The translations under genes were made by a program, and so were the position numbers. Below the pieces are notes generated by a model. That model searched no databases. It saw only the letters and a program-made list of their open reading frames with translations, and was not told the DNA's origin. DNA of 49,716 nt from assembly GCA_012728915.1 (NCBI GenBank), contig JAAYEC010000054.1, positions 1-49,716 of the forward strand, read 5' to 3'. Numbering within the stretch: position 1 is the first letter of the stretch; each line of letters starts with the position of its first letter. Shown here piece after piece: positions 1 through 49,716 of the stretch. The DNA is from Deltaproteobacteria bacterium (GTDB lineage: Bacteria; Desulfobacterota; Syntrophia; Syntrophales; UBA2192).

Positions 1-1
1 C

Positions 2-133
2 ATGGCCACGGGATGGGTGACCCGGGGATGGGCCAAAAAGCAGCACCCCCGGTGGCTCCGGGAGATGGAGGAGCACGGAACCCTCGTCGTCTACGGCGAA
101 GAAAAAAAACCCGCCGCAGGAGAGCACCACTGA
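2..133 (+). CDS. 3' end of an unrecognised gene (truncated by window edge)
   Basis: An open frame enters from the left edge and stops at TGA 131-133, giving 43 residues ending in GEEKKPAAGEHH. Third codon positions are mostly G or C, as in the clear genes of this window, and a strong hairpin terminator follows at about 180, so this is probably the genuine 3' end of a plus-strand gene. The ATG at base 2 may be internal. The fragment is basic in its first half and has a charged, Pro/Ala-rich tail; I do not recognise a family. Confidence 0.45.
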   Translation: MATGWVTRGWAKKQHPRWLREMEEHGTLVVYGEEKKPAAGEHH

Positions 134-135
134 AA

Positions 136-177
136 GAAGGAAGTTACGAAGTTAGGAAGATAGGAAGTTAGGAAAAG
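136..177. repeat. Octamer array, purine arm (GAAGTTAG-type units)
   Basis: Four consecutive 8-base units (140-147, 148-155, 156-163, 164-171) follow the pattern GAAGTTAG with one or two substitutions, flanked by a partial unit on each side. The array begins only a few bases after the stop codon of the upstream fragment. It is a single-armed member of the window-wide short-unit repeat family. Confidence 0.75.
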
Positions 178-179
178 AA

Positions 180-217
180 AGAGGGCCCGTTTCGAAAGAA
201 GCGGGCCCTCTCTTTTG
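180..217. terminator. Bidirectional intrinsic terminator
   Basis: A perfect 10-bp stem (180-189 with 202-211, AGAGGGCCCG and its complement) encloses a 12-base loop and is followed by a T-rich tract on the plus strand. The minus strand also has T-rich sequence beyond the stem. It lies between the convergent ends of the left-edge fragment and the isochorismatase-like gene, so it probably serves both. Confidence 0.8.
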
Positions 218-266
218 TCTTCATCCCCTGAGAGGCTTAAATCGATCGCCTCCTTGGCCTACGCCT

Positions 267-812
267 TCATTTGACGATCCTGAAGATCTCCTTGAACTTG
301 GGGTCGTCGGCCGTGCGGATGAGCTCGAAGAGGACCATCTCGGTGCTAGCCAGACGGGCCCCCTCGTCACGCAGCTTCCGGATCCCGATCTCGCGGTTCA
401 GGACCGTCCTCGAGGATACGGCATCGGCAACGAGGTGAACGTCGTAGCCGAACCCCAGCAGATCGACGGCGGTCTGGTAGACGCACACGTGCGTCTCGAT
501 GCCGCACAGCAGGACCTGCTGCCGCTCCAGGGCCTTCAAGGCCTTCATGATCTTCTCTTCCCCGCAGCAGCTGAAGTCGGATTTCGGGATGCGCGGAGCA
601 TCGGGCAGGAGCGAGACCACCGGCTCGATCGTGGGCCCCAGCTTCTCCGGGATCTGCTCGGTGACGATGACGGGGATTCCGAAGACCTGCATGCCCCGGA
701 CGAGCTTCCGGACGTTCTCCAGCAGGAAGGACTTGTCCTGCATGGACTCGTAGAGATTCCCCTGCATGTCGATCACCATCAGAACGCTATCTTCCTGAGA
801 CAGCAACGCCAT
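267..812 (-). CDS. Isochorismatase-family cysteine hydrolase
   Basis: 181 aa, the usual length for single-domain isochorismatase/nicotinamidase-like hydrolases. The N-terminal strand carries the catalytic aspartate in VIDMQGNLYESM, and the nucleophilic cysteine lies in the conserved segment CGIETHVCVYQTA, followed by VADAVSSR. Family members hydrolyse amide or vinyl-ether bonds of small molecules; substrate cannot be read from sequence, but this shape resembles the YcaC-like amidohydrolases rather than siderophore isochorismatases, as no siderophore genes are nearby. It starts 3 bases after the stop of the GNAT gene, so the two are probably co-transcribed on the minus strand. Likely cytoplasmic; no signal peptide is seen. 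Confidence 0.88.
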   Translation of the reverse strand: MALLSQEDSVLMVIDMQGNLYESMQDKSFLLENVRKLVRGMQVFGIPVIVTEQIPEKLGPTIEPVVSLLPDAPRIPKSDFSCCGEEKIMKALKALERQQVLLCGIETHVCVYQTAVDLLGFGYDVHLVADAVSSRTVLNREIGIRKLRDEGARLASTEMVLFELIRTADDPKFKEIFRIVK

Positions 813-815
813 CGT

Positions 816-1388
816 TCACTCCTTTCCGCCTGCGGGGCTAAAGGCAAAGGGCGTATGGCTAAGGGCAAGGGATGCCTGCCTTTCGCCTTTAGCCTCTCGT
901 GTAAACCATTCCGTGTCGGCCAGCACGACCGATGTCTCGATCTGCCGCTCGCCGATATCCCAGTACTGCCTCAGCAGCCGGTCCTTTTCGGCCGGGGTGA
1001 CGAGGCAAAACCCGTGCTTCTCGTAGAACCGGATCGCCCAGGAGGCGGCAGCCCAGGTTCCCACCAGCAGGGGCTTCGCCGCCTGCATGCGCAGCGCCCC
1101 GAGGAGGGCCGATCCCGCTCCCTGCCGCCGCTCCGCCGTGCGGACATAGGCGTGCCGGATGAGGCTCACGTCGCCCGCGTGCTGGATTCCCATCACGGCG
1201 ACGAGCTCTCCCCCCTTCTCGGCCCCCCAGAACCGCACCCCGGCTTCGATCTCGTGCCGCAGCTCCTCTGCGGGCATGTAAGGCTCAACCCAGCAGTCCG
1301 CCGGGATGGTCCCCCGGTAGGCCTGCGCGGCATCGTTGACGATCCCGAGCATCAGGGAAAATTCCTCTTGATGGCAGGGGCGGATCAC
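816..1388 (-). CDS. GNAT-family N-acetyltransferase with repeat-encoded C-terminus
   Basis: 190 aa from a GTG start. The acetyl-CoA binding motif A is visible as VRTAERRQGAGSALL, followed by FYEKHGF typical of motif B, so this is a GCN5-related N-acetyltransferase. The substrate is not predictable. The last 27 residues (from REAKGER to AGGKE) are encoded by bases 816-899, which coincide with an inverted heptamer array (834-894); the family fold is complete before this tail, so the tail probably arose when the array replaced the original end of the gene. The gene is divergent from the methyltransferase at 1439 and upstream of the isochorismatase-like gene. Confidence 0.85.
   Translation of the reverse strand: MIRPCHQEEFSLMLGIVNDAAQAYRGTIPADCWVEPYMPAEELRHEIEAGVRFWGAEKGGELVAVMGIQHAGDVSLIRHAYVRTAERRQGAGSALLGALRMQAAKPLLVGTWAAASWAIRFYEKHGFCLVTPAEKDRLLRQYWDIGERQIETSVVLADTEWFTREAKGERQASLALSHTPFAFSPAGGKE
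834..894. repeat. Heptamer inverted array (AAGGCTA-type)
   Basis: The 5' arm (834-871) consists of degenerate AAGGCTA/AAGGGCA-like units and the 3' arm (874-894) of the complementary TAGCCTT-like units, giving an imperfect hairpin. It lies inside the 3' end of the GNAT reading frame and supplies its last residues. Confidence 0.7.
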
Positions 1389-1438
1389 GGGGGTTGGGCC
1401 TTGCGTTCGGACGTCAAACCGGTTAAGGATCAGGGGCT

Positions 1439-2602
1439 ATGAAATCGATTTCCGTCAATCGCTCCGCAGCCGACCGGCTGAGGGCCTTTCACCCCTGGGT
1501 GTACCGGACGGACATCCAGGCGGCGGAAGGCGATCCGGGGGAACTCGTCTCCGTGCACGCGCCCGGCGGCGCGTTTCTCGGGATCGGTTACTACAACCCC
1601 GCCAGCGAGATCGGCATTCGCATTCTATCGTTTTCCCGGACCGAGATCAACAGGGACTTCTTCCGCGAGCGGCTCCTGACAGCCTTCCGGAAGCGCGAGT
1701 TCCTCGCGGGCACGACCGATGCCTGCCGGCTGGTCCATGCCGAGGCCGATGATCTGCCCGGGCTTGTCGTCGACGACTACGCGGGACACCTCGTCCTGCA
1801 GCTCAACACGCTGGGATGGGAACCGCTGAGGAATCTCCTGCTGGAGGAGCTCCTGGAGCTCCGGCAGCCGAAGGGAATCTACGAGAAGTCCGACGCGGCC
1901 TCGCGGCGCCGCGAGGGGCTCGCCACCGTGGACGGCGTCCTCCACGGGGAGATCCCCGGGCGGATCGAGATCGAGGAGGCGGGTGCGCGATTCCTCGTCA
2001 ACGTGCGCGAGGGTCAAAAGACAGGGTTTTTCCTCGACCAGCGCCGGAACCGCGAGACCGTCTCCTCTTACGTGGAAGCCGGCTTCGATGTCCTCGACGT
2101 CTTCGCCCACACGGGCGCCTTCGGCATCCGGGCGGGCCTGCGGGGGGCGGGACGGGTGCGGCTCGTCGACATCTCCCGGGAAGCCCTGGCGCTCGCCCGG
2201 GAAAACATGGCCGCAAACGGGGTCTCGGGTGAAACGGTGCGGGCCGATGCCTTCGATTACCTGGCGGACGCCCCGGGAACGAGGGACCGCTATGACCTGG
2301 TCATCCTCGACCCGCCTCCTTTCGCCAGGGTAAGAAAGAACGCCGACGGGGCCCTGAAGGGGCTGAGGCACCTCATCGCGCAGAGCCTGCGGATTCTGAG
2401 GCCCGGCGGGCTCCTCGCCGCATTCTCCTGCTCCCATCACGTCTCGCAGGACGGCCTGAGGCTGGCGCTTCTCGAAGCCGCCGCCGACAGGGGCTGCCGC
2501 ATCGAGATCCTGGAGCATTTCTTCCAGGACCGGGATCATCCCCAGATCCTGAACGTCCCCATGTCCCTGTATCTGAAGGGATTCCTGGTGCGACCCCTGT
2601 AG
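1439..2602 (+). CDS. rlmI: Class I rRNA methyltransferase, RlmI-like (PUA + Rossmann)
   Basis: 387 aa, matching the RlmI/YccW family (about 395 aa). The N-terminal 80 residues form a PUA-type RNA-binding domain (AFHPWVYRTDIQ, GIGYYNPASEIGIRIL). A central linker leads to FLDQRRNRETV, the SAM-binding motif I VLDVFAHTGAFGIRA, and the DPPPFAR motif that positions the target base. Family members methylate a cytosine C5 of 23S rRNA with S-adenosylmethionine. The methyltransferase fold and PUA domain are clear; the exact rRNA position is inferred from E. coli RlmI. It stands alone between the divergent GNAT gene and the gap before fdhE. Confidence 0.85.
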   Translation: MKSISVNRSAADRLRAFHPWVYRTDIQAAEGDPGELVSVHAPGGAFLGIGYYNPASEIGIRILSFSRTEINRDFFRERLLTAFRKREFLAGTTDACRLVHAEADDLPGLVVDDYAGHLVLQLNTLGWEPLRNLLLEELLELRQPKGIYEKSDAASRRREGLATVDGVLHGEIPGRIEIEEAGARFLVNVREGQKTGFFLDQRRNRETVSSYVEAGFDVLDVFAHTGAFGIRAGLRGAGRVRLVDISREALALARENMAANGVSGETVRADAFDYLADAPGTRDRYDLVILDPPPFARVRKNADGALKGLRHLIAQSLRILRPGGLLAAFSCSHHVSQDGLRLALLEAAADRGCRIEILEHFFQDRDHPQILNVPMSLYLKGFLVRPL

Positions 2603-2772
2603 AAAAGATTCCCTTGCGTCCCCATGGGAAAGACGATATAGAGCACCGGGATTCGGCAGGGGCCGGCCGGAATGCGTCGTGTAAGTTCGGCATTCTCTTT
2701 TTTCCTCAACCCCGCGCCGACTCTCATCGGCTCATCGCTTGAGGTTTTCGGAAGGATGGGGAATTTCCCCTT

Positions 2773-2800
2773 ACGCCTTGAGCCCTAAGCCTTAAGCCTG
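2773..2800. repeat. Heptamer array, pyrimidine arm only
   Basis: Four consecutive 7-base units (2773-2779, 2780-2786, 2787-2793, 2794-2800) follow AAGCCTT with substitutions. No convincing purine partner arm is visible in the rest of the 2603-2823 gap, which otherwise holds nothing I can identify except the fdhE ribosome binding site. Confidence 0.7.
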
Positions 2801-2823
2801 TTTTCAGGAGGGAGATCAAGGGA

Positions 2824-3657
2824 ATGGCAAAGGGATTACGGGAAACGCTCCAGGTCATCGAGCGTCACAAGTCCACCAACCCCCAGTACAGCGAATTGCT
2901 GGACATCCTCGGCGAGATTCTCATCCTCCGCGAGGAGCACCGGGACAAGATCACCAAGAGCCTCTTCCCCATCGACGAGGCCCACATCGAAGCCAAGCTC
3001 CAGGGCGGGCTGCCGCTGATCGATTTCTCCTCGGCAAGGATCGACCTGGAGGAACCGAAGAGGTTTTTCCTCTCGCTGCTCGAGATCGGCAAGAAGCGCA
3101 ACCCCGTCGAGACGGAACAGATCCTGAAGGACCTCGCGGACGGAAGGCTCAACTACGAGGCGATGGTCTACGATTCCTTCACCTCCGCGGGCGAGGAAGC
3201 CGGGACGGAGGGCGCGGACGACGACACGATCGACCTGCTCAAGTTCTTCGTCGAGGAGAGCCTGCGGCCGTCTCTCGAGTTCGTCACCGGCCTCTACGGC
3301 GGGCGGATCACGAAGATGGGATGGGACGAGGGGTACTGCCCTGTCTGCGGGCGGATGCCCAAGATCGGGCATCTCGTGGACAAGGAGGGGAAGCGGCACC
3401 TGTTCTGCAGCCAGTGCGGGTTCGAGTGGCGCTTCCGCCGCGTGAAATGCCCCTTCTGCGGAAACGAGGAGCAGCAGTCGCTTTCCTACTTCACCGTCGA
3501 GGGCGACGAGCGCTACCGCGTCGACGTCTGCGACGTCTGCAAGCGCTACATCAAGACGCTCGATTTCCGCAACGCGGGCGAGGAGGCCATCCTGGACGTG
3601 GAAGATGTGGCAACCCTGCACCTGGACATGCTGGCCCACGAGGAAGGCTATAATTAA
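2824..3657 (+). CDS. fdhE: Formate dehydrogenase accessory protein FdhE-like
   Basis: 277 aa. The C-terminal half has the FdhE zinc/iron-binding pattern: CPVCGRMP (about residue 173), CSQCGFEW, CPFCGN and CDVCKRYIKT, i.e. four CXXC pairs, while the N-terminal half is helical. FdhE family proteins bind the catalytic subunit of formate dehydrogenase and are needed for its activity, probably at the stage of sulfuration or quality control. No formate dehydrogenase genes are in the window. The ATG at 2824 follows a purine-rich AGGAGGGAG ribosome binding site. An inverted heptamer array follows the stop within a few bases. Confidence 0.9.
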   Translation: MAKGLRETLQVIERHKSTNPQYSELLDILGEILILREEHRDKITKSLFPIDEAHIEAKLQGGLPLIDFSSARIDLEEPKRFFLSLLEIGKKRNPVETEQILKDLADGRLNYEAMVYDSFTSAGEEAGTEGADDDTIDLLKFFVEESLRPSLEFVTGLYGGRITKMGWDEGYCPVCGRMPKIGHLVDKEGKRHLFCSQCGFEWRFRRVKCPFCGNEEQQSLSYFTVEGDERYRVDVCDVCKRYIKTLDFRNAGEEAILDVEDVATLHLDMLAHEEGYN

Positions 3658-3662
3658 AAGAC

Positions 3663-3762
3663 AGGCTAAAGGCGAAGGGCTAATGGCTTACGGCCATAAG
3701 CAAAATCTTCCATCCTCTTGCATCTTGCCCTTAGCCTTTTCCCTTGGCCTTAGCCTTTTGCC
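3663..3762. repeat. Heptamer inverted array between fdhE and nth
   Basis: The 5' arm (3663-3697) is a run of AAGGCTA/AAGGGCT-like units; the 3' arm (3725-3762) is a run of CCCTTAG/CCTTTTC-like units complementary to it. The array fills most of the 114-base gap from the fdhE stop to the nth start, and leaves nth without an obvious Shine-Dalgarno sequence. Confidence 0.75.
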
Positions 3763-3771
3763 ATCCCGCCC

Positions 3772-4431
3772 ATGAGAGACAGCGACATCCACACCGTCAT
3801 GAAGCTGCTCGAGAAGGAACTCGAGACGTTCGGCCTGCCGCCGGTGTCGGCCATGGCCGAGGAGGATGTCGTCGACCCCTTCAGGATCCTCGTCTCCACG
3901 ATCATCAGCGCGCGGACGAAGGACGAGGTGACGGGCCCCGCCACGGAACGGCTCTTCGCCCTGGCCGATAGGCCCGAGACGATGCGGAAGCTCCCGGAAG
4001 AAAAAATCGAAAAAGCCGTCTACCCTGCCGGTTTCTACCGCACGAAGGCGAAGGCCATCCGGAAGGCGGCGGGCGAGCTCGTCGACCGGTTCGGCTCCCG
4101 CGTGCCCGACACGATCGAGGAACTGCTGACGCTTCCCGGCGTGGGACGCAAGACGGCCAACCTCGTCGTCACGCTTGCCCACAACAAGGCCGGAATCTGC
4201 GTCGACACCCACGTCCACCGGATCACGAACCGCTGGGGATACGTCAAGACGAAGACGCCCCATGAAACGGAGCAGGCCCTGAGAGCAAAGCTCCCGAAGA
4301 AGCACTGGATCGCCATCAACACGATCCTCGTCACGCACGGTCAGAACATCTGCAAACCGATTTCGCCCCTCTGCAGTCGCTGCCCGGTTTTCCGGTGCTG
4401 CGACCGCGCGGGCGTGACGAAAAGCCGCTGA
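3772..4431 (+). CDS. nth: Endonuclease III (DNA glycosylase/AP lyase)
   Basis: 219 aa, normal length. The helix-hairpin-helix is LPGVGRKTANLVV, with the catalytic lysine in GRKTA and the catalytic aspartate in ICVDTHVHRITNRWGY. The C-terminal [4Fe-4S] loop is C-X6-C-X2-C-X5-C (CKPISPLCSRC followed by PVFRCC). The enzyme excises oxidised pyrimidines and cleaves the abasic site in base excision repair. The first ATG is used here, but there is no clear ribosome binding site because the upstream sequence is repeat; an ATG 18 bases downstream (MKLLEKEL) is a possible alternative start. A palindromic element begins 6 bases after the stop. Confidence 0.95.
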   Translation: MRDSDIHTVMKLLEKELETFGLPPVSAMAEEDVVDPFRILVSTIISARTKDEVTGPATERLFALADRPETMRKLPEEKIEKAVYPAGFYRTKAKAIRKAAGELVDRFGSRVPDTIEELLTLPGVGRKTANLVVTLAHNKAGICVDTHVHRITNRWGYVKTKTPHETEQALRAKLPKKHWIAINTILVTHGQNICKPISPLCSRCPVFRCCDRAGVTKSR

Positions 4432-4436
4432 AGAAA

Positions 4437-4530
4437 AGGGACGTTGCTGACTAAGTAGACAAACGGCAAAGACCGGCGGGGAATGAGCAGCCCCGCACTT
4501 GCGTTTGTCTACTTAGTCAACAACGTCCCT
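4437..4530. repeat. 94-bp palindromic element with 29-bp near-perfect inverted arms
   Basis: Arms 4437-4465 and 4502-4530 are reverse complements over 29 bases with a single mismatch, which is a G-U pair if the minus strand is transcribed. The 36-base centre contains a second small hairpin (GCGGGG with CCCCGC). There is no T tract, so it is not a standard terminator. The AGGGACGTTG ends resemble those of palindromic REP/MITE-like elements that are mobilised in trans by IS200-like or REP-associated tyrosine transposases; that link is from memory of such elements and no transposase is in the window. Confidence 0.8.
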
Positions 4531-4554
4531 GATCGATTCTCTGTTCGCCCTTTC

Positions 4555-5193
4555 TCAGCCCTTCGGGGCGGGAGCGGGGGCGGGCGCCGGAGCAGGAGCT
4601 GCCGCCGCCGGTACCTGCATGCCGAGGGCCGTCATCACCTCCGCGGCCTTTTCCTTCACCGTTTTCCCCTTGGCCAGCGCGTCGGTCAGGTTGCCGCCCG
4701 AGAAGGCCGCCTTCGCTTCTTCCCACATCCTGACAGCCGCCTCGTGGCCTCCCTTCGCGTCCTCCAGCTTTGCCTTGTCGAGATTGGCGGGCAGCTTCCT
4801 GCTCTGCGAGAGGATGTCGAGCCGGCTCTTGAGCGCCTCGAGCATGTTCGGCAGGCCGCCGCTCAACTCCTCCCAGGCCTTCGCCAACTCGGCCTTCTTG
4901 GCCGCCGCGGCGGATACCAGCGCCTTCACCCTGTCGGGAATGACCTTGGCCGCCTCGAGGGCCCCGTCAAAATTCCCCTTGTCGAAGCTCTCTTTCGCGG
5001 CCTTGATCGTGTCGTCCACGCTCTTGGCCTGATCGGGGATGTACTTCACCACCTCCGCCTTGACGGCATTCCAGGAATCCTCGGCCGCCTTGATCGCCGC
5101 AGTCGCCGCATCCTTGTTTGCCGAGCCGCAGGCCGCCACAAGCAGGCCCACAACCACAAGCACAACGGGCACCCAGTACCTCTTCGACTTCAT
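4555..5193 (-). CDS. Predicted helical lipoprotein
   Basis: 212 aa. A lipoprotein signal peptide is clear: KSKRYW, a hydrophobic stretch and the lipobox LVAAC with the cysteine at about residue 22, followed by GSANKD. The mature part is Ala/Lys/Glu-rich and predicted helical, and ends in a low-complexity APAPAPAPAP tail that may span part of the periplasm or peptidoglycan. No enzymatic motif is seen. It starts 18 bases after the LysM gene stop with a GGAGG ribosome binding site, so the two form an operon; together they suggest a cell-wall-associated envelope function. Family unknown. Confidence 0.75.
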   Translation of the reverse strand: MKSKRYWVPVVLVVVGLLVAACGSANKDAATAAIKAAEDSWNAVKAEVVKYIPDQAKSVDDTIKAAKESFDKGNFDGALEAAKVIPDRVKALVSAAAAKKAELAKAWEELSGGLPNMLEALKSRLDILSQSRKLPANLDKAKLEDAKGGHEAAVRMWEEAKAAFSGGNLTDALAKGKTVKEKAAEVMTALGMQVPAAAAPAPAPAPAPAPKG

Positions 5194-5211
5194 CTCCGTT
5201 CCTCCTTTACA

Positions 5212-5412
5212 TCAGGGAATGCGCAGTTTCTGGCCGACCTTGATCAGGTCGGGGTTCTTGAGTACGTCCTTGTTGGCCTCGAAGATTTTTCCGTACAGGT
5301 TCGGATCGCCGTAGTACTTCTGGGATATCTTCGACAGCGTCTCCCCCTTTGCCACGACATGCCACTGCGTGGCGTCCCACGCGCCGGCACCCTTCTTCCC
5401 CTCGTCTGCCAT
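5212..5412 (-). CDS. Small LysM-domain protein
   Basis: 66 aa, almost all of it one LysM domain: WHVVAKGETLSKISQKYYG, then NLYGKIFEANKDVLKNPDLIKVGQKLRIP. LysM domains bind N-acetylglucosamine-containing glycans such as peptidoglycan. There is no signal peptide, so either the protein is cytoplasmic, like the LysM protein Kbp (YgaU) of E. coli, or it is exported in another way. A strong AAGGAGG ribosome binding site precedes the ATG. First gene of the two-gene unit with the lipoprotein. Confidence 0.85.
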   Translation of the reverse strand: MADEGKKGAGAWDATQWHVVAKGETLSKISQKYYGDPNLYGKIFEANKDVLKNPDLIKVGQKLRIP

Positions 5413-5482
5413 GGTTGCGGCCCTCCTTTGCCGGGGCGAGACGGGTCGTCCCGTTTCCCCGGGTCTTTTTCTTGCGCGCCGT

Positions 5483-5511
5483 ATTGTAATGGATTGAGAT
5501 CGACCTTACAA
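5483..5511 (-). promoter_or_regulatory. Sigma-70-type promoter for the LysM-lipoprotein pair
   Basis: On the minus strand TTGTAA (5506-5511) is followed after 17 bases by TACAAT (5483-5488), about 70 bases upstream of the LysM start codon and just downstream of a terminator for the preceding gene. Confidence 0.55.
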
Positions 5512-5537
5512 CAAAAAAGCCGGACACCCACCCGGCT
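5512..5537 (-). terminator. Intrinsic terminator after the cysK-cysS fusion
   Basis: Read on the minus strand, AGCCGG (5537-5532) pairs with CCGGCT (5523-5518) across an 8-base loop and is followed by a run of T. It separates the fusion gene and its trailing repeat from the LysM promoter. Confidence 0.65.
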
Positions 5538-5582
5538 CATGTTCACCCACCTTGAGTTCCTTCATCCTGCATGGATACAATC

Positions 5583-5684
5583 AGAAGGTAAGAGGTTGAG
5601 AAGGTGAGAAGGGTAGAGAATCGGGGAGCGAGCATTGGCCGCAGGCTTATCCAACGTTCTTACCCTCTCACGTTCTTACCCTCT
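5583..5684. repeat. Octamer inverted array
   Basis: The 5' arm (5583-5620) is built of GAAGGTAA/GAAGGTGA-like 8-base units and the 3' arm (5655-5684) of TTCTTACC/CTCTCACG-like units. It lies just downstream, on the minus strand, of the fusion gene that ends at 5710. Confidence 0.75.
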
Positions 5685-5709
5685 ATTGTCTGCGCCCCGG
5701 CCGCCGGCC

Positions 5710-8019
5710 TCATTTTTTTCTCCACGTCGTCCCTGCGGGCGTGTCTTTTATTTCCACCCCCATCGCCAGCAGCCGGTCGCGGATCTCGTCGGCCTCCCTC
5801 CACTTCTTCCCCCTCCGGAGTTCGTTGCGCAGGTCGAGCAGGCGCCGCGCCTCGTCGTCGATCCGGTCCTCCTCGAAGTCCATGACGGCCAGCACCGAGT
5901 CGATCGACCGGAGAACCTCGAGGACCCTGTCGCGTTCCTTGCCCGTGAAGGCGTTGCGCGCCAAGGGGGCGCTGACCCGCTTGACGAAGGCGAACAGAAC
6001 GGCCAGCGCCGCCGAGATGTTCAGATCGTCGTCCATGGCCTCGGCAAACCCCTGCCGCAGGTCGTAGACGAACTGGTCCGTGTCGGGGCAGCCGGCGCCC
6101 GGCGTGAAGTGAATGAGGCGCTGGACGAACTCGTTGAGCTTTTCGACCGTGTTTCTCGCCGTCTCCATGGCGCCCGGCGAGAAATTCAGCGGCTTGCGGT
6201 AATGCGACGAGAGCAGGAAGTACCGGATCTCGCTGCCCCGGTAGCCCTGCTTCTCCAGATCCGCCACCGTGAGGATGTTGCCCAGGGAGCGGGACATCTT
6301 CTTGCCCTCGACCATCACGAGGTCCGTGTTGACCCAGTAGTTGGCGGGCGGCCTGCCCGTGAGGGCCTTGCCGATGGCCAGGACGTTCTCGCAGTGCGGG
6401 AAAACGATGTCGGAGCCGCTGGCGTGGATGTCGAAGGCGTCGCCCAGCATCTTCATGGACAGGGCCGCGCAGGCCAAATGCCAGCTCGGCCGCACGTTGC
6501 CCCAGCGGGTCTTGTAGTAGATCCCTTTCTTGAGTTCGGCGAGCGTCGAGCGTTTGAGCAGCGTGAAGTCCACGGAGCTGTCCTTTTCGTACTCGTCGCT
6601 CTCCTGGGTCTTGCCGGGTTTCACCTTGCCGGGATCCACGTTGGAGAGCTTTCCGTAGTCCTCGAGCTTCGAGATGTCGAAGTAGACCGAGCGGAGCTTC
6701 TCGTAGGCGTAGCCCTTCTCGACGAGTTTCTCGACGATGCCCAACATCGCCTCCACATTTTCCCGCGCGCCCGGGTAAGAGGTGTCCCGGCTGATCCGGA
6801 GGGTTCCCGCTTCCCGCAGGAATTCGTCCAGGGCCCGTTTCGTGACGTCGCCGTGCTCGAGCCCCGTGCGTTCCGCCTCGGCGATGGTCTTGTCCGTCAG
6901 ATCGACGATGTTGATGGTGTGCCGGACCCGGTAGCCCTTCATTCGCAGATACCGGGCAATGAGGTCCGAGACGGCGAAGCGCCTGTAACTGCCGAGGTGC
7001 GGCACAAGGTGGACAGAGGGTCCGGTGGAGGTCATCCGGACTTCGTCGGCGCGCAGGGGCTGGAAGAACTCCTTCTGCCTCGTACGGATGTCGTAAAAGC
7101 GAAGCGTCGATTTTTCCTTGTCGGCAAAGAGCTCCGTCGACAGGTAGCGCTCGGCGCTGTCGGGAAGGACGACGACGATGAGCCCCTCGCTGAGCTCCTT
7201 CGCCTTCTCGACGGCGACATGCATGGCCGCGCCGCAGCTCATCCCGGAGAAGATGCCCTCTTCGCGCAGCAGCCGGCGGGCCATCTCGTAGGCGTCCTCG
7301 TCAAGAATGTTGACCTTCTCGTCGAGGAGGCTGCGGTCGAAGATCCCCGGCCGGTAGGACTCTTTCATGTTCTTGAGGCCCTGGATCCTGTGCCCCATGT
7401 ACGGCTCGACGCCGACGATCCGGATCGCCGGGTTGTACTCCTTGAGACGCCTGGCGCAGCCCATGGCCGTCCCGGAGGTGCCGAGAGCGGCGACGAACAT
7501 GGTGATCTCCCCACCGGTCTGCTCCCAGATTTCCACGGCCGTGCCGTGATAGTGCGCGGCGATGTTGTCCTCGTTGTTGAACTGGTCGACGAGAAAATAC
7601 CTGTCCGGATTTTCGCGCTTGATCGCGTAGGCTTCCTCGATGGCCCCGTCCGTCCCGAGCGCGGCGGGGGTGAAGCGGAGTTCCGCGCCGAGGGCCTTGA
7701 GGATCTTCTTGCGTTCGTCACTGGCCGATTCGGGTAGGGTGAGGCACAGGCGGTAGCCTTTGGCGGCGGCCACCAGGGCAAGCCCGATCCCGGTGTTGCC
7801 GCTCGTCGCCTCGAGGATGACCTTGTCGCGGGTGAGCTCGCCCCGCTCCTCGGCCCGCTTGATCATGTACAGGGACGGCCGGTCCTTCACGGAGCCTCCC
7901 GGGTTGAAGCTCTCGAGCTTCGCGAAGATCCTGACGCCGGGATTCGGGTTGAGCTTGCGGATCTCGACGAGCGGCGTGTTGCCGATCGTCTCGAGAACCC
8001 CTGCGAATCGTCCTTTCAT
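5710..8019 (-). CDS. Fused cysteine synthase and cysteinyl-tRNA synthetase-like protein
   Basis: 769 aa. Residues 1-300 are a PLP-dependent cysteine synthase/CBS-family domain: TIGNTPLV, the PLP lysine K45 in NPGGSVKDR, TSGNTG at 72-77, and GTSGTAMG at 180-187. Residues from about 304 to the end are a class I cysteinyl-tRNA synthetase: the HIGH-like motif HLGS at 341-344, SVDFTLLK near 482, RPSWHLACAAL near 510 and KMSRS at 574-578. In ordinary CysRS the zinc is held by C, C, H and E; here the first cysteine is T332, C517 and H542 are kept, and the glutamate position appears to be V546 with a new C543 beside the histidine. It may couple cysteine formation to its use, or the second domain may have lost aminoacylation. 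I chose the ATG at 8019 because it follows AGAGGGGGA and opens the CysK domain; the 25 upstream codons are repeat sequence. Confidence 0.9.
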   Translation of the reverse strand: MKGRFAGVLETIGNTPLVEIRKLNPNPGVRIFAKLESFNPGGSVKDRPSLYMIKRAEERGELTRDKVILEATSGNTGIGLALVAAAKGYRLCLTLPESASDERKKILKALGAELRFTPAALGTDGAIEEAYAIKRENPDRYFLVDQFNNEDNIAAHYHGTAVEIWEQTGGEITMFVAALGTSGTAMGCARRLKEYNPAIRIVGVEPYMGHRIQGLKNMKESYRPGIFDRSLLDEKVNILDEDAYEMARRLLREEGIFSGMSCGAAMHVAVEKAKELSEGLIVVVLPDSAERYLSTELFADKEKSTLRFYDIRTRQKEFFQPLRADEVRMTSTGPSVHLVPHLGSYRRFAVSDLIARYLRMKGYRVRHTINIVDLTDKTIAEAERTGLEHGDVTKRALDEFLREAGTLRISRDTSYPGARENVEAMLGIVEKLVEKGYAYEKLRSVYFDISKLEDYGKLSNVDPGKVKPGKTQESDEYEKDSSVDFTLLKRSTLAELKKGIYYKTRWGNVRPSWHLACAALSMKMLGDAFDIHASGSDIVFPHCENVLAIGKALTGRPPANYWVNTDLVMVEGKKMSRSLGNILTVADLEKQGYRGSEIRYFLLSSHYRKPLNFSPGAMETARNTVEKLNEFVQRLIHFTPGAGCPDTDQFVYDLRQGFAEAMDDDLNISAALAVLFAFVKRVSAPLARNAFTGKERDRVLEVLRSIDSVLAVMDFEEDRIDDEARRLLDLRNELRRGKKWREADEIRDRLLAMGVEIKDTPAGTTWRKK

Positions 8020-8038
8020 GTCCCCCTCTTTAAAAAAT

Positions 8039-8134
8039 GAAGGTAAGAGGTTGAGAGGGTGAGAAAGTGGAAACGCTTTTGCGTTCCCGTCCACTTCTTA
8101 CCTTCTTACCCTCTCACCTTCTTACCTTCTTGCC
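8039..8134. repeat. Octamer inverted array
   Basis: The 5' arm (8039-8070) has GAAGGTAA/GAGGTTGA-like units; the 3' arm (8091-8134) has at least five CTTACCTT/CTCACCTT-like units in regular 8-base register. It sits between the DUF1178 gene and the fusion gene, both on the minus strand. Confidence 0.8.
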
Positions 8135-8141
8135 GGCGGCG

Positions 8142-8561
8142 CTAGCTGTCGAACTTCGGCACGGGTATTTTCATGAACTCCACGCCCTCTTCGCGCAGCG
8201 CGTCCTCCTCCCTGCCGGTCGTGACTCCCCGGATGTTCCTCTTCTCTTCCTCCCCCCGGTGGATCTTCAGGGCAACCTCGGCGAACCGTTCGCCCACGTC
8301 GTCGAAATTCTTCGTCACAAAATCATTGATCATCGCCAGCATTTTCATCGGAGAGAGATCGCCGAGGCCCGCCTTGCGTTCCCCGGGCTCGCGGCTCTTG
8401 CCCATGACGGCGATCGAGGAGGGAACCATCGCCACGTCCGAACTCCCACAGAGCGGGCAGGTGATGAGCTTCCCGGCCCTCTGCTCCTCGAAAGCGGCCA
8501 GGTCCTTGAACCAGCCCTCGAACTTGTGCTGTTTTCCGCATTTGAGATCGTAGATGATCAC
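8142..8561 (-). CDS. DUF1178 family protein
   Basis: 139 aa. The start MIIYDLKCGKQHKFEGWF, the FEEQRAGKLITCPLCGSSDV segment and the KGAL-type conserved middle are characteristic of DUF1178. Two cysteine pairs (C8 alone and CPLC) hint at a metal site. The family has no assigned function. Cytoplasmic. It lies upstream of the fusion gene on the same strand, separated by an octamer array. Confidence 0.85.
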   Translation of the reverse strand: MIIYDLKCGKQHKFEGWFKDLAAFEEQRAGKLITCPLCGSSDVAMVPSSIAVMGKSREPGERKAGLGDLSPMKMLAMINDFVTKNFDDVGERFAEVALKIHRGEEEKRNIRGVTTGREEDALREEGVEFMKIPVPKFDS

Positions 8562-8686
8562 GACGCCCTCTCTGCTGCAGGCTCGCCCGGCTAGCCGACC
8601 CGGTCCCGGATTTCACGGCAACCTCCGGCACGTCTTCCGGTAGGCCCTCCTCATCGGCTCCTACAAGGCTTAGTAACAAAAAATAA

Positions 8687-8715
8687 TGGACTTTTAAAGA
8701 CAAATTATATATCTT
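8687..8715 (+). promoter_or_regulatory. Promoter of tRNA-Pro
   Basis: TGGACT (8687-8692), a 17-base spacer and TATCTT (8710-8715) in an AT-rich stretch end 8 bases before the tRNA. The start of transcription would fall almost at the mature 5' end. Confidence 0.5.
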
Positions 8716-8723
8716 TGCGGCGT

Positions 8724-8800
8724 CGGGATGTGGCCCAGCCTGGTAGGGCACTGCGTTCGGGACGCAGGAGTCGCGCGTTCGAATCGCGCCATCCCGACCA
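8724..8800 (+). tRNA. tRNA-Pro (anticodon CGG)
   Basis: 77 bases forming a full cloverleaf: acceptor stem CGGGATG with CATCCCG, anticodon stem CTGCG/CGCAG around the loop TTCGGGA with anticodon CGG, T arm GCGCG-TTCGAAT-CGCGC, and an encoded 3' CCA. It reads proline codon CCG. A run of six T follows directly. Confidence 0.95.
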
Positions 8801-8817
8801 TTTTTTGGGCCTACGGG

Positions 8818-8852
8818 AAAAGCCCCGGCTCCTTCCGGAGTCCGGGGCTTTT
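8818..8852. terminator. Bidirectional terminator between tRNA-Pro and pilC
   Basis: AAAAGCCCCGG (8818-8828) pairs with CCGGGGCTTTT (8842-8852), with an additional CTCC/GGAG inner stem. The flanking A and T runs allow termination of both the tRNA (plus) and pilC (minus). Confidence 0.85.
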
Positions 8853-8866
8853 CTTCAGTCCTTGAT

Positions 8867-8887
8867 CAGCCTTTAGCCTGCTGCCTG
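8867..8887. repeat. Short heptamer array, pyrimidine arm
   Basis: Three 7-base units (CAGCCTT, TAGCCTG, CTGCCTG) lie between the terminator and the pilC stop codon at 8890. Confidence 0.55.
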
Positions 8888-8889
8888 TT

Positions 8890-10095
8890 TTATCCGACAA
8901 TCGAGCCGATCTGGAAGATCGGCAAGTACATCGCCACGATCATGCCGCCGACGACGCCGCCGAGGAAGACCATGAGCAAGGGCTCGAGCATGGACGTCAT
9001 GGAGGCCACGGCCGTCTCGACCTCGTCATCGTAGAAATCGGCAATCTTGGTCAGCATGGAGTCGAGAGAACCCGTCGCCTCGCCGACGGCGATCATCTGG
9101 ACCACCATGGGCGGGAAGACGGTCGTGGCCGCAAGGGGCTCGGCGATCGTCTTGCCCTCGCTGATGTTCTTCCGGGTTTCCATGAGGGCCTTCTCGATGA
9201 TCTTGTTGCCGGCCGTGCGGCTCGTGATCTCGAGCCCGTCGAGGATGGGCACGCCGCTGGAGATCATGGTCGAAAGGGTTCGCGTGAACTTCGCGATGGC
9301 CACCCTCCGCATCAGGGGCCCGATCACCGGGGGCTTGAGGACCATGCGGTCGAACAGGTAGCGCCCCTTGTCCGTCTGGTAGAATTTGACCAGGGCCACG
9401 ACGGCAACGATCATGGCGCCGACGATGTAGAGGGAATTGTTCGAGACGAAGCTGCTCAGGTCGATGAGGGACTGCGTCAGCAGCGGAAGCTCCCGGCCCA
9501 TGCCTGCAAAGATGCCCTGGAAGACGGGAACGACCTTGACCAGCAGCAGGGTAATGACGGCACACGAAACGAACAGGACGACGGCCGGGTACGTCATGGC
9601 CCCCTTGACCTTCCGCTTCAGCTTCATGGCCTTTTCCAGGTACGTGGCCAGGCGGTTCAGAATCGTGTCCAGGATGCCGCCGGCTTCGCCTGCGGCGATC
9701 ATGTTGATGAACAGATCGTCGAAGACCTTCGGGTACTTCTTCAGGGCATCGGTGAGAGTCGACCCGCCCTCGATGTCCTCCTTGATGTTCCGGATGATCC
9801 GGGCAAAGGCCTTGTTCTGCTCCTGGGAGGCCAGGATGTCGAGGCACTGGATGAGCGGAAGACCCGCGCTGATCATCGTGGAGAACTGGCGGGAGAAGAT
9901 GACCACGTCTTTGCCCTTGACGGACCCCCGCATGGGGAGCAGCTCCAGCAGATCCTTCGGCTTCTCCTTGACCCTTGCCGGTTTGAGGCCCTGCCTGCGG
10001 AGCTGCGCGCGGACGGCAGCCTCGTTGACGGCTTCCGTCTCGCCTTTTTTCATTTCGCCGGACCTTCCCTGGGCTACCCAGACATAGACTGCCAT
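8890..10095 (-). CDS. pilC: Type IV pilus / type II secretion inner-membrane protein PilC
   Basis: 401 aa, typical for PilC/GspF. The N-terminal cap AVYVWVAQGRSGEMKKG is followed by two copies of the T2SSF domain: first copy around FSRQFSTMISAGLPLIQCL and AAGEAGGILDTIL, second around FTRTLSTMISSGVPILDGL and AVGEATGSLDSML. Three membrane segments are visible (about 170-195, 220-245, 375-400). It is the inner-membrane platform that couples the assembly ATPase to pilin. No pilB, pilT or pilin genes are nearby. ATG 10095 was chosen because it follows GAGGAGAAGG and matches the family start; the longer frame upstream is not conserved in character. Confidence 0.92.
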   Translation of the reverse strand: MAVYVWVAQGRSGEMKKGETEAVNEAAVRAQLRRQGLKPARVKEKPKDLLELLPMRGSVKGKDVVIFSRQFSTMISAGLPLIQCLDILASQEQNKAFARIIRNIKEDIEGGSTLTDALKKYPKVFDDLFINMIAAGEAGGILDTILNRLATYLEKAMKLKRKVKGAMTYPAVVLFVSCAVITLLLVKVVPVFQGIFAGMGRELPLLTQSLIDLSSFVSNNSLYIVGAMIVAVVALVKFYQTDKGRYLFDRMVLKPPVIGPLMRRVAIAKFTRTLSTMISSGVPILDGLEITSRTAGNKIIEKALMETRKNISEGKTIAEPLAATTVFPPMVVQMIAVGEATGSLDSMLTKIADFYDDEVETAVASMTSMLEPLLMVFLGGVVGGMIVAMYLPIFQIGSIVG

Positions 10096-10228
10096 GTTCC
10101 TTCTCCTCGCTCGATCCGCTTTTCCCTCAGGATGTCGAAGAAGTCCCGCCTCGACAGGGGCTCCGAAACCAGACCCGCGGCACACGCGCCTCCGCCCTTC
10201 TTAAATGATCGGCATCCCCCCGGATTTC

Positions 10229-10257
10229 TTTATACCGATGTACCGATCGCAACAAAA
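10229..10257 (-). promoter_or_regulatory. Possible pilC promoter in the 10096-10447 gap
   Basis: On the minus strand TATAAA (10229-10234) lies 15-17 bases from TTGTTG/TTTTGT (10250-10257), within an AT-rich patch of an otherwise GC-rich gap, leaving a leader of roughly 125 bases before the pilC ATG. The rest of this 352-base gap holds the array at 10334-10428 and nothing else recognisable. Confidence 0.35.
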
Positions 10258-10333
10258 GCAAGAGGCATGCCGCAAAACAAAGCAAAATCGGTGCCATGGA
10301 GTGGGACGGACGACTCGCAGGGGGCAGAGGAAT

Positions 10334-10428
10334 GAGAAGGCAAGAAGGTCGGGGAGTCGGAGCGTAAGCGCTGGGCCCGGGCTTGTCGAGCGTTCATGCC
10401 CTTCCGCCTTCTTCCTGCCTTCTCTTGC
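10334..10428. repeat. Octamer inverted array downstream of rlmB
   Basis: The 5' arm (10334-10360) has GAAGGCAA/GAAGGTCG-like units and the 3' arm (10394-10428) CTTCCGCC/TTCTTCCTGCCTTC-like sequence in an 8-base register. It lies after the rlmB stop on the minus strand. Confidence 0.6.
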
Positions 10429-10447
10429 AGGCGGGATGCCGGCCCGT

Positions 10448-11185
10448 TCAACGGGGGGCGGATTGACGGCGGATCTCGTGCAGGACGATGCCGGCGGCTA
10501 CGGACACGTTGAGCGAATCGACCTTGCCGAAAAGCGGGATGGAAAGAAGGACGTCGCAATGCTTCCGGACGAGCGGCCTCAACCCCTTCCCCTCGCTTCC
10601 CATGACGAGACCGATGTCGCCTTCAAAGCGCGCCGATTCCAGTCGGGTGTCCGCCACGGCATCGGCTCCATAGACCCAGAACCCTTTCTCTTTCAGAAAG
10701 TCGATGGCCTGCGTGAGGTTCACGACCCGGGCGACCGGGACGTGGGCGGCGGCGCCGGCCGAGGCCTTGATCACGGCGGGTGTCACGGCGGCGGCGCGGT
10801 CCCGGGGGATGACCACCCCTCCGGCGCCGAAGCAGTGAGCCGACCGGATCAGGGAGCCCAGATTCTGCGGGTCTTCGATCCCGTCGAGCAAGAGGACCAG
10901 GCCGCCCGCAAAGGCGGGATGGCGGTTGGCGGCGACGGTCTCGAGGTCTGCATAGGCATATTCCCCGCAGAGGCAGAGGATGCCCTGGTGGGCTGACGTG
11001 CCCGCCTGGCGGTCCAGGGCCTCGCGCCTTCGGGTCTCCACCGGCACGCCCCGGGCCGCGGCCAGCTCGAGGATCCGCTTCAGATCGTCGCCGCGGCGTC
11101 CCTCGGCAATCACGAGTCTGCGCACATCGGCGCCCTCGCACCCGAGGATTTCCGAGACGGGGTTGATGCCATATAGGATCTGCAT
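10448..11185 (-). CDS. rlmB: 23S rRNA 2'-O-ribose methyltransferase RlmB
   Basis: 245 aa. An N-terminal SpoU substrate-binding domain (IYGINPVSEIL) leads to the knotted SPOUT methyltransferase domain with all three motifs: LDGIEDPQNLGSLIRSA, GLVMGSEGKGL and IPLFGKVDSLNVSVAAGI. RlmB methylates the ribose of G2251 (E. coli numbering) in the 23S P loop. It is the last gene of the minus-strand run that starts with the decarboxylase-like gene near 16.65 kb, although a hairpin separates it from pyrF. Confidence 0.92.
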   Translation of the reverse strand: MQILYGINPVSEILGCEGADVRRLVIAEGRRGDDLKRILELAAARGVPVETRRREALDRQAGTSAHQGILCLCGEYAYADLETVAANRHPAFAGGLVLLLDGIEDPQNLGSLIRSAHCFGAGGVVIPRDRAAAVTPAVIKASAGAAAHVPVARVVNLTQAIDFLKEKGFWVYGADAVADTRLESARFEGDIGLVMGSEGKGLRPLVRKHCDVLLSIPLFGKVDSLNVSVAAGIVLHEIRRQSAPR

Positions 11186-11190
11186 ATCAG

Positions 11191-11224
11191 AATGGCGGAT
11201 GGCTTAGGGCAAAGGGCTAATGGC
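11191..11224. repeat. Heptamer array, purine arm, upstream of rlmB
   Basis: About five degenerate 7-base units of the GGCTTAG/AAGGGCTAATGG type fill the stretch beside the rlmB start. Further right, 11261-11279 has two GA-N-AGACC units of a 9-base period, related to the nonamer array at 14442. Confidence 0.55.
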
Positions 11225-11237
11225 AGCTTCGGAGAAT

Positions 11238-11256
11238 GCGGCTCCGCAGGAGCCGC
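11238..11256. other. Perfect 8-bp hairpin between pyrF and rlmB
   Basis: GCGGCTCC (11238-11245) and GGAGCCGC (11249-11256) flank a 3-base loop. No T tract follows on either strand, so it could be an attenuating or processing hairpin within the minus-strand transcript rather than a full terminator. Confidence 0.5.
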
Positions 11257-11281
11257 GACGGATCAGACCGAATAGACCGTA

Positions 11282-12034
11282 TTACTTCCGGTCCGCCAAT
11301 CCCAGGGCGATCTCCTCGACGATCCGGTCGGCCGCCTCGACGGGGTCCTTTGCCAGGCGTATGGGGCGCCCGACGACAATGTAGTCGGCGCCGTTACGGA
11401 TCGCCCCGCGGGGGGTGTCGATCCGTTTCTGGTCGTCTTTTTCCACCTCGCCGCCGCCCGGGCGGATGCCGGGCGTCACGATGGCGAAGTCGGGCCCGCA
11501 GGCCTTCCGAATGGAATGGATATCCTGGGGGGAGGCCACCACCCCGCCCACGCCGGCCCGGTGCGCCCCGGCGGCGAGATGGGCCGCCAGCGACCGGGTC
11601 GTCCGCGGGATGCCGAGATCGGCGAGATCCCCGTCGTTGAGACTCGTCAGCACCGTCACGGCCAGGACCAGGGGTTTCTCCACGCCGGCCTCGCGCGCCG
11701 CCCGCGCCACGGACTGGACGGTCTTCTCCATCATCTCCCGGCCGCCGAGGGCGTGAAGGTTGAACATGGCGACCCCGAGCTTGACGGCCCCCTCGGCGGC
11801 CTTTGCCACCGTGTTGGGGATGTCGTGAAACTTGAGGTCCAGAAAGACCCTCCCCCCGAGGCCCTGGATGCGGCGGACGATCTCGGGGCCGAAGTGCGTG
11901 AAGGCCTCCTTGCCGATCTTGTAGACCCCGACATGATCGCGCAGGCACTCGACCCACTGCAGGGTCTCATCGATGCCGTCGCCCATGTCGAGGGCAAAAA
12001 TGAGGCGTGAACGCGCGTCTCTATTCGGAGTCAT
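11282..12034 (-). CDS. pyrF: Orotidine 5'-phosphate decarboxylase
   Basis: 250 aa. Conserved segments are [22 protein letters not shown], the catalytic [10 protein letters not shown] with the Lys-Asp charge relay, [15 protein letters not shown] near the C-terminal phosphate-binding loop and YIVVGRPI. It makes UMP from OMP, the last step of pyrimidine synthesis. The ATG at 12034 overlaps the end of rpoZ by 14 bases and follows GGAGACGAGG, so translation is probably coupled to rpoZ. The insertion between strands is slightly longer than in E. coli PyrF but the fold is intact. Confidence 0.95.
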
Positions 12035-12293
12035 CCTCGTCTCCGATGAATCCCATGTCGTCGCCGATCTGCCGTGCCTGCTCCTCGACCCTGTCCAGCA
12101 GCTCGGGATGGGAGTATCTCACCTTGCCCGCCGCCACCTCGCGAAGCGCCGTGACCACGGGCTTGTTGTCGCGGTGGTCCACCAGGGGCTGCGACCCCTT
12201 GAGCAGCTGGCGGGTCCGCTGGCCCGCCAGGATCACGAGGGCAAAGCGGTTTTTCGCATTCTTCAACGCGTCTTCAACGGTCACTCTTGCCAT
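12021..12293 (-). CDS. rpoZ: RNA polymerase omega subunit
   Basis: 90 aa. The start [30 protein letters not shown] is the omega signature, followed by [15 protein letters not shown]. Omega assists folding and assembly of the beta' subunit and carries part of the ppGpp site. It lies 2 bases after gmk and overlaps pyrF, in the common gmk-rpoZ order. Confidence 0.95.
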
Positions 12294-12295
12294 AT

Positions 12296-12928
12296 CTACA
12301 TACCTCCGGATCGCTCAAAGAACGGTTTTATCTTCTCCATCATCCGTTCCCGCCTGCACGCGGCCGCCAGGTATACGGCCCGCAGGCGGTCGATGGCCGC
12401 ATCCAGTTCGTCATTCACGATAATATAATCATACCACACGATCTCCCGAATCTCACGAAGCGCATTGTCGAAGCGCCTCCGGATCGTCTCTTCCGTCTCG
12501 GAGCCCCGACCCCGGAGGCGCCGCTCGAGCTCCCCGATGGAGGGAGGAACGATGAACACGAAGATGCCCCCCGGACAGGCCTTCTTCAGCGCGCGGGCCC
12601 CTCGGGTGTCCACGTCGAGCAGCAGGTCGTTCCCCCTGAGGGCCTCCTCCATGGCCTCGCGGGAGGTCCCGTAGAGCTTCCCGTAGTTCTCGGCCCACTC
12701 GACCAGGTCGCCGCGGCGGATCCGCTCGCGGAACTCGGCCTCGCAGACGAAGTGGTAATCCTCCCCATCGACCTCGGAGGGCCGCCGCGGCCGCGTCGTG
12801 AGGGAGACGGAAAAGCGGAGCCGCGGAAACATGGCACGCAGGGCCTTGCAGACGGAGGTCTTGCCTGACCCCGAGGGGCCCGTCACGGCGATCAATATCC
12901 CTTCCCCTTGCGGACGGCTACTCGACAT
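12296..12928 (-). CDS. gmk: Guanylate kinase
   Basis: 210 aa. The P loop is [13 protein letters not shown], then [22 protein letters not shown] and [14 protein letters not shown], which bind GMP, and [14 protein letters not shown]. It phosphorylates GMP to GDP with ATP. The start codon lies inside the last 11 bases of yicC, so the two are translationally coupled, and rpoZ follows after 2 bases. Confidence 0.96.
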
Positions 12929-13799
12929 TCTGGGCCTGTTCCCTCAGCTTGGCCAGTTCGCTCTTGAGTTCGATGACGTCCCGCGCGATGGCGATATCGT
13001 TGCTCTTCGAGCCGATCGTGTTGACCTCGCGGCCCATCTCCTGAAGCAGGAAATCGAGCTTGCGCCCGATGGCGTCGCCTCCCCTGAGCAGTTTTTCCAT
13101 CTGGCTGACGTGGCTCTCGAAGCGCACGATTTCCTCGGTGATGTCGCTCTTCTCGGCCAGCAGGGCCACTTCCTGGCTCAGCCGCACGGGGTCCATCTCG
13201 AGACCTTCCGTCAGCTCCCGGATCCGCTCCTGCAGACGCTGCTTGTATTCCAGGACGGTCTTCGGCGCCCGGGCCTTGGCCGATTCGAGGCAGCGCTTCA
13301 GGGTGTCGAGCCGTGCCAGGAAGTCCTTCTCGAGGATCTCGCCCTCGGTGCCGCGCATCCGGATGAGGGCGTCGAGGGCCCCGTCGAGGGTCTTCCGGAG
13401 CTCTCCCCAGGCCGCTGCCGGATCGAAGCGCGTCTCCGAGGGGACGTAGATCTCCTTGAAACGAGCCAGGGTCCCCAGCTCGACCCGGTCATCCAGGCCC
13501 AGCTCCTCCTTGATCCTGAGAAGAAGCGAGTGGTAATTCCGGAGCAGCGGCAGGTTCAGGCTGTACTGCACGCCGCTGTCTCCCCCGGATTCCGCGTCGG
13601 CCTGGACGCTCACCTCGATGCGGCCGCGGAAAATCCGCTCGCCCACCCGTTTCTTGATGTCCACCTCGAGCGAAGACAGCGCGTTGGGAAGTCGCGTGAT
13701 GATCTCGATGTAGCGGTGGTTGAGCGATTTGATCTCGACGATCCACTTGCGCCCATCGATCTGCGCCTCTGCCCTCCCGTAACCGGTCATGCTTAACAT
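12918..13799 (-). CDS. yicC: YicC family endoribonuclease-like protein
   Basis: 293 aa. The N-terminal MLSMTGYGRAE and EIKSLNHRYIEI motifs and the C-terminal HVSQMEKLLRGGDAIGRKLDFLLQEMGREVNTIGSKS are typical of the YicC family, which includes E. coli YicC, reported as an RNase acting with PNPase on RyhB. ATG 13799 is preceded by GGGAG at proper distance; upstream codons of the open frame belong to repeat. Forms the yicC-gmk-rpoZ-pyrF unit. Confidence 0.93.
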   Translation of the reverse strand: MLSMTGYGRAEAQIDGRKWIVEIKSLNHRYIEIITRLPNALSSLEVDIKKRVGERIFRGRIEVSVQADAESGGDSGVQYSLNLPLLRNYHSLLLRIKEELGLDDRVELGTLARFKEIYVPSETRFDPAAAWGELRKTLDGALDALIRMRGTEGEILEKDFLARLDTLKRCLESAKARAPKTVLEYKQRLQERIRELTEGLEMDPVRLSQEVALLAEKSDITEEIVRFESHVSQMEKLLRGGDAIGRKLDFLLQEMGREVNTIGSKSNDIAIARDVIELKSELAKLREQAQNVE

Positions 13800-13814
13800 A
13801 AAAACTCCCGGCGC

Positions 13815-13907
13815 ATGGCATAGGGCCAAGGGCTAAAGGTAAAGGAAGAAAATATTATTATAGCTTTTTGCTCTTTGCTCTTGCCCTTCGCCCTTTGCCT
13901 TTAGCCT
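13815..13907. repeat. Heptamer inverted array between DUF4416 gene and yicC
   Basis: 5' arm 13815-13845 (GGCATAG, GGCCAAG, GGCTAAA, GGTAAAG units) and 3' arm 13869-13907 (CTCTTTG, CCCTTCG, CCCTTTG, CCTTTAG units). The loop is AT-rich and on the minus strand contains TATAAT-like sequence that could help transcription of yicC. The stop codon of the DUF4416 gene (13901-13903) is supplied by a unit of the 3' arm. Confidence 0.75.
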
Positions 13908-14434
13908 GTCACCTGCTTCAACTGCATTCTGTATCGTCTTCGCAGCCCGTTGAGCATCCTGATCGTCCGCTCCGCCCGGTAGTCGGGATAGGTCCATTCG
14001 AAGGGCCGGTACGTCTCCTTCCGGTACTCAAGCGTCAGGTCCGCATAGATGCCCCGGCCGAGATAGGGCCGGTGCGAGAACCCCTTCCCCGTGGCGAGAA
14101 TGAAGTGCTGCCTGGCCACATATCCGGGGTCGATGTTGACCCGCCGGGCCCCGCCCTCCCGAAACTCTTCCTCGAGGCCATTCGTACAGAGCTTGACAGC
14201 AGGCAGCTCGTCCGGACGGATCAGCCGCTCGAAGCTCACGAACCGCCGGAGCAGCGCCCCACCCATCTCCGCGGCGTAGTAGTCCGTGTAGTCGAAGGGT
14301 AGGACCTCGCTGACGTAGTCCGGTTCTCCGAAATGCCGCGCGAGCCTCCCGATCGTCTCCGCCATCAGGCCCCGATCGGCGGCGATGACGCTGACGAGCA
14401 GCTTCACGGGGTCGGGCTCTTTGGGCTTGCTCAT
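13901..14434 (-). CDS. DUF4416 family protein
   Basis: 177 aa. The sequence KLLVSVIAADRGLM, PFDYTDYYAAEMG, the KLCTNGLEEEF region and NIDPGYVARQHFILATGKGF followed by YADLTLEYR fit DUF4416, a family seen mainly in Deltaproteobacteria and thermophilic sulfate reducers, often near yicC. Function unknown. It is between hldA and yicC on the minus strand. Its stop codon TAA is part of a heptamer unit. Confidence 0.85.
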   Translation of the reverse strand: MSKPKEPDPVKLLVSVIAADRGLMAETIGRLARHFGEPDYVSEVLPFDYTDYYAAEMGGALLRRFVSFERLIRPDELPAVKLCTNGLEEEFREGGARRVNIDPGYVARQHFILATGKGFSHRPYLGRGIYADLTLEYRKETYRPFEWTYPDYRAERTIRMLNGLRRRYRMQLKQVTG

Positions 14435-14441
14435 CGGATCC

Positions 14442-14481
14442 GGTCTATTCCGTCTGTTCCGTCCATCCGGTCTGTTCCGTC
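14442..14481. repeat. Nonamer array
   Basis: Four 9-base units (14442-14450, 14451-14459, 14460-14468, 14469-14477) follow GGTCTGTTC/CGTCTGTTC with substitutions, plus a partial fifth. It is immediately upstream (minus strand) of the DUF4416 start codon. Confidence 0.7.
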
Positions 14482-14506
14482 GAAGGATGGGGGATTGATA
14501 AACTTC

Positions 14507-14538
14507 CTTGAACTTTTGAACCCCTGAACCCTTGAACC
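14507..14538. repeat. Octamer array of TTGAACCC type
   Basis: Four exact-length 8-base units (14507-14514, 14515-14522, 14523-14530, 14531-14538) follow CTTGAACC. It is next to the hldA stop codon at 14545 and is a sequence family different from the GAAGGTGA octamers. Confidence 0.75.
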
Positions 14539-14544
14539 CATTTG

Positions 14545-15579
14545 TCAGACCACTCTCTTGAGTTCTGCCGGCGACACCGTTGCCGTGCCGATCTTGCCCA
14601 CGACGATCCCCGCCGCCTTGTTGGCCAGGTAGGCCGCCTCGCGAAAAGAGGCCCCGGAGGCGAGCGACAGGGCGAAAATCCCGATGGCCGTATCCCCCGC
14701 ACCGGTCACGTCGAAAACCTCCTTGGTCTCGGCTGGGATGTGGACATCCCGCCCCCCGCGCTCGAAGAGATCCATGCCCGCCTCGCCGCGCGTGATGAGC
14801 ACCGCCCGGAACCCGAATCGCCTGATGATTTCCCGGCCGATCCGGGTGATCCCGGCACGGCGGCCCTCGTTGAGCTCATGCGTGTTTTCGACCCCTACGG
14901 CGCGCCCGGCCTCGTGGTGGTTCGGCGTGATGGCGTCGAAATCCCGGTAGACGGCGAAATCGGTCCGCTTCGGGTCGACGCAGACCGGGACGCTTCGCCC
15001 TGCCACGATCCGGCGGACCCCGTCCAGCAGGCGGTCGGTCACGATCCCCTTGTTGTAGTCGGAGATCACGATGGCCTGTACGTCGTCGAGGACGGACAGG
15101 ACGTACCGCACGATGCGGTCGGCGCTGTCGGGCCGGACGACGTGCCGGCTCTCCCGGTCGTAACGGACCATCTGCTGCCCGTGGGCGACGATGCGCGTCT
15201 TGACCGTCGTGGGCCGCTCGCTTTCCTGAACGAGCCCGTCCGTATCGACTTTCATCTGTTGAAGCTTCGCCTTGAGCCAGTCACCGATCCCGTCCGAGCC
15301 GATCACCCCTGCAACGGCCACCCTGCCCCCGACGGCGTGGATGTTGCTCACCACGTTGCCGGAGCCGCCCATCATGAGGTTCTCTTTCGTCACCTCGACG
15401 ACGGGGACAGGGGCCTCCGGGGAGATCCGGGAAACCTTGCCCCAGATGAAGTGGTCCACCATGAGATCGCCGAGGACGAGAACCCTCGAAGCGGGGTAGT
15501 TCCCGATGATCTCCAATGCCCGCTTCCGGCTGACGAGTCTCTTTGTCGTCCTGTCCACGGTCTCCTCGATGCTCCTCAA
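14545..15579 (-). CDS. hldA: D-glycero-beta-D-manno-heptose-7-phosphate kinase
   Basis: About 344 aa, a PfkB-family sugar kinase: VLVLGDLMVDHFIWGKVSRISPEAPVPVVEV, MMGGSGNVVSNI, and the ATP/catalytic motif DVTGAGDTAIG. This matches the HldE kinase half, which makes heptose 1,7-bisphosphate for ADP-heptose synthesis; the nucleotidyltransferase half is absent, as in HldA proteins. gmhB, the next step, is at 33.8 kb. No ATG precedes the conserved start. I chose TTG 15579 (GAGG six bases upstream); GTG 15558 is an alternative. Upstream codons are octamer repeat. Follows the decarboxylase-like gene on the same strand. Confidence 0.88.
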   Translation of the reverse strand: MRSIEETVDRTTKRLVSRKRALEIIGNYPASRVLVLGDLMVDHFIWGKVSRISPEAPVPVVEVTKENLMMGGSGNVVSNIHAVGGRVAVAGVIGSDGIGDWLKAKLQQMKVDTDGLVQESERPTTVKTRIVAHGQQMVRYDRESRHVVRPDSADRIVRYVLSVLDDVQAIVISDYNKGIVTDRLLDGVRRIVAGRSVPVCVDPKRTDFAVYRDFDAITPNHHEAGRAVGVENTHELNEGRRAGITRIGREIIRRFGFRAVLITRGEAGMDLFERGGRDVHIPAETKEVFDVTGAGDTAIGIFALSLASGASFREAAYLANKAAGIVVGKIGTATVSPAELKRVV

Positions 15580-15604
15580 AGACTCCCTCGCCTGACTCCA
15601 GACC

Positions 15605-15709
15605 AGAGGGTAAGAAGGTGGGAAGGTGAGAAGGTTGGAGAAGCGGTGCGTATTTGGCCGGGGCACGGCTTGTCCAGCCTTCTTGCCCTCTTACCCTCTC
15701 ACCTTCTCC
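15605..15709. repeat. Octamer inverted array between hldA and the decarboxylase-like gene
   Basis: 5' arm 15605-15640 (GAGGGTAA, GAAGGTGG, GAAGGTGA, GAAGGTTG units) and 3' arm 15677-15709 (CCTTCTTG, CCCTCTTA, CCCTCTCA, CCTTCTCC units), with a loop of about 36 bases. The 3' arm ends 6 bases from the stop of the upstream gene. Confidence 0.8.
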
Positions 15710-15715
15710 TTTTAC

Positions 15716-16651
15716 TCACGCCACCTTGCTGCGAAAATACGGCAGCACGCGCCTCAGCCCCTCGTCCAGCGCCACCTTCGGCTCCCAGCCCAGCAGTTCC
15801 CTCGCCTTGCCGATGTCGGGCCGCCGCACCTTCGGGTCGTCCTCGGGCAGTTCGCGGTGGACGATCCCGCTTGCCGACCCCGTCACCGCCAGCACCCGCC
15901 GGGCCAGCTCCAGCAGCGTGATCTCTTCGGGGTTGCCCAGGTTGACCGGGTTCACTTCCTCGGAATTCAGGAGACGGAAGATCCCGTCGACCAGGTCGTC
16001 GACGAAGCAGAAGCTCCGGGTCTGCGTGCCGTCACCGAACACGGTCAGATCCTCCCCGCGGAGGCTCTGCCCCATGAACGCGGGCAGCGCCCGCCCGTCG
16101 TGCAGCCGCATGCGGGGGCCGTAGGTGTTGAAAATCCTTACGATCCGAACCCGGACGCCGTGATACCGGCAGTAGGCCATCGTCATGGCCTCGGCAAACC
16201 GCTTTGCCTCGTCGTAGACGCCCCGGGGTCCCACGGGGTTGACGTTGCCCCAGTAATCCTCCCGCTGGGGACTGACCAGGGGGTCCCCGTAACACTCCGA
16301 CGTCGAGGCCAGGAGGAATCGGGCCCCCTTGGCCTTTGCCAGGCCGAGGGCCTTGTGCGTGCCCAGGGAACCCACTTTCAGGGTCTGGATGGGCATCTTC
16401 AGATAATCGATCGGACTGGCGGGCGAGGCGAAGTGCAGGATGTTGTGGAGCGGCCCGTCGACGTGCAGGTAATTCGTCACATCGTAGCGGATAAAGCGGA
16501 ACCGCTCGTGCCCCATCAGGTGGGAGATGTTTTCCATGTCGCCGGTCAGAAGGTTGTCGTAGCAGATGACCTCGTGACCCTTTTCAATCAGGAAATCGCA
16601 CAGATGGCTTCCGAGAAAGCCCGCCCCGCCGGTGATCAGTGTCCGTTCCAT
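15716..16651 (-). CDS. NAD-dependent SDR, UDP-glucuronate decarboxylase-like
   Basis: 311 aa extended short-chain dehydrogenase. [18 protein letters not shown] is the NAD site, [15 protein letters not shown] and [20 protein letters not shown] are hallmarks of UDP-glucuronate decarboxylases (UXS), and the catalytic Tyr-Lys pair is in [15 protein letters not shown] makes UDP-xylose from UDP-glucuronate. An alternative is a closely related dTDP- or GDP-sugar epimerase. It is the first gene of the minus-strand unit with hldA, so it probably supplies sugar for LPS. ATG 16651 chosen; a TTG 15 bases upstream is possible, as the ribosome binding site (GGAAGG) fits poorly to either. Confidence 0.85.
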
Positions 16652-16699
16652 AGAGCTGTGGAGCAACCTTCCGATGGACGTGATGCTTGAGGGAGAGGA

Positions 16700-16728
16700 A
16701 TACTAGTACCAGATGCCTGTTTTGTCAA
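16700..16728 (-). promoter_or_regulatory. Strong sigma-70 promoter of the minus-strand unit
   Basis: On the minus strand a consensus TTGACA (16723-16728), a 17-base spacer and TAGTAT (16700-16705). Transcription would begin about 40 bases upstream of the decarboxylase-like gene and could run through hldA, DUF4416, yicC, gmk, rpoZ and pyrF. Confidence 0.75.
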
Positions 16729-16815
16729 TGTTTTTCTGCCCCAGCGGCCCCTGCCGGACGGCCGCCCGAAGGCCCGGGGGGGATTCGCGCCGGCCGCCGC
16801 TGGCCCAAATCATCC

Positions 16816-16851
16816 TTGACACAGGGGCAAATAAAATATAGTGAAATTCAC
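16816..16851 (+). promoter_or_regulatory. lysS promoter with palindrome at the start site
   Basis: Consensus TTGACA (16816-16821) and TATAGT (16837-16842) with a short 15-base spacer. The perfect palindrome GTGAAATTCAC (16841-16851) overlaps the -10 element's end and the expected start of transcription, a position suited to a repressor. Confidence 0.5.
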
Positions 16852-16911
16852 TTTGTTCCTGCATGCGGGCCTCAAAGGCCGATTGCAAATCAGCCATTCC
16901 TGGGACGGACG

Positions 16912-18429
16912 ATGGAAGACAGCGACCTCTTGAAGGTGAGGAAGGACAAGATCGAGGCCCTCACCGCTTCGGGCGTGGAAGCCTATCCCAACGACGCAAA
17001 GGTGACCCATCTCTCCGCAGAGCTCCACGCGGCCTTCGGGCAGATGGACAACGAGGCGCTCGAGAAGGTGACGGAACGTTTCGCCATTGCCGGCCGGGTG
17101 ATGGCAATCCGCAATTTCGGCAAGGGGGCCTTTATCGCCATCCAGGACCGCAAAGGGCGGATCCAGGCCTTTATCCGCAAGGACAGGCTCGGCGACGAGC
17201 TCTTTGCCCTGTTCAAGACGATCGACGTGGGCGATATCGTCCACCTCGCGGGCCGGGTCATCAAGACGCGAACGGGGGAACTCACGGTCGAGGCCGAGGG
17301 GCTGAGGCTCCTCACCAAGTGCCTGCGGCCCCTGCCGGAAAAGTGGCACGGGCTGACGGACGTGGAGATCCGCTACCGACAGCGCTACCTCGACCTGGTC
17401 GTCAACCCGAAGGTCAAGGATGTCTTCGAGGCGCGCAGCCGGATCATCCGGTTCATCCGGACGTTCCTGCACGACCGGGACTTCCTCGAGGTGGAGACGC
17501 CCATGATGCAGCCCATGGCCGGGGGGGCCATGGCCAAGCCCTTCAAGACGCACCACAACGCCCTGGGGCAGGACCTCTACCTGCGGATCGCGCCGGAGCT
17601 CTACCTCAAGCGGCTCGTCGTGGGCGGGATGGAGCGGGTCTTCGAGCTCAACCGCAATTTCCGCAACGAGGGGGTCTCGACGCTGCACAACCCCGAGTTC
17701 ACCATGATCGAATTCTACATGGCCTACGCCACGTACGAGGACCTCATGACGCTCACCGAGGAGATGATCACCTCGCTCGTCCGGGACCTCTTCGGGACCC
17801 TGAAGATCGCCTACCAGGGGACGGAGTTGGACTTCACGCCCCCCTGGCGCCGGGTATCCGTCCGGGAGGCCCTCGTCCGATACGCGGGGCTCGACCCCGC
17901 CGCCTTGGACGACCGGGGCGGGGCGCTCCGGGAGGCCGCGAAGCGCGGGCTCCTTTTCGAGGACAGGGAGCCTCTGGGCAAGATCCTGATGGCGATCTTC
18001 GACGAGACCGTGGAGGAAAAGCTCATTCAGCCCACGTTCGTGACCGGCTACCCCCTCGAGGTCTCCCCGCTGTCGCGGAAGAACACGCAAAACCCCGAGA
18101 TCGTGGACCGCTTCGAGCTTTACATCCACGGCCGGGAGATCGCCAACGCCTTCTCCGAGCTCAACGACCCGGCGGACCAGAAGAACCGCTTCCTCATGCA
18201 GCTCGAACAGCGCGAAGCCGGAGACGAGGAGGCCCACGGGATGGACGAGGACTACATCCGGGCCCTCGAGTACGGGATGCCCCCCACCGCGGGCGAGGGG
18301 ATCGGGATCGACCGGTTGGTCATGCTGCTCACCGACTCTCCGTCGATCCGCGACGTGATCCTCTTCCCCCACCTGCGCCGCCGGGAGGCGGGGGAGCAGA
18401 AGGCAGAAGGTGAGAACGTGGGAGGGTAA
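16912..18429 (+). CDS. lysS: Lysyl-tRNA synthetase (class II)
   Basis: 505 aa, equal to E. coli LysRS. An N-terminal OB fold (VAGRVMAIRNFGKGAFIAIQD) precedes the class II catalytic core: motif 1 ending in FLEVETPMMQPMAGGA, motif 2 FELNRNFRNEGVSTLHNPEFTM, and motif 3 GEGIGIDRLVMLLT. It charges tRNA-Lys. ATG 16912 gives the family start MEDSDLLKVRKDKIEAL; the longer open frame to 16687 crosses the promoter and is not coding. The last dozen residues (EQKAEGENVGG) and the TAA stop are formed by an octamer repeat array. Confidence 0.96.
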   Translation: MEDSDLLKVRKDKIEALTASGVEAYPNDAKVTHLSAELHAAFGQMDNEALEKVTERFAIAGRVMAIRNFGKGAFIAIQDRKGRIQAFIRKDRLGDELFALFKTIDVGDIVHLAGRVIKTRTGELTVEAEGLRLLTKCLRPLPEKWHGLTDVEIRYRQRYLDLVVNPKVKDVFEARSRIIRFIRTFLHDRDFLEVETPMMQPMAGGAMAKPFKTHHNALGQDLYLRIAPELYLKRLVVGGMERVFELNRNFRNEGVSTLHNPEFTMIEFYMAYATYEDLMTLTEEMITSLVRDLFGTLKIAYQGTELDFTPPWRRVSVREALVRYAGLDPAALDDRGGALREAAKRGLLFEDREPLGKILMAIFDETVEEKLIQPTFVTGYPLEVSPLSRKNTQNPEIVDRFELYIHGREIANAFSELNDPADQKNRFLMQLEQREAGDEEAHGMDEDYIRALEYGMPPTAGEGIGIDRLVMLLTDSPSIRDVILFPHLRRREAGEQKAEGENVGG

Positions 18430-18490
18430 GACGGTCGGAAGGCCCGGAAGATTTCCGACCTTCTCACCTTCTCAACCTCTTACCCTCTTC
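18398..18490. repeat. Octamer inverted array across the lysS stop codon
   Basis: 5' arm 18398-18450 (AGAAGGCAGAAGGTGAGAAC-type units) runs through the lysS stop codon; 3' arm 18455-18490 (CCTTCTCA, CCTTCTCA, ACCTCTTA, CCCTCTTC units). A separate perfect hairpin overlaps its right end. Confidence 0.8.
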
Positions 18491-18505
18491 TTTTTTGAAG
18501 AGGGT
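18482..18505 (+). terminator. Possible hairpin terminator after lysS
   Basis: ACCCTCTTC (18482-18490) and GAAGAGGGT (18497-18505) form a perfect 9-bp stem with a T6 loop. No U tract follows, so termination would be weak; it may instead cap the repeat hairpin. Confidence 0.35.
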
Positions 18506-18513
18506 CATAAATC

Positions 18514-18543
18514 TTGCAAGCAATAGTAAGGAAGGGTTACACT
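18514..18543 (+). promoter_or_regulatory. Possible promoter of lolC
   Basis: TTGCAA (18514-18519), 18-base spacer, TACACT (18538-18543), ending about 11 bases before the lolC ATG; transcription would therefore give a very short leader. Confidence 0.35.
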
Positions 18544-18553
18544 CCGGCCCATC

Positions 18554-19831
18554 ATGCCCTACGAATTTTTTGTCAGCCTTCGGTATCTCCGGGCCAAACG
18601 GAAACAGGTCTTCGTTTCCATCATCACCTTCATCTCCATGGCAGGCATCCTCCTGGGGGTTGCGGCCCTCATCATCGTGCTGGCCGTCATGAACGGCTTC
18701 GAGAAGGAACTGCGCGACAAGATCCTCGGGATCAACGCCCACATCATTCTCATGGAGTACACGGGCCCCATGAAGGACCACGGACGCATCCAGCGGGAGA
18801 TCGCCTCCGTGCCGGGGGTCGTCGCCTCCACGCCGTTCATCTACAGCCAGGCGATGCTGAAAAACGGCGACAGCGTGAGCGGTATCGTGATGCGGGGCCT
18901 CTCGCCGGCGGACGCCCGTGACGTGATCAACCTGGGCCGGATGCTGGAGGGCCGCCTGGAGAACCTCTCGGCGCAGGGGCGCGAGGCGCTGAAGATCCCC
19001 GGGGTCCTGGCAGGCGTCCCGGGCATTGTCCTCGGGAAGGAGCTGGCCCGGCACGTCGGGGCATCCCTGTTCGACGCGGTCCACATTGTCTCGCCCCAGG
19101 GGATCGCCACCCCTCTGGGGATGGTCCCCCGGATGAAGAAGTTCGTCGTCGTGGGCATCTTCGAGTCCGGCTTCTACGAGTACGACTCGACGCTGGCCTA
19201 CACGTCGCTTGCGGACAGCCAGGAGTTTCTCGGCCTGGACGACCGGGTCACGGGCCTTGAAATAAAAGTGGAGAACATCTATAAGGCTAGGGAAATCGCC
19301 GGCGCGATCGAGATGAAACTGGGTTACCCCGCCTGGGCGAGGGACTGGATGAAGATGAACCGCAACCTCTTCGCGGCCCTGCGCCTGGAGAAGCGTGTCA
19401 TGTTCATCATCGTGGGCCTCATCGTGCTCGTGGCGGGCTTCAACATCATCTGCACGCTTATCATGGTGGTCATGGAAAAGACCAAGGACATCGCGATCCT
19501 GAAGTCCATGGGCGCCACGTCTAAGAGCATCATGAAGATCTTCATGCTCCAGGGGGTGATCATCGGGGGCATCGGCACGTTCCTGGGAACCGTCCTGGGG
19601 CTCGCGGTCTCCTGGAACATCGGGCCCATCACGCGGTCCATCGAGAACCTCTTCGGGTTCAAGATCCTGCCCGGGGACGTCTACTACCTGAGCGAGCTGC
19701 CGGCGCTCGTCAACTACGAGGACGTGGCCGTCATCATCACGGGCAGTCTTCTCGTCAGCCTGCTGGCGACGATCTACCCGGCCCGGAACGCGTCCAGGCT
19801 TGATCCCGCGGAGGCAATCCGGTATGAGTAG
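18554..19831 (+). CDS. lolC: Lipoprotein-releasing ABC transporter permease LolC/E
   Basis: 425 aa with the LolC/E layout: a cytoplasmic start ([14 protein letters not shown]), a first membrane segment about residues 20-45 ([20 protein letters not shown]), a large periplasmic domain to about 275, then three membrane segments (about 285-310, 330-360, 390-412) and the C-terminal [18 protein letters not shown] signature. With LolD it extracts outer-membrane lipoproteins from the inner membrane for LolA. The downstream lolD overlaps its 3' end by 8 bases. Only one permease gene is present, suggesting a homodimeric permease as in many non-enteric bacteria. Confidence 0.93.
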
Positions 19832-20516
19832 GGCGGCGGCCGGCCGGATCGAGATCCGGGACCTCGGCAAGACCTACATGATGGACGGCGCCCGGATCGA
19901 GGCCCTCAAGGGGGTCAACCTCGACGTCGTCCGTGGCGACTCGCTTGCCATCCTCGGCGTCTCGGGGGCGGGCAAGAGCACGCTGCTGCACATCCTGGGT
20001 ACGCTGGACCACCCGACGGAGGGAACCTTTCAATACGACGGGGTGAGCATCTTCGACTGGAGCGAGAAGAAGCTGGCGGAGTTCCGAAACCGCAAAGTGG
20101 GGTTCGTCTTCCAGTTCCATCACCTGCTGCCGGAGTTCACGAGCCTCGAGAACACGATGATGCCCGCGCTCATCGCCGGGCTCTCCCGCAGCGAGGCGCG
20201 CAGGAAGGCCGAGGCCATCCTCGACGAGGTAGGGCTGACGGAGCGGAGGACCCACAAACCCGGGGAGCTCTCGGGGGGCGAGCAGCAGCGGGTCGCCGTC
20301 GCAAGGGCCCTCGTGATGGAGCCCGAGATGCTCCTGGCCGACGAGCCCACGGGCAACCTGGACACGGAAACGGGAACGCGGATCCACGAGATGCTCGCGC
20401 ATCTGAACCGGACCCGGGGAATCACGCTCGTCGTGGTTACCCACAACCAGTCGCTGGCAGAACGCATGTCGCGATGCATCGGCCTGCGCGACGGACGGAT
20501 CGTGAAGGGCAAGTGA
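19824..20516 (+). CDS. lolD: Lipoprotein-releasing ABC ATPase LolD
   Basis: 230 aa. Walker A is GVSGAGKST, the Q loop [17 protein letters not shown] carries the LLPEF sequence typical of LolD, the ABC signature is LSGGEQQR, Walker [12 protein letters not shown] and the switch histidine is in VVVTHN. It powers LolC. The ATG at 19824 overlaps the lolC stop (8 bases), indicating coupling; bamA starts 1 base after the lolD stop. Confidence 0.95.
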
Positions 20517-20517
20517 T

Positions 20518-23166
20518 ATGACCGCAACCGGAAAATCCCGAGCACTGGTGTTCCTCGTTCTCCTCGCTTGCCTGCTCGCCGCGCCCGCGGCGGCCCTCGC
20601 ACAGAGGATCGCCGTCCTGCCCTTCGACATCTACAGCGAGCGGGACGCGACCCTGTTGCGCAATGCCATCTACAACAGCATGACCCTCGAGCTCGGGAAG
20701 GTTCGGACGGTCCAGATCGTCCCGAGAGAAGAATTCGCCGCGCTCATCGGCGGGAAGAAAGCCGACGAGGGGCTGGCGGTCTCCGTGGGAAGACAGGTAA
20801 AGGCCGACTACGTGATCCTCGGCAGCCTCACCCAGCTCGGCACGCGGGTGAGCCTCGACGCTAAGGCCATCAACGTGGAAACGAGCGCCGCGATCACGGG
20901 CCTGTTCGCCCAGGGGACGGGCATCGAGAACACGGGGACCTTTGCGGCCCAGCTCGCGCGGGAGATCCTTGCCCGGGTCTCGGGCAGGCAGGTCGTCGCC
21001 CGGGTGGAGCTGTCGGGCAACCGCCGGATCGAGAACACCGTCATCTTCAACACGCTCAAGAGCGCAAAGGGAAAACTCTTTTCGGAGGAGGACCTCTCGG
21101 CCGACATCCGGGCCATCTACCGCACGGGCTATTTCAGCGACGTGAAGGCCGACGTGAAGGATTCGCCGGAGGGCAAGGTGATCACCTTCCTGCTGGACGA
21201 GAGGCCCTTCGTCAACGACATCCGCATCAAGGGTAATGACGCCCTCAAGTCCGACGACATCCGGGGGGTCCTGTCGTTCAAGGTCAAGCAGGTCTACAAT
21301 CCCGACAGGATCAAGGCCGACACGGACAAGATCAAGGGGCTCTACGACGACAAGGGGTACTTCAACGCCGAGATCGACTTCTCGACCGAGAAGGTCAGGG
21401 AACGCGACGTCAACGTCATCATCGACATCAGGGAAAACGACCTCCTCTACGTGAAGACCATCGAGTTCGTGGGAAACCAGGCCTTCACGGACAAGGAGCT
21501 GAAGAAGCTCATGGAAACCTCGGAGTGGGGCCTGTTCTCCTGGATCACGGACTCGGGGCTCCTCAAGAAGGAGAAGCTCCGCGATGGCGTCAACCGGGTA
21601 AAGGTCTTCTACATGAACAACGGCTACATCCAGGCCCAGGTCGGCGAGCCGGAGATCACGCACGACAAGAAATGGATCTACGTGAAGATCGCGGTATCCG
21701 AGGGCAGGCAGTTCAAGGTCGGCAAGGTCGAGATCACGGGCGACACGATCTCCGTGCCGAGGCAGGAACTGCTCGACAAGCTCACCATACACCGGAAGGA
21801 CTACTACGACCGGGAAGCCATCGCCAAAGACCTCGATTACCTCACGCGGATGGCCCAGAATGACGGGTATGCCTACGCCGAGATCACGCCGAGGACCCAG
21901 ACACTGGAAGACGAGCAGAAAGTCGACGTCACCTACAACATCAAGAAGGGCGGCCTCGTCTACTTCAACCGGATCAACATCACGGGCAACACGAAAACGC
22001 GAGACAAGGTCATTCGAAGGGAGCTGGCCTTCACGGAGGGGGAGCTCTACAGCAGCGACAAGCTCAAGAGCAGTTATGCGCGGCTCAACCGGCTGCGCTA
22101 CTTCGAGGAGGTCAACTTCCAGACGGCGAAAGGGCCCGAGGAAAGCCTGACGGACATCACGATCGGCGTCAAGGAGCGCCCCACGGGGATGTTCTCGGTG
22201 GGGGCCGGCTACAGCGGCCAGAGCGGCGCGATGCTCATGGCCCAGATCGCCCAGCAGAACCTCTTCGGCCGGGGCCAGAGTTTGAGCCTGCAGACTTCCC
22301 TGGGGACGGAGCAAAGCACGATCATCCTCTCCTTTACCGAACCGTACGTCTTCGACACGCCCCTCTGGATGAAGACGGAAATCTGGAAGGCCACACAGGA
22401 ATTCGATACCTACGATTTGGACTCGAAGGGGCTGGGCCTCACATTCGGCTACCCCCTCTGGGAGAGGGTCTTCGGCTCTGTCGGATACAGGATCTCGGTT
22501 AACAACGTTAAGGACGTTCTGGGCACGGCCTCTCAGACCATCAAGGACCAGGAGGGAGAGAGGACGCAGAGCGGAATCCTGACGGCCCTGTCCCGCGACT
22601 CCACCGACGATTCGATCTTCCCGACCACGGGCTCCCGCAACCGCCTGGGCGCCGACTTCTACGGGGGCATCCTCGGGGGTGACGTCTCGTTCGGGAAATA
22701 CAACGGCTCCTCCTCGTGGTTCTTCCGGGTGCCCCCCTTCGGGGAGGACCTCGTGTTTTCGCCCCGGGCACGCATCGGTTACATCCAGGCCCTCGAAGGC
22801 AAGGAGGTACCGGTCTGGGAACGCTACATCCTGGGAGGGATCAACTCCATCCGGGGACTCAAGGACGTGGGGCCCCGCGACCCCGTGACGAGAGACATCA
22901 TCGGCGGCACGACCATGCTGCTCTTCAACTTCGAGTTCATCTTCCCCATCATCAAGAACGCGGGCATGAAGGGGGTTGTCTTCTTCGACACGGGCAACGC
23001 CTGGGACTACGATTATGACCTTGGGGACATGCGGAAAACCTGCGGGGCCGGCATCCGATGGTACTCCCCCATCGGGCCGCTTCGCCTCGAGTGGGGCTAC
23101 GTCCTGGACCGCAAGGAGGGGGAGCCGGCCTACCGCTGGGACTTCACCATCGGGTGGTTTATGTAA
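20518..23166 (+). CDS. bamA: Outer-membrane assembly factor BamA with N-terminal extra domain
   Basis: 882 aa, longer than E. coli BamA (810). A signal peptide (to about AALAQ, residue 28) is followed by an extra domain at about 30-150 (RIAVLPFDIYSERDATLLRN, DYVILGSLTQLG) that resembles the periplasmic alpha/beta domains of TolB/CsgG-like proteins. Five POTRA domains run to about residue 500 (starting VARVELSGNRRIENTVI) and the barrel from about 560 (FSVGAGYSGQSG). The conserved loop-6 motif normally (V/I)RGF is IRGL at 778-781. The protein ends in the expected aromatic-rich strand DFTIGWFM. It folds outer-membrane proteins, including LptD, consistent with the LPS genes around it. Confidence 0.95.
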   Translation: MTATGKSRALVFLVLLACLLAAPAAALAQRIAVLPFDIYSERDATLLRNAIYNSMTLELGKVRTVQIVPREEFAALIGGKKADEGLAVSVGRQVKADYVILGSLTQLGTRVSLDAKAINVETSAAITGLFAQGTGIENTGTFAAQLAREILARVSGRQVVARVELSGNRRIENTVIFNTLKSAKGKLFSEEDLSADIRAIYRTGYFSDVKADVKDSPEGKVITFLLDERPFVNDIRIKGNDALKSDDIRGVLSFKVKQVYNPDRIKADTDKIKGLYDDKGYFNAEIDFSTEKVRERDVNVIIDIRENDLLYVKTIEFVGNQAFTDKELKKLMETSEWGLFSWITDSGLLKKEKLRDGVNRVKVFYMNNGYIQAQVGEPEITHDKKWIYVKIAVSEGRQFKVGKVEITGDTISVPRQELLDKLTIHRKDYYDREAIAKDLDYLTRMAQNDGYAYAEITPRTQTLEDEQKVDVTYNIKKGGLVYFNRINITGNTKTRDKVIRRELAFTEGELYSSDKLKSSYARLNRLRYFEEVNFQTAKGPEESLTDITIGVKERPTGMFSVGAGYSGQSGAMLMAQIAQQNLFGRGQSLSLQTSLGTEQSTIILSFTEPYVFDTPLWMKTEIWKATQEFDTYDLDSKGLGLTFGYPLWERVFGSVGYRISVNNVKDVLGTASQTIKDQEGERTQSGILTALSRDSTDDSIFPTTGSRNRLGADFYGGILGGDVSFGKYNGSSSWFFRVPPFGEDLVFSPRARIGYIQALEGKEVPVWERYILGGINSIRGLKDVGPRDPVTRDIIGGTTMLLFNFEFIFPIIKNAGMKGVVFFDTGNAWDYDYDLGDMRKTCGAGIRWYSPIGPLRLEWGYVLDRKEGEPAYRWDFTIGWFM

Positions 23167-23169
23167 AGG

Positions 23170-23333
23170 ACGGGCTAAAGGCGAAAGGCTAAAGGCTAAA
23201 GGGAATTTGGAGAAAAAATCTGCTTCCTCAAGCCCCTTTGCCCTAAGCCCTTTGCCCCTCGCCATTTAAATCGGCGAAAGGCATAAGGGAAGAGGGAAAC
23301 GATCCACTTCCTCAAGCCCCTAAGCCCTTTGCC
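23170..23333. repeat. Two successive heptamer inverted arrays between bamA and ompH
   Basis: First hairpin: 5' arm 23170-23203 (GGCTAAA, GGCGAAA, GGCTAAA units) and 3' arm 23226-23263 (CAAGCCC, CTTTGCC, CTAAGCC units). Second: 5' arm 23272-23297 and 3' arm 23308-23333. The 3' arms of the two share the CTTCCTCAAGCCCCT block (23224-23238 and 23309-23323), suggesting duplication. They fill the gap and end at the ompH ribosome binding site. Confidence 0.8.
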
Positions 23334-23358
23334 AATATTTTCAAGGAGAACAAATCAT

Positions 23359-23916
23359 ATGAAAAAACATCTGACCCTCGCCGTCCTTCTGGCCGTCGCC
23401 CTCGTTTTCGCGCTGTCGGCCTCGGAGGCGGCCGCCCAGAAGATCGGCTTCATCAACATGCGCGTCATCCTCCACGACTCCGAGGCCGGCAAGAAGGCGC
23501 AGGCCGAGATGAAAAAGGTCGTCGAGAAGAAGAAGGCCGACATCGCCAAGAAGGAAGAGGAGCTCAGGAAGCTCAAGGACGATCTCGAGAAGCAGAAGTC
23601 GGTGCTCACGGCGGAGGCCTACCGGGACAAGGAGGCAAGCTACCAGGTCAAGTTCCGCGACTACCAGCGGATGGTGCAGGACGCCAACGAGGAGCTGGCA
23701 AAGAAGGAACAGGCCATCACGGCCAGGATGATCCCCGAGGTCCTCAAGATCGTTGAAGAACTGGGTAAGAAAGGCAACTACGACGCTATCCTCGACCTCA
23801 ACAACCCCGTCATCGTCTACCATGACAAGGAGGACAACCTCACAAAGAAGATCATCGAGGAGTACAACAAGAGCACCGGGAAATCCTCTTCCGCCCCCGC
23901 CAAGGGCAAGAAGTAA
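23359..23916 (+). CDS. ompH: OmpH/Skp family periplasmic chaperone
   Basis: 185 aa. Signal peptide KKHLTLAVLLAVALVFALS ending at AAAQ (about residue 27), then the Skp start KIGFINMRVILHDSEAGKKAQ, long coiled-coil helices rich in Lys and Glu (residues 45-130) and a C-terminal part with ARMIPEVLKIVEELGKKGNYDAI. Skp-like proteins hold unfolded outer-membrane proteins for BamA. The ATG at 23359 follows AAGGAGA. The normal bamA-ompH-lpxD order is kept. Confidence 0.93.
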   Translation: MKKHLTLAVLLAVALVFALSASEAAAQKIGFINMRVILHDSEAGKKAQAEMKKVVEKKKADIAKKEEELRKLKDDLEKQKSVLTAEAYRDKEASYQVKFRDYQRMVQDANEELAKKEQAITARMIPEVLKIVEELGKKGNYDAILDLNNPVIVYHDKEDNLTKKIIEEYNKSTGKSSSAPAKGKK

Positions 23917-23943
23917 CAGGTCGAGCCGGGACAGAGAACATCC

Positions 23944-24975
23944 ATGGGGAAGACGCTCTCCGAAATCGCCGCGTTTCTGCAGGGCTCCGTCGTGGGCGAC
24001 GGCGCCGTCGAGATCCGCGACATCAGGGGACTCGACGAGGCAGGCGAAGGGGATCTAACGTTCCTCGCCAACCCGAAGTACCGCAAGAAGATCGCCGCGA
24101 CGGCCGCCTCGGCGATCCTGGTGTCGGCCCCCGTCGAGGGGGCGGGGAAGAACTTCGTCGTCGTGAAGGACCCCTACGCGGCCCTTGCCCGTCTGCTTGC
24201 GCTCTTCTACCCCGAAGAACGGGACTTCCAGGGGGTGAGCCCCGATGCCTTCATCGACCCCGGGGCCGCCGTGGCAGAGGGGGCAACGATTTACGCCGGG
24301 GCGTTCGTGGGCAGGGGCGCCCGGGTCGGACGGGGCTCCGTGCTCTATCCCGGGGTCTATCTCGGGCAGGGCGCCGCCGTGGGCGAGGACTGCGTCCTGT
24401 ACCCGAACGTGACGGTCTATCGCCGCTGCCTCATCGGAAACCGCGTAATCCTCCATGCGGGCGTCGTCGTGGGAAGCGACGGGTTCGGCTTCGCCAATCC
24501 CGGCATCGAGAACCGCAAGGTCCCCCAGGTGGGGATCGTCCAGATCGACGACGACGTCGAGGTCCAGGCCAACACCACGATCGACCGGGGCACCCTGGGC
24601 AGGACCTGGATCCAGCGCGGGGCCAAGATCGATAACCTCGTCCAGATCGCCCACAACGTCGTCATCGGCGAGAATTCGATCGTCGTGGCCCAGGTGGGCA
24701 TCTCGGGCAGCACCCGCCTCGGCAGGCGCGTCATCATCGGCGGCCAGGCAGGGCTCGTCGGCCACATCCACGTCGGCGACAACGTCATGATCGCGGCCCG
24801 GGCCGGCATAAACAAGGACATCCCCGCATCGCGCATCATGTCCGGCGCCCCGGCCGTCCCGCACCAGGACTGGCTGCGCCTCAACGCCCACATCATGCGC
24901 CTGCCCGAGATGCACAAGACCGTCCAGGAGCTCCGCCGAAAGGTGGATGAACTGGAGAAGAAACTCAACCCATGA
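23944..24975 (+). CDS. lpxD: UDP-3-O-acylglucosamine N-acyltransferase
   Basis: 343 aa. The N-terminal uridine-binding domain includes [23 protein letters not shown]; hexapeptide repeats from about residue 100 form a left-handed beta helix; the catalytic histidine is in [23 protein letters not shown]. The C-terminal helix ([19 protein letters not shown]) is typical. It adds the N-linked acyl chain in lipid A synthesis. The gene is 27 bases after ompH. fabZ, usually next, is missing. Confidence 0.96.
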
Positions 24976-25067
24976 CCCCCCGGGCGCAAGAGGCAGCCGG
25001 ACGGAATCGACGTCCTGTTCCGGCCCCGCGCCTTTCGCTGTGAGCCTTACGCCGTAAAGGAACGAAG

Positions 25068-25841
25068 ATGAACATACACCCTTCCGCAGTCATATCGCCC
25101 GACGCGAAAATCGCCGAGAGCGTGGAAATCGGCCCGTTCAGCGTGATCGGGCCCGGCGTCACGATCGGGAAAGGAACCATCATCGGGCCCAGCGTCGTCA
25201 TCCAGAGCCACACGGACATCGGCGAGAACAACCGCATCTTCCAGTTTGCCTCCATCGGGGCCCCGCCCCAGGACCTCAAGTACCGCGGGGAGGAAACGCG
25301 CGTCGTCATCGGGAACAACAACACGATCCGGGAGTTCGTGACGATCAACCGATCCACCACGGCCGACATCGGCGTGACGAAGATCGGCAACAACAACCTG
25401 ATCATGGCCTATTGCCACGTGGCCCACAACTGCCTGCTCGAGGACAACATCGTCATGGCCAACGCGGCCAACCTCGCCGGGCACATCCACGTGGAGCGCT
25501 TTGCCATCATCGGCGGGCTGACGGGCATCCACCAGTTTTCCCGGATCGGTCAGCACTGCATCATCGGCGGGGCCTCCGCGGTGACCAAGGACGTCCCCCC
25601 TTACACGACGGCCGCGGGCCACTACGCATCGCTCTACGGCCTCAACCTCATCGGCCTGAAACGAAGGGGCTTCCCCGAGCAGACCATCGCCGCCCTGAAG
25701 CAGGCCTACAGGATCTTCTTCCGGTCGTCGCTCACCGTCGCGAAGGCCGTCGAGAAGGCCCGTGCCGAGCTCCCCGACCTTCCCGAGGTGCGGACCTTCA
25801 TCGGGTTCATCGAGCAGTCCAAGCGGGGCGTCACGCGCTGA
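25068..25841 (+). CDS. lpxA: UDP-N-acetylglucosamine acyltransferase
   Basis: 257 aa. [15 protein letters not shown] begins the left-handed beta helix; the catalytic histidine lies in [12 protein letters not shown], and the helical C-terminal domain contains [13 protein letters not shown]. LpxA adds the first acyl chain from acyl-ACP. The gene directly downstream encodes a GnnA-like dehydrogenase, so the true acceptor might be a 3-amino analogue of UDP-GlcNAc; this is inference. The 92-base gap to lpxD holds no gene. Confidence 0.96.
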
Positions 25842-25904
25842 AGCAGGACAACTCGTGACAGGCCCCGCGGATTGCCCCGAATTTCGTTCGTGCCTGAATC
25901 ATGC

Positions 25905-25934
25905 GAAGGCAGGAAGCGAGGAAGAGCGGAGTGG
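25905..25934. repeat. Octamer array, purine arm, after lpxA
   Basis: Units GAAGGCAG, GAAGCGAG, GAAGAGCG and a partial GAGTGG in 8-base register. A weak pyrimidine counterpart (CTTCTTGACTTCCGC, 25970-25984) may pair with it. Confidence 0.55.
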
Positions 25935-26031
25935 ATTGATTCTTTTTTCCTAACGACCGATCTTCTTGACTTCCGCTTTTCGTTTCCAATAGCCTGCAAC
26001 GTCTCAGGGAGTCTCGGACAATCGATACGCT

Positions 26032-26982
26032 ATGAGTAAACAGATACGAATCGGAGTGGTGGGGATCGGGCACCTCGGGAACTACCACCTCCAGAAATAC
26101 GGAAAAATCGAAAACGTGAAAATCGTCGGTGTTTCCGACCTGGACCGGTCGAAGGCCGACAGGGCTGCGGCGGCGTTCGGGTGCACGGTCTTTGCCGATC
26201 ACCGCGAACTCGTGCAGCACGTGGACGCCGTGAGCGTCACCGTCCCCACCGGGGCCCATCACGCCGTGGCACGGGACTTTCTCGCGGCAGGCAAGGACGT
26301 GCTGATGGAGAAGCCCTTCACGGCCACCCTGGAAGAGGCCGACGACCTCATCGCCCTGGCTGCGGCGAGGGCCCTCGTCCTGCAGGTGGGCTTCATCGAG
26401 CGGTTCAACCCGGCCATCGTCGCGCTCGACAAGGTGATCCGGCAGCCCCTCTTCATCGAGTCGCACCGCCTCCACCCCTACGTCGAGCGGGGCACCGATG
26501 TGGACGTCGTGCTCGACCTCATGATCCACGATCTCGACCTCATCCTCCACTACGTGCGCTCCCCCCTTATGAACATGGAGGCCGTCGGGGTGTCCGTCCT
26601 CTCCGACAAGGTCGACATCGCCAACGTGCGGCTCACCTTCGAGAACGGCTGCGTGGCCAACATCACGGCGAGCCGGGTCACCCTCAAGCACATGCAGAAG
26701 CTGCGGTTCTTCGGCCTCGAGGGATACCACTCCGTCGATTTCGGCAAGCGCGAGGTCGTCTCGCTCGCGCGCAGGGAGAAAGAGGGCGGGAAAATGGAGA
26801 TCGGCCTGAACGACGTCCGCGTCCATCAGCACGATCCCCTCGAGGCGGAGATCCGGGCGTTCGTCGACTGCGTCGTCCACCGGACGGAGCCCCGGGTCTC
26901 GGGGCTCGAGGCCCGGAAATCCCTCGAGCTTGCCCTGCTCATCAACGAGAAAATGAAGACGGGGAGGGATCTGAGGCTGTGA
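26032..26982 (+). CDS. Gfo/Idh/MocA oxidoreductase between lpxA and lpxB, GnnA-like
   Basis: 316 aa. Rossmann motif GVVGIGHLGNYHLQKY, the catalytic-lysine motif LMEKPFTATLEEA, and the C-terminal domain with VDVVLDLMIHDLDLILHY. In Acidithiobacillus the gnnA gene, which oxidises the 3-OH of UDP-GlcNAc for UDP-GlcNAc3N, lies between lpxA and lpxB, and this position is shared by many Deltaproteobacteria; the role here is inferred from that. The partner aminotransferase GnnB is not adjacent; the two DegT-family enzymes of the window (40.6 and 44.5 kb) are in a different cluster. Confidence 0.85.
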   Translation: MSKQIRIGVVGIGHLGNYHLQKYGKIENVKIVGVSDLDRSKADRAAAAFGCTVFADHRELVQHVDAVSVTVPTGAHHAVARDFLAAGKDVLMEKPFTATLEEADDLIALAAARALVLQVGFIERFNPAIVALDKVIRQPLFIESHRLHPYVERGTDVDVVLDLMIHDLDLILHYVRSPLMNMEAVGVSVLSDKVDIANVRLTFENGCVANITASRVTLKHMQKLRFFGLEGYHSVDFGKREVVSLARREKEGGKMEIGLNDVRVHQHDPLEAEIRAFVDCVVHRTEPRVSGLEARKSLELALLINEKMKTGRDLRL

Positions 26983-27031
26983 GGCCCGCAGTGCGAAAGA
27001 CAAGCGCCCATTCCCGCCGACACCTCCGACG

Positions 27032-28231
27032 ATGGTTCCTCCCGACATGAAAAACCGGCGAACGGTCCTGATCGTGGCGGGCGAGGCCTCGGGTGACCTG
27101 CACGGGGCGCGCCTCGTCCGCGAGATGAAGGCCATCGATCCTTCGCTTTCCTTCTGCGGCGTTGGCGGCCGCAACCTCGAGGCCGAGGGGGTCCGCCTCA
27201 TCGCCCGCTCCTCCGAGATGGCCGTCGTGGGCCTGACGGAGGTCTTCTCGAAACTCCGCTTCATCGCCGGGGTCTACTTCCGGCTCCGCGGGATGCTCCG
27301 CGCCGGGAAACAGGATCTCGTCATCCTCATCGACTACCCCGACTTCAACCTTCGGTTGGCTTCAGAAGCGAAACGCGCGGGCGTCCCGGTCTTCTACTAC
27401 ATCAGCCCCCAGGTGTGGGCCTGGCGGAGAAACCGCATCCATCGCATCCGGCAGGTCGTGGACCGAATGGCGGTGATCCTGCCCTTCGAAAAGGAGGTCT
27501 ACGCGGAAATGGGGGTCGACGTCGACTTCGTGGGACACCCCCTGCTGGACGCCGTGAATCGCTCGCGCAGCCGCACGGAGGCCCTGGCGGCTTTCGGCCT
27601 CCGGGATGCCCGGCCCATCGTGGCGCTGCTGCCCGGCAGCCGCGAGAAGGAGGTGACATCCCTCCTGCCCGAAATGGCGGGGGCGGCCGGGATCCTCGTC
27701 CGCGACTTCCCGGGCACGCAGTTCGTGCTCCCCCTTGCCGAAACCGTCGATCCCGCACTCGTGCAGGACATTCTCCGGGGGCATGCCGCCCCCGTGACCG
27801 TCCTGCCGGGCCAGATGTACGACGCCGTCGGCATCTCCGATGCGGCCATGGTGGCCTCCGGGACTGCGACCCTGGAGACGGCGCTGCTGGGGACGCCCAT
27901 GGTCATCGCCTACCGGATCTCGCCGCTCACTGCCGCCGTCGGCAGACGGGTCATCCGGGTGAAGCACATCGGTCTCGTCAACCTCATCGCCGGCAAGACG
28001 CTGGTGCCCGAACTGGTCCAGGATGACGCGAACGCCGCAAGACTGGCCGCAGAGGTCAAGGCCATCCTCGCGGACCGTCAGCGCAGCGACGTCATGCGCA
28101 GTGAGCTGGCCGCCATCCGGAGAAAACTCGGCGAGCCGGGAGCCGCCCGCCGGGCGGCCGAACTGGCTGTCGACCTGTTGAAGCCGGGGGCCAGGGTACA
28201 CGGGGGCGAGGGAGAAGGGGAAAAAACTTGA
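27032..28231 (+). CDS. lpxB: Lipid-A-disaccharide synthase
   Basis: 399 aa. VLIVAGEASGDLHGARLV and GVGGRNLEAEGVRL at the N-terminus, IDYPDFNLRLA, YYISPQVWAWRRNRIHRI, LPGSREKEV and the C-terminal ASGTATLETALLGTPMVIAYR are all LpxB hallmarks. It joins UDP-diacylglucosamine and lipid X on the inner-membrane surface. ATG 27032 is used; ATG 27047 (MKNRRTV) is equally possible, neither having a clear ribosome binding site. Confidence 0.95.
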   Translation: MVPPDMKNRRTVLIVAGEASGDLHGARLVREMKAIDPSLSFCGVGGRNLEAEGVRLIARSSEMAVVGLTEVFSKLRFIAGVYFRLRGMLRAGKQDLVILIDYPDFNLRLASEAKRAGVPVFYYISPQVWAWRRNRIHRIRQVVDRMAVILPFEKEVYAEMGVDVDFVGHPLLDAVNRSRSRTEALAAFGLRDARPIVALLPGSREKEVTSLLPEMAGAAGILVRDFPGTQFVLPLAETVDPALVQDILRGHAAPVTVLPGQMYDAVGISDAAMVASGTATLETALLGTPMVIAYRISPLTAAVGRRVIRVKHIGLVNLIAGKTLVPELVQDDANAARLAAEVKAILADRQRSDVMRSELAAIRRKLGEPGAARRAAELAVDLLKPGARVHGGEGEGEKT

Positions 28232-28260
28232 CCCGACCCATAATCCTGCATAAAGACTAC

Positions 28261-28343
28261 AGGCGTAAGGCTAAAGGTAGGATGTAGGAAATGAAATGAT
28301 TTGTATCTTTTCGCCTTAAGCCCTCTGCCCTTCGCCCTTAGCC
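28261..28343. repeat. Heptamer inverted array between lpxB and msbA
   Basis: 5' arm 28261-28291 (AGGCGTA, AGGCTAA, AGGTAGG units) and 3' arm 28310-28343 (TCGCCTT, AAGCCCT, CTGCCCT, TCGCCCT, TAGCC). TTGACC (28228-28233) just upstream could be a -35 element but has no good -10 partner. Confidence 0.75.
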
Positions 28344-28353
28344 ATTTTTTATT

Positions 28354-30096
28354 ATGAAACTCTATTTACGACTCCTCCGGCTCGTCAAACCGCACACGCC
28401 GCGGTTCATCCTGGCGATGCTGTGCATGGCCGTGGTGGGCGCTGCCACCGCGGCGGCGGCCTACCTCGTCAAGCCGGCCATGGACGACATTTTCCTCGAC
28501 CGAAACGAAGGGATGCTCATCCTCATCCCCCTGGCGGTGATCGCCCTCTACCTGCTCAAGGGGCTCTGCAACTACGGCCAGACGGTCCTGATGAGCCACA
28601 TCGGGTTCCGCATCGTCACAGACCTCCGCAACGATCTCTACCGCCATATCCTGCGCCAGCCCCTGTCCTTCTTCACGAAGCACCCCACGGGAATCCTGAT
28701 CTCGCGGGTCACCAACGACGTCACTTACCTGCAGGGCGCCGTATCGGAGGCGGTGACGAGCCTTTTGAAAGACTCCTTCACGCTGGCGGGCCTCGTCTTC
28801 GTCATCTTCTGGCGCGACTGGAAGCTCGCGATCATCGCCTCGCTCGTCTTCCCGCTGGCCGTCTGGCCCATCGCCCAGTTTGGACGCCGGATGCGGCGCA
28901 TCGCCGCGGAGTCCCAGGTCTCCATGGGGGACCTCATCTCGCTGCTGCAGGAGACAATCACGGGCAACCGCATCGTCAAGGCCTTCGGCATGGAAGAGCA
29001 CGAGAACCGGCGCTTCGCCAGGGAGAACGAGCGGCAGTTCAGGCTCACCATGAAGTCCGTCACGGTCCGCGCGATCTCGAGCCCCCTGATGGAATTCCTG
29101 GGCGGTCTCGGGATTGCGGCCATCATTTTCTGGGGTGGCTACCAGGTCATCGAGGGCACCTCCACGCCCGGGACCTTCTTCTCGTTTCTCGCGGCGCTGC
29201 TCATGCTCTACGAGCCCGTGAAACGCCTCACGAACGTCAACAACACGATTCAGCAGGGTCTCGCAGGCGCCGAGCGGATCTTCCAGGTCCTGGACACGGA
29301 GCCCGGCATCCGGAACCGTCCGGGGGCCGCGGAGCTTCCCCCTATCCGGGAGGGGATCTCCATCGAGGGCGTCACGTTCCGCTACGAAGAGGACCCTGTT
29401 TTGCGGGACGTGTCCCTGAAGATCCGGGCGGGCGAGGCGGTCGCCTTCGTCGGGATGAGCGGGGGCGGCAAGACGACCCTCGTGAACCTCATCCCCCGCT
29501 TTTACGATGTCAGCGAGGGCCGCGTCGCCATTGACGGAACCGACATCCGCGACGTGACGCTCGAGTCGCTGAGGGCTCAGATCGGGATCGTGACCCAGCA
29601 GACGATCCTCTTCAACGACACGGTCCGGGGCAACATCGCCTACGGCGACGTGCGCCGCAGCGACGAGGACGTCGTCCGGGCGGCCATGGCGGCCAACGCC
29701 CACGACTTCATCCAGAGGCTCCCGCAGGGCTATGACACGGTCATCGGCGAGCAGGGCGTGAAGCTCTCGGGCGGCGAGAGGCAGCGCATCTCCATCGCGA
29801 GGGCCCTGCTGAAGGACGCGCCGATCCTCATCCTCGACGAGGCCACCTCGTCGCTCGACACGGAGTCGGAGATCGAGGTGCAGGACGCGCTCGAGAAGCT
29901 GATGAGGGGCCGCACGACACTCGTCATCGCCCACCGCCTCTCCACGATCCGCAACGCCGACCGGATCGTCGCTCTCGTGGACGGGCGGATCGTCGAGGAG
30001 GGAACCCACGAGAGCCTCCTGGAGAAGAAGGGCGAATACTTCAAGCTGCACAACCTGCAGTTCAAGGACGAGGCGCAGGGGAAGAGCGGCCAGTGA
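28354..30096 (+). CDS. msbA: Lipid A export ABC transporter MsbA
   Basis: 580 aa half transporter. Six membrane segments in residues 1-310, then the ATPase with Walker A GMSGGGKTT (about 367-375), Q loop TQQTILFNDTVRGNI, signature LSGGERQR, Walker B LILDEATSSLD and H loop IAHRLST. It flips lipid A-core across the inner membrane. The position between lpxB and lpxK makes MsbA, rather than another exporter, the likely identity. lpxK follows at about 50 bases. Confidence 0.95.
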   Translation: MKLYLRLLRLVKPHTPRFILAMLCMAVVGAATAAAAYLVKPAMDDIFLDRNEGMLILIPLAVIALYLLKGLCNYGQTVLMSHIGFRIVTDLRNDLYRHILRQPLSFFTKHPTGILISRVTNDVTYLQGAVSEAVTSLLKDSFTLAGLVFVIFWRDWKLAIIASLVFPLAVWPIAQFGRRMRRIAAESQVSMGDLISLLQETITGNRIVKAFGMEEHENRRFARENERQFRLTMKSVTVRAISSPLMEFLGGLGIAAIIFWGGYQVIEGTSTPGTFFSFLAALLMLYEPVKRLTNVNNTIQQGLAGAERIFQVLDTEPGIRNRPGAAELPPIREGISIEGVTFRYEEDPVLRDVSLKIRAGEAVAFVGMSGGGKTTLVNLIPRFYDVSEGRVAIDGTDIRDVTLESLRAQIGIVTQQTILFNDTVRGNIAYGDVRRSDEDVVRAAMAANAHDFIQRLPQGYDTVIGEQGVKLSGGERQRISIARALLKDAPILILDEATSSLDTESEIEVQDALEKLMRGRTTLVIAHRLSTIRNADRIVALVDGRIVEEGTHESLLEKKGEYFKLHNLQFKDEAQGKSGQ

Positions 30097-30148
30097 CCCG
30101 GTGCGGGCCGGCAGGCCCGTCCCGGGCCGCAGGGGGAGCAGGCCAGAC

Positions 30149-31237
30149 GTGGAAGCCCTGATCCGAGACATGTGGGGGGAGCCCCGGAACGAGTTCCGCA
30201 AGCCCCTCCACATCTTTTTTTACCTGCTGTCGCTGCCCTACGGGGCCGCGGTCCGTGCCCGGAACCGCCTGTTCGACCTCGGCGTTTTGAAGCAGGAACG
30301 GATGGGCTGCCCCGTGGTGAGTGTCGGAAATCTCACCGTGGGCGGCACGGGCAAGACGCCCATGGTGATCAAGCTCGCGGCGATGCTGAGGGATCGGGGC
30401 CTTCGGCCTGCCGTGCTGAGCCGCGGCTATGGGGGGACGAACACATCCCCCGTGCTGGTCGTATCCGACGGCAGGCAGGTCCTCGCCGGGCCGGAGGAGG
30501 CGGGCGACGAGCCGGTCCTCATCGCCCGGCGCCTTCTCAACGTCCCTGTTCTGGCGGGCACGAAGCGGACGGTGACGGGACAATACGCGCGGGAGACCCT
30601 CGGCGCCGACGTGCTCGTCCTGGACGACGGATTCCAGCACCGCTGGATCCGCAGGGATCTCGACATCGTGCTGCTCGACAGCCGCGAGCCCCTGGGAAAC
30701 GGGTTCCTCCTGCCGCGGGGCCCCCTGCGGGAGCCACCCGAGGCTCTCGAGCGGGCCGGCGTTGTCGTCTTCACGCGCTCGGAAAAGGAATTCGCGCAGG
30801 CGATCGACGAACGGATCGCCGGATGGCTCCCGGGGCGCCCGGTTTTGCGGACGCGCGTGAGACCGACGTCGCTCATCGGGTCGGACGGGAAAGAATCGTC
30901 CCTCTCATCCCTTGCGGGGAAGCGGGTCTTCGCCTTCGCAGGGATCGCGCAGCCCGACTCGTTCCGGCTGAGCATCGAATCCCTGGGAGGCCGCGTCGCC
31001 GGATTCATCGCCTTCGGGGATCATCACCGCTACACCGCGGAGGACATGCGACGGATAGAGCGAGAACTTGCCGAGACCGGGGCTGAGATCCTGCTCACGA
31101 CGGAAAAGGACGGCGTGAAGCTATCGGCTATCGAGGCTCTCCGACAGCGGCTCAGCCTCCTGGCCGTCGAGACGGAAATCCTCGAAGGGGCGGACGCGCT
31201 GGAAACGGCGTTGCGCGTGTGTATCGGCGTCCGCTGA
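30149..31237 (+). CDS. lpxK: Tetraacyldisaccharide 4'-kinase
   Basis: 362 aa from GTG 30149. A membrane-associated N-terminal helix ([20 protein letters not shown]), the P loop [15 protein letters not shown], then SRGYGG and [20 protein letters not shown], which are LpxK motifs, and the C-terminal [11 protein letters not shown]. It phosphorylates the 4' position of the lipid A precursor. The GTG start follows GGGGGAG; an ATG 8 codons downstream is a weaker alternative. waaA, often beside lpxK, is not here. Confidence 0.93.
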
Positions 31238-31285
31238 AGTATCGCTCATTTTCCATGCAGCCGCGGCCCGGACGAGGCGACGTGA

Positions 31286-31313
31286 AATGAAGAAGTCAAG
31301 AAGAGCGGAAGAG
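31286..31313. repeat. Octamer-like array, purine arm, between lpxK and acyltransferase
   Basis: Degenerate GAAGAAGT, CAAGAAGA, GCGGAAGA units; no complementary arm seen. It is the least regular member of the family. Confidence 0.4.
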
Positions 31314-31342
31314 GGGCAGGATCAGGAACAGGAAACGAGATC

Positions 31343-32221
31343 ATGGAACCGACGCGCACAACGGCATTTATCTTCTTTGCCTTCCGGCTGATCCCTCTCG
31401 GGCTGCGCCGGGCGATCTTCAAGGCCGTCTTCCGCCTCTTCTACCACGCCTCGGTGAGGCAGCGCGTCATCGCCCTGCACAACCTCCGGAACGCCTTCCC
31501 GGGAAAGAGCCTCGAGGAAATCGAGGAAATCGCAAAGGGCGTCTACCGCCACCTGGCCCTCGTGATGGCCGATCTGTTCGAGATGCCCTGGATCACCCGG
31601 GAGACCCTGCACAAGTGGGCCGACGCGGAGGGGCTCGAACACGTCGAGAAGGCCCTGGCCGGAGGGAAGGGTGTTCTTTCCGTCGTCGCCCACTTCGGCC
31701 ATTGGGAGCTCATGACCGCTGCGGTGCCCCTGATGATCCGGCCTATGCAGATCGTCTACCGGCCTCTGGACAGCCCCGTCATGGACAACCTGTTGGGCTG
31801 GAGCCGGACGAAGCACGGCAACGCCCTCATCCCCAAGGGCGGCTCGGGGAAGCGGATCATCCGCCTGCTGCGCGATAATCACATCATCGGGATCCTGAGC
31901 GACCAGAACGTGGACACGCGAGAGGGCGTCTTCGTGGACTTCTTCGGCCGGCCCGCCTGCACCTCCGTCGGGACGGCCGTGCTCGCCCTGCAGTCGGGGG
32001 CTCCTGTCCTGCCGGCCTTCATGCCGCGGATGCCCGACGGGCGGTACCGGCTCATCATCCTGCCCCCCGTGGAGATCACCCGGACCGACGACTACGAATC
32101 GGATCTGCGCGTCAACACGCAGCGCTTCACGAAGGTGGTCGAGGACATGGTGAGAAAGTATCCCGACCAGTGGTTCTGGATCCACCAGCGGTGGAAGACG
32201 AAACCCTGGCAAGGGGCGTAG
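31343..32221 (+). CDS. LpxL/HtrB-family lipid A acyltransferase
   Basis: 292 aa. An N-terminal hydrophobic segment, then the catalytic HX4(D/E) motif in VVAHFGHWELM, QIVYRPLDSPVMDNLL, GILSDQNVDTREGVFVDFFG and the C-terminal PDQWFWIHQRWKT typical of Kdo-dependent lauroyl/myristoyl transferases. It adds a secondary acyl chain to lipid A. Which chain cannot be told. The stop is followed after about 10 bases by the left arm of the repeat around the four-helix-bundle gene. Confidence 0.92.
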   Translation: MEPTRTTAFIFFAFRLIPLGLRRAIFKAVFRLFYHASVRQRVIALHNLRNAFPGKSLEEIEEIAKGVYRHLALVMADLFEMPWITRETLHKWADAEGLEHVEKALAGGKGVLSVVAHFGHWELMTAAVPLMIRPMQIVYRPLDSPVMDNLLGWSRTKHGNALIPKGGSGKRIIRLLRDNHIIGILSDQNVDTREGVFVDFFGRPACTSVGTAVLALQSGAPVLPAFMPRMPDGRYRLIILPPVEITRTDDYESDLRVNTQRFTKVVEDMVRKYPDQWFWIHQRWKTKPWQGA

Positions 32222-32230
32222 CCCCTTGCC

Positions 32231-32699
32231 AGAAGGTAAGAGGGTAAGAAGGTGAGAAACGACGGGAACAAACATGGAAAGAAAGAAAACGATTCGTCAT
32301 TTCAGAGATCTGGAGGGTTACCAGCGCTCGTTTGCCTTAGCCGTCGAGATCTTCCAGATCAGCAAGAAATTTCCTTCAGAGGAACGCTACTCGCTCACGG
32401 ATCAAATCAGAAGATCGTCACGTTCTGTTTGCTCGAATCTTGCCGAGGCCTGGCGGAAAAGGCGATATGTGGCAGTTTTCAAGAACAAGTTGACAGATGT
32501 GATGCAGGAAGCATCTGAGACGCAGAGCTGGCTGGAATTCTGCCTTGCCTGCAGTTATATAGATGAGGAGCAATTTAAAAAACTGGACAATGAATATGAG
32601 GAAATCATATCCATGCTGAACTCGATGGAGAGGAACGCAGGGAAATTCTGCTACTGAATTTCCATCCTTCTCACCCTCTCACCTTCTCACCTTCTCACG
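32231..32699. repeat. Octamer inverted arrays enclosing the four-helix-bundle gene
   Basis: Left arm 32231-32258: GAAGGTAA, GAGGGTAA, GAAGGTGA. Right arm 32666-32699: CCTTCTCA, CCCTCTCA, CCTTCTCA, CCTTCTCA. The arms are mutually complementary, so the whole element could fold with the gene as its loop. The same arms elsewhere in the window enclose only 4 to 40 bases. Confidence 0.8.
32274..32657 (+). CDS. Four-helix-bundle protein (23S rRNA IVS / S23, Avd-like)
   Basis: 127 aa. HFRDLEGYQRSFALAVEIF, KKFPSEERYSLTDQIRRSSRSVCSNLAEAWRK and the C-terminal LDNEYEEIISMLNSMERN match the S23/TIGR02436 family, first seen in intervening sequences within 23S rRNA genes and related to Avd of diversity-generating retroelements. 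Members form pentameric helical barrels that bind nucleic acid. The gene is visibly lower in GC than its neighbours and uses AT-rich codons such as AAA, GAA and TAT. It interrupts the LPS operon between the acyltransferase and waaF and is bounded on both sides by octamer arrays. No reverse transcriptase or rRNA is present. Confidence 0.92.
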   Translation: MERKKTIRHFRDLEGYQRSFALAVEIFQISKKFPSEERYSLTDQIRRSSRSVCSNLAEAWRKRRYVAVFKNKLTDVMQEASETQSWLEFCLACSYIDEEQFKKLDNEYEEIISMLNSMERNAGKFCY

Positions 32700-32721
32700 T
32701 TCGTTATGCAGAGCGCAGGCC

Positions 32722-33780
32722 ATGGGTAAGGGAATCGACTTTGATCAACTGAAAAACGTGCTCATCCGTGGCACCAACTGGATCGGCGATGTCGTCATGA
32801 CGTTTCCGGCGATCGCCGCCGTCCGCGAGACGCTGCCGAAGGCGCGCATTTCGGTTCTCGTGAAGCCCTGGGTGGCCGATCTCGTCCGGATGCACCCCGC
32901 CGTCGACGAGGTGCTGGTCTACGAGCGGCCGGGGCGGCACGAAGGCCTCTCCGGCATCCTCCGGCTCGCCCGGGAGTTGCGGGCCAGGCGGTTCGACGCG
33001 GCCGTTCTCCTGCAGAACGCCATCGAGGCGGCCGTCATCGCGCGGCTGGCCGGAATCCCTATCCGTGCCGGCTACAGCACTGACGCCCGGGGACTGCTCC
33101 TGACTCACCCGGTGACACTCGAGCCACGGGTCAAGGCTGTGCACCAGTCGCTGTACTACGTCGAGATGCTCAAGGCACTGGGATTTACGCCGTCCCGCGC
33201 ACCCCTTGTCCTGACCCCGACGGAAGCGCAGAGGATCACGGGGGGGCAGCGCCTCGTGCGGCTCGGCATCGCCGGTCGGCGCCCGATCGTCGGGATGGCC
33301 CCTGGGGCGGCCTACGGGCCGGCCAAGCGATGGTTCCCGGAGCGGTTCGCGGCCGTGGCAGACCGCCTCGCGGAGAGATTCGCCTGCCCCGTCCTGCTCT
33401 TCGGCAGCGACGGGGACCGGCCGAGCACGGAGGCGGTTCAGGCAGCGGCAAAAACCCCGCTCGTCGACATTGTGGGCCGGACCAACCTGAGCGACGCCAT
33501 TGCGCTCATCGCCTGCTGCGATATCTTCGTCACGAACGACTCGGGTCTCATGCACGTGGCGGGGGCCCTCGGCGTGCCGACGGTGGCCATCTTCGGATCG
33601 ACGAACCCGCAGACGACCTACCCCCTGGGGGAGCGGACGGTGCTCGTCCGCAGGCCCGTGGACTGCAGCCCCTGTCTCAGGAAGGAGTGCCCTGCCGACT
33701 TCCGGTGCATGGATCTGGTGACCGTCGACGAGGTGTACGACGAATCGGTTCGCCTGCTGGCCGCGGCAGGGTATTGCTGA
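32722..33780 (+). CDS. waaF: ADP-heptose:LPS heptosyltransferase II
   Basis: 352 aa GT9 family enzyme. NVLIRGTNWIGDVVMTFPAI is the heptosyltransferase start, followed by VVGMAPGAAYGPAKRW-type substrate loop (residues about 192-205), FVTNDSGLMHVAGALGVPTVAIFGSTNP and the C-terminal cysteine-rich CSPCLRKECP. It adds the second heptose to the inner core. Distinguished from waaC by the TNWIGD start and GAAYGPAKRWP-like motif. gmhB follows after 8 bases. Confidence 0.93.
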   Translation: MGKGIDFDQLKNVLIRGTNWIGDVVMTFPAIAAVRETLPKARISVLVKPWVADLVRMHPAVDEVLVYERPGRHEGLSGILRLARELRARRFDAAVLLQNAIEAAVIARLAGIPIRAGYSTDARGLLLTHPVTLEPRVKAVHQSLYYVEMLKALGFTPSRAPLVLTPTEAQRITGGQRLVRLGIAGRRPIVGMAPGAAYGPAKRWFPERFAAVADRLAERFACPVLLFGSDGDRPSTEAVQAAAKTPLVDIVGRTNLSDAIALIACCDIFVTNDSGLMHVAGALGVPTVAIFGSTNPQTTYPLGERTVLVRRPVDCSPCLRKECPADFRCMDLVTVDEVYDESVRLLAAAGYC

Positions 33781-33788
33781 GGATCGAC

Positions 33789-34358
33789 ATGGACGCAAAG
33801 CATACAGCCGTTTTCATGGATCGTGACGGCACACTCAACGAGGAAGTCAGTTACCTGAGCCGCATGGAGCAGTTGAAGCTCTACCCGCAGACCGCAGAGG
33901 CGGTGCGTCTGATCAACACCGCCGGCATGAAGGCCGTCGTAGTGACCAACCAATCCGGTGTGGCCCGTGGCTACTTCTCGGAGGACTTCGTGCGCAGCGT
34001 CCATGACCGGATCAACGAGCTGCTCGCAGCCAAAGGGGCCCGCATCGACGGATTCTACGTATGCCCCCACCACCCCATCTACGGAATCGGCGTCTACAAG
34101 CAGGACTGCGAGTGCCGAAAGCCGAAACCGGGGCTGCTGCTGAGGGCGGCGGCGGAGATGAACATCGACCTCGCCCGCTCGTACATGATCGGCGACATGC
34201 TGAAGGACGTGGAGGCGGGCAAGAAGGCCGGGGCCAGCGGGATTCTCGTCTGCACCGGCTATGGCGCCAACATCGTCCGGACGGACATGCCGGCCTTCAT
34301 TGCCGAGGACATCCTGGAGGCGGTTCGGTGGATCCTGGAGGACAGGAAGGCCCGATGA
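33789..34358 (+). CDS. gmhB: Heptose 1,7-bisphosphate phosphatase
   Basis: 189 aa HAD-family phosphatase. Motif I is VFMDRDGTLNEE, motif II VVVTNQSGVARGYF, the zinc-binding loop CPHHPIYGIGVYKQDCECRKPKPG (ligands C, H, C, C) and motif III MIGDMLKDVEAG. It removes the 7-phosphate in the ADP-heptose pathway, after HldA encoded at 14.5 kb. ATG 33789 chosen; the longer open frame reads through waaF in another frame. Its stop TGA overlaps the waaC ATG (ATGA). Confidence 0.93.
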   Translation: MDAKHTAVFMDRDGTLNEEVSYLSRMEQLKLYPQTAEAVRLINTAGMKAVVVTNQSGVARGYFSEDFVRSVHDRINELLAAKGARIDGFYVCPHHPIYGIGVYKQDCECRKPKPGLLLRAAAEMNIDLARSYMIGDMLKDVEAGKKAGASGILVCTGYGANIVRTDMPAFIAEDILEAVRWILEDRKAR

Positions 34359-35458
34359 ACATCCTCATCGTCAAGCTCAGCGCCATCGGCGACGTGATCC
34401 ACACGCTACCCTCGCTCGCAGCCCTGCGCCGCTGCTACCCGGAGGCGCACATCAGCTGGGTCGTCGAGGAAGCGGCCTCGGATTTGCTGGCCGATCACCC
34501 GATGCTCGACCGGGTCCTTGTCTCGCGGCGGAAGCGCTGGGTCCGCGGCCTCCGGGAGGGAGGAAACCGTGCGGCCGTCCTCCGCGAAATCCGGAAGTTT
34601 CTCCGCACGCTGCGCGACCGGCCCTACGATCTCGTCATCGACTTTCACGGCCTCCTCAAGAGCGCCGTCGTCGTCTTCCTGAGCGGAGGCCGGCGCCGCC
34701 TCGGCTATGACAGCCTGCAGGAGGGAAGCGGACTGTTCCTGAACGAGAAAATCCCCGAGGACATGACCAGGCACGCCGTGGACCGATACCTCGACTTCCC
34801 GCGCCACCTCGGCTGCGACGCGTCGAACCCGGTTTTCCCCATCGCCGTCACTGAGGCCCACGTCACGCGCGTGCAGGATCTCCTGGCCGCACAATCTGTT
34901 GACACAACGGCGGGTTTCGTGGCAATAAGTCCCGTCGCCTACTGGGAGACGAAGCTCTGGGACGAGGCGAGATTCGCGAACGTCTGCGACCGCATCGTCC
35001 GCGAACTGGGCCTCCCCGTCGTCTTCACGGGGGAGATGTCCGAAGGGCCCATCGAGCGCATCCGGTCGCTCATGAGGGCCCCGTCGGCCTCGGTGGCCGG
35101 CGCGACGACGCTCCGGGAGCTTGCGGCCCTTTACCGCCAGGCGTCGGTCCTCCTGACGACCGACTCGGGTCCCATGCATCTCGCCGCGGCCGTCGGGACG
35201 CCTGTGGTGGCCCTCTTCGGGCCCACCTCTCCGGAACGGACGGGGCCCTACGGAGCGGGGCACGCCGTCATCCGCAAAGGTCTGGCCTGCAGCCCCTGTT
35301 TCCGGAAGAGCTGCGAGACGATGGAGTGCATGAAGGCCATCGGCGTCGACGAAGTTTTCCGGGCCGTCCGGGACAGGATCGAACAAGCCGGACGGGGGGA
35401 AGCATTCGGAGATTCGGGGAAGATGACGGCTTTTCCCGAGAGGGGACGTCAAGCATGA
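34355..35458 (+). CDS. waaC: LPS heptosyltransferase I
   Basis: 367 aa GT9 enzyme: MNILIVKLSAIGDVIHTLPSLAALRR, VIDFHGLLKSAV, SPVAYWETKLWDEARF, LLTTDSGPMHLAAAVGTPVVALFGPTSPERTGPYG and CSPCFRKSCE. It adds the first heptose to Kdo. The gene overlaps gmhB and the following PagL-like gene by ATGA, so all three are translationally coupled. The C-terminal 30 residues are low in conservation. Confidence 0.92.
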   Translation: MNILIVKLSAIGDVIHTLPSLAALRRCYPEAHISWVVEEAASDLLADHPMLDRVLVSRRKRWVRGLREGGNRAAVLREIRKFLRTLRDRPYDLVIDFHGLLKSAVVVFLSGGRRRLGYDSLQEGSGLFLNEKIPEDMTRHAVDRYLDFPRHLGCDASNPVFPIAVTEAHVTRVQDLLAAQSVDTTAGFVAISPVAYWETKLWDEARFANVCDRIVRELGLPVVFTGEMSEGPIERIRSLMRAPSASVAGATTLRELAALYRQASVLLTTDSGPMHLAAAVGTPVVALFGPTSPERTGPYGAGHAVIRKGLACSPCFRKSCETMECMKAIGVDEVFRAVRDRIEQAGRGEAFGDSGKMTAFPERGRQA

Positions 35459-36063
35459 GGGGAAAAAGGAATTTTCGCCGCACCGTGGCGCTTGCCGCGT
35501 TTCTTGTCCTTTTCTGCGCGGGGGCAGGCTGGTCGGCCGAGGCAAGACCGTCGCCGCGCATCACCGGAGACGGTTTTTTCACCGAGGTGGGCTTTGTCAC
35601 GGGGTTCGGCTACAGCACGGTATCGGAAGGAAAGTACCTTCCGGTTCCACTTATCGTTCATCTGGGCACGGACATGGGGCGATGGTTCCCCTCCCTCGCG
35701 AATAACCGGGGGGTGCTCACCGTTTTCCTCGAACCCCAGGTCAACCCGGTCTTCGGCTACGAGAGGCGCCTCGAAGCCGGCGCGAGCCTCGGTCTCAAGT
35801 ACCGGTACCCGCTCACCGATGCCCTTTCGGTCTATGGCCTCTACTCCGCGGGATTTCTCTTCCTCACGGCGAACACCGTGGATCAGGCCAATGGGCTCAA
35901 CTTCGCCAACTCGGTGGGCGCCGGCATCAGCGTCAGGATCATGCCCGGTGCCGCCCTCGACCTGGGATTCCGCATCCGTCACGTCTCCAACGCCGATCTC
36001 CGGGAACCCAATTGCGGCATCGACAGCTACATCGGCATGATCGGCTTCATGTTCACTTACTAG
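35455..36063 (+). CDS. PagL-like lipid A 3-O-deacylase (acyloxyacyl hydrolase family)
   Basis: 202 aa. Signal peptide (VALAAFLVLFCAGAGWSAEA, cleaved near residue 28), then an outer-membrane beta-barrel pattern of alternating aromatic strands. The PagL active-site block is recognisable as IRHVSNADLREPNCGIDSY: the catalytic His and Ser are present, and the position of the catalytic Glu of Pseudomonas PagL appears to hold Asp (alignment by eye). PagL removes the 3-O acyl chain of lipid A in the outer membrane. Start overlaps waaC by ATGA. Its place in the heptosyltransferase operon suggests constitutive rather than stress-induced modification. Confidence 0.82.
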   Translation: MRGKRNFRRTVALAAFLVLFCAGAGWSAEARPSPRITGDGFFTEVGFVTGFGYSTVSEGKYLPVPLIVHLGTDMGRWFPSLANNRGVLTVFLEPQVNPVFGYERRLEAGASLGLKYRYPLTDALSVYGLYSAGFLFLTANTVDQANGLNFANSVGAGISVRIMPGAALDLGFRIRHVSNADLREPNCGIDSYIGMIGFMFTY

Positions 36064-36074
36064 GAGGAGGGATG

Positions 36075-36245
36075 ATGGCCATCAGCAAGGACCTTCTCGA
36101 CATCCTCGCCTGCCCCAAGTGCAAGGGAGACCTTCGCCTGACGGAAAAGGAAGACGGCCTGATCTGCGAGCGCTGCCGGCTCCTCTACGAGATCCGCGAC
36201 GACATCCCTATCATGCTCATAGACGAGGCCAGGAAGCTCGACTGA
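36075..36245 (+). CDS. Trm112-family small zinc-ribbon protein
   Basis: 56 aa: ISKDLLDILACPKCKGDL, then ICERCRLLYEIRDDIPIMLID, the YcaR/Trm112 pattern with two CXXC pairs binding zinc. In E. coli the homologue ycaR follows lpxK, and a similar small gene sits at the end of the LPS operon here. Bacterial members have no settled function; eukaryotic Trm112 activates methyltransferases. ATG 36075 is 7 bases after AGGAGG; ATG 36072 also possible. Confidence 0.9.
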   Translation: MAISKDLLDILACPKCKGDLRLTEKEDGLICERCRLLYEIRDDIPIMLIDEARKLD

Positions 36246-36246
36246 G

Positions 36247-36321
36247 GCCAGGTCAAAGGCAGCGCAGGGCCAGGGCAATCGGGAGACAGTCCTTTTCGCC
36301 TCTGCCTTTCGCCTGCCCTTC
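36247..36321. repeat. Heptamer-like inverted array
   Basis: 5' arm 36247-36279 (CAAAGGCAGCGCAGGGCCAG-type) and 3' arm 36291-36321 (TTCGCCTCTGCCTTTCGCCTG-type, 7-base register). It sits between the convergent ends of the Trm112 gene and the GT2 gene and just touches the GT2 stop codon. Confidence 0.6.
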
Positions 36322-37234
36322 ATGGGCATCCCCGCATGTGCCACCCGATGAGCTGCGTGTAGACCTTCCACTTCTGCCGCAGGCCTGAATTCAGCCCCAC
36401 CGTCAGCACGACACCGGCCCCCGTCATGATCCAGTTCACGACGAGACGCAGCACGACGAGAATCGCCGCGAGAAGCGAACGGGCCGGGCTCTCCCACTTC
36501 ATGAAGTAGAGATACCGGGATCGGTAGAAGTGCATGCGCGAGCGGACGCTGGTCCCGACGCTCTTTCCCTGGAGGTGATAGATCTTCGCCGACGGGACGT
36601 GGTAGATCTTGCCGCCGGCCTCTTTCATCGTCCGGGCCCAGTCTGTCTCCTCGAAAAAAAAGAAGTAGCGCTCGTCGAACCCCCCCACGCCGTCGATGGC
36701 GCTTTTCCGCACGATCAGGCAGGCCCCGACGCACGAGTCCACCTCGATGGGGTGCCTGTACTCCCTGCGCTTGCTGGGATACCGGTCGGGGAAGAGGGTT
36801 TCGAGAAGCGGCATGTTGAACAGGAGTGACGGGATCGTGGGAAACCGGGCAATGGAGTGCTGCCTGCTCCCGTCGGCATTGAGGAGCTGCCCGCAGGCCA
36901 TGACCGCCTCGGGGTGTTCCTCCATGAAGGCGAAGAGTTCGCGGGCGGCCCCGTCCGTGAGGACCGCGTCCGAATTGAGCAGCAGCGCGTAGCGGCCCGA
37001 CATGGCCCGGAAGGCCTGGTTGTTGGCGGCGGCAAAGCCCCGGTTGTCGTAATTCTCGATCCGCCGCACCTGCGGGAACTCGACCTTCAGCATGGCGACG
37101 CTGCCGTCGCTCGAGGCGTTGTCGACGACGATGACCTCCAGGTCCAGGTCCGTGACCGTCGCGTACACGGAGCGCAGGCAGTCGCGAAGAAGCGCCTCGG
37201 TGTTCCAGTTGACGATGATGACGGAAAGATCCAT
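36320..37234 (-). CDS. Family 2 glycosyltransferase, rhamnosyltransferase-like
   Basis: 304 aa. GT-A start LSVIIVNWNTEALLRDCLRSV, nucleotide-binding VIVVDNASSDGS, metal-binding LLNSDAVL, and the acceptor region FFFFEETDWARTMKEAGGKIYHVP. This layout is shared by WbbL-type rhamnosyltransferases. The C-terminus has a hydrophobic stretch (LLAAILVVLRLVVNWIMTGAGVVLTVGL) likely to attach it to the membrane. ATG 37234 opens the GT-A domain; upstream codons of the open frame are repeat-derived. The convergent Trm112 gene ends 74 bases away. Confidence 0.88.
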   Translation of the reverse strand: MDLSVIIVNWNTEALLRDCLRSVYATVTDLDLEVIVVDNASSDGSVAMLKVEFPQVRRIENYDNRGFAAANNQAFRAMSGRYALLLNSDAVLTDGAARELFAFMEEHPEAVMACGQLLNADGSRQHSIARFPTIPSLLFNMPLLETLFPDRYPSKRREYRHPIEVDSCVGACLIVRKSAIDGVGGFDERYFFFFEETDWARTMKEAGGKIYHVPSAKIYHLQGKSVGTSVRSRMHFYRSRYLYFMKWESPARSLLAAILVVLRLVVNWIMTGAGVVLTVGLNSGLRQKWKVYTQLIGWHMRGCP

Positions 37235-37303
37235 GGTGATTCCATGTATATCAGTCTCAAGCGGTCGGCAGCGGTCCGATTTCAAGGCCCCGGCAAGCGA
37301 TGG

Positions 37304-37389
37304 CGAAGTCAGGAAGTGAAGAAGAGCGGAAGAGCAGCAAAAAGAGTCTCTTCGCCTTCTCCTTCTGCTCTTCCTCACCTCCGCTCTTC
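37304..37389. repeat. Octamer inverted array between two GT2 genes
   Basis: 5' arm 37304-37338 (GAAGTCAG, GAAGTGAA, GAAGAGCG, GAAGAGCA) and 3' arm 37347-37389 (units of CTTCGCCT, TCTCCTTC, TGCTCTTC type). The right end encodes the last residues (EERR) and stop of the upstream minus-strand gene. It is the last array of the window. Confidence 0.75.
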
Positions 37390-38160
37390 ATGGCTTCCGT
37401 CCTTTTGGCGGTTCAGCTCGCTGAGCTTGGCGTACTTGAAGAACTTGTTCACGGCGTCGGTGACGGAAAGGACCAAGCCCTGGCTCCCGTCCAGGAACCC
37501 CAGGCGTAGCACGTAATTCTGGATGAAGGTCAGCTCGGCCCGGGCCAGCGCCCCCCAGACCGACGAGCGGCGCCCTTCCCGGAACGCCTCCTCGGCCGCG
37601 AGGGTGGAGTACCGGTCGATCTTTTTCAGGACCTCGCTCAACCGGCTCTCGGTGAAGTGCTCGATGGGGCTCTCCAGGGGAACAACCCTTCCGTCCACCT
37701 CCACGGCCTCGTGCACCGGGACATCCGTCATCCGTCCCATGCCCCTGCGGAAGAGCCGCGTGATCCGGTCGGGCCACCACCCCATGTGCCGGACCCATCG
37801 TCCCTGGAAAAAATTTTTCCGTGGAAAGCTGTACCCCTGGGCCGCCTCCCCGCCTGACGAGACGACCCCCCGGATGGCGGCCTGCGTCTCCGGGGGGATG
37901 CGCTCGTCGGCATCAAGGACGAGCACCCAGGGCTCTCGGCAGCGGTCGATAGCCGCCTGCTTCTGCCTGCCGAAGCCCTTCCAGTCCTCGATGAAGACGT
38001 CGCAGCCGAAGCCGCGCGCGATCTCGGGGGTGCCGTCATCGCTCCCCGAGTCGACCACGACGATCTGTCTCGCGAAGGAGACGCTCTCCAGGCAACCAGG
38101 AAGGTTGGCAACCTCATTCTTCGTGATGATCGCAACGGAAAGCGGGATTTTCTCATCCAT
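37375..38160 (-). CDS. Family 2 glycosyltransferase, WaaE/KdtX-like
   Basis: 261 aa. LSVAIITKNEVANLPGCLESV and IVVVDSGSDDGT open a GT-A fold; EDWKGFGRQKQAAIDR, LVLDADERIPPE, RKNFFQGRWVRHMGWWPD and VPVHEAVEV are typical of WaaE/KdtX beta-1,4-glucosyltransferases that act on LPS core heptose. Identity as core glucosyltransferase is a family inference. The C-terminal EERR and stop lie within the octamer array. Divergent from the antitoxin gene. Confidence 0.9.
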   Translation of the reverse strand: MDEKIPLSVAIITKNEVANLPGCLESVSFARQIVVVDSGSDDGTPEIARGFGCDVFIEDWKGFGRQKQAAIDRCREPWVLVLDADERIPPETQAAIRGVVSSGGEAAQGYSFPRKNFFQGRWVRHMGWWPDRITRLFRRGMGRMTDVPVHEAVEVDGRVVPLESPIEHFTESRLSEVLKKIDRYSTLAAEEAFREGRRSSVWGALARAELTFIQNYVLRLGFLDGSQGLVLSVTDAVNKFFKYAKLSELNRQKDGSHEERR

Positions 38161-38357
38161 GGTTCATCTCTCGCGCCGGTCCCATCACGCCGGCCGCGGG
38201 CCACCATACCACAGAAGACGGGCGGATTAAAACGGTGAAATGGAAAAGGCTTACGCATTTCAGGCGGCAGGAGGGAGAAGGAAGACCACGGTGGAACGAT
38301 CGGGAGCGCGCCTTCAGGCTTCGGAAATAAGGAGACGAGAAGCGGGACAATTCGTTG

Positions 38358-38385
38358 TTGACTCTTTCGGATGAAGTTCTATAAT
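38358..38385 (+). promoter_or_regulatory. Promoter of the toxin-antitoxin pair
   Basis: TTGACT (38358-38363), 16-base spacer and a perfect TATAAT (38380-38385), the best -10 element of the window, about 30 bases before the antitoxin ATG. Confidence 0.75.
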
Positions 38386-38393
38386 GGAGCCAT

Positions 38394-38405
38394 CCTGGAA
38401 CCAGG
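38394..38405. promoter_or_regulatory. Palindrome CCTGGAACCAGG, possible TA operator
   Basis: A perfect 12-base palindrome lies between the -10 element and the start codon and overlaps the antitoxin ribosome binding site (AGGAGG). Its place suits autoregulation by the ribbon-helix-helix antitoxin or the TA complex. Confidence 0.45.
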
Positions 38406-38413
38406 AGGCGCTT

Positions 38414-38659
38414 ATGCCAGTCAATTTGTCCATAAAAAACGTGCCGGATCGGATTGCCGACAGGCTTCGGAAAAGGGCATCAAGGCATCATCGCTCCCTG
38501 CAGGGAGAGCTCCTGGCCATCCTCGAGGAAAGCGTGGCAGAAGAAAAACTTTTTACGGCGGAAGAATTTCTGGTCGAAGTCAGGAAGTCGGGTCTGAAGA
38601 CGCCCGCCGAGGCCGTCCGCATGGTCCGGGAGGATCGGGATGACCGCTCGCGTCGTTGA
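38414..38659 (+). CDS. FitA-like ribbon-helix-helix antitoxin
   Basis: 81 aa. The N-terminal LSIKNVPDRIADRLRKRASRHHRSLQGELLAILEE is the FitA/Arc-type ribbon-helix-helix DNA-binding domain, and the C-terminal part (about 40-81) would neutralise the toxin. ATG 38414 follows AGGAGG; an open frame extends further upstream across the palindrome. The 3' end overlaps the toxin start by 20 bases. Confidence 0.88.
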   Translation: MPVNLSIKNVPDRIADRLRKRASRHHRSLQGELLAILEESVAEEKLFTAEEFLVEVRKSGLKTPAEAVRMVREDRDDRSRR

Positions 38660-39035
38660 TGCCTCGGCCCTGGGAGCGCTCGTTTTCGGAGAACCGGCTG
38701 CCGATGCAATAGCTGAGCGCCTGGGCAGCTCTGCCCTCGCGGCGCCTGCCCTCATCCGTTACGAACTGGCCAATGTCTGCCTGAAGAAGATCAAGACCCA
38801 TCCCTCCCTGGAGGGGAAACTGCTCGCGGCGTTTGAACTCGGCTCCCGGATTGCCATGCAAATCACCGACGTCGATCATTACGAAGCCATTCAACTTGCT
38901 CAGTCGGCCGGCCTGTCCACCTACGATGCAAGTTACCTGTGGCTGGCACAGAGGCTCAAGGCCGAACTGATCACCCTGGACAAAAAGATGAAAGAGGCGG
39001 CAGCCAGGATTGACGTCGTCGTCCCTGAGATCTGA
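38640..39035 (+). CDS. VapC/FitB-type PIN-domain toxin
   Basis: 131 aa PIN ribonuclease. Acidic active-site residues are visible in VVDASALGALVFGE, YELANVCLKK, LSTYDASYLWLAQRL and LITLDKKM. VapC toxins cut tRNA or rRNA when freed from the antitoxin. Overlap of 20 bases with the antitoxin gene is typical. The pair stands between LPS glycosyltransferase genes. Confidence 0.9.
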   Translation: MTARVVDASALGALVFGEPAADAIAERLGSSALAAPALIRYELANVCLKKIKTHPSLEGKLLAAFELGSRIAMQITDVDHYEAIQLAQSAGLSTYDASYLWLAQRLKAELITLDKKMKEAAARIDVVVPEI

Positions 39036-39072
39036 CGCAGCCGCGCATTCACCCGGCTGTCCGAGCCAACCG

Positions 39073-40209
39073 ATGAAGGAACGGAAAAAAATCGCCGTCG
39101 TGATCCCCAGGTTCGGCCTCGTGGGCGGCGCTGAGAATTTCGCGGCAGAGCTGACGGCCCGAACGGCGACAGACCCCCGCTTCGATGTCCATGTCTTCGC
39201 CAACCGCTGGCGCGGGGCCGTGCCGGGCATCACGTTTCACCGCGTCCCGATCATCCGGTTTCCCCGCACCCTCATCACCCCGAGCTTTGCCTGGTTCGCA
39301 AACCACGCCATCGCGCGGGAGGGCGCCGACCTCATCCACACCCACGACCGGATTTGCGAGGCGGATCTCTTCACCATGCACGGTATCCCCCATCGGCTCT
39401 GGGTCCTCGACGTGCGAAGGAAGCGCATGAGCCTTTTCGACCGGGCCACCTGCGTGGTGGAGGCCCGGCTCGTTGCGAATCCGCGCTGCCGGAGGTTCCT
39501 CGCCGTCTCGTCGATCACAAAGGAAAAATTCATCGGCGAGTACGGCGTCGAGGAGGCCCGCGTGCTCGTCCTTCCGCCGGGAACGGACGTTTCGCGTTTC
39601 TCCGGGATCGACCGGGAACGAAACCGGGCCGCAATCCGGCGGTCGCTCGGTATCGACGATTCGACGCCGATCCTTCTTTTCGTGTCCATGAACTTCGAGG
39701 TGAAGGGCCTCGATTACGTCATGCGGGGGCTCGCCGAACTGAAGCGAAGGCAGCCGCCGGCGATGCCGGTCCTCTACGTCGTCGGGCGCGGCAACGAGGG
39801 ACACTACCGGCGAATGGCGGAGGAGCTGGGGATCGGCCGGCACACCCGCTTCTCGGGGGTCACGGGCCGGGAGCAGCTCGACGCGATCTACAGGGGAAGC
39901 GATTTCTTCGCCATGCTGTCACGCTTCGACACCTTCGGCATGGCGGCGCTTGATGCCATGGCGGCCTCGCTGCCTGTCGTGCTCAGCGGCAACGTGGGGG
40001 CGAAGGATCTCGTGCTCGACGGGGTCAACGGGTTCGTCGCCGGCGACCCCGCCGACGCGAAGGCCGTGGCAGAGAGATTCGTCCGGCTTCTCGACCCCGA
40101 AATCAGGCGCAGGATGGGACAGGAGGCCTTCCGGACGGCAGGCGGGCAGAGCTGGGACGAGATCGCCCGAAGACAGATCGAGATCTACGAGGGGCTCCTC
40201 GCGATCTGA
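39073..40209 (+). CDS. Family 4 glycosyltransferase
   Basis: 378 aa GT-B enzyme. KIAVVIPRFGLVGGAENFAAEL is the N-terminal acceptor domain; FVSMNFEVKGLDYVMRGLAELK and SDFFAMLSRFDTFGMAALDAMAASLPVVLS, with the E-X7-E-like pattern replaced by D-rich loop, form the donor site. It resembles WaaG/RfaG-like core glucosyltransferases. ATG 39073 was chosen at the start of the fold; upstream codons overlap the toxin gene. Little evidence for the exact sugar. Confidence 0.88.
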   Translation: MKERKKIAVVIPRFGLVGGAENFAAELTARTATDPRFDVHVFANRWRGAVPGITFHRVPIIRFPRTLITPSFAWFANHAIAREGADLIHTHDRICEADLFTMHGIPHRLWVLDVRRKRMSLFDRATCVVEARLVANPRCRRFLAVSSITKEKFIGEYGVEEARVLVLPPGTDVSRFSGIDRERNRAAIRRSLGIDDSTPILLFVSMNFEVKGLDYVMRGLAELKRRQPPAMPVLYVVGRGNEGHYRRMAEELGIGRHTRFSGVTGREQLDAIYRGSDFFAMLSRFDTFGMAALDAMAASLPVVLSGNVGAKDLVLDGVNGFVAGDPADAKAVAERFVRLLDPEIRRRMGQEAFRTAGGQSWDEIARRQIEIYEGLLAI

Positions 40210-40444
40210 CAGTCCACCGGGGCGGCCCTGACCCGCGCCGTCTTTTACCCCGGCCTGCATTGGCTCCCCAAGGCTTCCCCCGAGCCGTCGAATCTCCCGG
40301 TTTCCGCCCGCTTGCGGGGACCTCGCGCGCCGGGCTGAGAAGCGCCTGCGCAAACACCGGCTCAGCTGCCTCAACGCCAGACAAACCCCCGAAATCATAT
40401 GCTTTTCACCGGCTATCGCCATGCAACCCATGAAACGTTTTTTC

Positions 40445-40473
40445 TTGACTTGACACCCCCCGTGGGCTACCCT
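40445..40473 (+). promoter_or_regulatory. Promoter of the polysaccharide cluster
   Basis: TTGACT (40445-40450), 17-base spacer, TACCCT (40468-40473), about 140 bases upstream of the aminotransferase gene in the 403-base gap 40210-40612. No ops/JUMPstart element is seen. Confidence 0.5.
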
Positions 40474-40499
40474 TCATCCCTGTCAAATGCAGTATTTAC

Positions 40500-40566
40500 A
40501 GCCCCTTCGGACGCACGAAGGGGCTCAATGCATACGGCTGCCGCATTTTTTTCATCGATGAGGGAA
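40500..40566 (+). promoter_or_regulatory. Leader hairpins, possible attenuator
   Basis: A perfect 10-bp hairpin, AGCCCCTTCG (40500-40509) with CGAAGGGGCT (40516-40525), is followed by a smaller AATGC/GCATT stem and a run of T (to about 40555). The second hairpin with its T run has terminator form. Together they could control read-through into the cluster. No anti-terminator stem was worked out. Confidence 0.45.
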
Positions 40567-40612
40567 TCGAGGAAGCGGAGCTGTATAAAAAATCCAGGAA
40601 GGAAGGCTTTTC

Positions 40613-41785
40613 ATGGAATTCATCGACCTGGCTTCACAGCAAATGCGGATTCGCGAAAGGATTACCCGGGGCATCGAAGCCGTATTGAACCACGGCCAGT
40701 ACATCATGGGCCCCGAGATTGCGGCCCTCGAGGAGGAACTGGCCCGCTACGTGGGCGCAAGGCATGCGATTTCCTGCGCCTCGGGGACGGATGCCCTGCT
40801 CATGGCGCTGATGGCCCGCGGCATCGGACCGGGGGATGCCGTGCTGACGACCCCCTTCACATTTGTCGCTACGGCGGAAGTCATCAGCCTCGCGGGCGCC
40901 ACCCCCGTCTTCGTCGATATCGACCCAAAGACCTACAACATCGACCCGGACAGGCTCGAACAGTGCATCGCGGCCCTCCGCGGCGGCGGTGCCGGGCCCA
41001 GCGCGCTGCCGCGCATCGACGGGCTCAACGCCCTCACGCCGAAGGCCGTCATCACCGTCGATCTCTTCGGCCTGCCCGCCGATTACAGTCGCCTGGAGAG
41101 CATTGCCACGCGCGAGGGGATGTTCCTGATCGAGGACGCCGCCCAGTCCTTCGGGGCCGAGCACAACGGCCGGAAGGCCTGCGCATTCGGGGACATCGCC
41201 TGCACGTCCTTCTTCCCGGCCAAGCCCCTCGGCTGCTACGGCGACGGGGGCATGTGCTTCTGCAACGACAACGGCATGGCGGAAATTCTCCGCTCCATCC
41301 GCCTGCACGGTAAGGGCTCCCACAAGTACGAGAACGTCCGCATCGGCATCAACGGGCGTCTGGACACGATCCAGGCGGCCATCCTCCTGGCGAAGTTCAG
41401 CCTCTTCGAGGAGGAAGTCCATCTCCGCCAGGCCGTCGCCGGACGCTACAACGAGAAACTGCGCGCCTGCCGGGACCTGGTGACGCCCGTTGTCCCGGAC
41501 GGATATCAAAGTGTCTGGGCCCAATACTCGCTGCTGGCGCGGGACGAGGCCCAACGGGATGCCATCATGAAGAAAATGCAGGCCGCGGGCATCCCGACGG
41601 TCATCTACTATCCCCGGCCGCTGCACCTGCAGGGCGCGTTCTCCTTCCTCGGCTACCGTGCGGGGGATTTCCCCGTGAGCGAGGACTGCGCGAGGCGTAT
41701 CTTCAGCCTCCCCATGCACCCTTACCTCGGCGAGACGGACCAGGACCGGATCGTGGCCGCCCTGCTCGAGGCCATAGGCACCTGA
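40613..41785 (+). CDS. DegT/DnrJ/EryC1 aminotransferase, WlbC/WbpE-like
   Basis: 390 aa PLP aminotransferase of the sugar type. EFIDLASQQMRIRERI starts the fold; ASGTDALLMALMA, TPFTFVATAEVI, VDLFGLPADY, LIEDAAQSFGAEHNG and SFFPAKPLGCYGDGG (PLP lysine) are diagnostic. With the fused dehydrogenase-acetyltransferase next door it would aminate the 3-keto intermediate of UDP-2-acetamido-2-deoxyglucuronate, as WbpE/WlbC do. The pairing is inferred from the order of genes. It has an AAGGAAGG ribosome binding site. Confidence 0.9.
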   Translation: MEFIDLASQQMRIRERITRGIEAVLNHGQYIMGPEIAALEEELARYVGARHAISCASGTDALLMALMARGIGPGDAVLTTPFTFVATAEVISLAGATPVFVDIDPKTYNIDPDRLEQCIAALRGGGAGPSALPRIDGLNALTPKAVITVDLFGLPADYSRLESIATREGMFLIEDAAQSFGAEHNGRKACAFGDIACTSFFPAKPLGCYGDGGMCFCNDNGMAEILRSIRLHGKGSHKYENVRIGINGRLDTIQAAILLAKFSLFEEEVHLRQAVAGRYNEKLRACRDLVTPVVPDGYQSVWAQYSLLARDEAQRDAIMKKMQAAGIPTVIYYPRPLHLQGAFSFLGYRAGDFPVSEDCARRIFSLPMHPYLGETDQDRIVAALLEAIGT

Positions 41786-41810
41786 TTGAATCAGCTCTGA
41801 AGGAGACGCA

Positions 41811-43427
41811 ATGTCCGGAGACACTCCCATGAACAAAGAGAGCATGCCAAAAGTCGCCGTGATCGGCGCCGGGGCCTGGGGCCGCAACCTCGTGCGGAAC
41901 TACCACCAGCTGGGCGCGTTGACGAGGGTCTGCGACGCCGACGGGGCGGTGCTCGCCCAGCTCGAGAAGCAGTACCCCCTGGCCCGGCCCTGCCTGGCCT
42001 ACGCCGACGTGCTGTCCGACCCCGCCGTCCAGGGCATCGTGATCTCGACGCCCGCGGAGACCCACTTCGGCCTGGCACGGGAGGCCCTGCTCGCCGGAAA
42101 GCACGTCTACGTCGAAAAACCGCTCTCCTTAAGCGACCGCGAAGGCGAGGAACTGATCGGGCTGGCTGAGGCAAAAGGGCTGACCCTCATGGTCGGTCAC
42201 CTGCTGCAGTACCACCCCGTCTTCGTGCGGCTCAAGGAGCTGGCCGTCTCGGGATGCCTGGGTCGCATCAACTACATCTACTCCCACCGCCTCAACCTCG
42301 GAAAGATCCGCCGCGAGGAAAACGCCCTGTGGTCCTTCGCCCCCCATGACATCTCCATGATCCTCGCGCTGACCGGCGAGGAACCCGAGAGCGTTCAGGC
42401 GACGGGCGGAAACTACCTGCACCACCGGATCGCCGACGTGACCACGACGCACCTCAATTTCCCCTCGGGGATCAAGGCACACGTCTTCGTCTCGTGGCTG
42501 CACCCCTTCAAGGACCAGAAACTCGTCGTTGTCGGCGATCGCAAGATGGCCGTCTTCGACGACACGATGCCCTGGTCTGAAAAGCTCCTGCTCTATCACC
42601 ACGAGATCGTGTGGAGGAACAATGCCCCCGTTCCCGCCAGGGGCGAGCCGGAGCGGGTGGCCGGCATCCCCGAGCAGGAACCCCTGCGCCTGGAGTGCGA
42701 ACACTTCCTGCGCTGCATCGCCAACGGGACCCAGCCCGTCACAGACGGGCGGGAAGGGCTGCGTGTCCTGCGGATCCTCAATGCCAGCCAACAGTCCCTG
42801 AACACCGATGGCGCAAAAATCCCGCTGAAAGCATCCGCGCCCGGAGAAAAACCGAAGGGGGAAAATGCGCTGGCTTACTACGCGCACGACACAGCCGTCA
42901 TTGACAAGAACTGCGAAATCGGGGCGGGCACGAAGATCTGGCACTTCTCCCACGTGCTCACGGGAAGCCGCATCGGCGAGAACTGCAACATCGGCCAGAA
43001 CGTGGTCATCGGGCCTGACGTGACGATCGGCAGGGGGTGCAAGATCCAGAACAACGTGAGCGTCTACAAGGGTGTCACCCTCGAGGACGGCGTCTTCTGC
43101 GGCCCCTCCATGGTCTTCACGAACATCATCAACCCCCGGGCGGAGATCTCCAAGATGGACCAGGTCCGCCCGACCCTGGTGAAGAAGGGCGCGACGATCG
43201 GCGCCAACGCGACGGTCGTCTGCGGGGTCACCATCGGGGCCTGCGCCTTCGTCGGCGCCGGCACTGTGATCACCAAGGACGTACTTGATCACGCACTGGT
43301 AGTAGGAAACCCGGCCCGACCGTCTGGTTGGATGTGTCGCTGCGGCGAAAAGCTCTCGAGGCGTCTCGCGTGTCCCGCGTGCGGGGCCTCTTATCGAAAA
43401 TCAGGTAACGGGCTGACCGTCAAATGA
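41811..43427 (+). CDS. Fused sugar dehydrogenase-N-acetyltransferase (WlbA-WlbB type)
   Basis: 538 aa. Residues about 12-340 are a Gfo/Idh/MocA oxidoreductase ([21 protein letters not shown] at 102-104; [10 protein letters not shown]). From about 355 to 500 a left-handed beta-helix acetyltransferase follows ([36 protein letters not shown]), like WlbB/WbpD. The end has a zinc-ribbon-like [20 protein letters not shown]. Such fusions would oxidise UDP-GlcNAcA at C3 and acetylate the 3-amino product, giving UDP-2,3-diacetamido-2,3-dideoxyglucuronate. No internal stop or frameshift is seen, so this is a real fusion. Stands 25 bases after the aminotransferase. Confidence 0.9.
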
Positions 43428-43483
43428 AGACGCGCCGCCCTACGGATTCCGCCATATAAGAAAACGGTCCCGAAAAGGAGATC

Positions 43484-44482
43484 ATGGCCATGGATATCAG
43501 AAGCGCGCGCATTCTCGTCATCGGCGGTGCAGGACTTATTGGTTCCCACGTCGTCGAAGCACTATTGAGAGAAGACGTCCGGGAAGTCATCGTTTATGAT
43601 AATTTTTGCAGGGGAACCCATGAAAACCTGGAAGCGGCTTTAAAGGACCCCCGTTGTCGAATCTACGAAATCGGCGGCGATATCCTGCAGACGGACATCC
43701 TGGACTCCGCCATGAAAGGCGCCGACGGCGTCGTCCACCTGGCGGCTCTTTGGCTGTTGCAATGCCACGAATATCCCCGCGCCGCCTTCGATGTCAACAT
43801 CCGCGGCACGTTCAACGTCTTGGAAGCCTGCGTGGCCAACCGGATCAAACGGCTGGTTTACTCGTCATCGGCCTCCGTCTACGGCGACGCGCTCACGGAC
43901 ACCATGACGGAAGATCACCCCTACAACAATTGGACGTTCTACGGCGCGACCAAGATCGCCGGGGAACACATGTTCAAGGCCTACCACCGGCGATACGGAT
44001 TGAAAGGCGTGGGACTCCGTTACATGAACGTCTACGGCGCCCGCCAGGATTACCGGGGCACCTATATCGCCGTGATGATGAAAATTCTCGACAACCTGGA
44101 TAAAGGCCTTCCGCCTGTCGTTTACGGGGACGGCAATCAGGCATACGACTTCATCTACGTCAGCGACGTCGGCCGGGCAAACGTCTGCGCCCTGAAAAGC
44201 GACATCCCCTTCGGCTTCTACAACATCGGCAGGGGCGTCAGGACATCCATCAAGGAGTTGACGGAGATCATCCTCAAGATAACCGGATCGAGACTTCCGA
44301 TCCAGTACGAATCGGCGGGTCTGACCTTCGTGACCAATCGCGTGGGAGATCCGAAGGCGGCCCAGCGGGACCTCGGATTTACCTGGACCATTGATCTCGA
44401 AGAGGGGATGCGCCGCCTCATCGAATGGCGCAAGAACAACATGGTGGCGGTGGAGACCAGGAGGAACCTGACACAACGCTGA
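43484..44482 (+). CDS. NAD-dependent sugar epimerase/dehydratase
   Basis: 332 aa extended SDR. Nucleotide motif VIGGAGLIGSHVVEAL, catalytic YSSSASVYGD and Tyr-Lys pair in TFYGATKIAGEHMF, then LRYMNVYGARQDYRGTY and VYGDGNQAYDFIYVSDV. It changes or dehydrates a nucleotide sugar (4-epimerase and 4,6-dehydratase are both possible). First gene of the part of the cluster with lower GC content. An AAGGAGATC ribosome binding site precedes ATG 43484. Confidence 0.88.
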   Translation: MAMDIRSARILVIGGAGLIGSHVVEALLREDVREVIVYDNFCRGTHENLEAALKDPRCRIYEIGGDILQTDILDSAMKGADGVVHLAALWLLQCHEYPRAAFDVNIRGTFNVLEACVANRIKRLVYSSSASVYGDALTDTMTEDHPYNNWTFYGATKIAGEHMFKAYHRRYGLKGVGLRYMNVYGARQDYRGTYIAVMMKILDNLDKGLPPVVYGDGNQAYDFIYVSDVGRANVCALKSDIPFGFYNIGRGVRTSIKELTEIILKITGSRLPIQYESAGLTFVTNRVGDPKAAQRDLGFTWTIDLEEGMRRLIEWRKNNMVAVETRRNLTQR

Positions 44483-44490
44483 TCATCGGC

Positions 44491-44510
44491 GGGCCGGGAG
44501 ATCCCGGGCC
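44491..44510. other. Near-perfect hairpin before the second aminotransferase gene
   Basis: GGGCCGGGA and TCCCGGGCC (44491-44510) form a stem with a bulge. It lies in the 60-base gap between the epimerase and aminotransferase genes; it could stabilise or process the transcript. No T tract follows. Confidence 0.35.
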
Positions 44511-44542
44511 TACTTCCCGACAGGAATCGAGAGGGGAACAAG

Positions 44543-45649
44543 ATGAATAAAATCCCGTTGATCAAGCCCTTCATGACCCAGGAGATCAAGAATAAGGTGT
44601 GCGAAGTCCTGGAGGGCGGATTCCTGACCGAAGGGTCGGTGACGAGGGAATTCGAAGCGGCCGTCCGCGACTATGTCGGCTGCAAATATGCCATCGCCGT
44701 GACCTCCTGTACGACGGGACTGGAAATGGCACTGCGCATTCTGGGCATCGGCCCCGGCGATGAAGTCATCGTCCCCGATTACACCTATCCGGCGACCGCC
44801 GATGTGGTGGCGATTGTGGGTGCCACCATAGTTATCGTCGATGTCTCACCCCGAACGATGCTCATCGACTATGACGCTATAGAATCGGCCATCACCGAAA
44901 AGACAAAGGTGGTCATCCCCGTGTCCCTCTTCGGCAACCCCCTCAACTGGGATCGTCTACATGACATTAAGGCGAAGCACGGCCTCTTCATGATCGAAGA
45001 TGCAGCCTGTTCCCTCGGGGCGGAATACAAAGGGATAAAGGTCGGCAATTTGGCCGATATCTCGGTCTTCAGCCACCACCCCCGCAAATTTATCACCACC
45101 GGTGAAGGCGGTACGATCACCACAGACAATGACGAATGGGCCGCATGGATGGAATCCTACAAACACTTCGGCATGGGCGTATCGCCCAGCCGGGAAGGCA
45201 CCGTTTTTACCCGCATCGGCACAAACTACAAATTGAGCAATATCCTTGCTGCTGTGGGCCTTGGCCAGATGCGGCATATCGATGAGTTACTCCGAAAACG
45301 GCGCGAACTGGCAGAGTTCTATACACAAATGCTTTTCAGAACAGCAGGTGTACAAATGCCGCAAACCACGGCCGACGGAAAGCATTCCTACCAGTCCTTT
45401 TGCATCCTCGTCGAAAACCGCAACAACATAATGAATAAGATGCGGGAAAGCGGCATCGAAGTCCAAATCGGCACCTATTCCCTCCACATGCACCCGGCCT
45501 TCGCTGCTTCAGATAGGGTCCGCCACCGCGGTTCTTTCGAGGGCAGCCGTTCCGCCTTTGATCACTGCCTGACCCTGCCGCTATACCACGAGTTGGAAGA
45601 AAACGATCAGCGGGCGGTGGTTGACGAGATGGTACGAGCTATGAGCTAA
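44543..45649 (+). CDS. DegT/DnrJ/EryC1 aminotransferase (second copy type)
   Basis: 368 aa. IPLIKPFMTQEIKNKVCEVLEGGFLTEGS, SCTTGLEMALRILGIGPGDEVIVPDYTYPAT, MIEDAACSLGAEYKGIKVG and SVFSHHPRKFITTGEGG with the PLP lysine (K at HPRK) are typical. It differs from the gene at 40.6 kb in sequence and codon use, so it is not a recent duplicate. Product would be an amino sugar; a 4-amino sugar is a reasonable guess because a NeuD/PglD-like acyltransferase is downstream. The asparagine synthase gene begins 4 bases after its stop. Confidence 0.88.
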   Translation: MNKIPLIKPFMTQEIKNKVCEVLEGGFLTEGSVTREFEAAVRDYVGCKYAIAVTSCTTGLEMALRILGIGPGDEVIVPDYTYPATADVVAIVGATIVIVDVSPRTMLIDYDAIESAITEKTKVVIPVSLFGNPLNWDRLHDIKAKHGLFMIEDAACSLGAEYKGIKVGNLADISVFSHHPRKFITTGEGGTITTDNDEWAAWMESYKHFGMGVSPSREGTVFTRIGTNYKLSNILAAVGLGQMRHIDELLRKRRELAEFYTQMLFRTAGVQMPQTTADGKHSYQSFCILVENRNNIMNKMRESGIEVQIGTYSLHMHPAFAASDRVRHRGSFEGSRSAFDHCLTLPLYHELEENDQRAVVDEMVRAMS

Positions 45650-45653
45650 CCCC

Positions 45654-47531
45654 ATGTCCGCAATTTCCGGCATATTCAACCTAAACGGCGAGGCTGTGTC
45701 CCCGGTCCTGCTGCGGAGGATGACTGATACCATCGCCCATCGCGGACCTGATGGCGAGGGCTTCTACACGGACAGCTTCATCGGCCTGGGCCACCGCCGT
45801 CTGGCGATCATCGACCTTTCGCCCGCGGCCCATCAACCGATGGCCACGAAGTCAAATCAATTCGTCATCACCTACAACGGAGCGCTGTACAATTTCCTGC
45901 AGTTACGTGCCGAGCTGGCGGCCCTGGGCCATGAGTTTAGCTCCCAATCCGATGCGGAAGTCGCCCTTTACGCCTACAAGCAATGGGGCGAAAAATGCCT
46001 CGACAGATTAAACGGGCACTTTGCCTTTGCTATCTGGGACAAGACCCGGCAGACTCTCTTCCTCGCCCGGGATCGCTATGGCGTCAAGCCCTTCTACTAC
46101 ACCCTTGTCGGCCCGCACTTCATTTTTGCCTCGGAGCAGAAGGCCATCCTGACCCATCCGGAGGTAAAGCGGGAAATCGATCTGGAGGGCCTGCTCGAAT
46201 ACTTCACCTTCCAGAACATCTTTACGGATAGAACCCTTCTCAAAGGCATCAGGCTCTTTCCTCCAGGCTCCTACGCCTTCCTCCCCCTGTCACCCATAAG
46301 CCACCAGCTGCGAACCACGCGCTACTGGGATTTCAACTTTCAGGAACCTGCTACTCCCGCCCCCAGGCAGGAGTACATTGAAGAGTTGGATCGCCTCTTC
46401 CGCCAGGCCGTGAACCGCCAACTCGTAAGCAATGTCGAATTGGGGATCTACCTCAGCGGCGGCATGGATTCCGGATCCATCACCGCCATCGCCGCCCGGC
46501 GGTTGCCCTATATCAAGACCTTCACCTGCGGCTTCGATCTCCACTCCGCCTCCGGCCTGGAACTCGGCTTCGACGAGCGGGAAAAGGCCGAATACATGTC
46601 CTATCTCTTCAAGACCGAGCACTATGAGATGGTCCTCAAGGCGGGGGATATGGAGCGCATCCTGCCCAAACTCGCTTGGCATCTCGAAGAGCCCCGGGTC
46701 GGTCAGAGTTATCCCAACTACTACGCCGCCCAGTTGGCCTCGAAATTCGTCAAGGTTGTCCTCTCCGGCGGCGGCGGCGACGAGCTCTTCGGCGGCTACC
46801 CCTGGCGCTACTATCAGGCCGTCGATCCAACGGACACCTTCGAGCAATACGTGGATAAATACTACCTGTATTGGCAGCGCTTGGTTGACAACCGTCACCT
46901 CAAACAAATCTTCGCGCCCGTCTGGAGCGATGTCAAGCATGTCTGGACCCGCGACATATTCCGTAATGTATTCAAGAAACATGAACACAGACTGAAAACA
47001 GCCGAAGACTACATCAACCATTCCCTCAACTTCGAGGCCAGGACCTTCCTCCACGGACTCCTGGTTGTCGATGACAAGCTCAGCATGGCCCACGGCCTGG
47101 AAACACGCGTTCCCTTTCTGGACAACGACCTCGTGGATTTTGCCATGCGATGCCCCGTCGCCTGCAAACTGAACAACCGGCAAGAAGTTGTCCGGATCAA
47201 TGAAAACGAGTCCGACAAACTGCAGAAATACTTTGAACGCACCCGCGACGGCAAACAGATCCTCCGGGACGTCATGCAGCGCTACATCCCCGATAAGGTG
47301 ACCCAGGCTGTCAAACAGGGCTTCACCGCACCGGACGCCTCCTGGTTCAAAGGCGACAGCATTGACTTCGTCAAGAGAACCCTCTTGCATCGCCACGCCC
47401 GCATCTACCAATTCATGGACCGGCCATCCGTCGAGAAGCTGATTCAGGAACACCTCGATGGACGACAGAACCGAAGACTTCTCATCTGGTCCTTCCTCAA
47501 TCTCGAGGAATGGCTGAAACAATACACCTGA
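45654..47531 (+). CDS. Asparagine synthase-like protein lacking the N-terminal Cys nucleophile
   Basis: 625 aa, asparagine synthetase B architecture. The N-terminal glutaminase domain is recognisable (TIAHRGPDGEGFY, VITYNGALYNFLQL, SDAEVALY) but begins MSAISGIF, where active enzymes start MCGI, so the Cys2 nucleophile is Ser. The synthetase domain has the ATP loop LSGGMDS (SGGMDS at 268-273), GGGGDELFGGYPW and the C-terminal domain LETRVPFLDNDLVDFA. It probably takes ammonia instead of glutamine. In polysaccharide clusters such proteins amidate sugar carboxyls, e.g. uronic acid to uronamide; that role is inference from the neighbours, which make a uronic acid. Confidence 0.88.
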   Translation: MSAISGIFNLNGEAVSPVLLRRMTDTIAHRGPDGEGFYTDSFIGLGHRRLAIIDLSPAAHQPMATKSNQFVITYNGALYNFLQLRAELAALGHEFSSQSDAEVALYAYKQWGEKCLDRLNGHFAFAIWDKTRQTLFLARDRYGVKPFYYTLVGPHFIFASEQKAILTHPEVKREIDLEGLLEYFTFQNIFTDRTLLKGIRLFPPGSYAFLPLSPISHQLRTTRYWDFNFQEPATPAPRQEYIEELDRLFRQAVNRQLVSNVELGIYLSGGMDSGSITAIAARRLPYIKTFTCGFDLHSASGLELGFDEREKAEYMSYLFKTEHYEMVLKAGDMERILPKLAWHLEEPRVGQSYPNYYAAQLASKFVKVVLSGGGGDELFGGYPWRYYQAVDPTDTFEQYVDKYYLYWQRLVDNRHLKQIFAPVWSDVKHVWTRDIFRNVFKKHEHRLKTAEDYINHSLNFEARTFLHGLLVVDDKLSMAHGLETRVPFLDNDLVDFAMRCPVACKLNNRQEVVRINENESDKLQKYFERTRDGKQILRDVMQRYIPDKVTQAVKQGFTAPDASWFKGDSIDFVKRTLLHRHARIYQFMDRPSVEKLIQEHLDGRQNRRLLIWSFLNLEEWLKQYT

Positions 47532-47585
47532 AATCGTTCCGTCGGCTGGTCGCCCACGGGGGCCATTGAAAGAAAAAGGAGGGCC

Positions 47586-48620
47586 ATGTTGACCATTGAA
47601 CGTACGACGGACAGCGGAGGCCGTGAGCATTACAACTATGTCTTGCAAAACCCCAACTCCCTTCTATACGGGACACCACGTTTCATGTCGCTCATCGGAC
47701 AACATCTGGACGCGCAGCCCGGATGGCTCGTCGGAAAGCGAGGCGGTGAAATCGTCGGGTTGCTCCCTTTTATGAGAAAGGACGGCGCCCTGGGTCCCGT
47801 TTTCAACTCTTTAGCTTACTACGGCAGCAACGGCGGTGTTATTCAGGGCAGACGAGATGAGGAGGCCAAGGAAAGCCTGATCGACGGCTTCTACAAAATG
47901 GCAGAACAGGAAAGAGGCGCCAGCGCCACGATCATCACGAATCCCCTCGAAAAAGATTCAGCCTTTTATCATGCCCACACACGCCACGATTTTCTGGACG
48001 AGCGGATCGGACAGGTCACCCATTTACCAGCCGCCGAGGGGGAAGCCCTGCTGAACTTGTTCCAGGACCCCCGACCACGCAACATCCGCAGAGCGATGCG
48101 CGAAGGCGTGGTCGTGGAAAGACGGCAGGACTGTGACGCGCTCGATTTTCTGTATGCCACCCACGTGGCCAACATGGAGGCCATCGGCGGGCTTCCCAAG
48201 CAGAGGGATTTCTTCGATCTTCTGCCCCGAGTCATGAACACTTCCGACTGGGCGATCTTTACGGCCATTCTCCGGGGACAGCCGGTCGCGGCGTTGCTGG
48301 TCTTCTATTTCAATCGAACCGTGGAGTACTTTACCCCCGTCGTCGTGGAAACTTACCGCCAGACGCAAGCCCTTTCACTGGTCATATACAAAGCCATGCA
48401 GGAGGCCATGGCAGAAGGGTTTTCGAACTGGAACTGGGGTGGGACCTGGCTGAGCCAAAGGGGCGTTTACGACTTCAAGAAGCGCTGGGGGACGGCGGAT
48501 TATTCCTACTACTATTATACCCGAATTTTGAACGGCTCCATCAGAACACAGACGAAAGAGGCTCTCCTGGACATGTACCCCGGGTTTTATGTTCTTCCTT
48601 TTTCAGCACTTGAACATTAG
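47586..48620 (+). CDS. FemAB/CelD-like GNAT acyltransferase
   Basis: 344 aa. YGTPRFMSLIGQHL, LVGKRGGEIVGLLPFM, NIRRAMREGVVVERR, FTAILRGQPVAALLVFYFN, and SLVIYKAMQEAMAEGFSNWNWGGTW resemble the double GNAT fold of FemAB and CelD/BcsL-type proteins. FemX-like enzymes transfer amino acids from aminoacyl-tRNA; polysaccharide cluster members usually acylate sugars. The substrate is unknown; a 4-amino sugar made by the upstream enzymes is a candidate. Downstream gene starts 25 bases after the stop. Confidence 0.75.
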   Translation: MLTIERTTDSGGREHYNYVLQNPNSLLYGTPRFMSLIGQHLDAQPGWLVGKRGGEIVGLLPFMRKDGALGPVFNSLAYYGSNGGVIQGRRDEEAKESLIDGFYKMAEQERGASATIITNPLEKDSAFYHAHTRHDFLDERIGQVTHLPAAEGEALLNLFQDPRPRNIRRAMREGVVVERRQDCDALDFLYATHVANMEAIGGLPKQRDFFDLLPRVMNTSDWAIFTAILRGQPVAALLVFYFNRTVEYFTPVVVETYRQTQALSLVIYKAMQEAMAEGFSNWNWGGTWLSQRGVYDFKKRWGTADYSYYYYTRILNGSIRTQTKEALLDMYPGFYVLPFSALEH

Positions 48621-48645
48621 CAACCGTTGCATATCGGATGGGAAA

Positions 48646-49314
48646 ATGAAAGCAAAAGAGAAACTGATCATAGCGGGTACGGGCCTGTTCGCAGAAGTCG
48701 CGAAGGCCTATTTCGAAGAGTACAGCCGCTTCGGGGTCGCCAGCTTCGCCTGCCATTCGCAGTATCGGAAATCAGACAAAATCTTCGGCCGACCGCTGCA
48801 TGACCTTGAAACCCTGAAGGACCGCTGTGATACCGGCGATCATTACGTGTTTGTGGCCATCGGGTACGGCAAGATGAACAGGATGCGTCAGACCGTTTAC
48901 GAGGAAGTCCGGCGCATGGGCTATCGATGCGCGACCTTCGTTCACCCGGGCATCAAGATATGGCCCTCCACCACCCTGGGCGACAACGTGTTCATCTTTG
49001 AAGACAATACCCTACAACCGTTCACGAGCATCGGGGCCGACACCATTCTGTGGAGCGGAAACCACATCGGCCATCACAGCAAAATCGGCAACCACTGTTT
49101 CATATCATCGCATGTCGTCATATCGGGTTCCTGCACCATCGGGAACAATGTTTTCATCGGCGTCAATTCGACGTTGCGCGACGGCATCCACATCGCGGAC
49201 GAATCGTTGATCGGGGCCGGGTCAATCATTATGAAGGACACCCGGCCCAAAGAGGTATACATGGCCGAGCGGACCAGACCTTTTCATCTGAACAGCGAAG
49301 ACGTGGGGTTCTGA
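48646..49314 (+). CDS. NeuD/PglD-like sugar O/N-acyltransferase
   Basis: 222 aa. An N-terminal Rossmann-like domain (KLIIAGTGLFAEVAKAYFE, VFVAIGYGKMNRMRQTVYEE) joins a left-handed beta helix with hexapeptide repeats (TILWSGNHIGHHSKIGNHCFI, GVNSTLRDGIHIADESLIGAGS), the layout of PglD and NeuD. The conserved catalytic histidine would be in IGHHSKIGNH. It would transfer an acetyl group to an amino sugar. ATG 48646 opens the Rossmann domain; upstream ATGs are in poor context. Confidence 0.85.
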   Translation: MKAKEKLIIAGTGLFAEVAKAYFEEYSRFGVASFACHSQYRKSDKIFGRPLHDLETLKDRCDTGDHYVFVAIGYGKMNRMRQTVYEEVRRMGYRCATFVHPGIKIWPSTTLGDNVFIFEDNTLQPFTSIGADTILWSGNHIGHHSKIGNHCFISSHVVISGSCTIGNNVFIGVNSTLRDGIHIADESLIGAGSIIMKDTRPKEVYMAERTRPFHLNSEDVGF

Positions 49315-49315
49315 T

Positions 49316-49716
49316 ATGAAAATCCCCAAGAAATTGAGACCCATCCATGACCTGTACGCAAAAAACATCCGGGAGATGGGCGCCACACCCAAAGCGGTGG
49401 GCTGGAAAACGGACGAATGCCAGCAGCTTCGCTTCGAAAAACTGGTTTCGGTTGTCCCGGAAACAAAAAACGTGGGGATCAGCATCAACGATTATGGCTG
49501 CGGCTACGGAGCCTTGCTGACCTATTTTCGGAAAAAACGACACCTCCAGGTCACGAGGTACAACGGCTATGACATCAGCCAGGAGATGCTGGCGGCCGCC
49601 CAAAGGGAACAGAGGGCTTTCACCGGCCGCTTGAACCTGTTGGCGTCGGAGAAAATAACGACGCGGGCGGATTACTCCTTCGTGTCGGGAACGTTCAACG
49701 TCCGCTTGGATTTGAC
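49316..49716 (+). CDS. Class I SAM-dependent methyltransferase, 3' end cut by window
   Basis: 133 codons present, continuing beyond the edge. SAM motif I is ISINDYGCGYGALLTYF and motif II YNGYDISQEMLAAAQ, then FVSGTFNVRLD. This resembles sugar or polyketide-tailoring methyltransferases. It begins 1 base after the NeuD-like stop codon (TGATATG), so the two are coupled. Likely adds a methyl group to a residue of the polysaccharide. Confidence 0.85.
   Translation, partial: MKIPKKLRPIHDLYAKNIREMGATPKAVGWKTDECQQLRFEKLVSVVPETKNVGISINDYGCGYGALLTYFRKKRHLQVTRYNGYDISQEMLAAAQREQRAFTGRLNLLASEKITTRADYSFVSGTFNVRLDL

What the first reader, a model, noticed from the sequence alone, without database searches (positions are those of the whole stretch)
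32231..32699. Four-helix-bundle (S23/Avd-like) gene enclosed by the octamer arms
Seen: the only lower-GC gene of the LPS operon encodes an S23-family four-helix-bundle protein and has a purine octamer array on its left and the complementary pyrimidine array on its right. Elsewhere in the window the same arms enclose only a few tens of bases. Known: S23 proteins lie inside intervening sequences of 23S rRNA, bounded by inverted repeats that fold into a stem. Inference: this is an IVS-like element in a protein operon, and the empty hairpins may be its short or decayed forms. That would tie an orphan protein family to an orphan repeat family.
Basis: partly seen in the sequence, partly recalled or inferred. 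Interest (0 to 1): 0.8.

Follow-up and report, generated by a model that had tools for sequence, protein, structure and literature searches.

The report
S23 gene in tandem-repeat stem element
A small bacterial gene of unknown function (S23, known mainly from insertions in ribosomal RNA) nearly always lies between two complementary arms made of a 7- or 8-base unit repeated four to seven times, and gene-less hairpins of the same unit are scattered through its host genome; this suggests a widespread, overlooked genetic element that links an orphan protein family to common orphan repeats.

Summary
Confirmed and general. The S23 gene (32274-32657) between lpxL and waaF is enclosed by octamer arms (32232-32259; 32666-32702) that fold into a stem around the whole ORF. 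Across genomes, complementary arms flank 65 of 85 S23 genes against 8 of 123 neighbour genes, and in an out-of-sample set 60 of 69 against 1 of 59. Each locus has its own unit. Unit length (7 or 8) follows the S23 protein tree: 6 changes over 117 genes, shuffled minimum 23. Unit sequence does so only among close relatives. An S23-bearing intervening sequence inside the Azospirillum 23S rRNA has the same heptamer arms, and Coxiella's published one has tandem heptamers. Units tested form large dispersed families mainly in genomes whose S23 carries that unit. At the lpxL-waaF site, gene and arms have been swapped together between congeneric species, and most gene-less hairpins at shared sites differ in the same way. 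Best reading: an IVS-like element outside rRNA, cut out of mRNA by RNase III, whose pentameric protein recognises its repeat unit and sustains a population of cognate hairpins, rather as RAYTs do for REPINs. Architecture and coupling are shown; RNA cutting, binding and mobilisation are inferred.

The parts
32206..32232 (.). 12-bp palindrome (CTGGCAAGGGGC GTA GCCCCTTGCCAG) abutting the left arm; a different palindrome sits at this place in related species
   Evidence: sequence; forms in the RNA fold; G001/G003/G004/G006 have GGTTGTCA..TGACAACC-type palindromes there
32232..32259 (+). left arm: octamer tandem array GAAGGTAA GAGGGTAA GAAGGTGA GAA (G-rich on the gene strand)
32274..32657 (+). S23/IVP gene, four-helix-bundle protein, 127 aa
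   Evidence: AF2 pLDDT 96.2; Foldseek best matches 2gsc, 2rld, 4dwl; dN/dS 0.04 against G005
32666..32702 (-). right arm: complementary octamer array CCTTCTCA x4.6
5580..5684 (.). gene-less hairpin, GTGAGAAG type; no counterpart in G005
8039..8133 (.). gene-less hairpin, GTGAGAAG type; same site in G005 (same type) and G006 (other type)
15605..15710 (.). gene-less hairpin, GTGAGAAG type; same site in G005 (same type), G004 and G006 (other type)
18402..18491 (.). gene-less hairpin, GTGAGAAG type; same site in G005 (same type), G004 and G006 (other type)
37305..37397 (.). gene-less hairpin of the second octamer type (GAAGTCAG GAAGTGAA GAAGAGCG GAAGAGCA)

Best explanation
The feature is one copy of a widespread element: an S23 gene between two arms built from four to seven copies of a 7- or 8-nt unit, the arms being complementary to each other. 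SHOWN by sequence: the architecture, its generality, the unit being private to each lineage, the unit length following the S23 protein tree, the joint swapping of gene and arms at one site, and the presence in the host genome of many gene-less hairpins of the same unit. INFERRED: (1) in the lpxL-S23-waaF transcript the arms pair into a stem of roughly 28 bp that RNase III cuts, freeing the S23 message, as in rRNA IVSs; (2) S23 forms a pentameric ring whose subunits each contact one 7/8-nt unit, which would explain the fixed unit length and the roughly five units per arm; (3) by binding cognate hairpins in trans the protein helps the element and its non-autonomous hairpins to persist, spread or be converted, much as a RAYT does for REPINs, with host enzymes doing the DNA chemistry.
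For: Arms against neighbour genes: 65/85 vs 8/123; replicate 60/69 vs 1/59. Period 7 or 8 in 121 of 125 armed genes. Unit length changes 6 times on a tree of 117 S23 proteins, shuffled minimum 23. Units per arm: median 4.9. Protein identity against arm similarity: Mantel rho 0.27, permutation maximum 0.11. rRNA IVS with the same heptamer arms; Coxiella IVS heptamers and RNase III excision (PMC4990558). Cyanobacterial plasmid S23 genes with octamer arms. Unit-by-genome counts: GTGAGAAG 14-104 in the genus, 82 in G018 and 28 in G034, both with S23 bearing such arms; TCGTAAA 91 and 183 in G094/G153 and 115 in G077, whose S23 genes it flanks; GGTTATA 28 in G111 and 11 in G140. Same-site swap of gene and arms: S23 proteins about 70-74% identical between types although lpxL is 86-92% identical. 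The RNA fold pairs the arms around the ORF. S23 dN/dS 0.03-0.11 within type. Homology between elements at different sites is confined to gene plus arms. Nearest structures are the five-chain entries 2gsc and 2rld; 2gsc is a published toroidal homopentamer (PMC4990558).
Against: Two of the four S23 genes in this genome lack complementary arms. G051 (80% complete) has GTGAGAAG hairpins but no S23 with such arms was found, and G197 has 45 copies of the TCGTAAA unit without a flanked S23 having been shown. The second octamer type also occurs in G000 and G005, whose lpxL-waaF S23 has the first type. Within gene-less hairpins the two arms are no more complementary than arms of different hairpins, indeed less (15.1 vs 18.1), which speaks against selection for perfect stems there. 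Coupling of unit length to protein lineage could be plain co-inheritance. No transposase, nuclease or RT is part of the element, so how copies move is unknown, and no target-site duplication could be defined.
Confidence: 0.6

Rival explanations
1. A purely DNA-level mobile element: the arms are terminal inverted repeats recognised as DNA or single-stranded DNA by S23 or a host recombinase, and the RNA stem is incidental.
For: Homology confined to gene plus arms at different sites; frequent decayed S23 fragments, e.g. in G024; many plasmid-borne copies; allele swap at one site.
Against: Members inside 23S rRNA, where RNA excision is established for Coxiella, make an RNA role likely; no target-site duplication or transposase was found.
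Confidence: 0.2
2. The hairpins are a REP/REPIN-like family mobilised by RAYT (Y1) transposases, and S23 is a passenger between two of them.
For: RAYT-like Y1_Tnp genes exist in six of the seven genomes of the genus; the population pattern resembles REPINs.
Against: None of the 15 Y1_Tnp loci examined carries GTGAGAAG- or GAAG-type arms within 1.5 kb, whereas all six S23 genes at the lpxL-waaF site do; S23 genes carry the arms across phyla with locus-private units; unit length follows the S23 tree.
Confidence: 0.12
3. The hairpins serve the host as terminators, mRNA 3'-end protectors or genome-architecture elements, and S23 regulates them by binding.
For: Hairpins are kept at the same intergenic sites across species; S23 is under strong purifying selection.
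Against: S23 occurs in only about half of the genomes (32/60 and 108/197); units turn over while sites stay.
Confidence: 0.12
4. S23 works as an Avd-like partner of a reverse transcriptase acting in trans (DGR-like or retron-like).
For: Fold similarity to Avd 4dwl, TM 0.76; weak Avd model hit; G013 has an S23/Avd-like hit beside an RT.
Against: No RVT_1 match in G000-G005, including the 5-contig, 100% complete G005; RT found in 14 of 32 S23-positive and 10 of 28 S23-negative genomes, counted.
Confidence: 0.04
5. Chance: the repeats are common in the genome and happen to flank the gene.
For: The unit has about 95 copies in this genome.
Against: Neighbour-gene controls and the independent replicate.
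Confidence: 0.01

Closest known systems
Intervening sequences (IVS) of 23S rRNA with S23p ORF (Coxiella, Leptospira; PMC4990558)
   Same: S23 ORF enclosed by terminal inverted repeats that form a stem; a few hundred nt long; tandem heptamers next to the start codon in Coxiella; an Azospirillum IVS seen here has complete heptamer arms.
   Different: This copy lies between two protein genes, not in rRNA. The ORF is intact and under purifying selection, whereas Coxiella S23p is reported to be decaying. It comes with a genome-wide family of gene-less hairpins.
RAYT (TnpA-REP) and REP/REPIN populations
   Same: One vertically kept gene flanked by hairpin-forming repeats, with a cognate hairpin population dispersed in intergenic DNA.
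   Different: The gene is S23, not a Y1 HUH transposase; the arms are 7/8-nt tandem units rather than short palindromes; RAYT-like genes here lack these arms.
Heptameric repeats of Xanthomonas (GGGAATC) and Nostoc (GGGGAYT) (PMC4692102)
   Same: Tandem 7-nt G-rich units, intergenic; in Xanthomonas 70-75 convergent inverted pairs per genome. X. campestris encodes the S23 protein XCC0516 (2gsc).
   Different: No S23 link is mentioned in that paper. Whether XCC0516 is flanked by GGGAATC could not be checked here.
Avd of diversity-generating retroelements
   Same: Four-helix bundle, pentameric (4dwl; pentamer from general knowledge).
   Different: No RT, template or variable repeat at this locus; far below the curated Avd cut-off (28.6 vs 80 bits).

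Membership tests
S23 / IVP protein family (TIGR02436, PF05635) | score above the curated cut-off | tested here: met
   107.6 vs 24 bits; 114.5 vs 33.8 bits
S23 / IVP protein family (TIGR02436, PF05635) | four-helix bundle fold | tested here: met
   AF2 pLDDT 96.2; TM 0.85 to 2gsc, normalised by the query
S23 / IVP protein family (TIGR02436, PF05635) | pentameric ring | not testable with these tools
   only a monomer was predicted; the homologues 2gsc and 2rld have 5 chains
23S rRNA intervening sequence | S23 ORF enclosed by inverted repeats forming a stem | tested here: met
23S rRNA intervening sequence | located inside the 23S rRNA gene | tested here: not met
   between lpxL and waaF; no Rfam hit on L004
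23S rRNA intervening sequence | excised by RNase III without religation | not testable with these tools
   needs RNA data
RAYT-REPIN system | Y1 (HUH) transposase gene associated with the repeats | tested here: not met
   no Y1 gene at this locus; 0 of 15 Y1_Tnp loci carry GTGAGAAG- or GAAG-type arms
RAYT-REPIN system | dispersed hairpins cognate to the gene's own flanking repeats | tested here: met
DGR Avd | curated Avd model score and adjacent RT | tested here: not met
   28.6 vs 80 bits; no RT in G000-G005
Insertion sequence or MITE | transposase or target-site duplication | tested here: inconclusive
   no transposase in the element; flanks too diverged between species to define a duplication

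The most novel reading that the evidence does not exclude
A pan-bacterial two-component element family in which a ring-shaped S23 protein reads a lineage-private 7/8-nt tandem unit, one unit per subunit, and rewrites or seeds cognate hairpins across the host genome without an encoded transposase or RT. rRNA IVSs would be the special case that landed in 23S rRNA, and many orphan heptamer and octamer repeats (possibly including cyanobacterial STRRs and Xanthomonas GGGAATC) would be its non-autonomous descendants.
Probability: 0.35. Interest if true: 0.93.

Novelty: new variant of a known kind. Interest (0 to 1): 0.86.

Why it matters
S23 proteins have had no known function since rRNA IVSs were described, and short heptamer or octamer repeats have been noted in bacterial genomes without an agent. 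The data here join the two as one element, show that rRNA IVSs share its architecture, and reveal a rule (unit length follows the protein lineage while unit sequence drifts) that makes protein-repeat recognition directly testable. If the mobilisation part is right, it is a mode of repeat spread with no transposase of its own.

Tried and rejected
Chance association (neighbour-gene and replicate controls). RT in trans (no RT in G000-G005). RAYT-driven hairpins (Y1_Tnp loci lack these arms). Other genes enclosed by distant arms in this genome: all the cases examined proved to be separate short hairpins. Covariation inside single hairpins: not found, rather the reverse. Target-site duplications from empty sites: flanks too diverged. 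RNA duplex energies, own against mismatched flanks, were only weakly separating. The Xanthomonas XCC0516 and Nostoc chromosomal loci could not be reached. Literature searches found no paper linking S23 genes outside rRNA to tandem-unit arms; the library lacks most subscription journals.

Full report
OBSERVATION. The reported feature is real. An S23/IVP gene (32274-32657, PF05635 E 3e-33, TIGR02436 107.6 bits) lies between an lpxL-like and a waaF-like gene in a local GC dip of 0.47. A G-rich octamer array precedes it (32232-32259) and the complementary array follows it (32666-32702). As RNA the two arrays pair around the whole ORF: on average 22 of 30 left-arm bases pair with the right arm, and a 12-bp palindrome at 32206-32232 stacks outside it.

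IT IS GENERAL. I collected S23 genes without regard to their flanks: from this genome, from 60 relatives, and from 34 named loci across Nitrospirota, Omnitrophota, Chloroflexota, Bacteroidota, Verrucomicrobiota, Planctomycetota, Acidobacteriota and others. I then aligned 350 nt upstream with the reverse complement of 350 nt downstream. Of 85 distinct genes 65 reach a score of 13; of 123 neighbouring genes in the same loci 8 do (Fisher p 7e-27). A second, independent set from the wider phylum, scored with the same threshold, gave 60 of 69 against 1 of 59 (p 1.8e-25). The arms are tandem arrays: period 7 in 88, period 8 in 33, other periods in 4 of the 125 armed genes. Median 4.9 units per arm; inner distance about 420 nt; more G than C on the inward strand in 59 of 65. 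Each locus has its own unit, and the two arms of a locus share it.

THE rRNA LINK. On Azospirillum lipoferum plasmid AZO_p2 an S23 gene lies inside a 23S rRNA gene (RF02541, 2162 bits) and its arms are heptamer arrays (GACGGAT GACAGAG GACGGAG...) on both sides. The Coxiella IVS paper reports variable numbers of GACAGAT heptamers just before the S23p start codon, 28-bp terminal repeats, and excision by RNase III (PMC4990558). Classical IVSs and the present element therefore share one architecture. Cyanobacterial plasmid relatives of the window's protein often have octamer arms such as GGGGAGCA.

PROTEIN AND UNIT ARE COUPLED. Arm similarity rises with protein identity (Mantel rho 0.27, permutation maximum 0.11): mean 5-mer cosine 0.41 at 70% identity or more, but about 0.04 below 50%. 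Unit length is far more conservative: on a tree of 117 S23 proteins it changes 6 times, while shuffled labels need at least 23 changes (5 against 14 in the first 60 rows). Sequence turns over while length stays. This suits a protein of fixed geometry, although plain co-inheritance contributes. The window protein is modelled as a four-helix bundle (pLDDT 96.2) closest to 2gsc and 2rld, then to Avd 4dwl. 2gsc and 2rld have five chains and 2gsc is a published toroidal homopentamer (PMC4990558).

COGNATE HAIRPINS. In this genome GTGAGAAGx2 has 95 matches against 11 for the reversed control, and the heptamer of a second S23 gene (L003, AGGCATC) has 82 against 6. Across 60 genomes the GTGAGAAG unit is at background (9 or fewer) in all but ten: the seven of this genus, G018 and G034, whose S23 genes carry such arms, and G051, an exception. 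A second octamer type is confined to the genus. In distant genomes the TCGTAAA and GGTTATA units likewise peak where the S23 genes carry them; G197 is an unexplained high count for TCGTAAA.

SWAPPED TOGETHER. At the same lpxL-waaF site G000 and G005 carry S23 with GTGAGAAG arms, while G001, G003, G004 and G006 carry an S23 that is about 70-74% identical to the window's, with GAAGTTAG/GAAGAGCG arms, although lpxL is 86-92% identical throughout. Between types S23 has dN 0.22 with saturated dS, against lpxL dS 0.32-0.56; within type dN/dS is 0.03-0.11. S23 synonymous sites also run faster than lpxL within type, so divergence alone is not proof, but the joint change of gene and arms is plain. At three shared intergenic sites (about 8.1, 15.6 and 18.4 kb of the window) gene-less hairpins follow the same split where the region is held; at 25.9 and 37.3 kb G000 carries the other type, so the switch is not complete.

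MOBILITY. Elements at different sites share homology confined to gene plus arms (L119/L121 in one genome; L039/L040; L051/L077). Truncated S23 copies are common in some genomes. The window's closest relatives include loci in other phyla at 65-80% identity. No RT occurs in G000-G005, and Y1 transposase loci lack these arms, so the agent of movement is unknown.

WHAT IS NOT SHOWN. RNase III cutting in this operon, binding of S23 to the unit, and any role of S23 in moving or converting hairpins are inferred. Two of four S23 genes in this genome lack complementary arms. Arms within single gene-less hairpins are less complementary than arms taken from different hairpins, so those hairpins are not under simple selection for a perfect stem. 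The literature library is incomplete, so priority cannot be claimed with certainty.

Noticed in passing
L139 and L165 (G001 C415), upstream of S23: The unit 'palindrome GGTTGTCA..TGACAACC plus left arm' is present three times in tandem, each with a different intervening stretch; G006 has two. The palindrome outside the arm seems to duplicate with it.
   Followed up: partly
window 13831-13906 and 23173-23202: A heptamer-type hairpin and a heptamer array with unit GGCTAAA, i.e. a 7-nt family alongside the octamer ones.
   Followed up: no
window 4437-4530: A 29-nt inverted repeat, 97% complementary, 36 nt apart (AGGGACGTTGCTGACTAAGTAGACAAACG), not of the tandem-unit kind.
   Followed up: no
22 GTGAGAAG hairpins of G000: Arms within a hairpin match each other less well than arms of different hairpins (mean 15.1 vs 18.1 under permutation), perhaps because perfect palindromes are unstable in DNA.
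   Followed up: partly
L144 (G006 C12): A partial tandem duplication of lpxL with a degenerate waaF start that has no S23 element between them.
   Followed up: no
G003 C153 (L164): The S23 copy at the lpxL-waaF site has an in-frame TGA yet the genome keeps both hairpin families.
   Followed up: no
G013 C34:107373-108797: A weak S23/Avd hit lies beside a reverse transcriptase, probably a true diversity-generating retroelement.
   Followed up: no
PMC10910872, figure legend: '23S rRNA IVP' is named in a figure legend of a CRISPR discovery survey; the short tandem arms around S23 genes might have been picked up as repeat arrays there.
   Followed up: no
L062 (G051 C95) and L002 (G000 C75): S23 genes whose flanking repeats contain small GC-rich hairpins (e.g. 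GCGGCCTGCGGC, GGCAGCGAAGCTGCC) instead of complementary arms.
   Followed up: no
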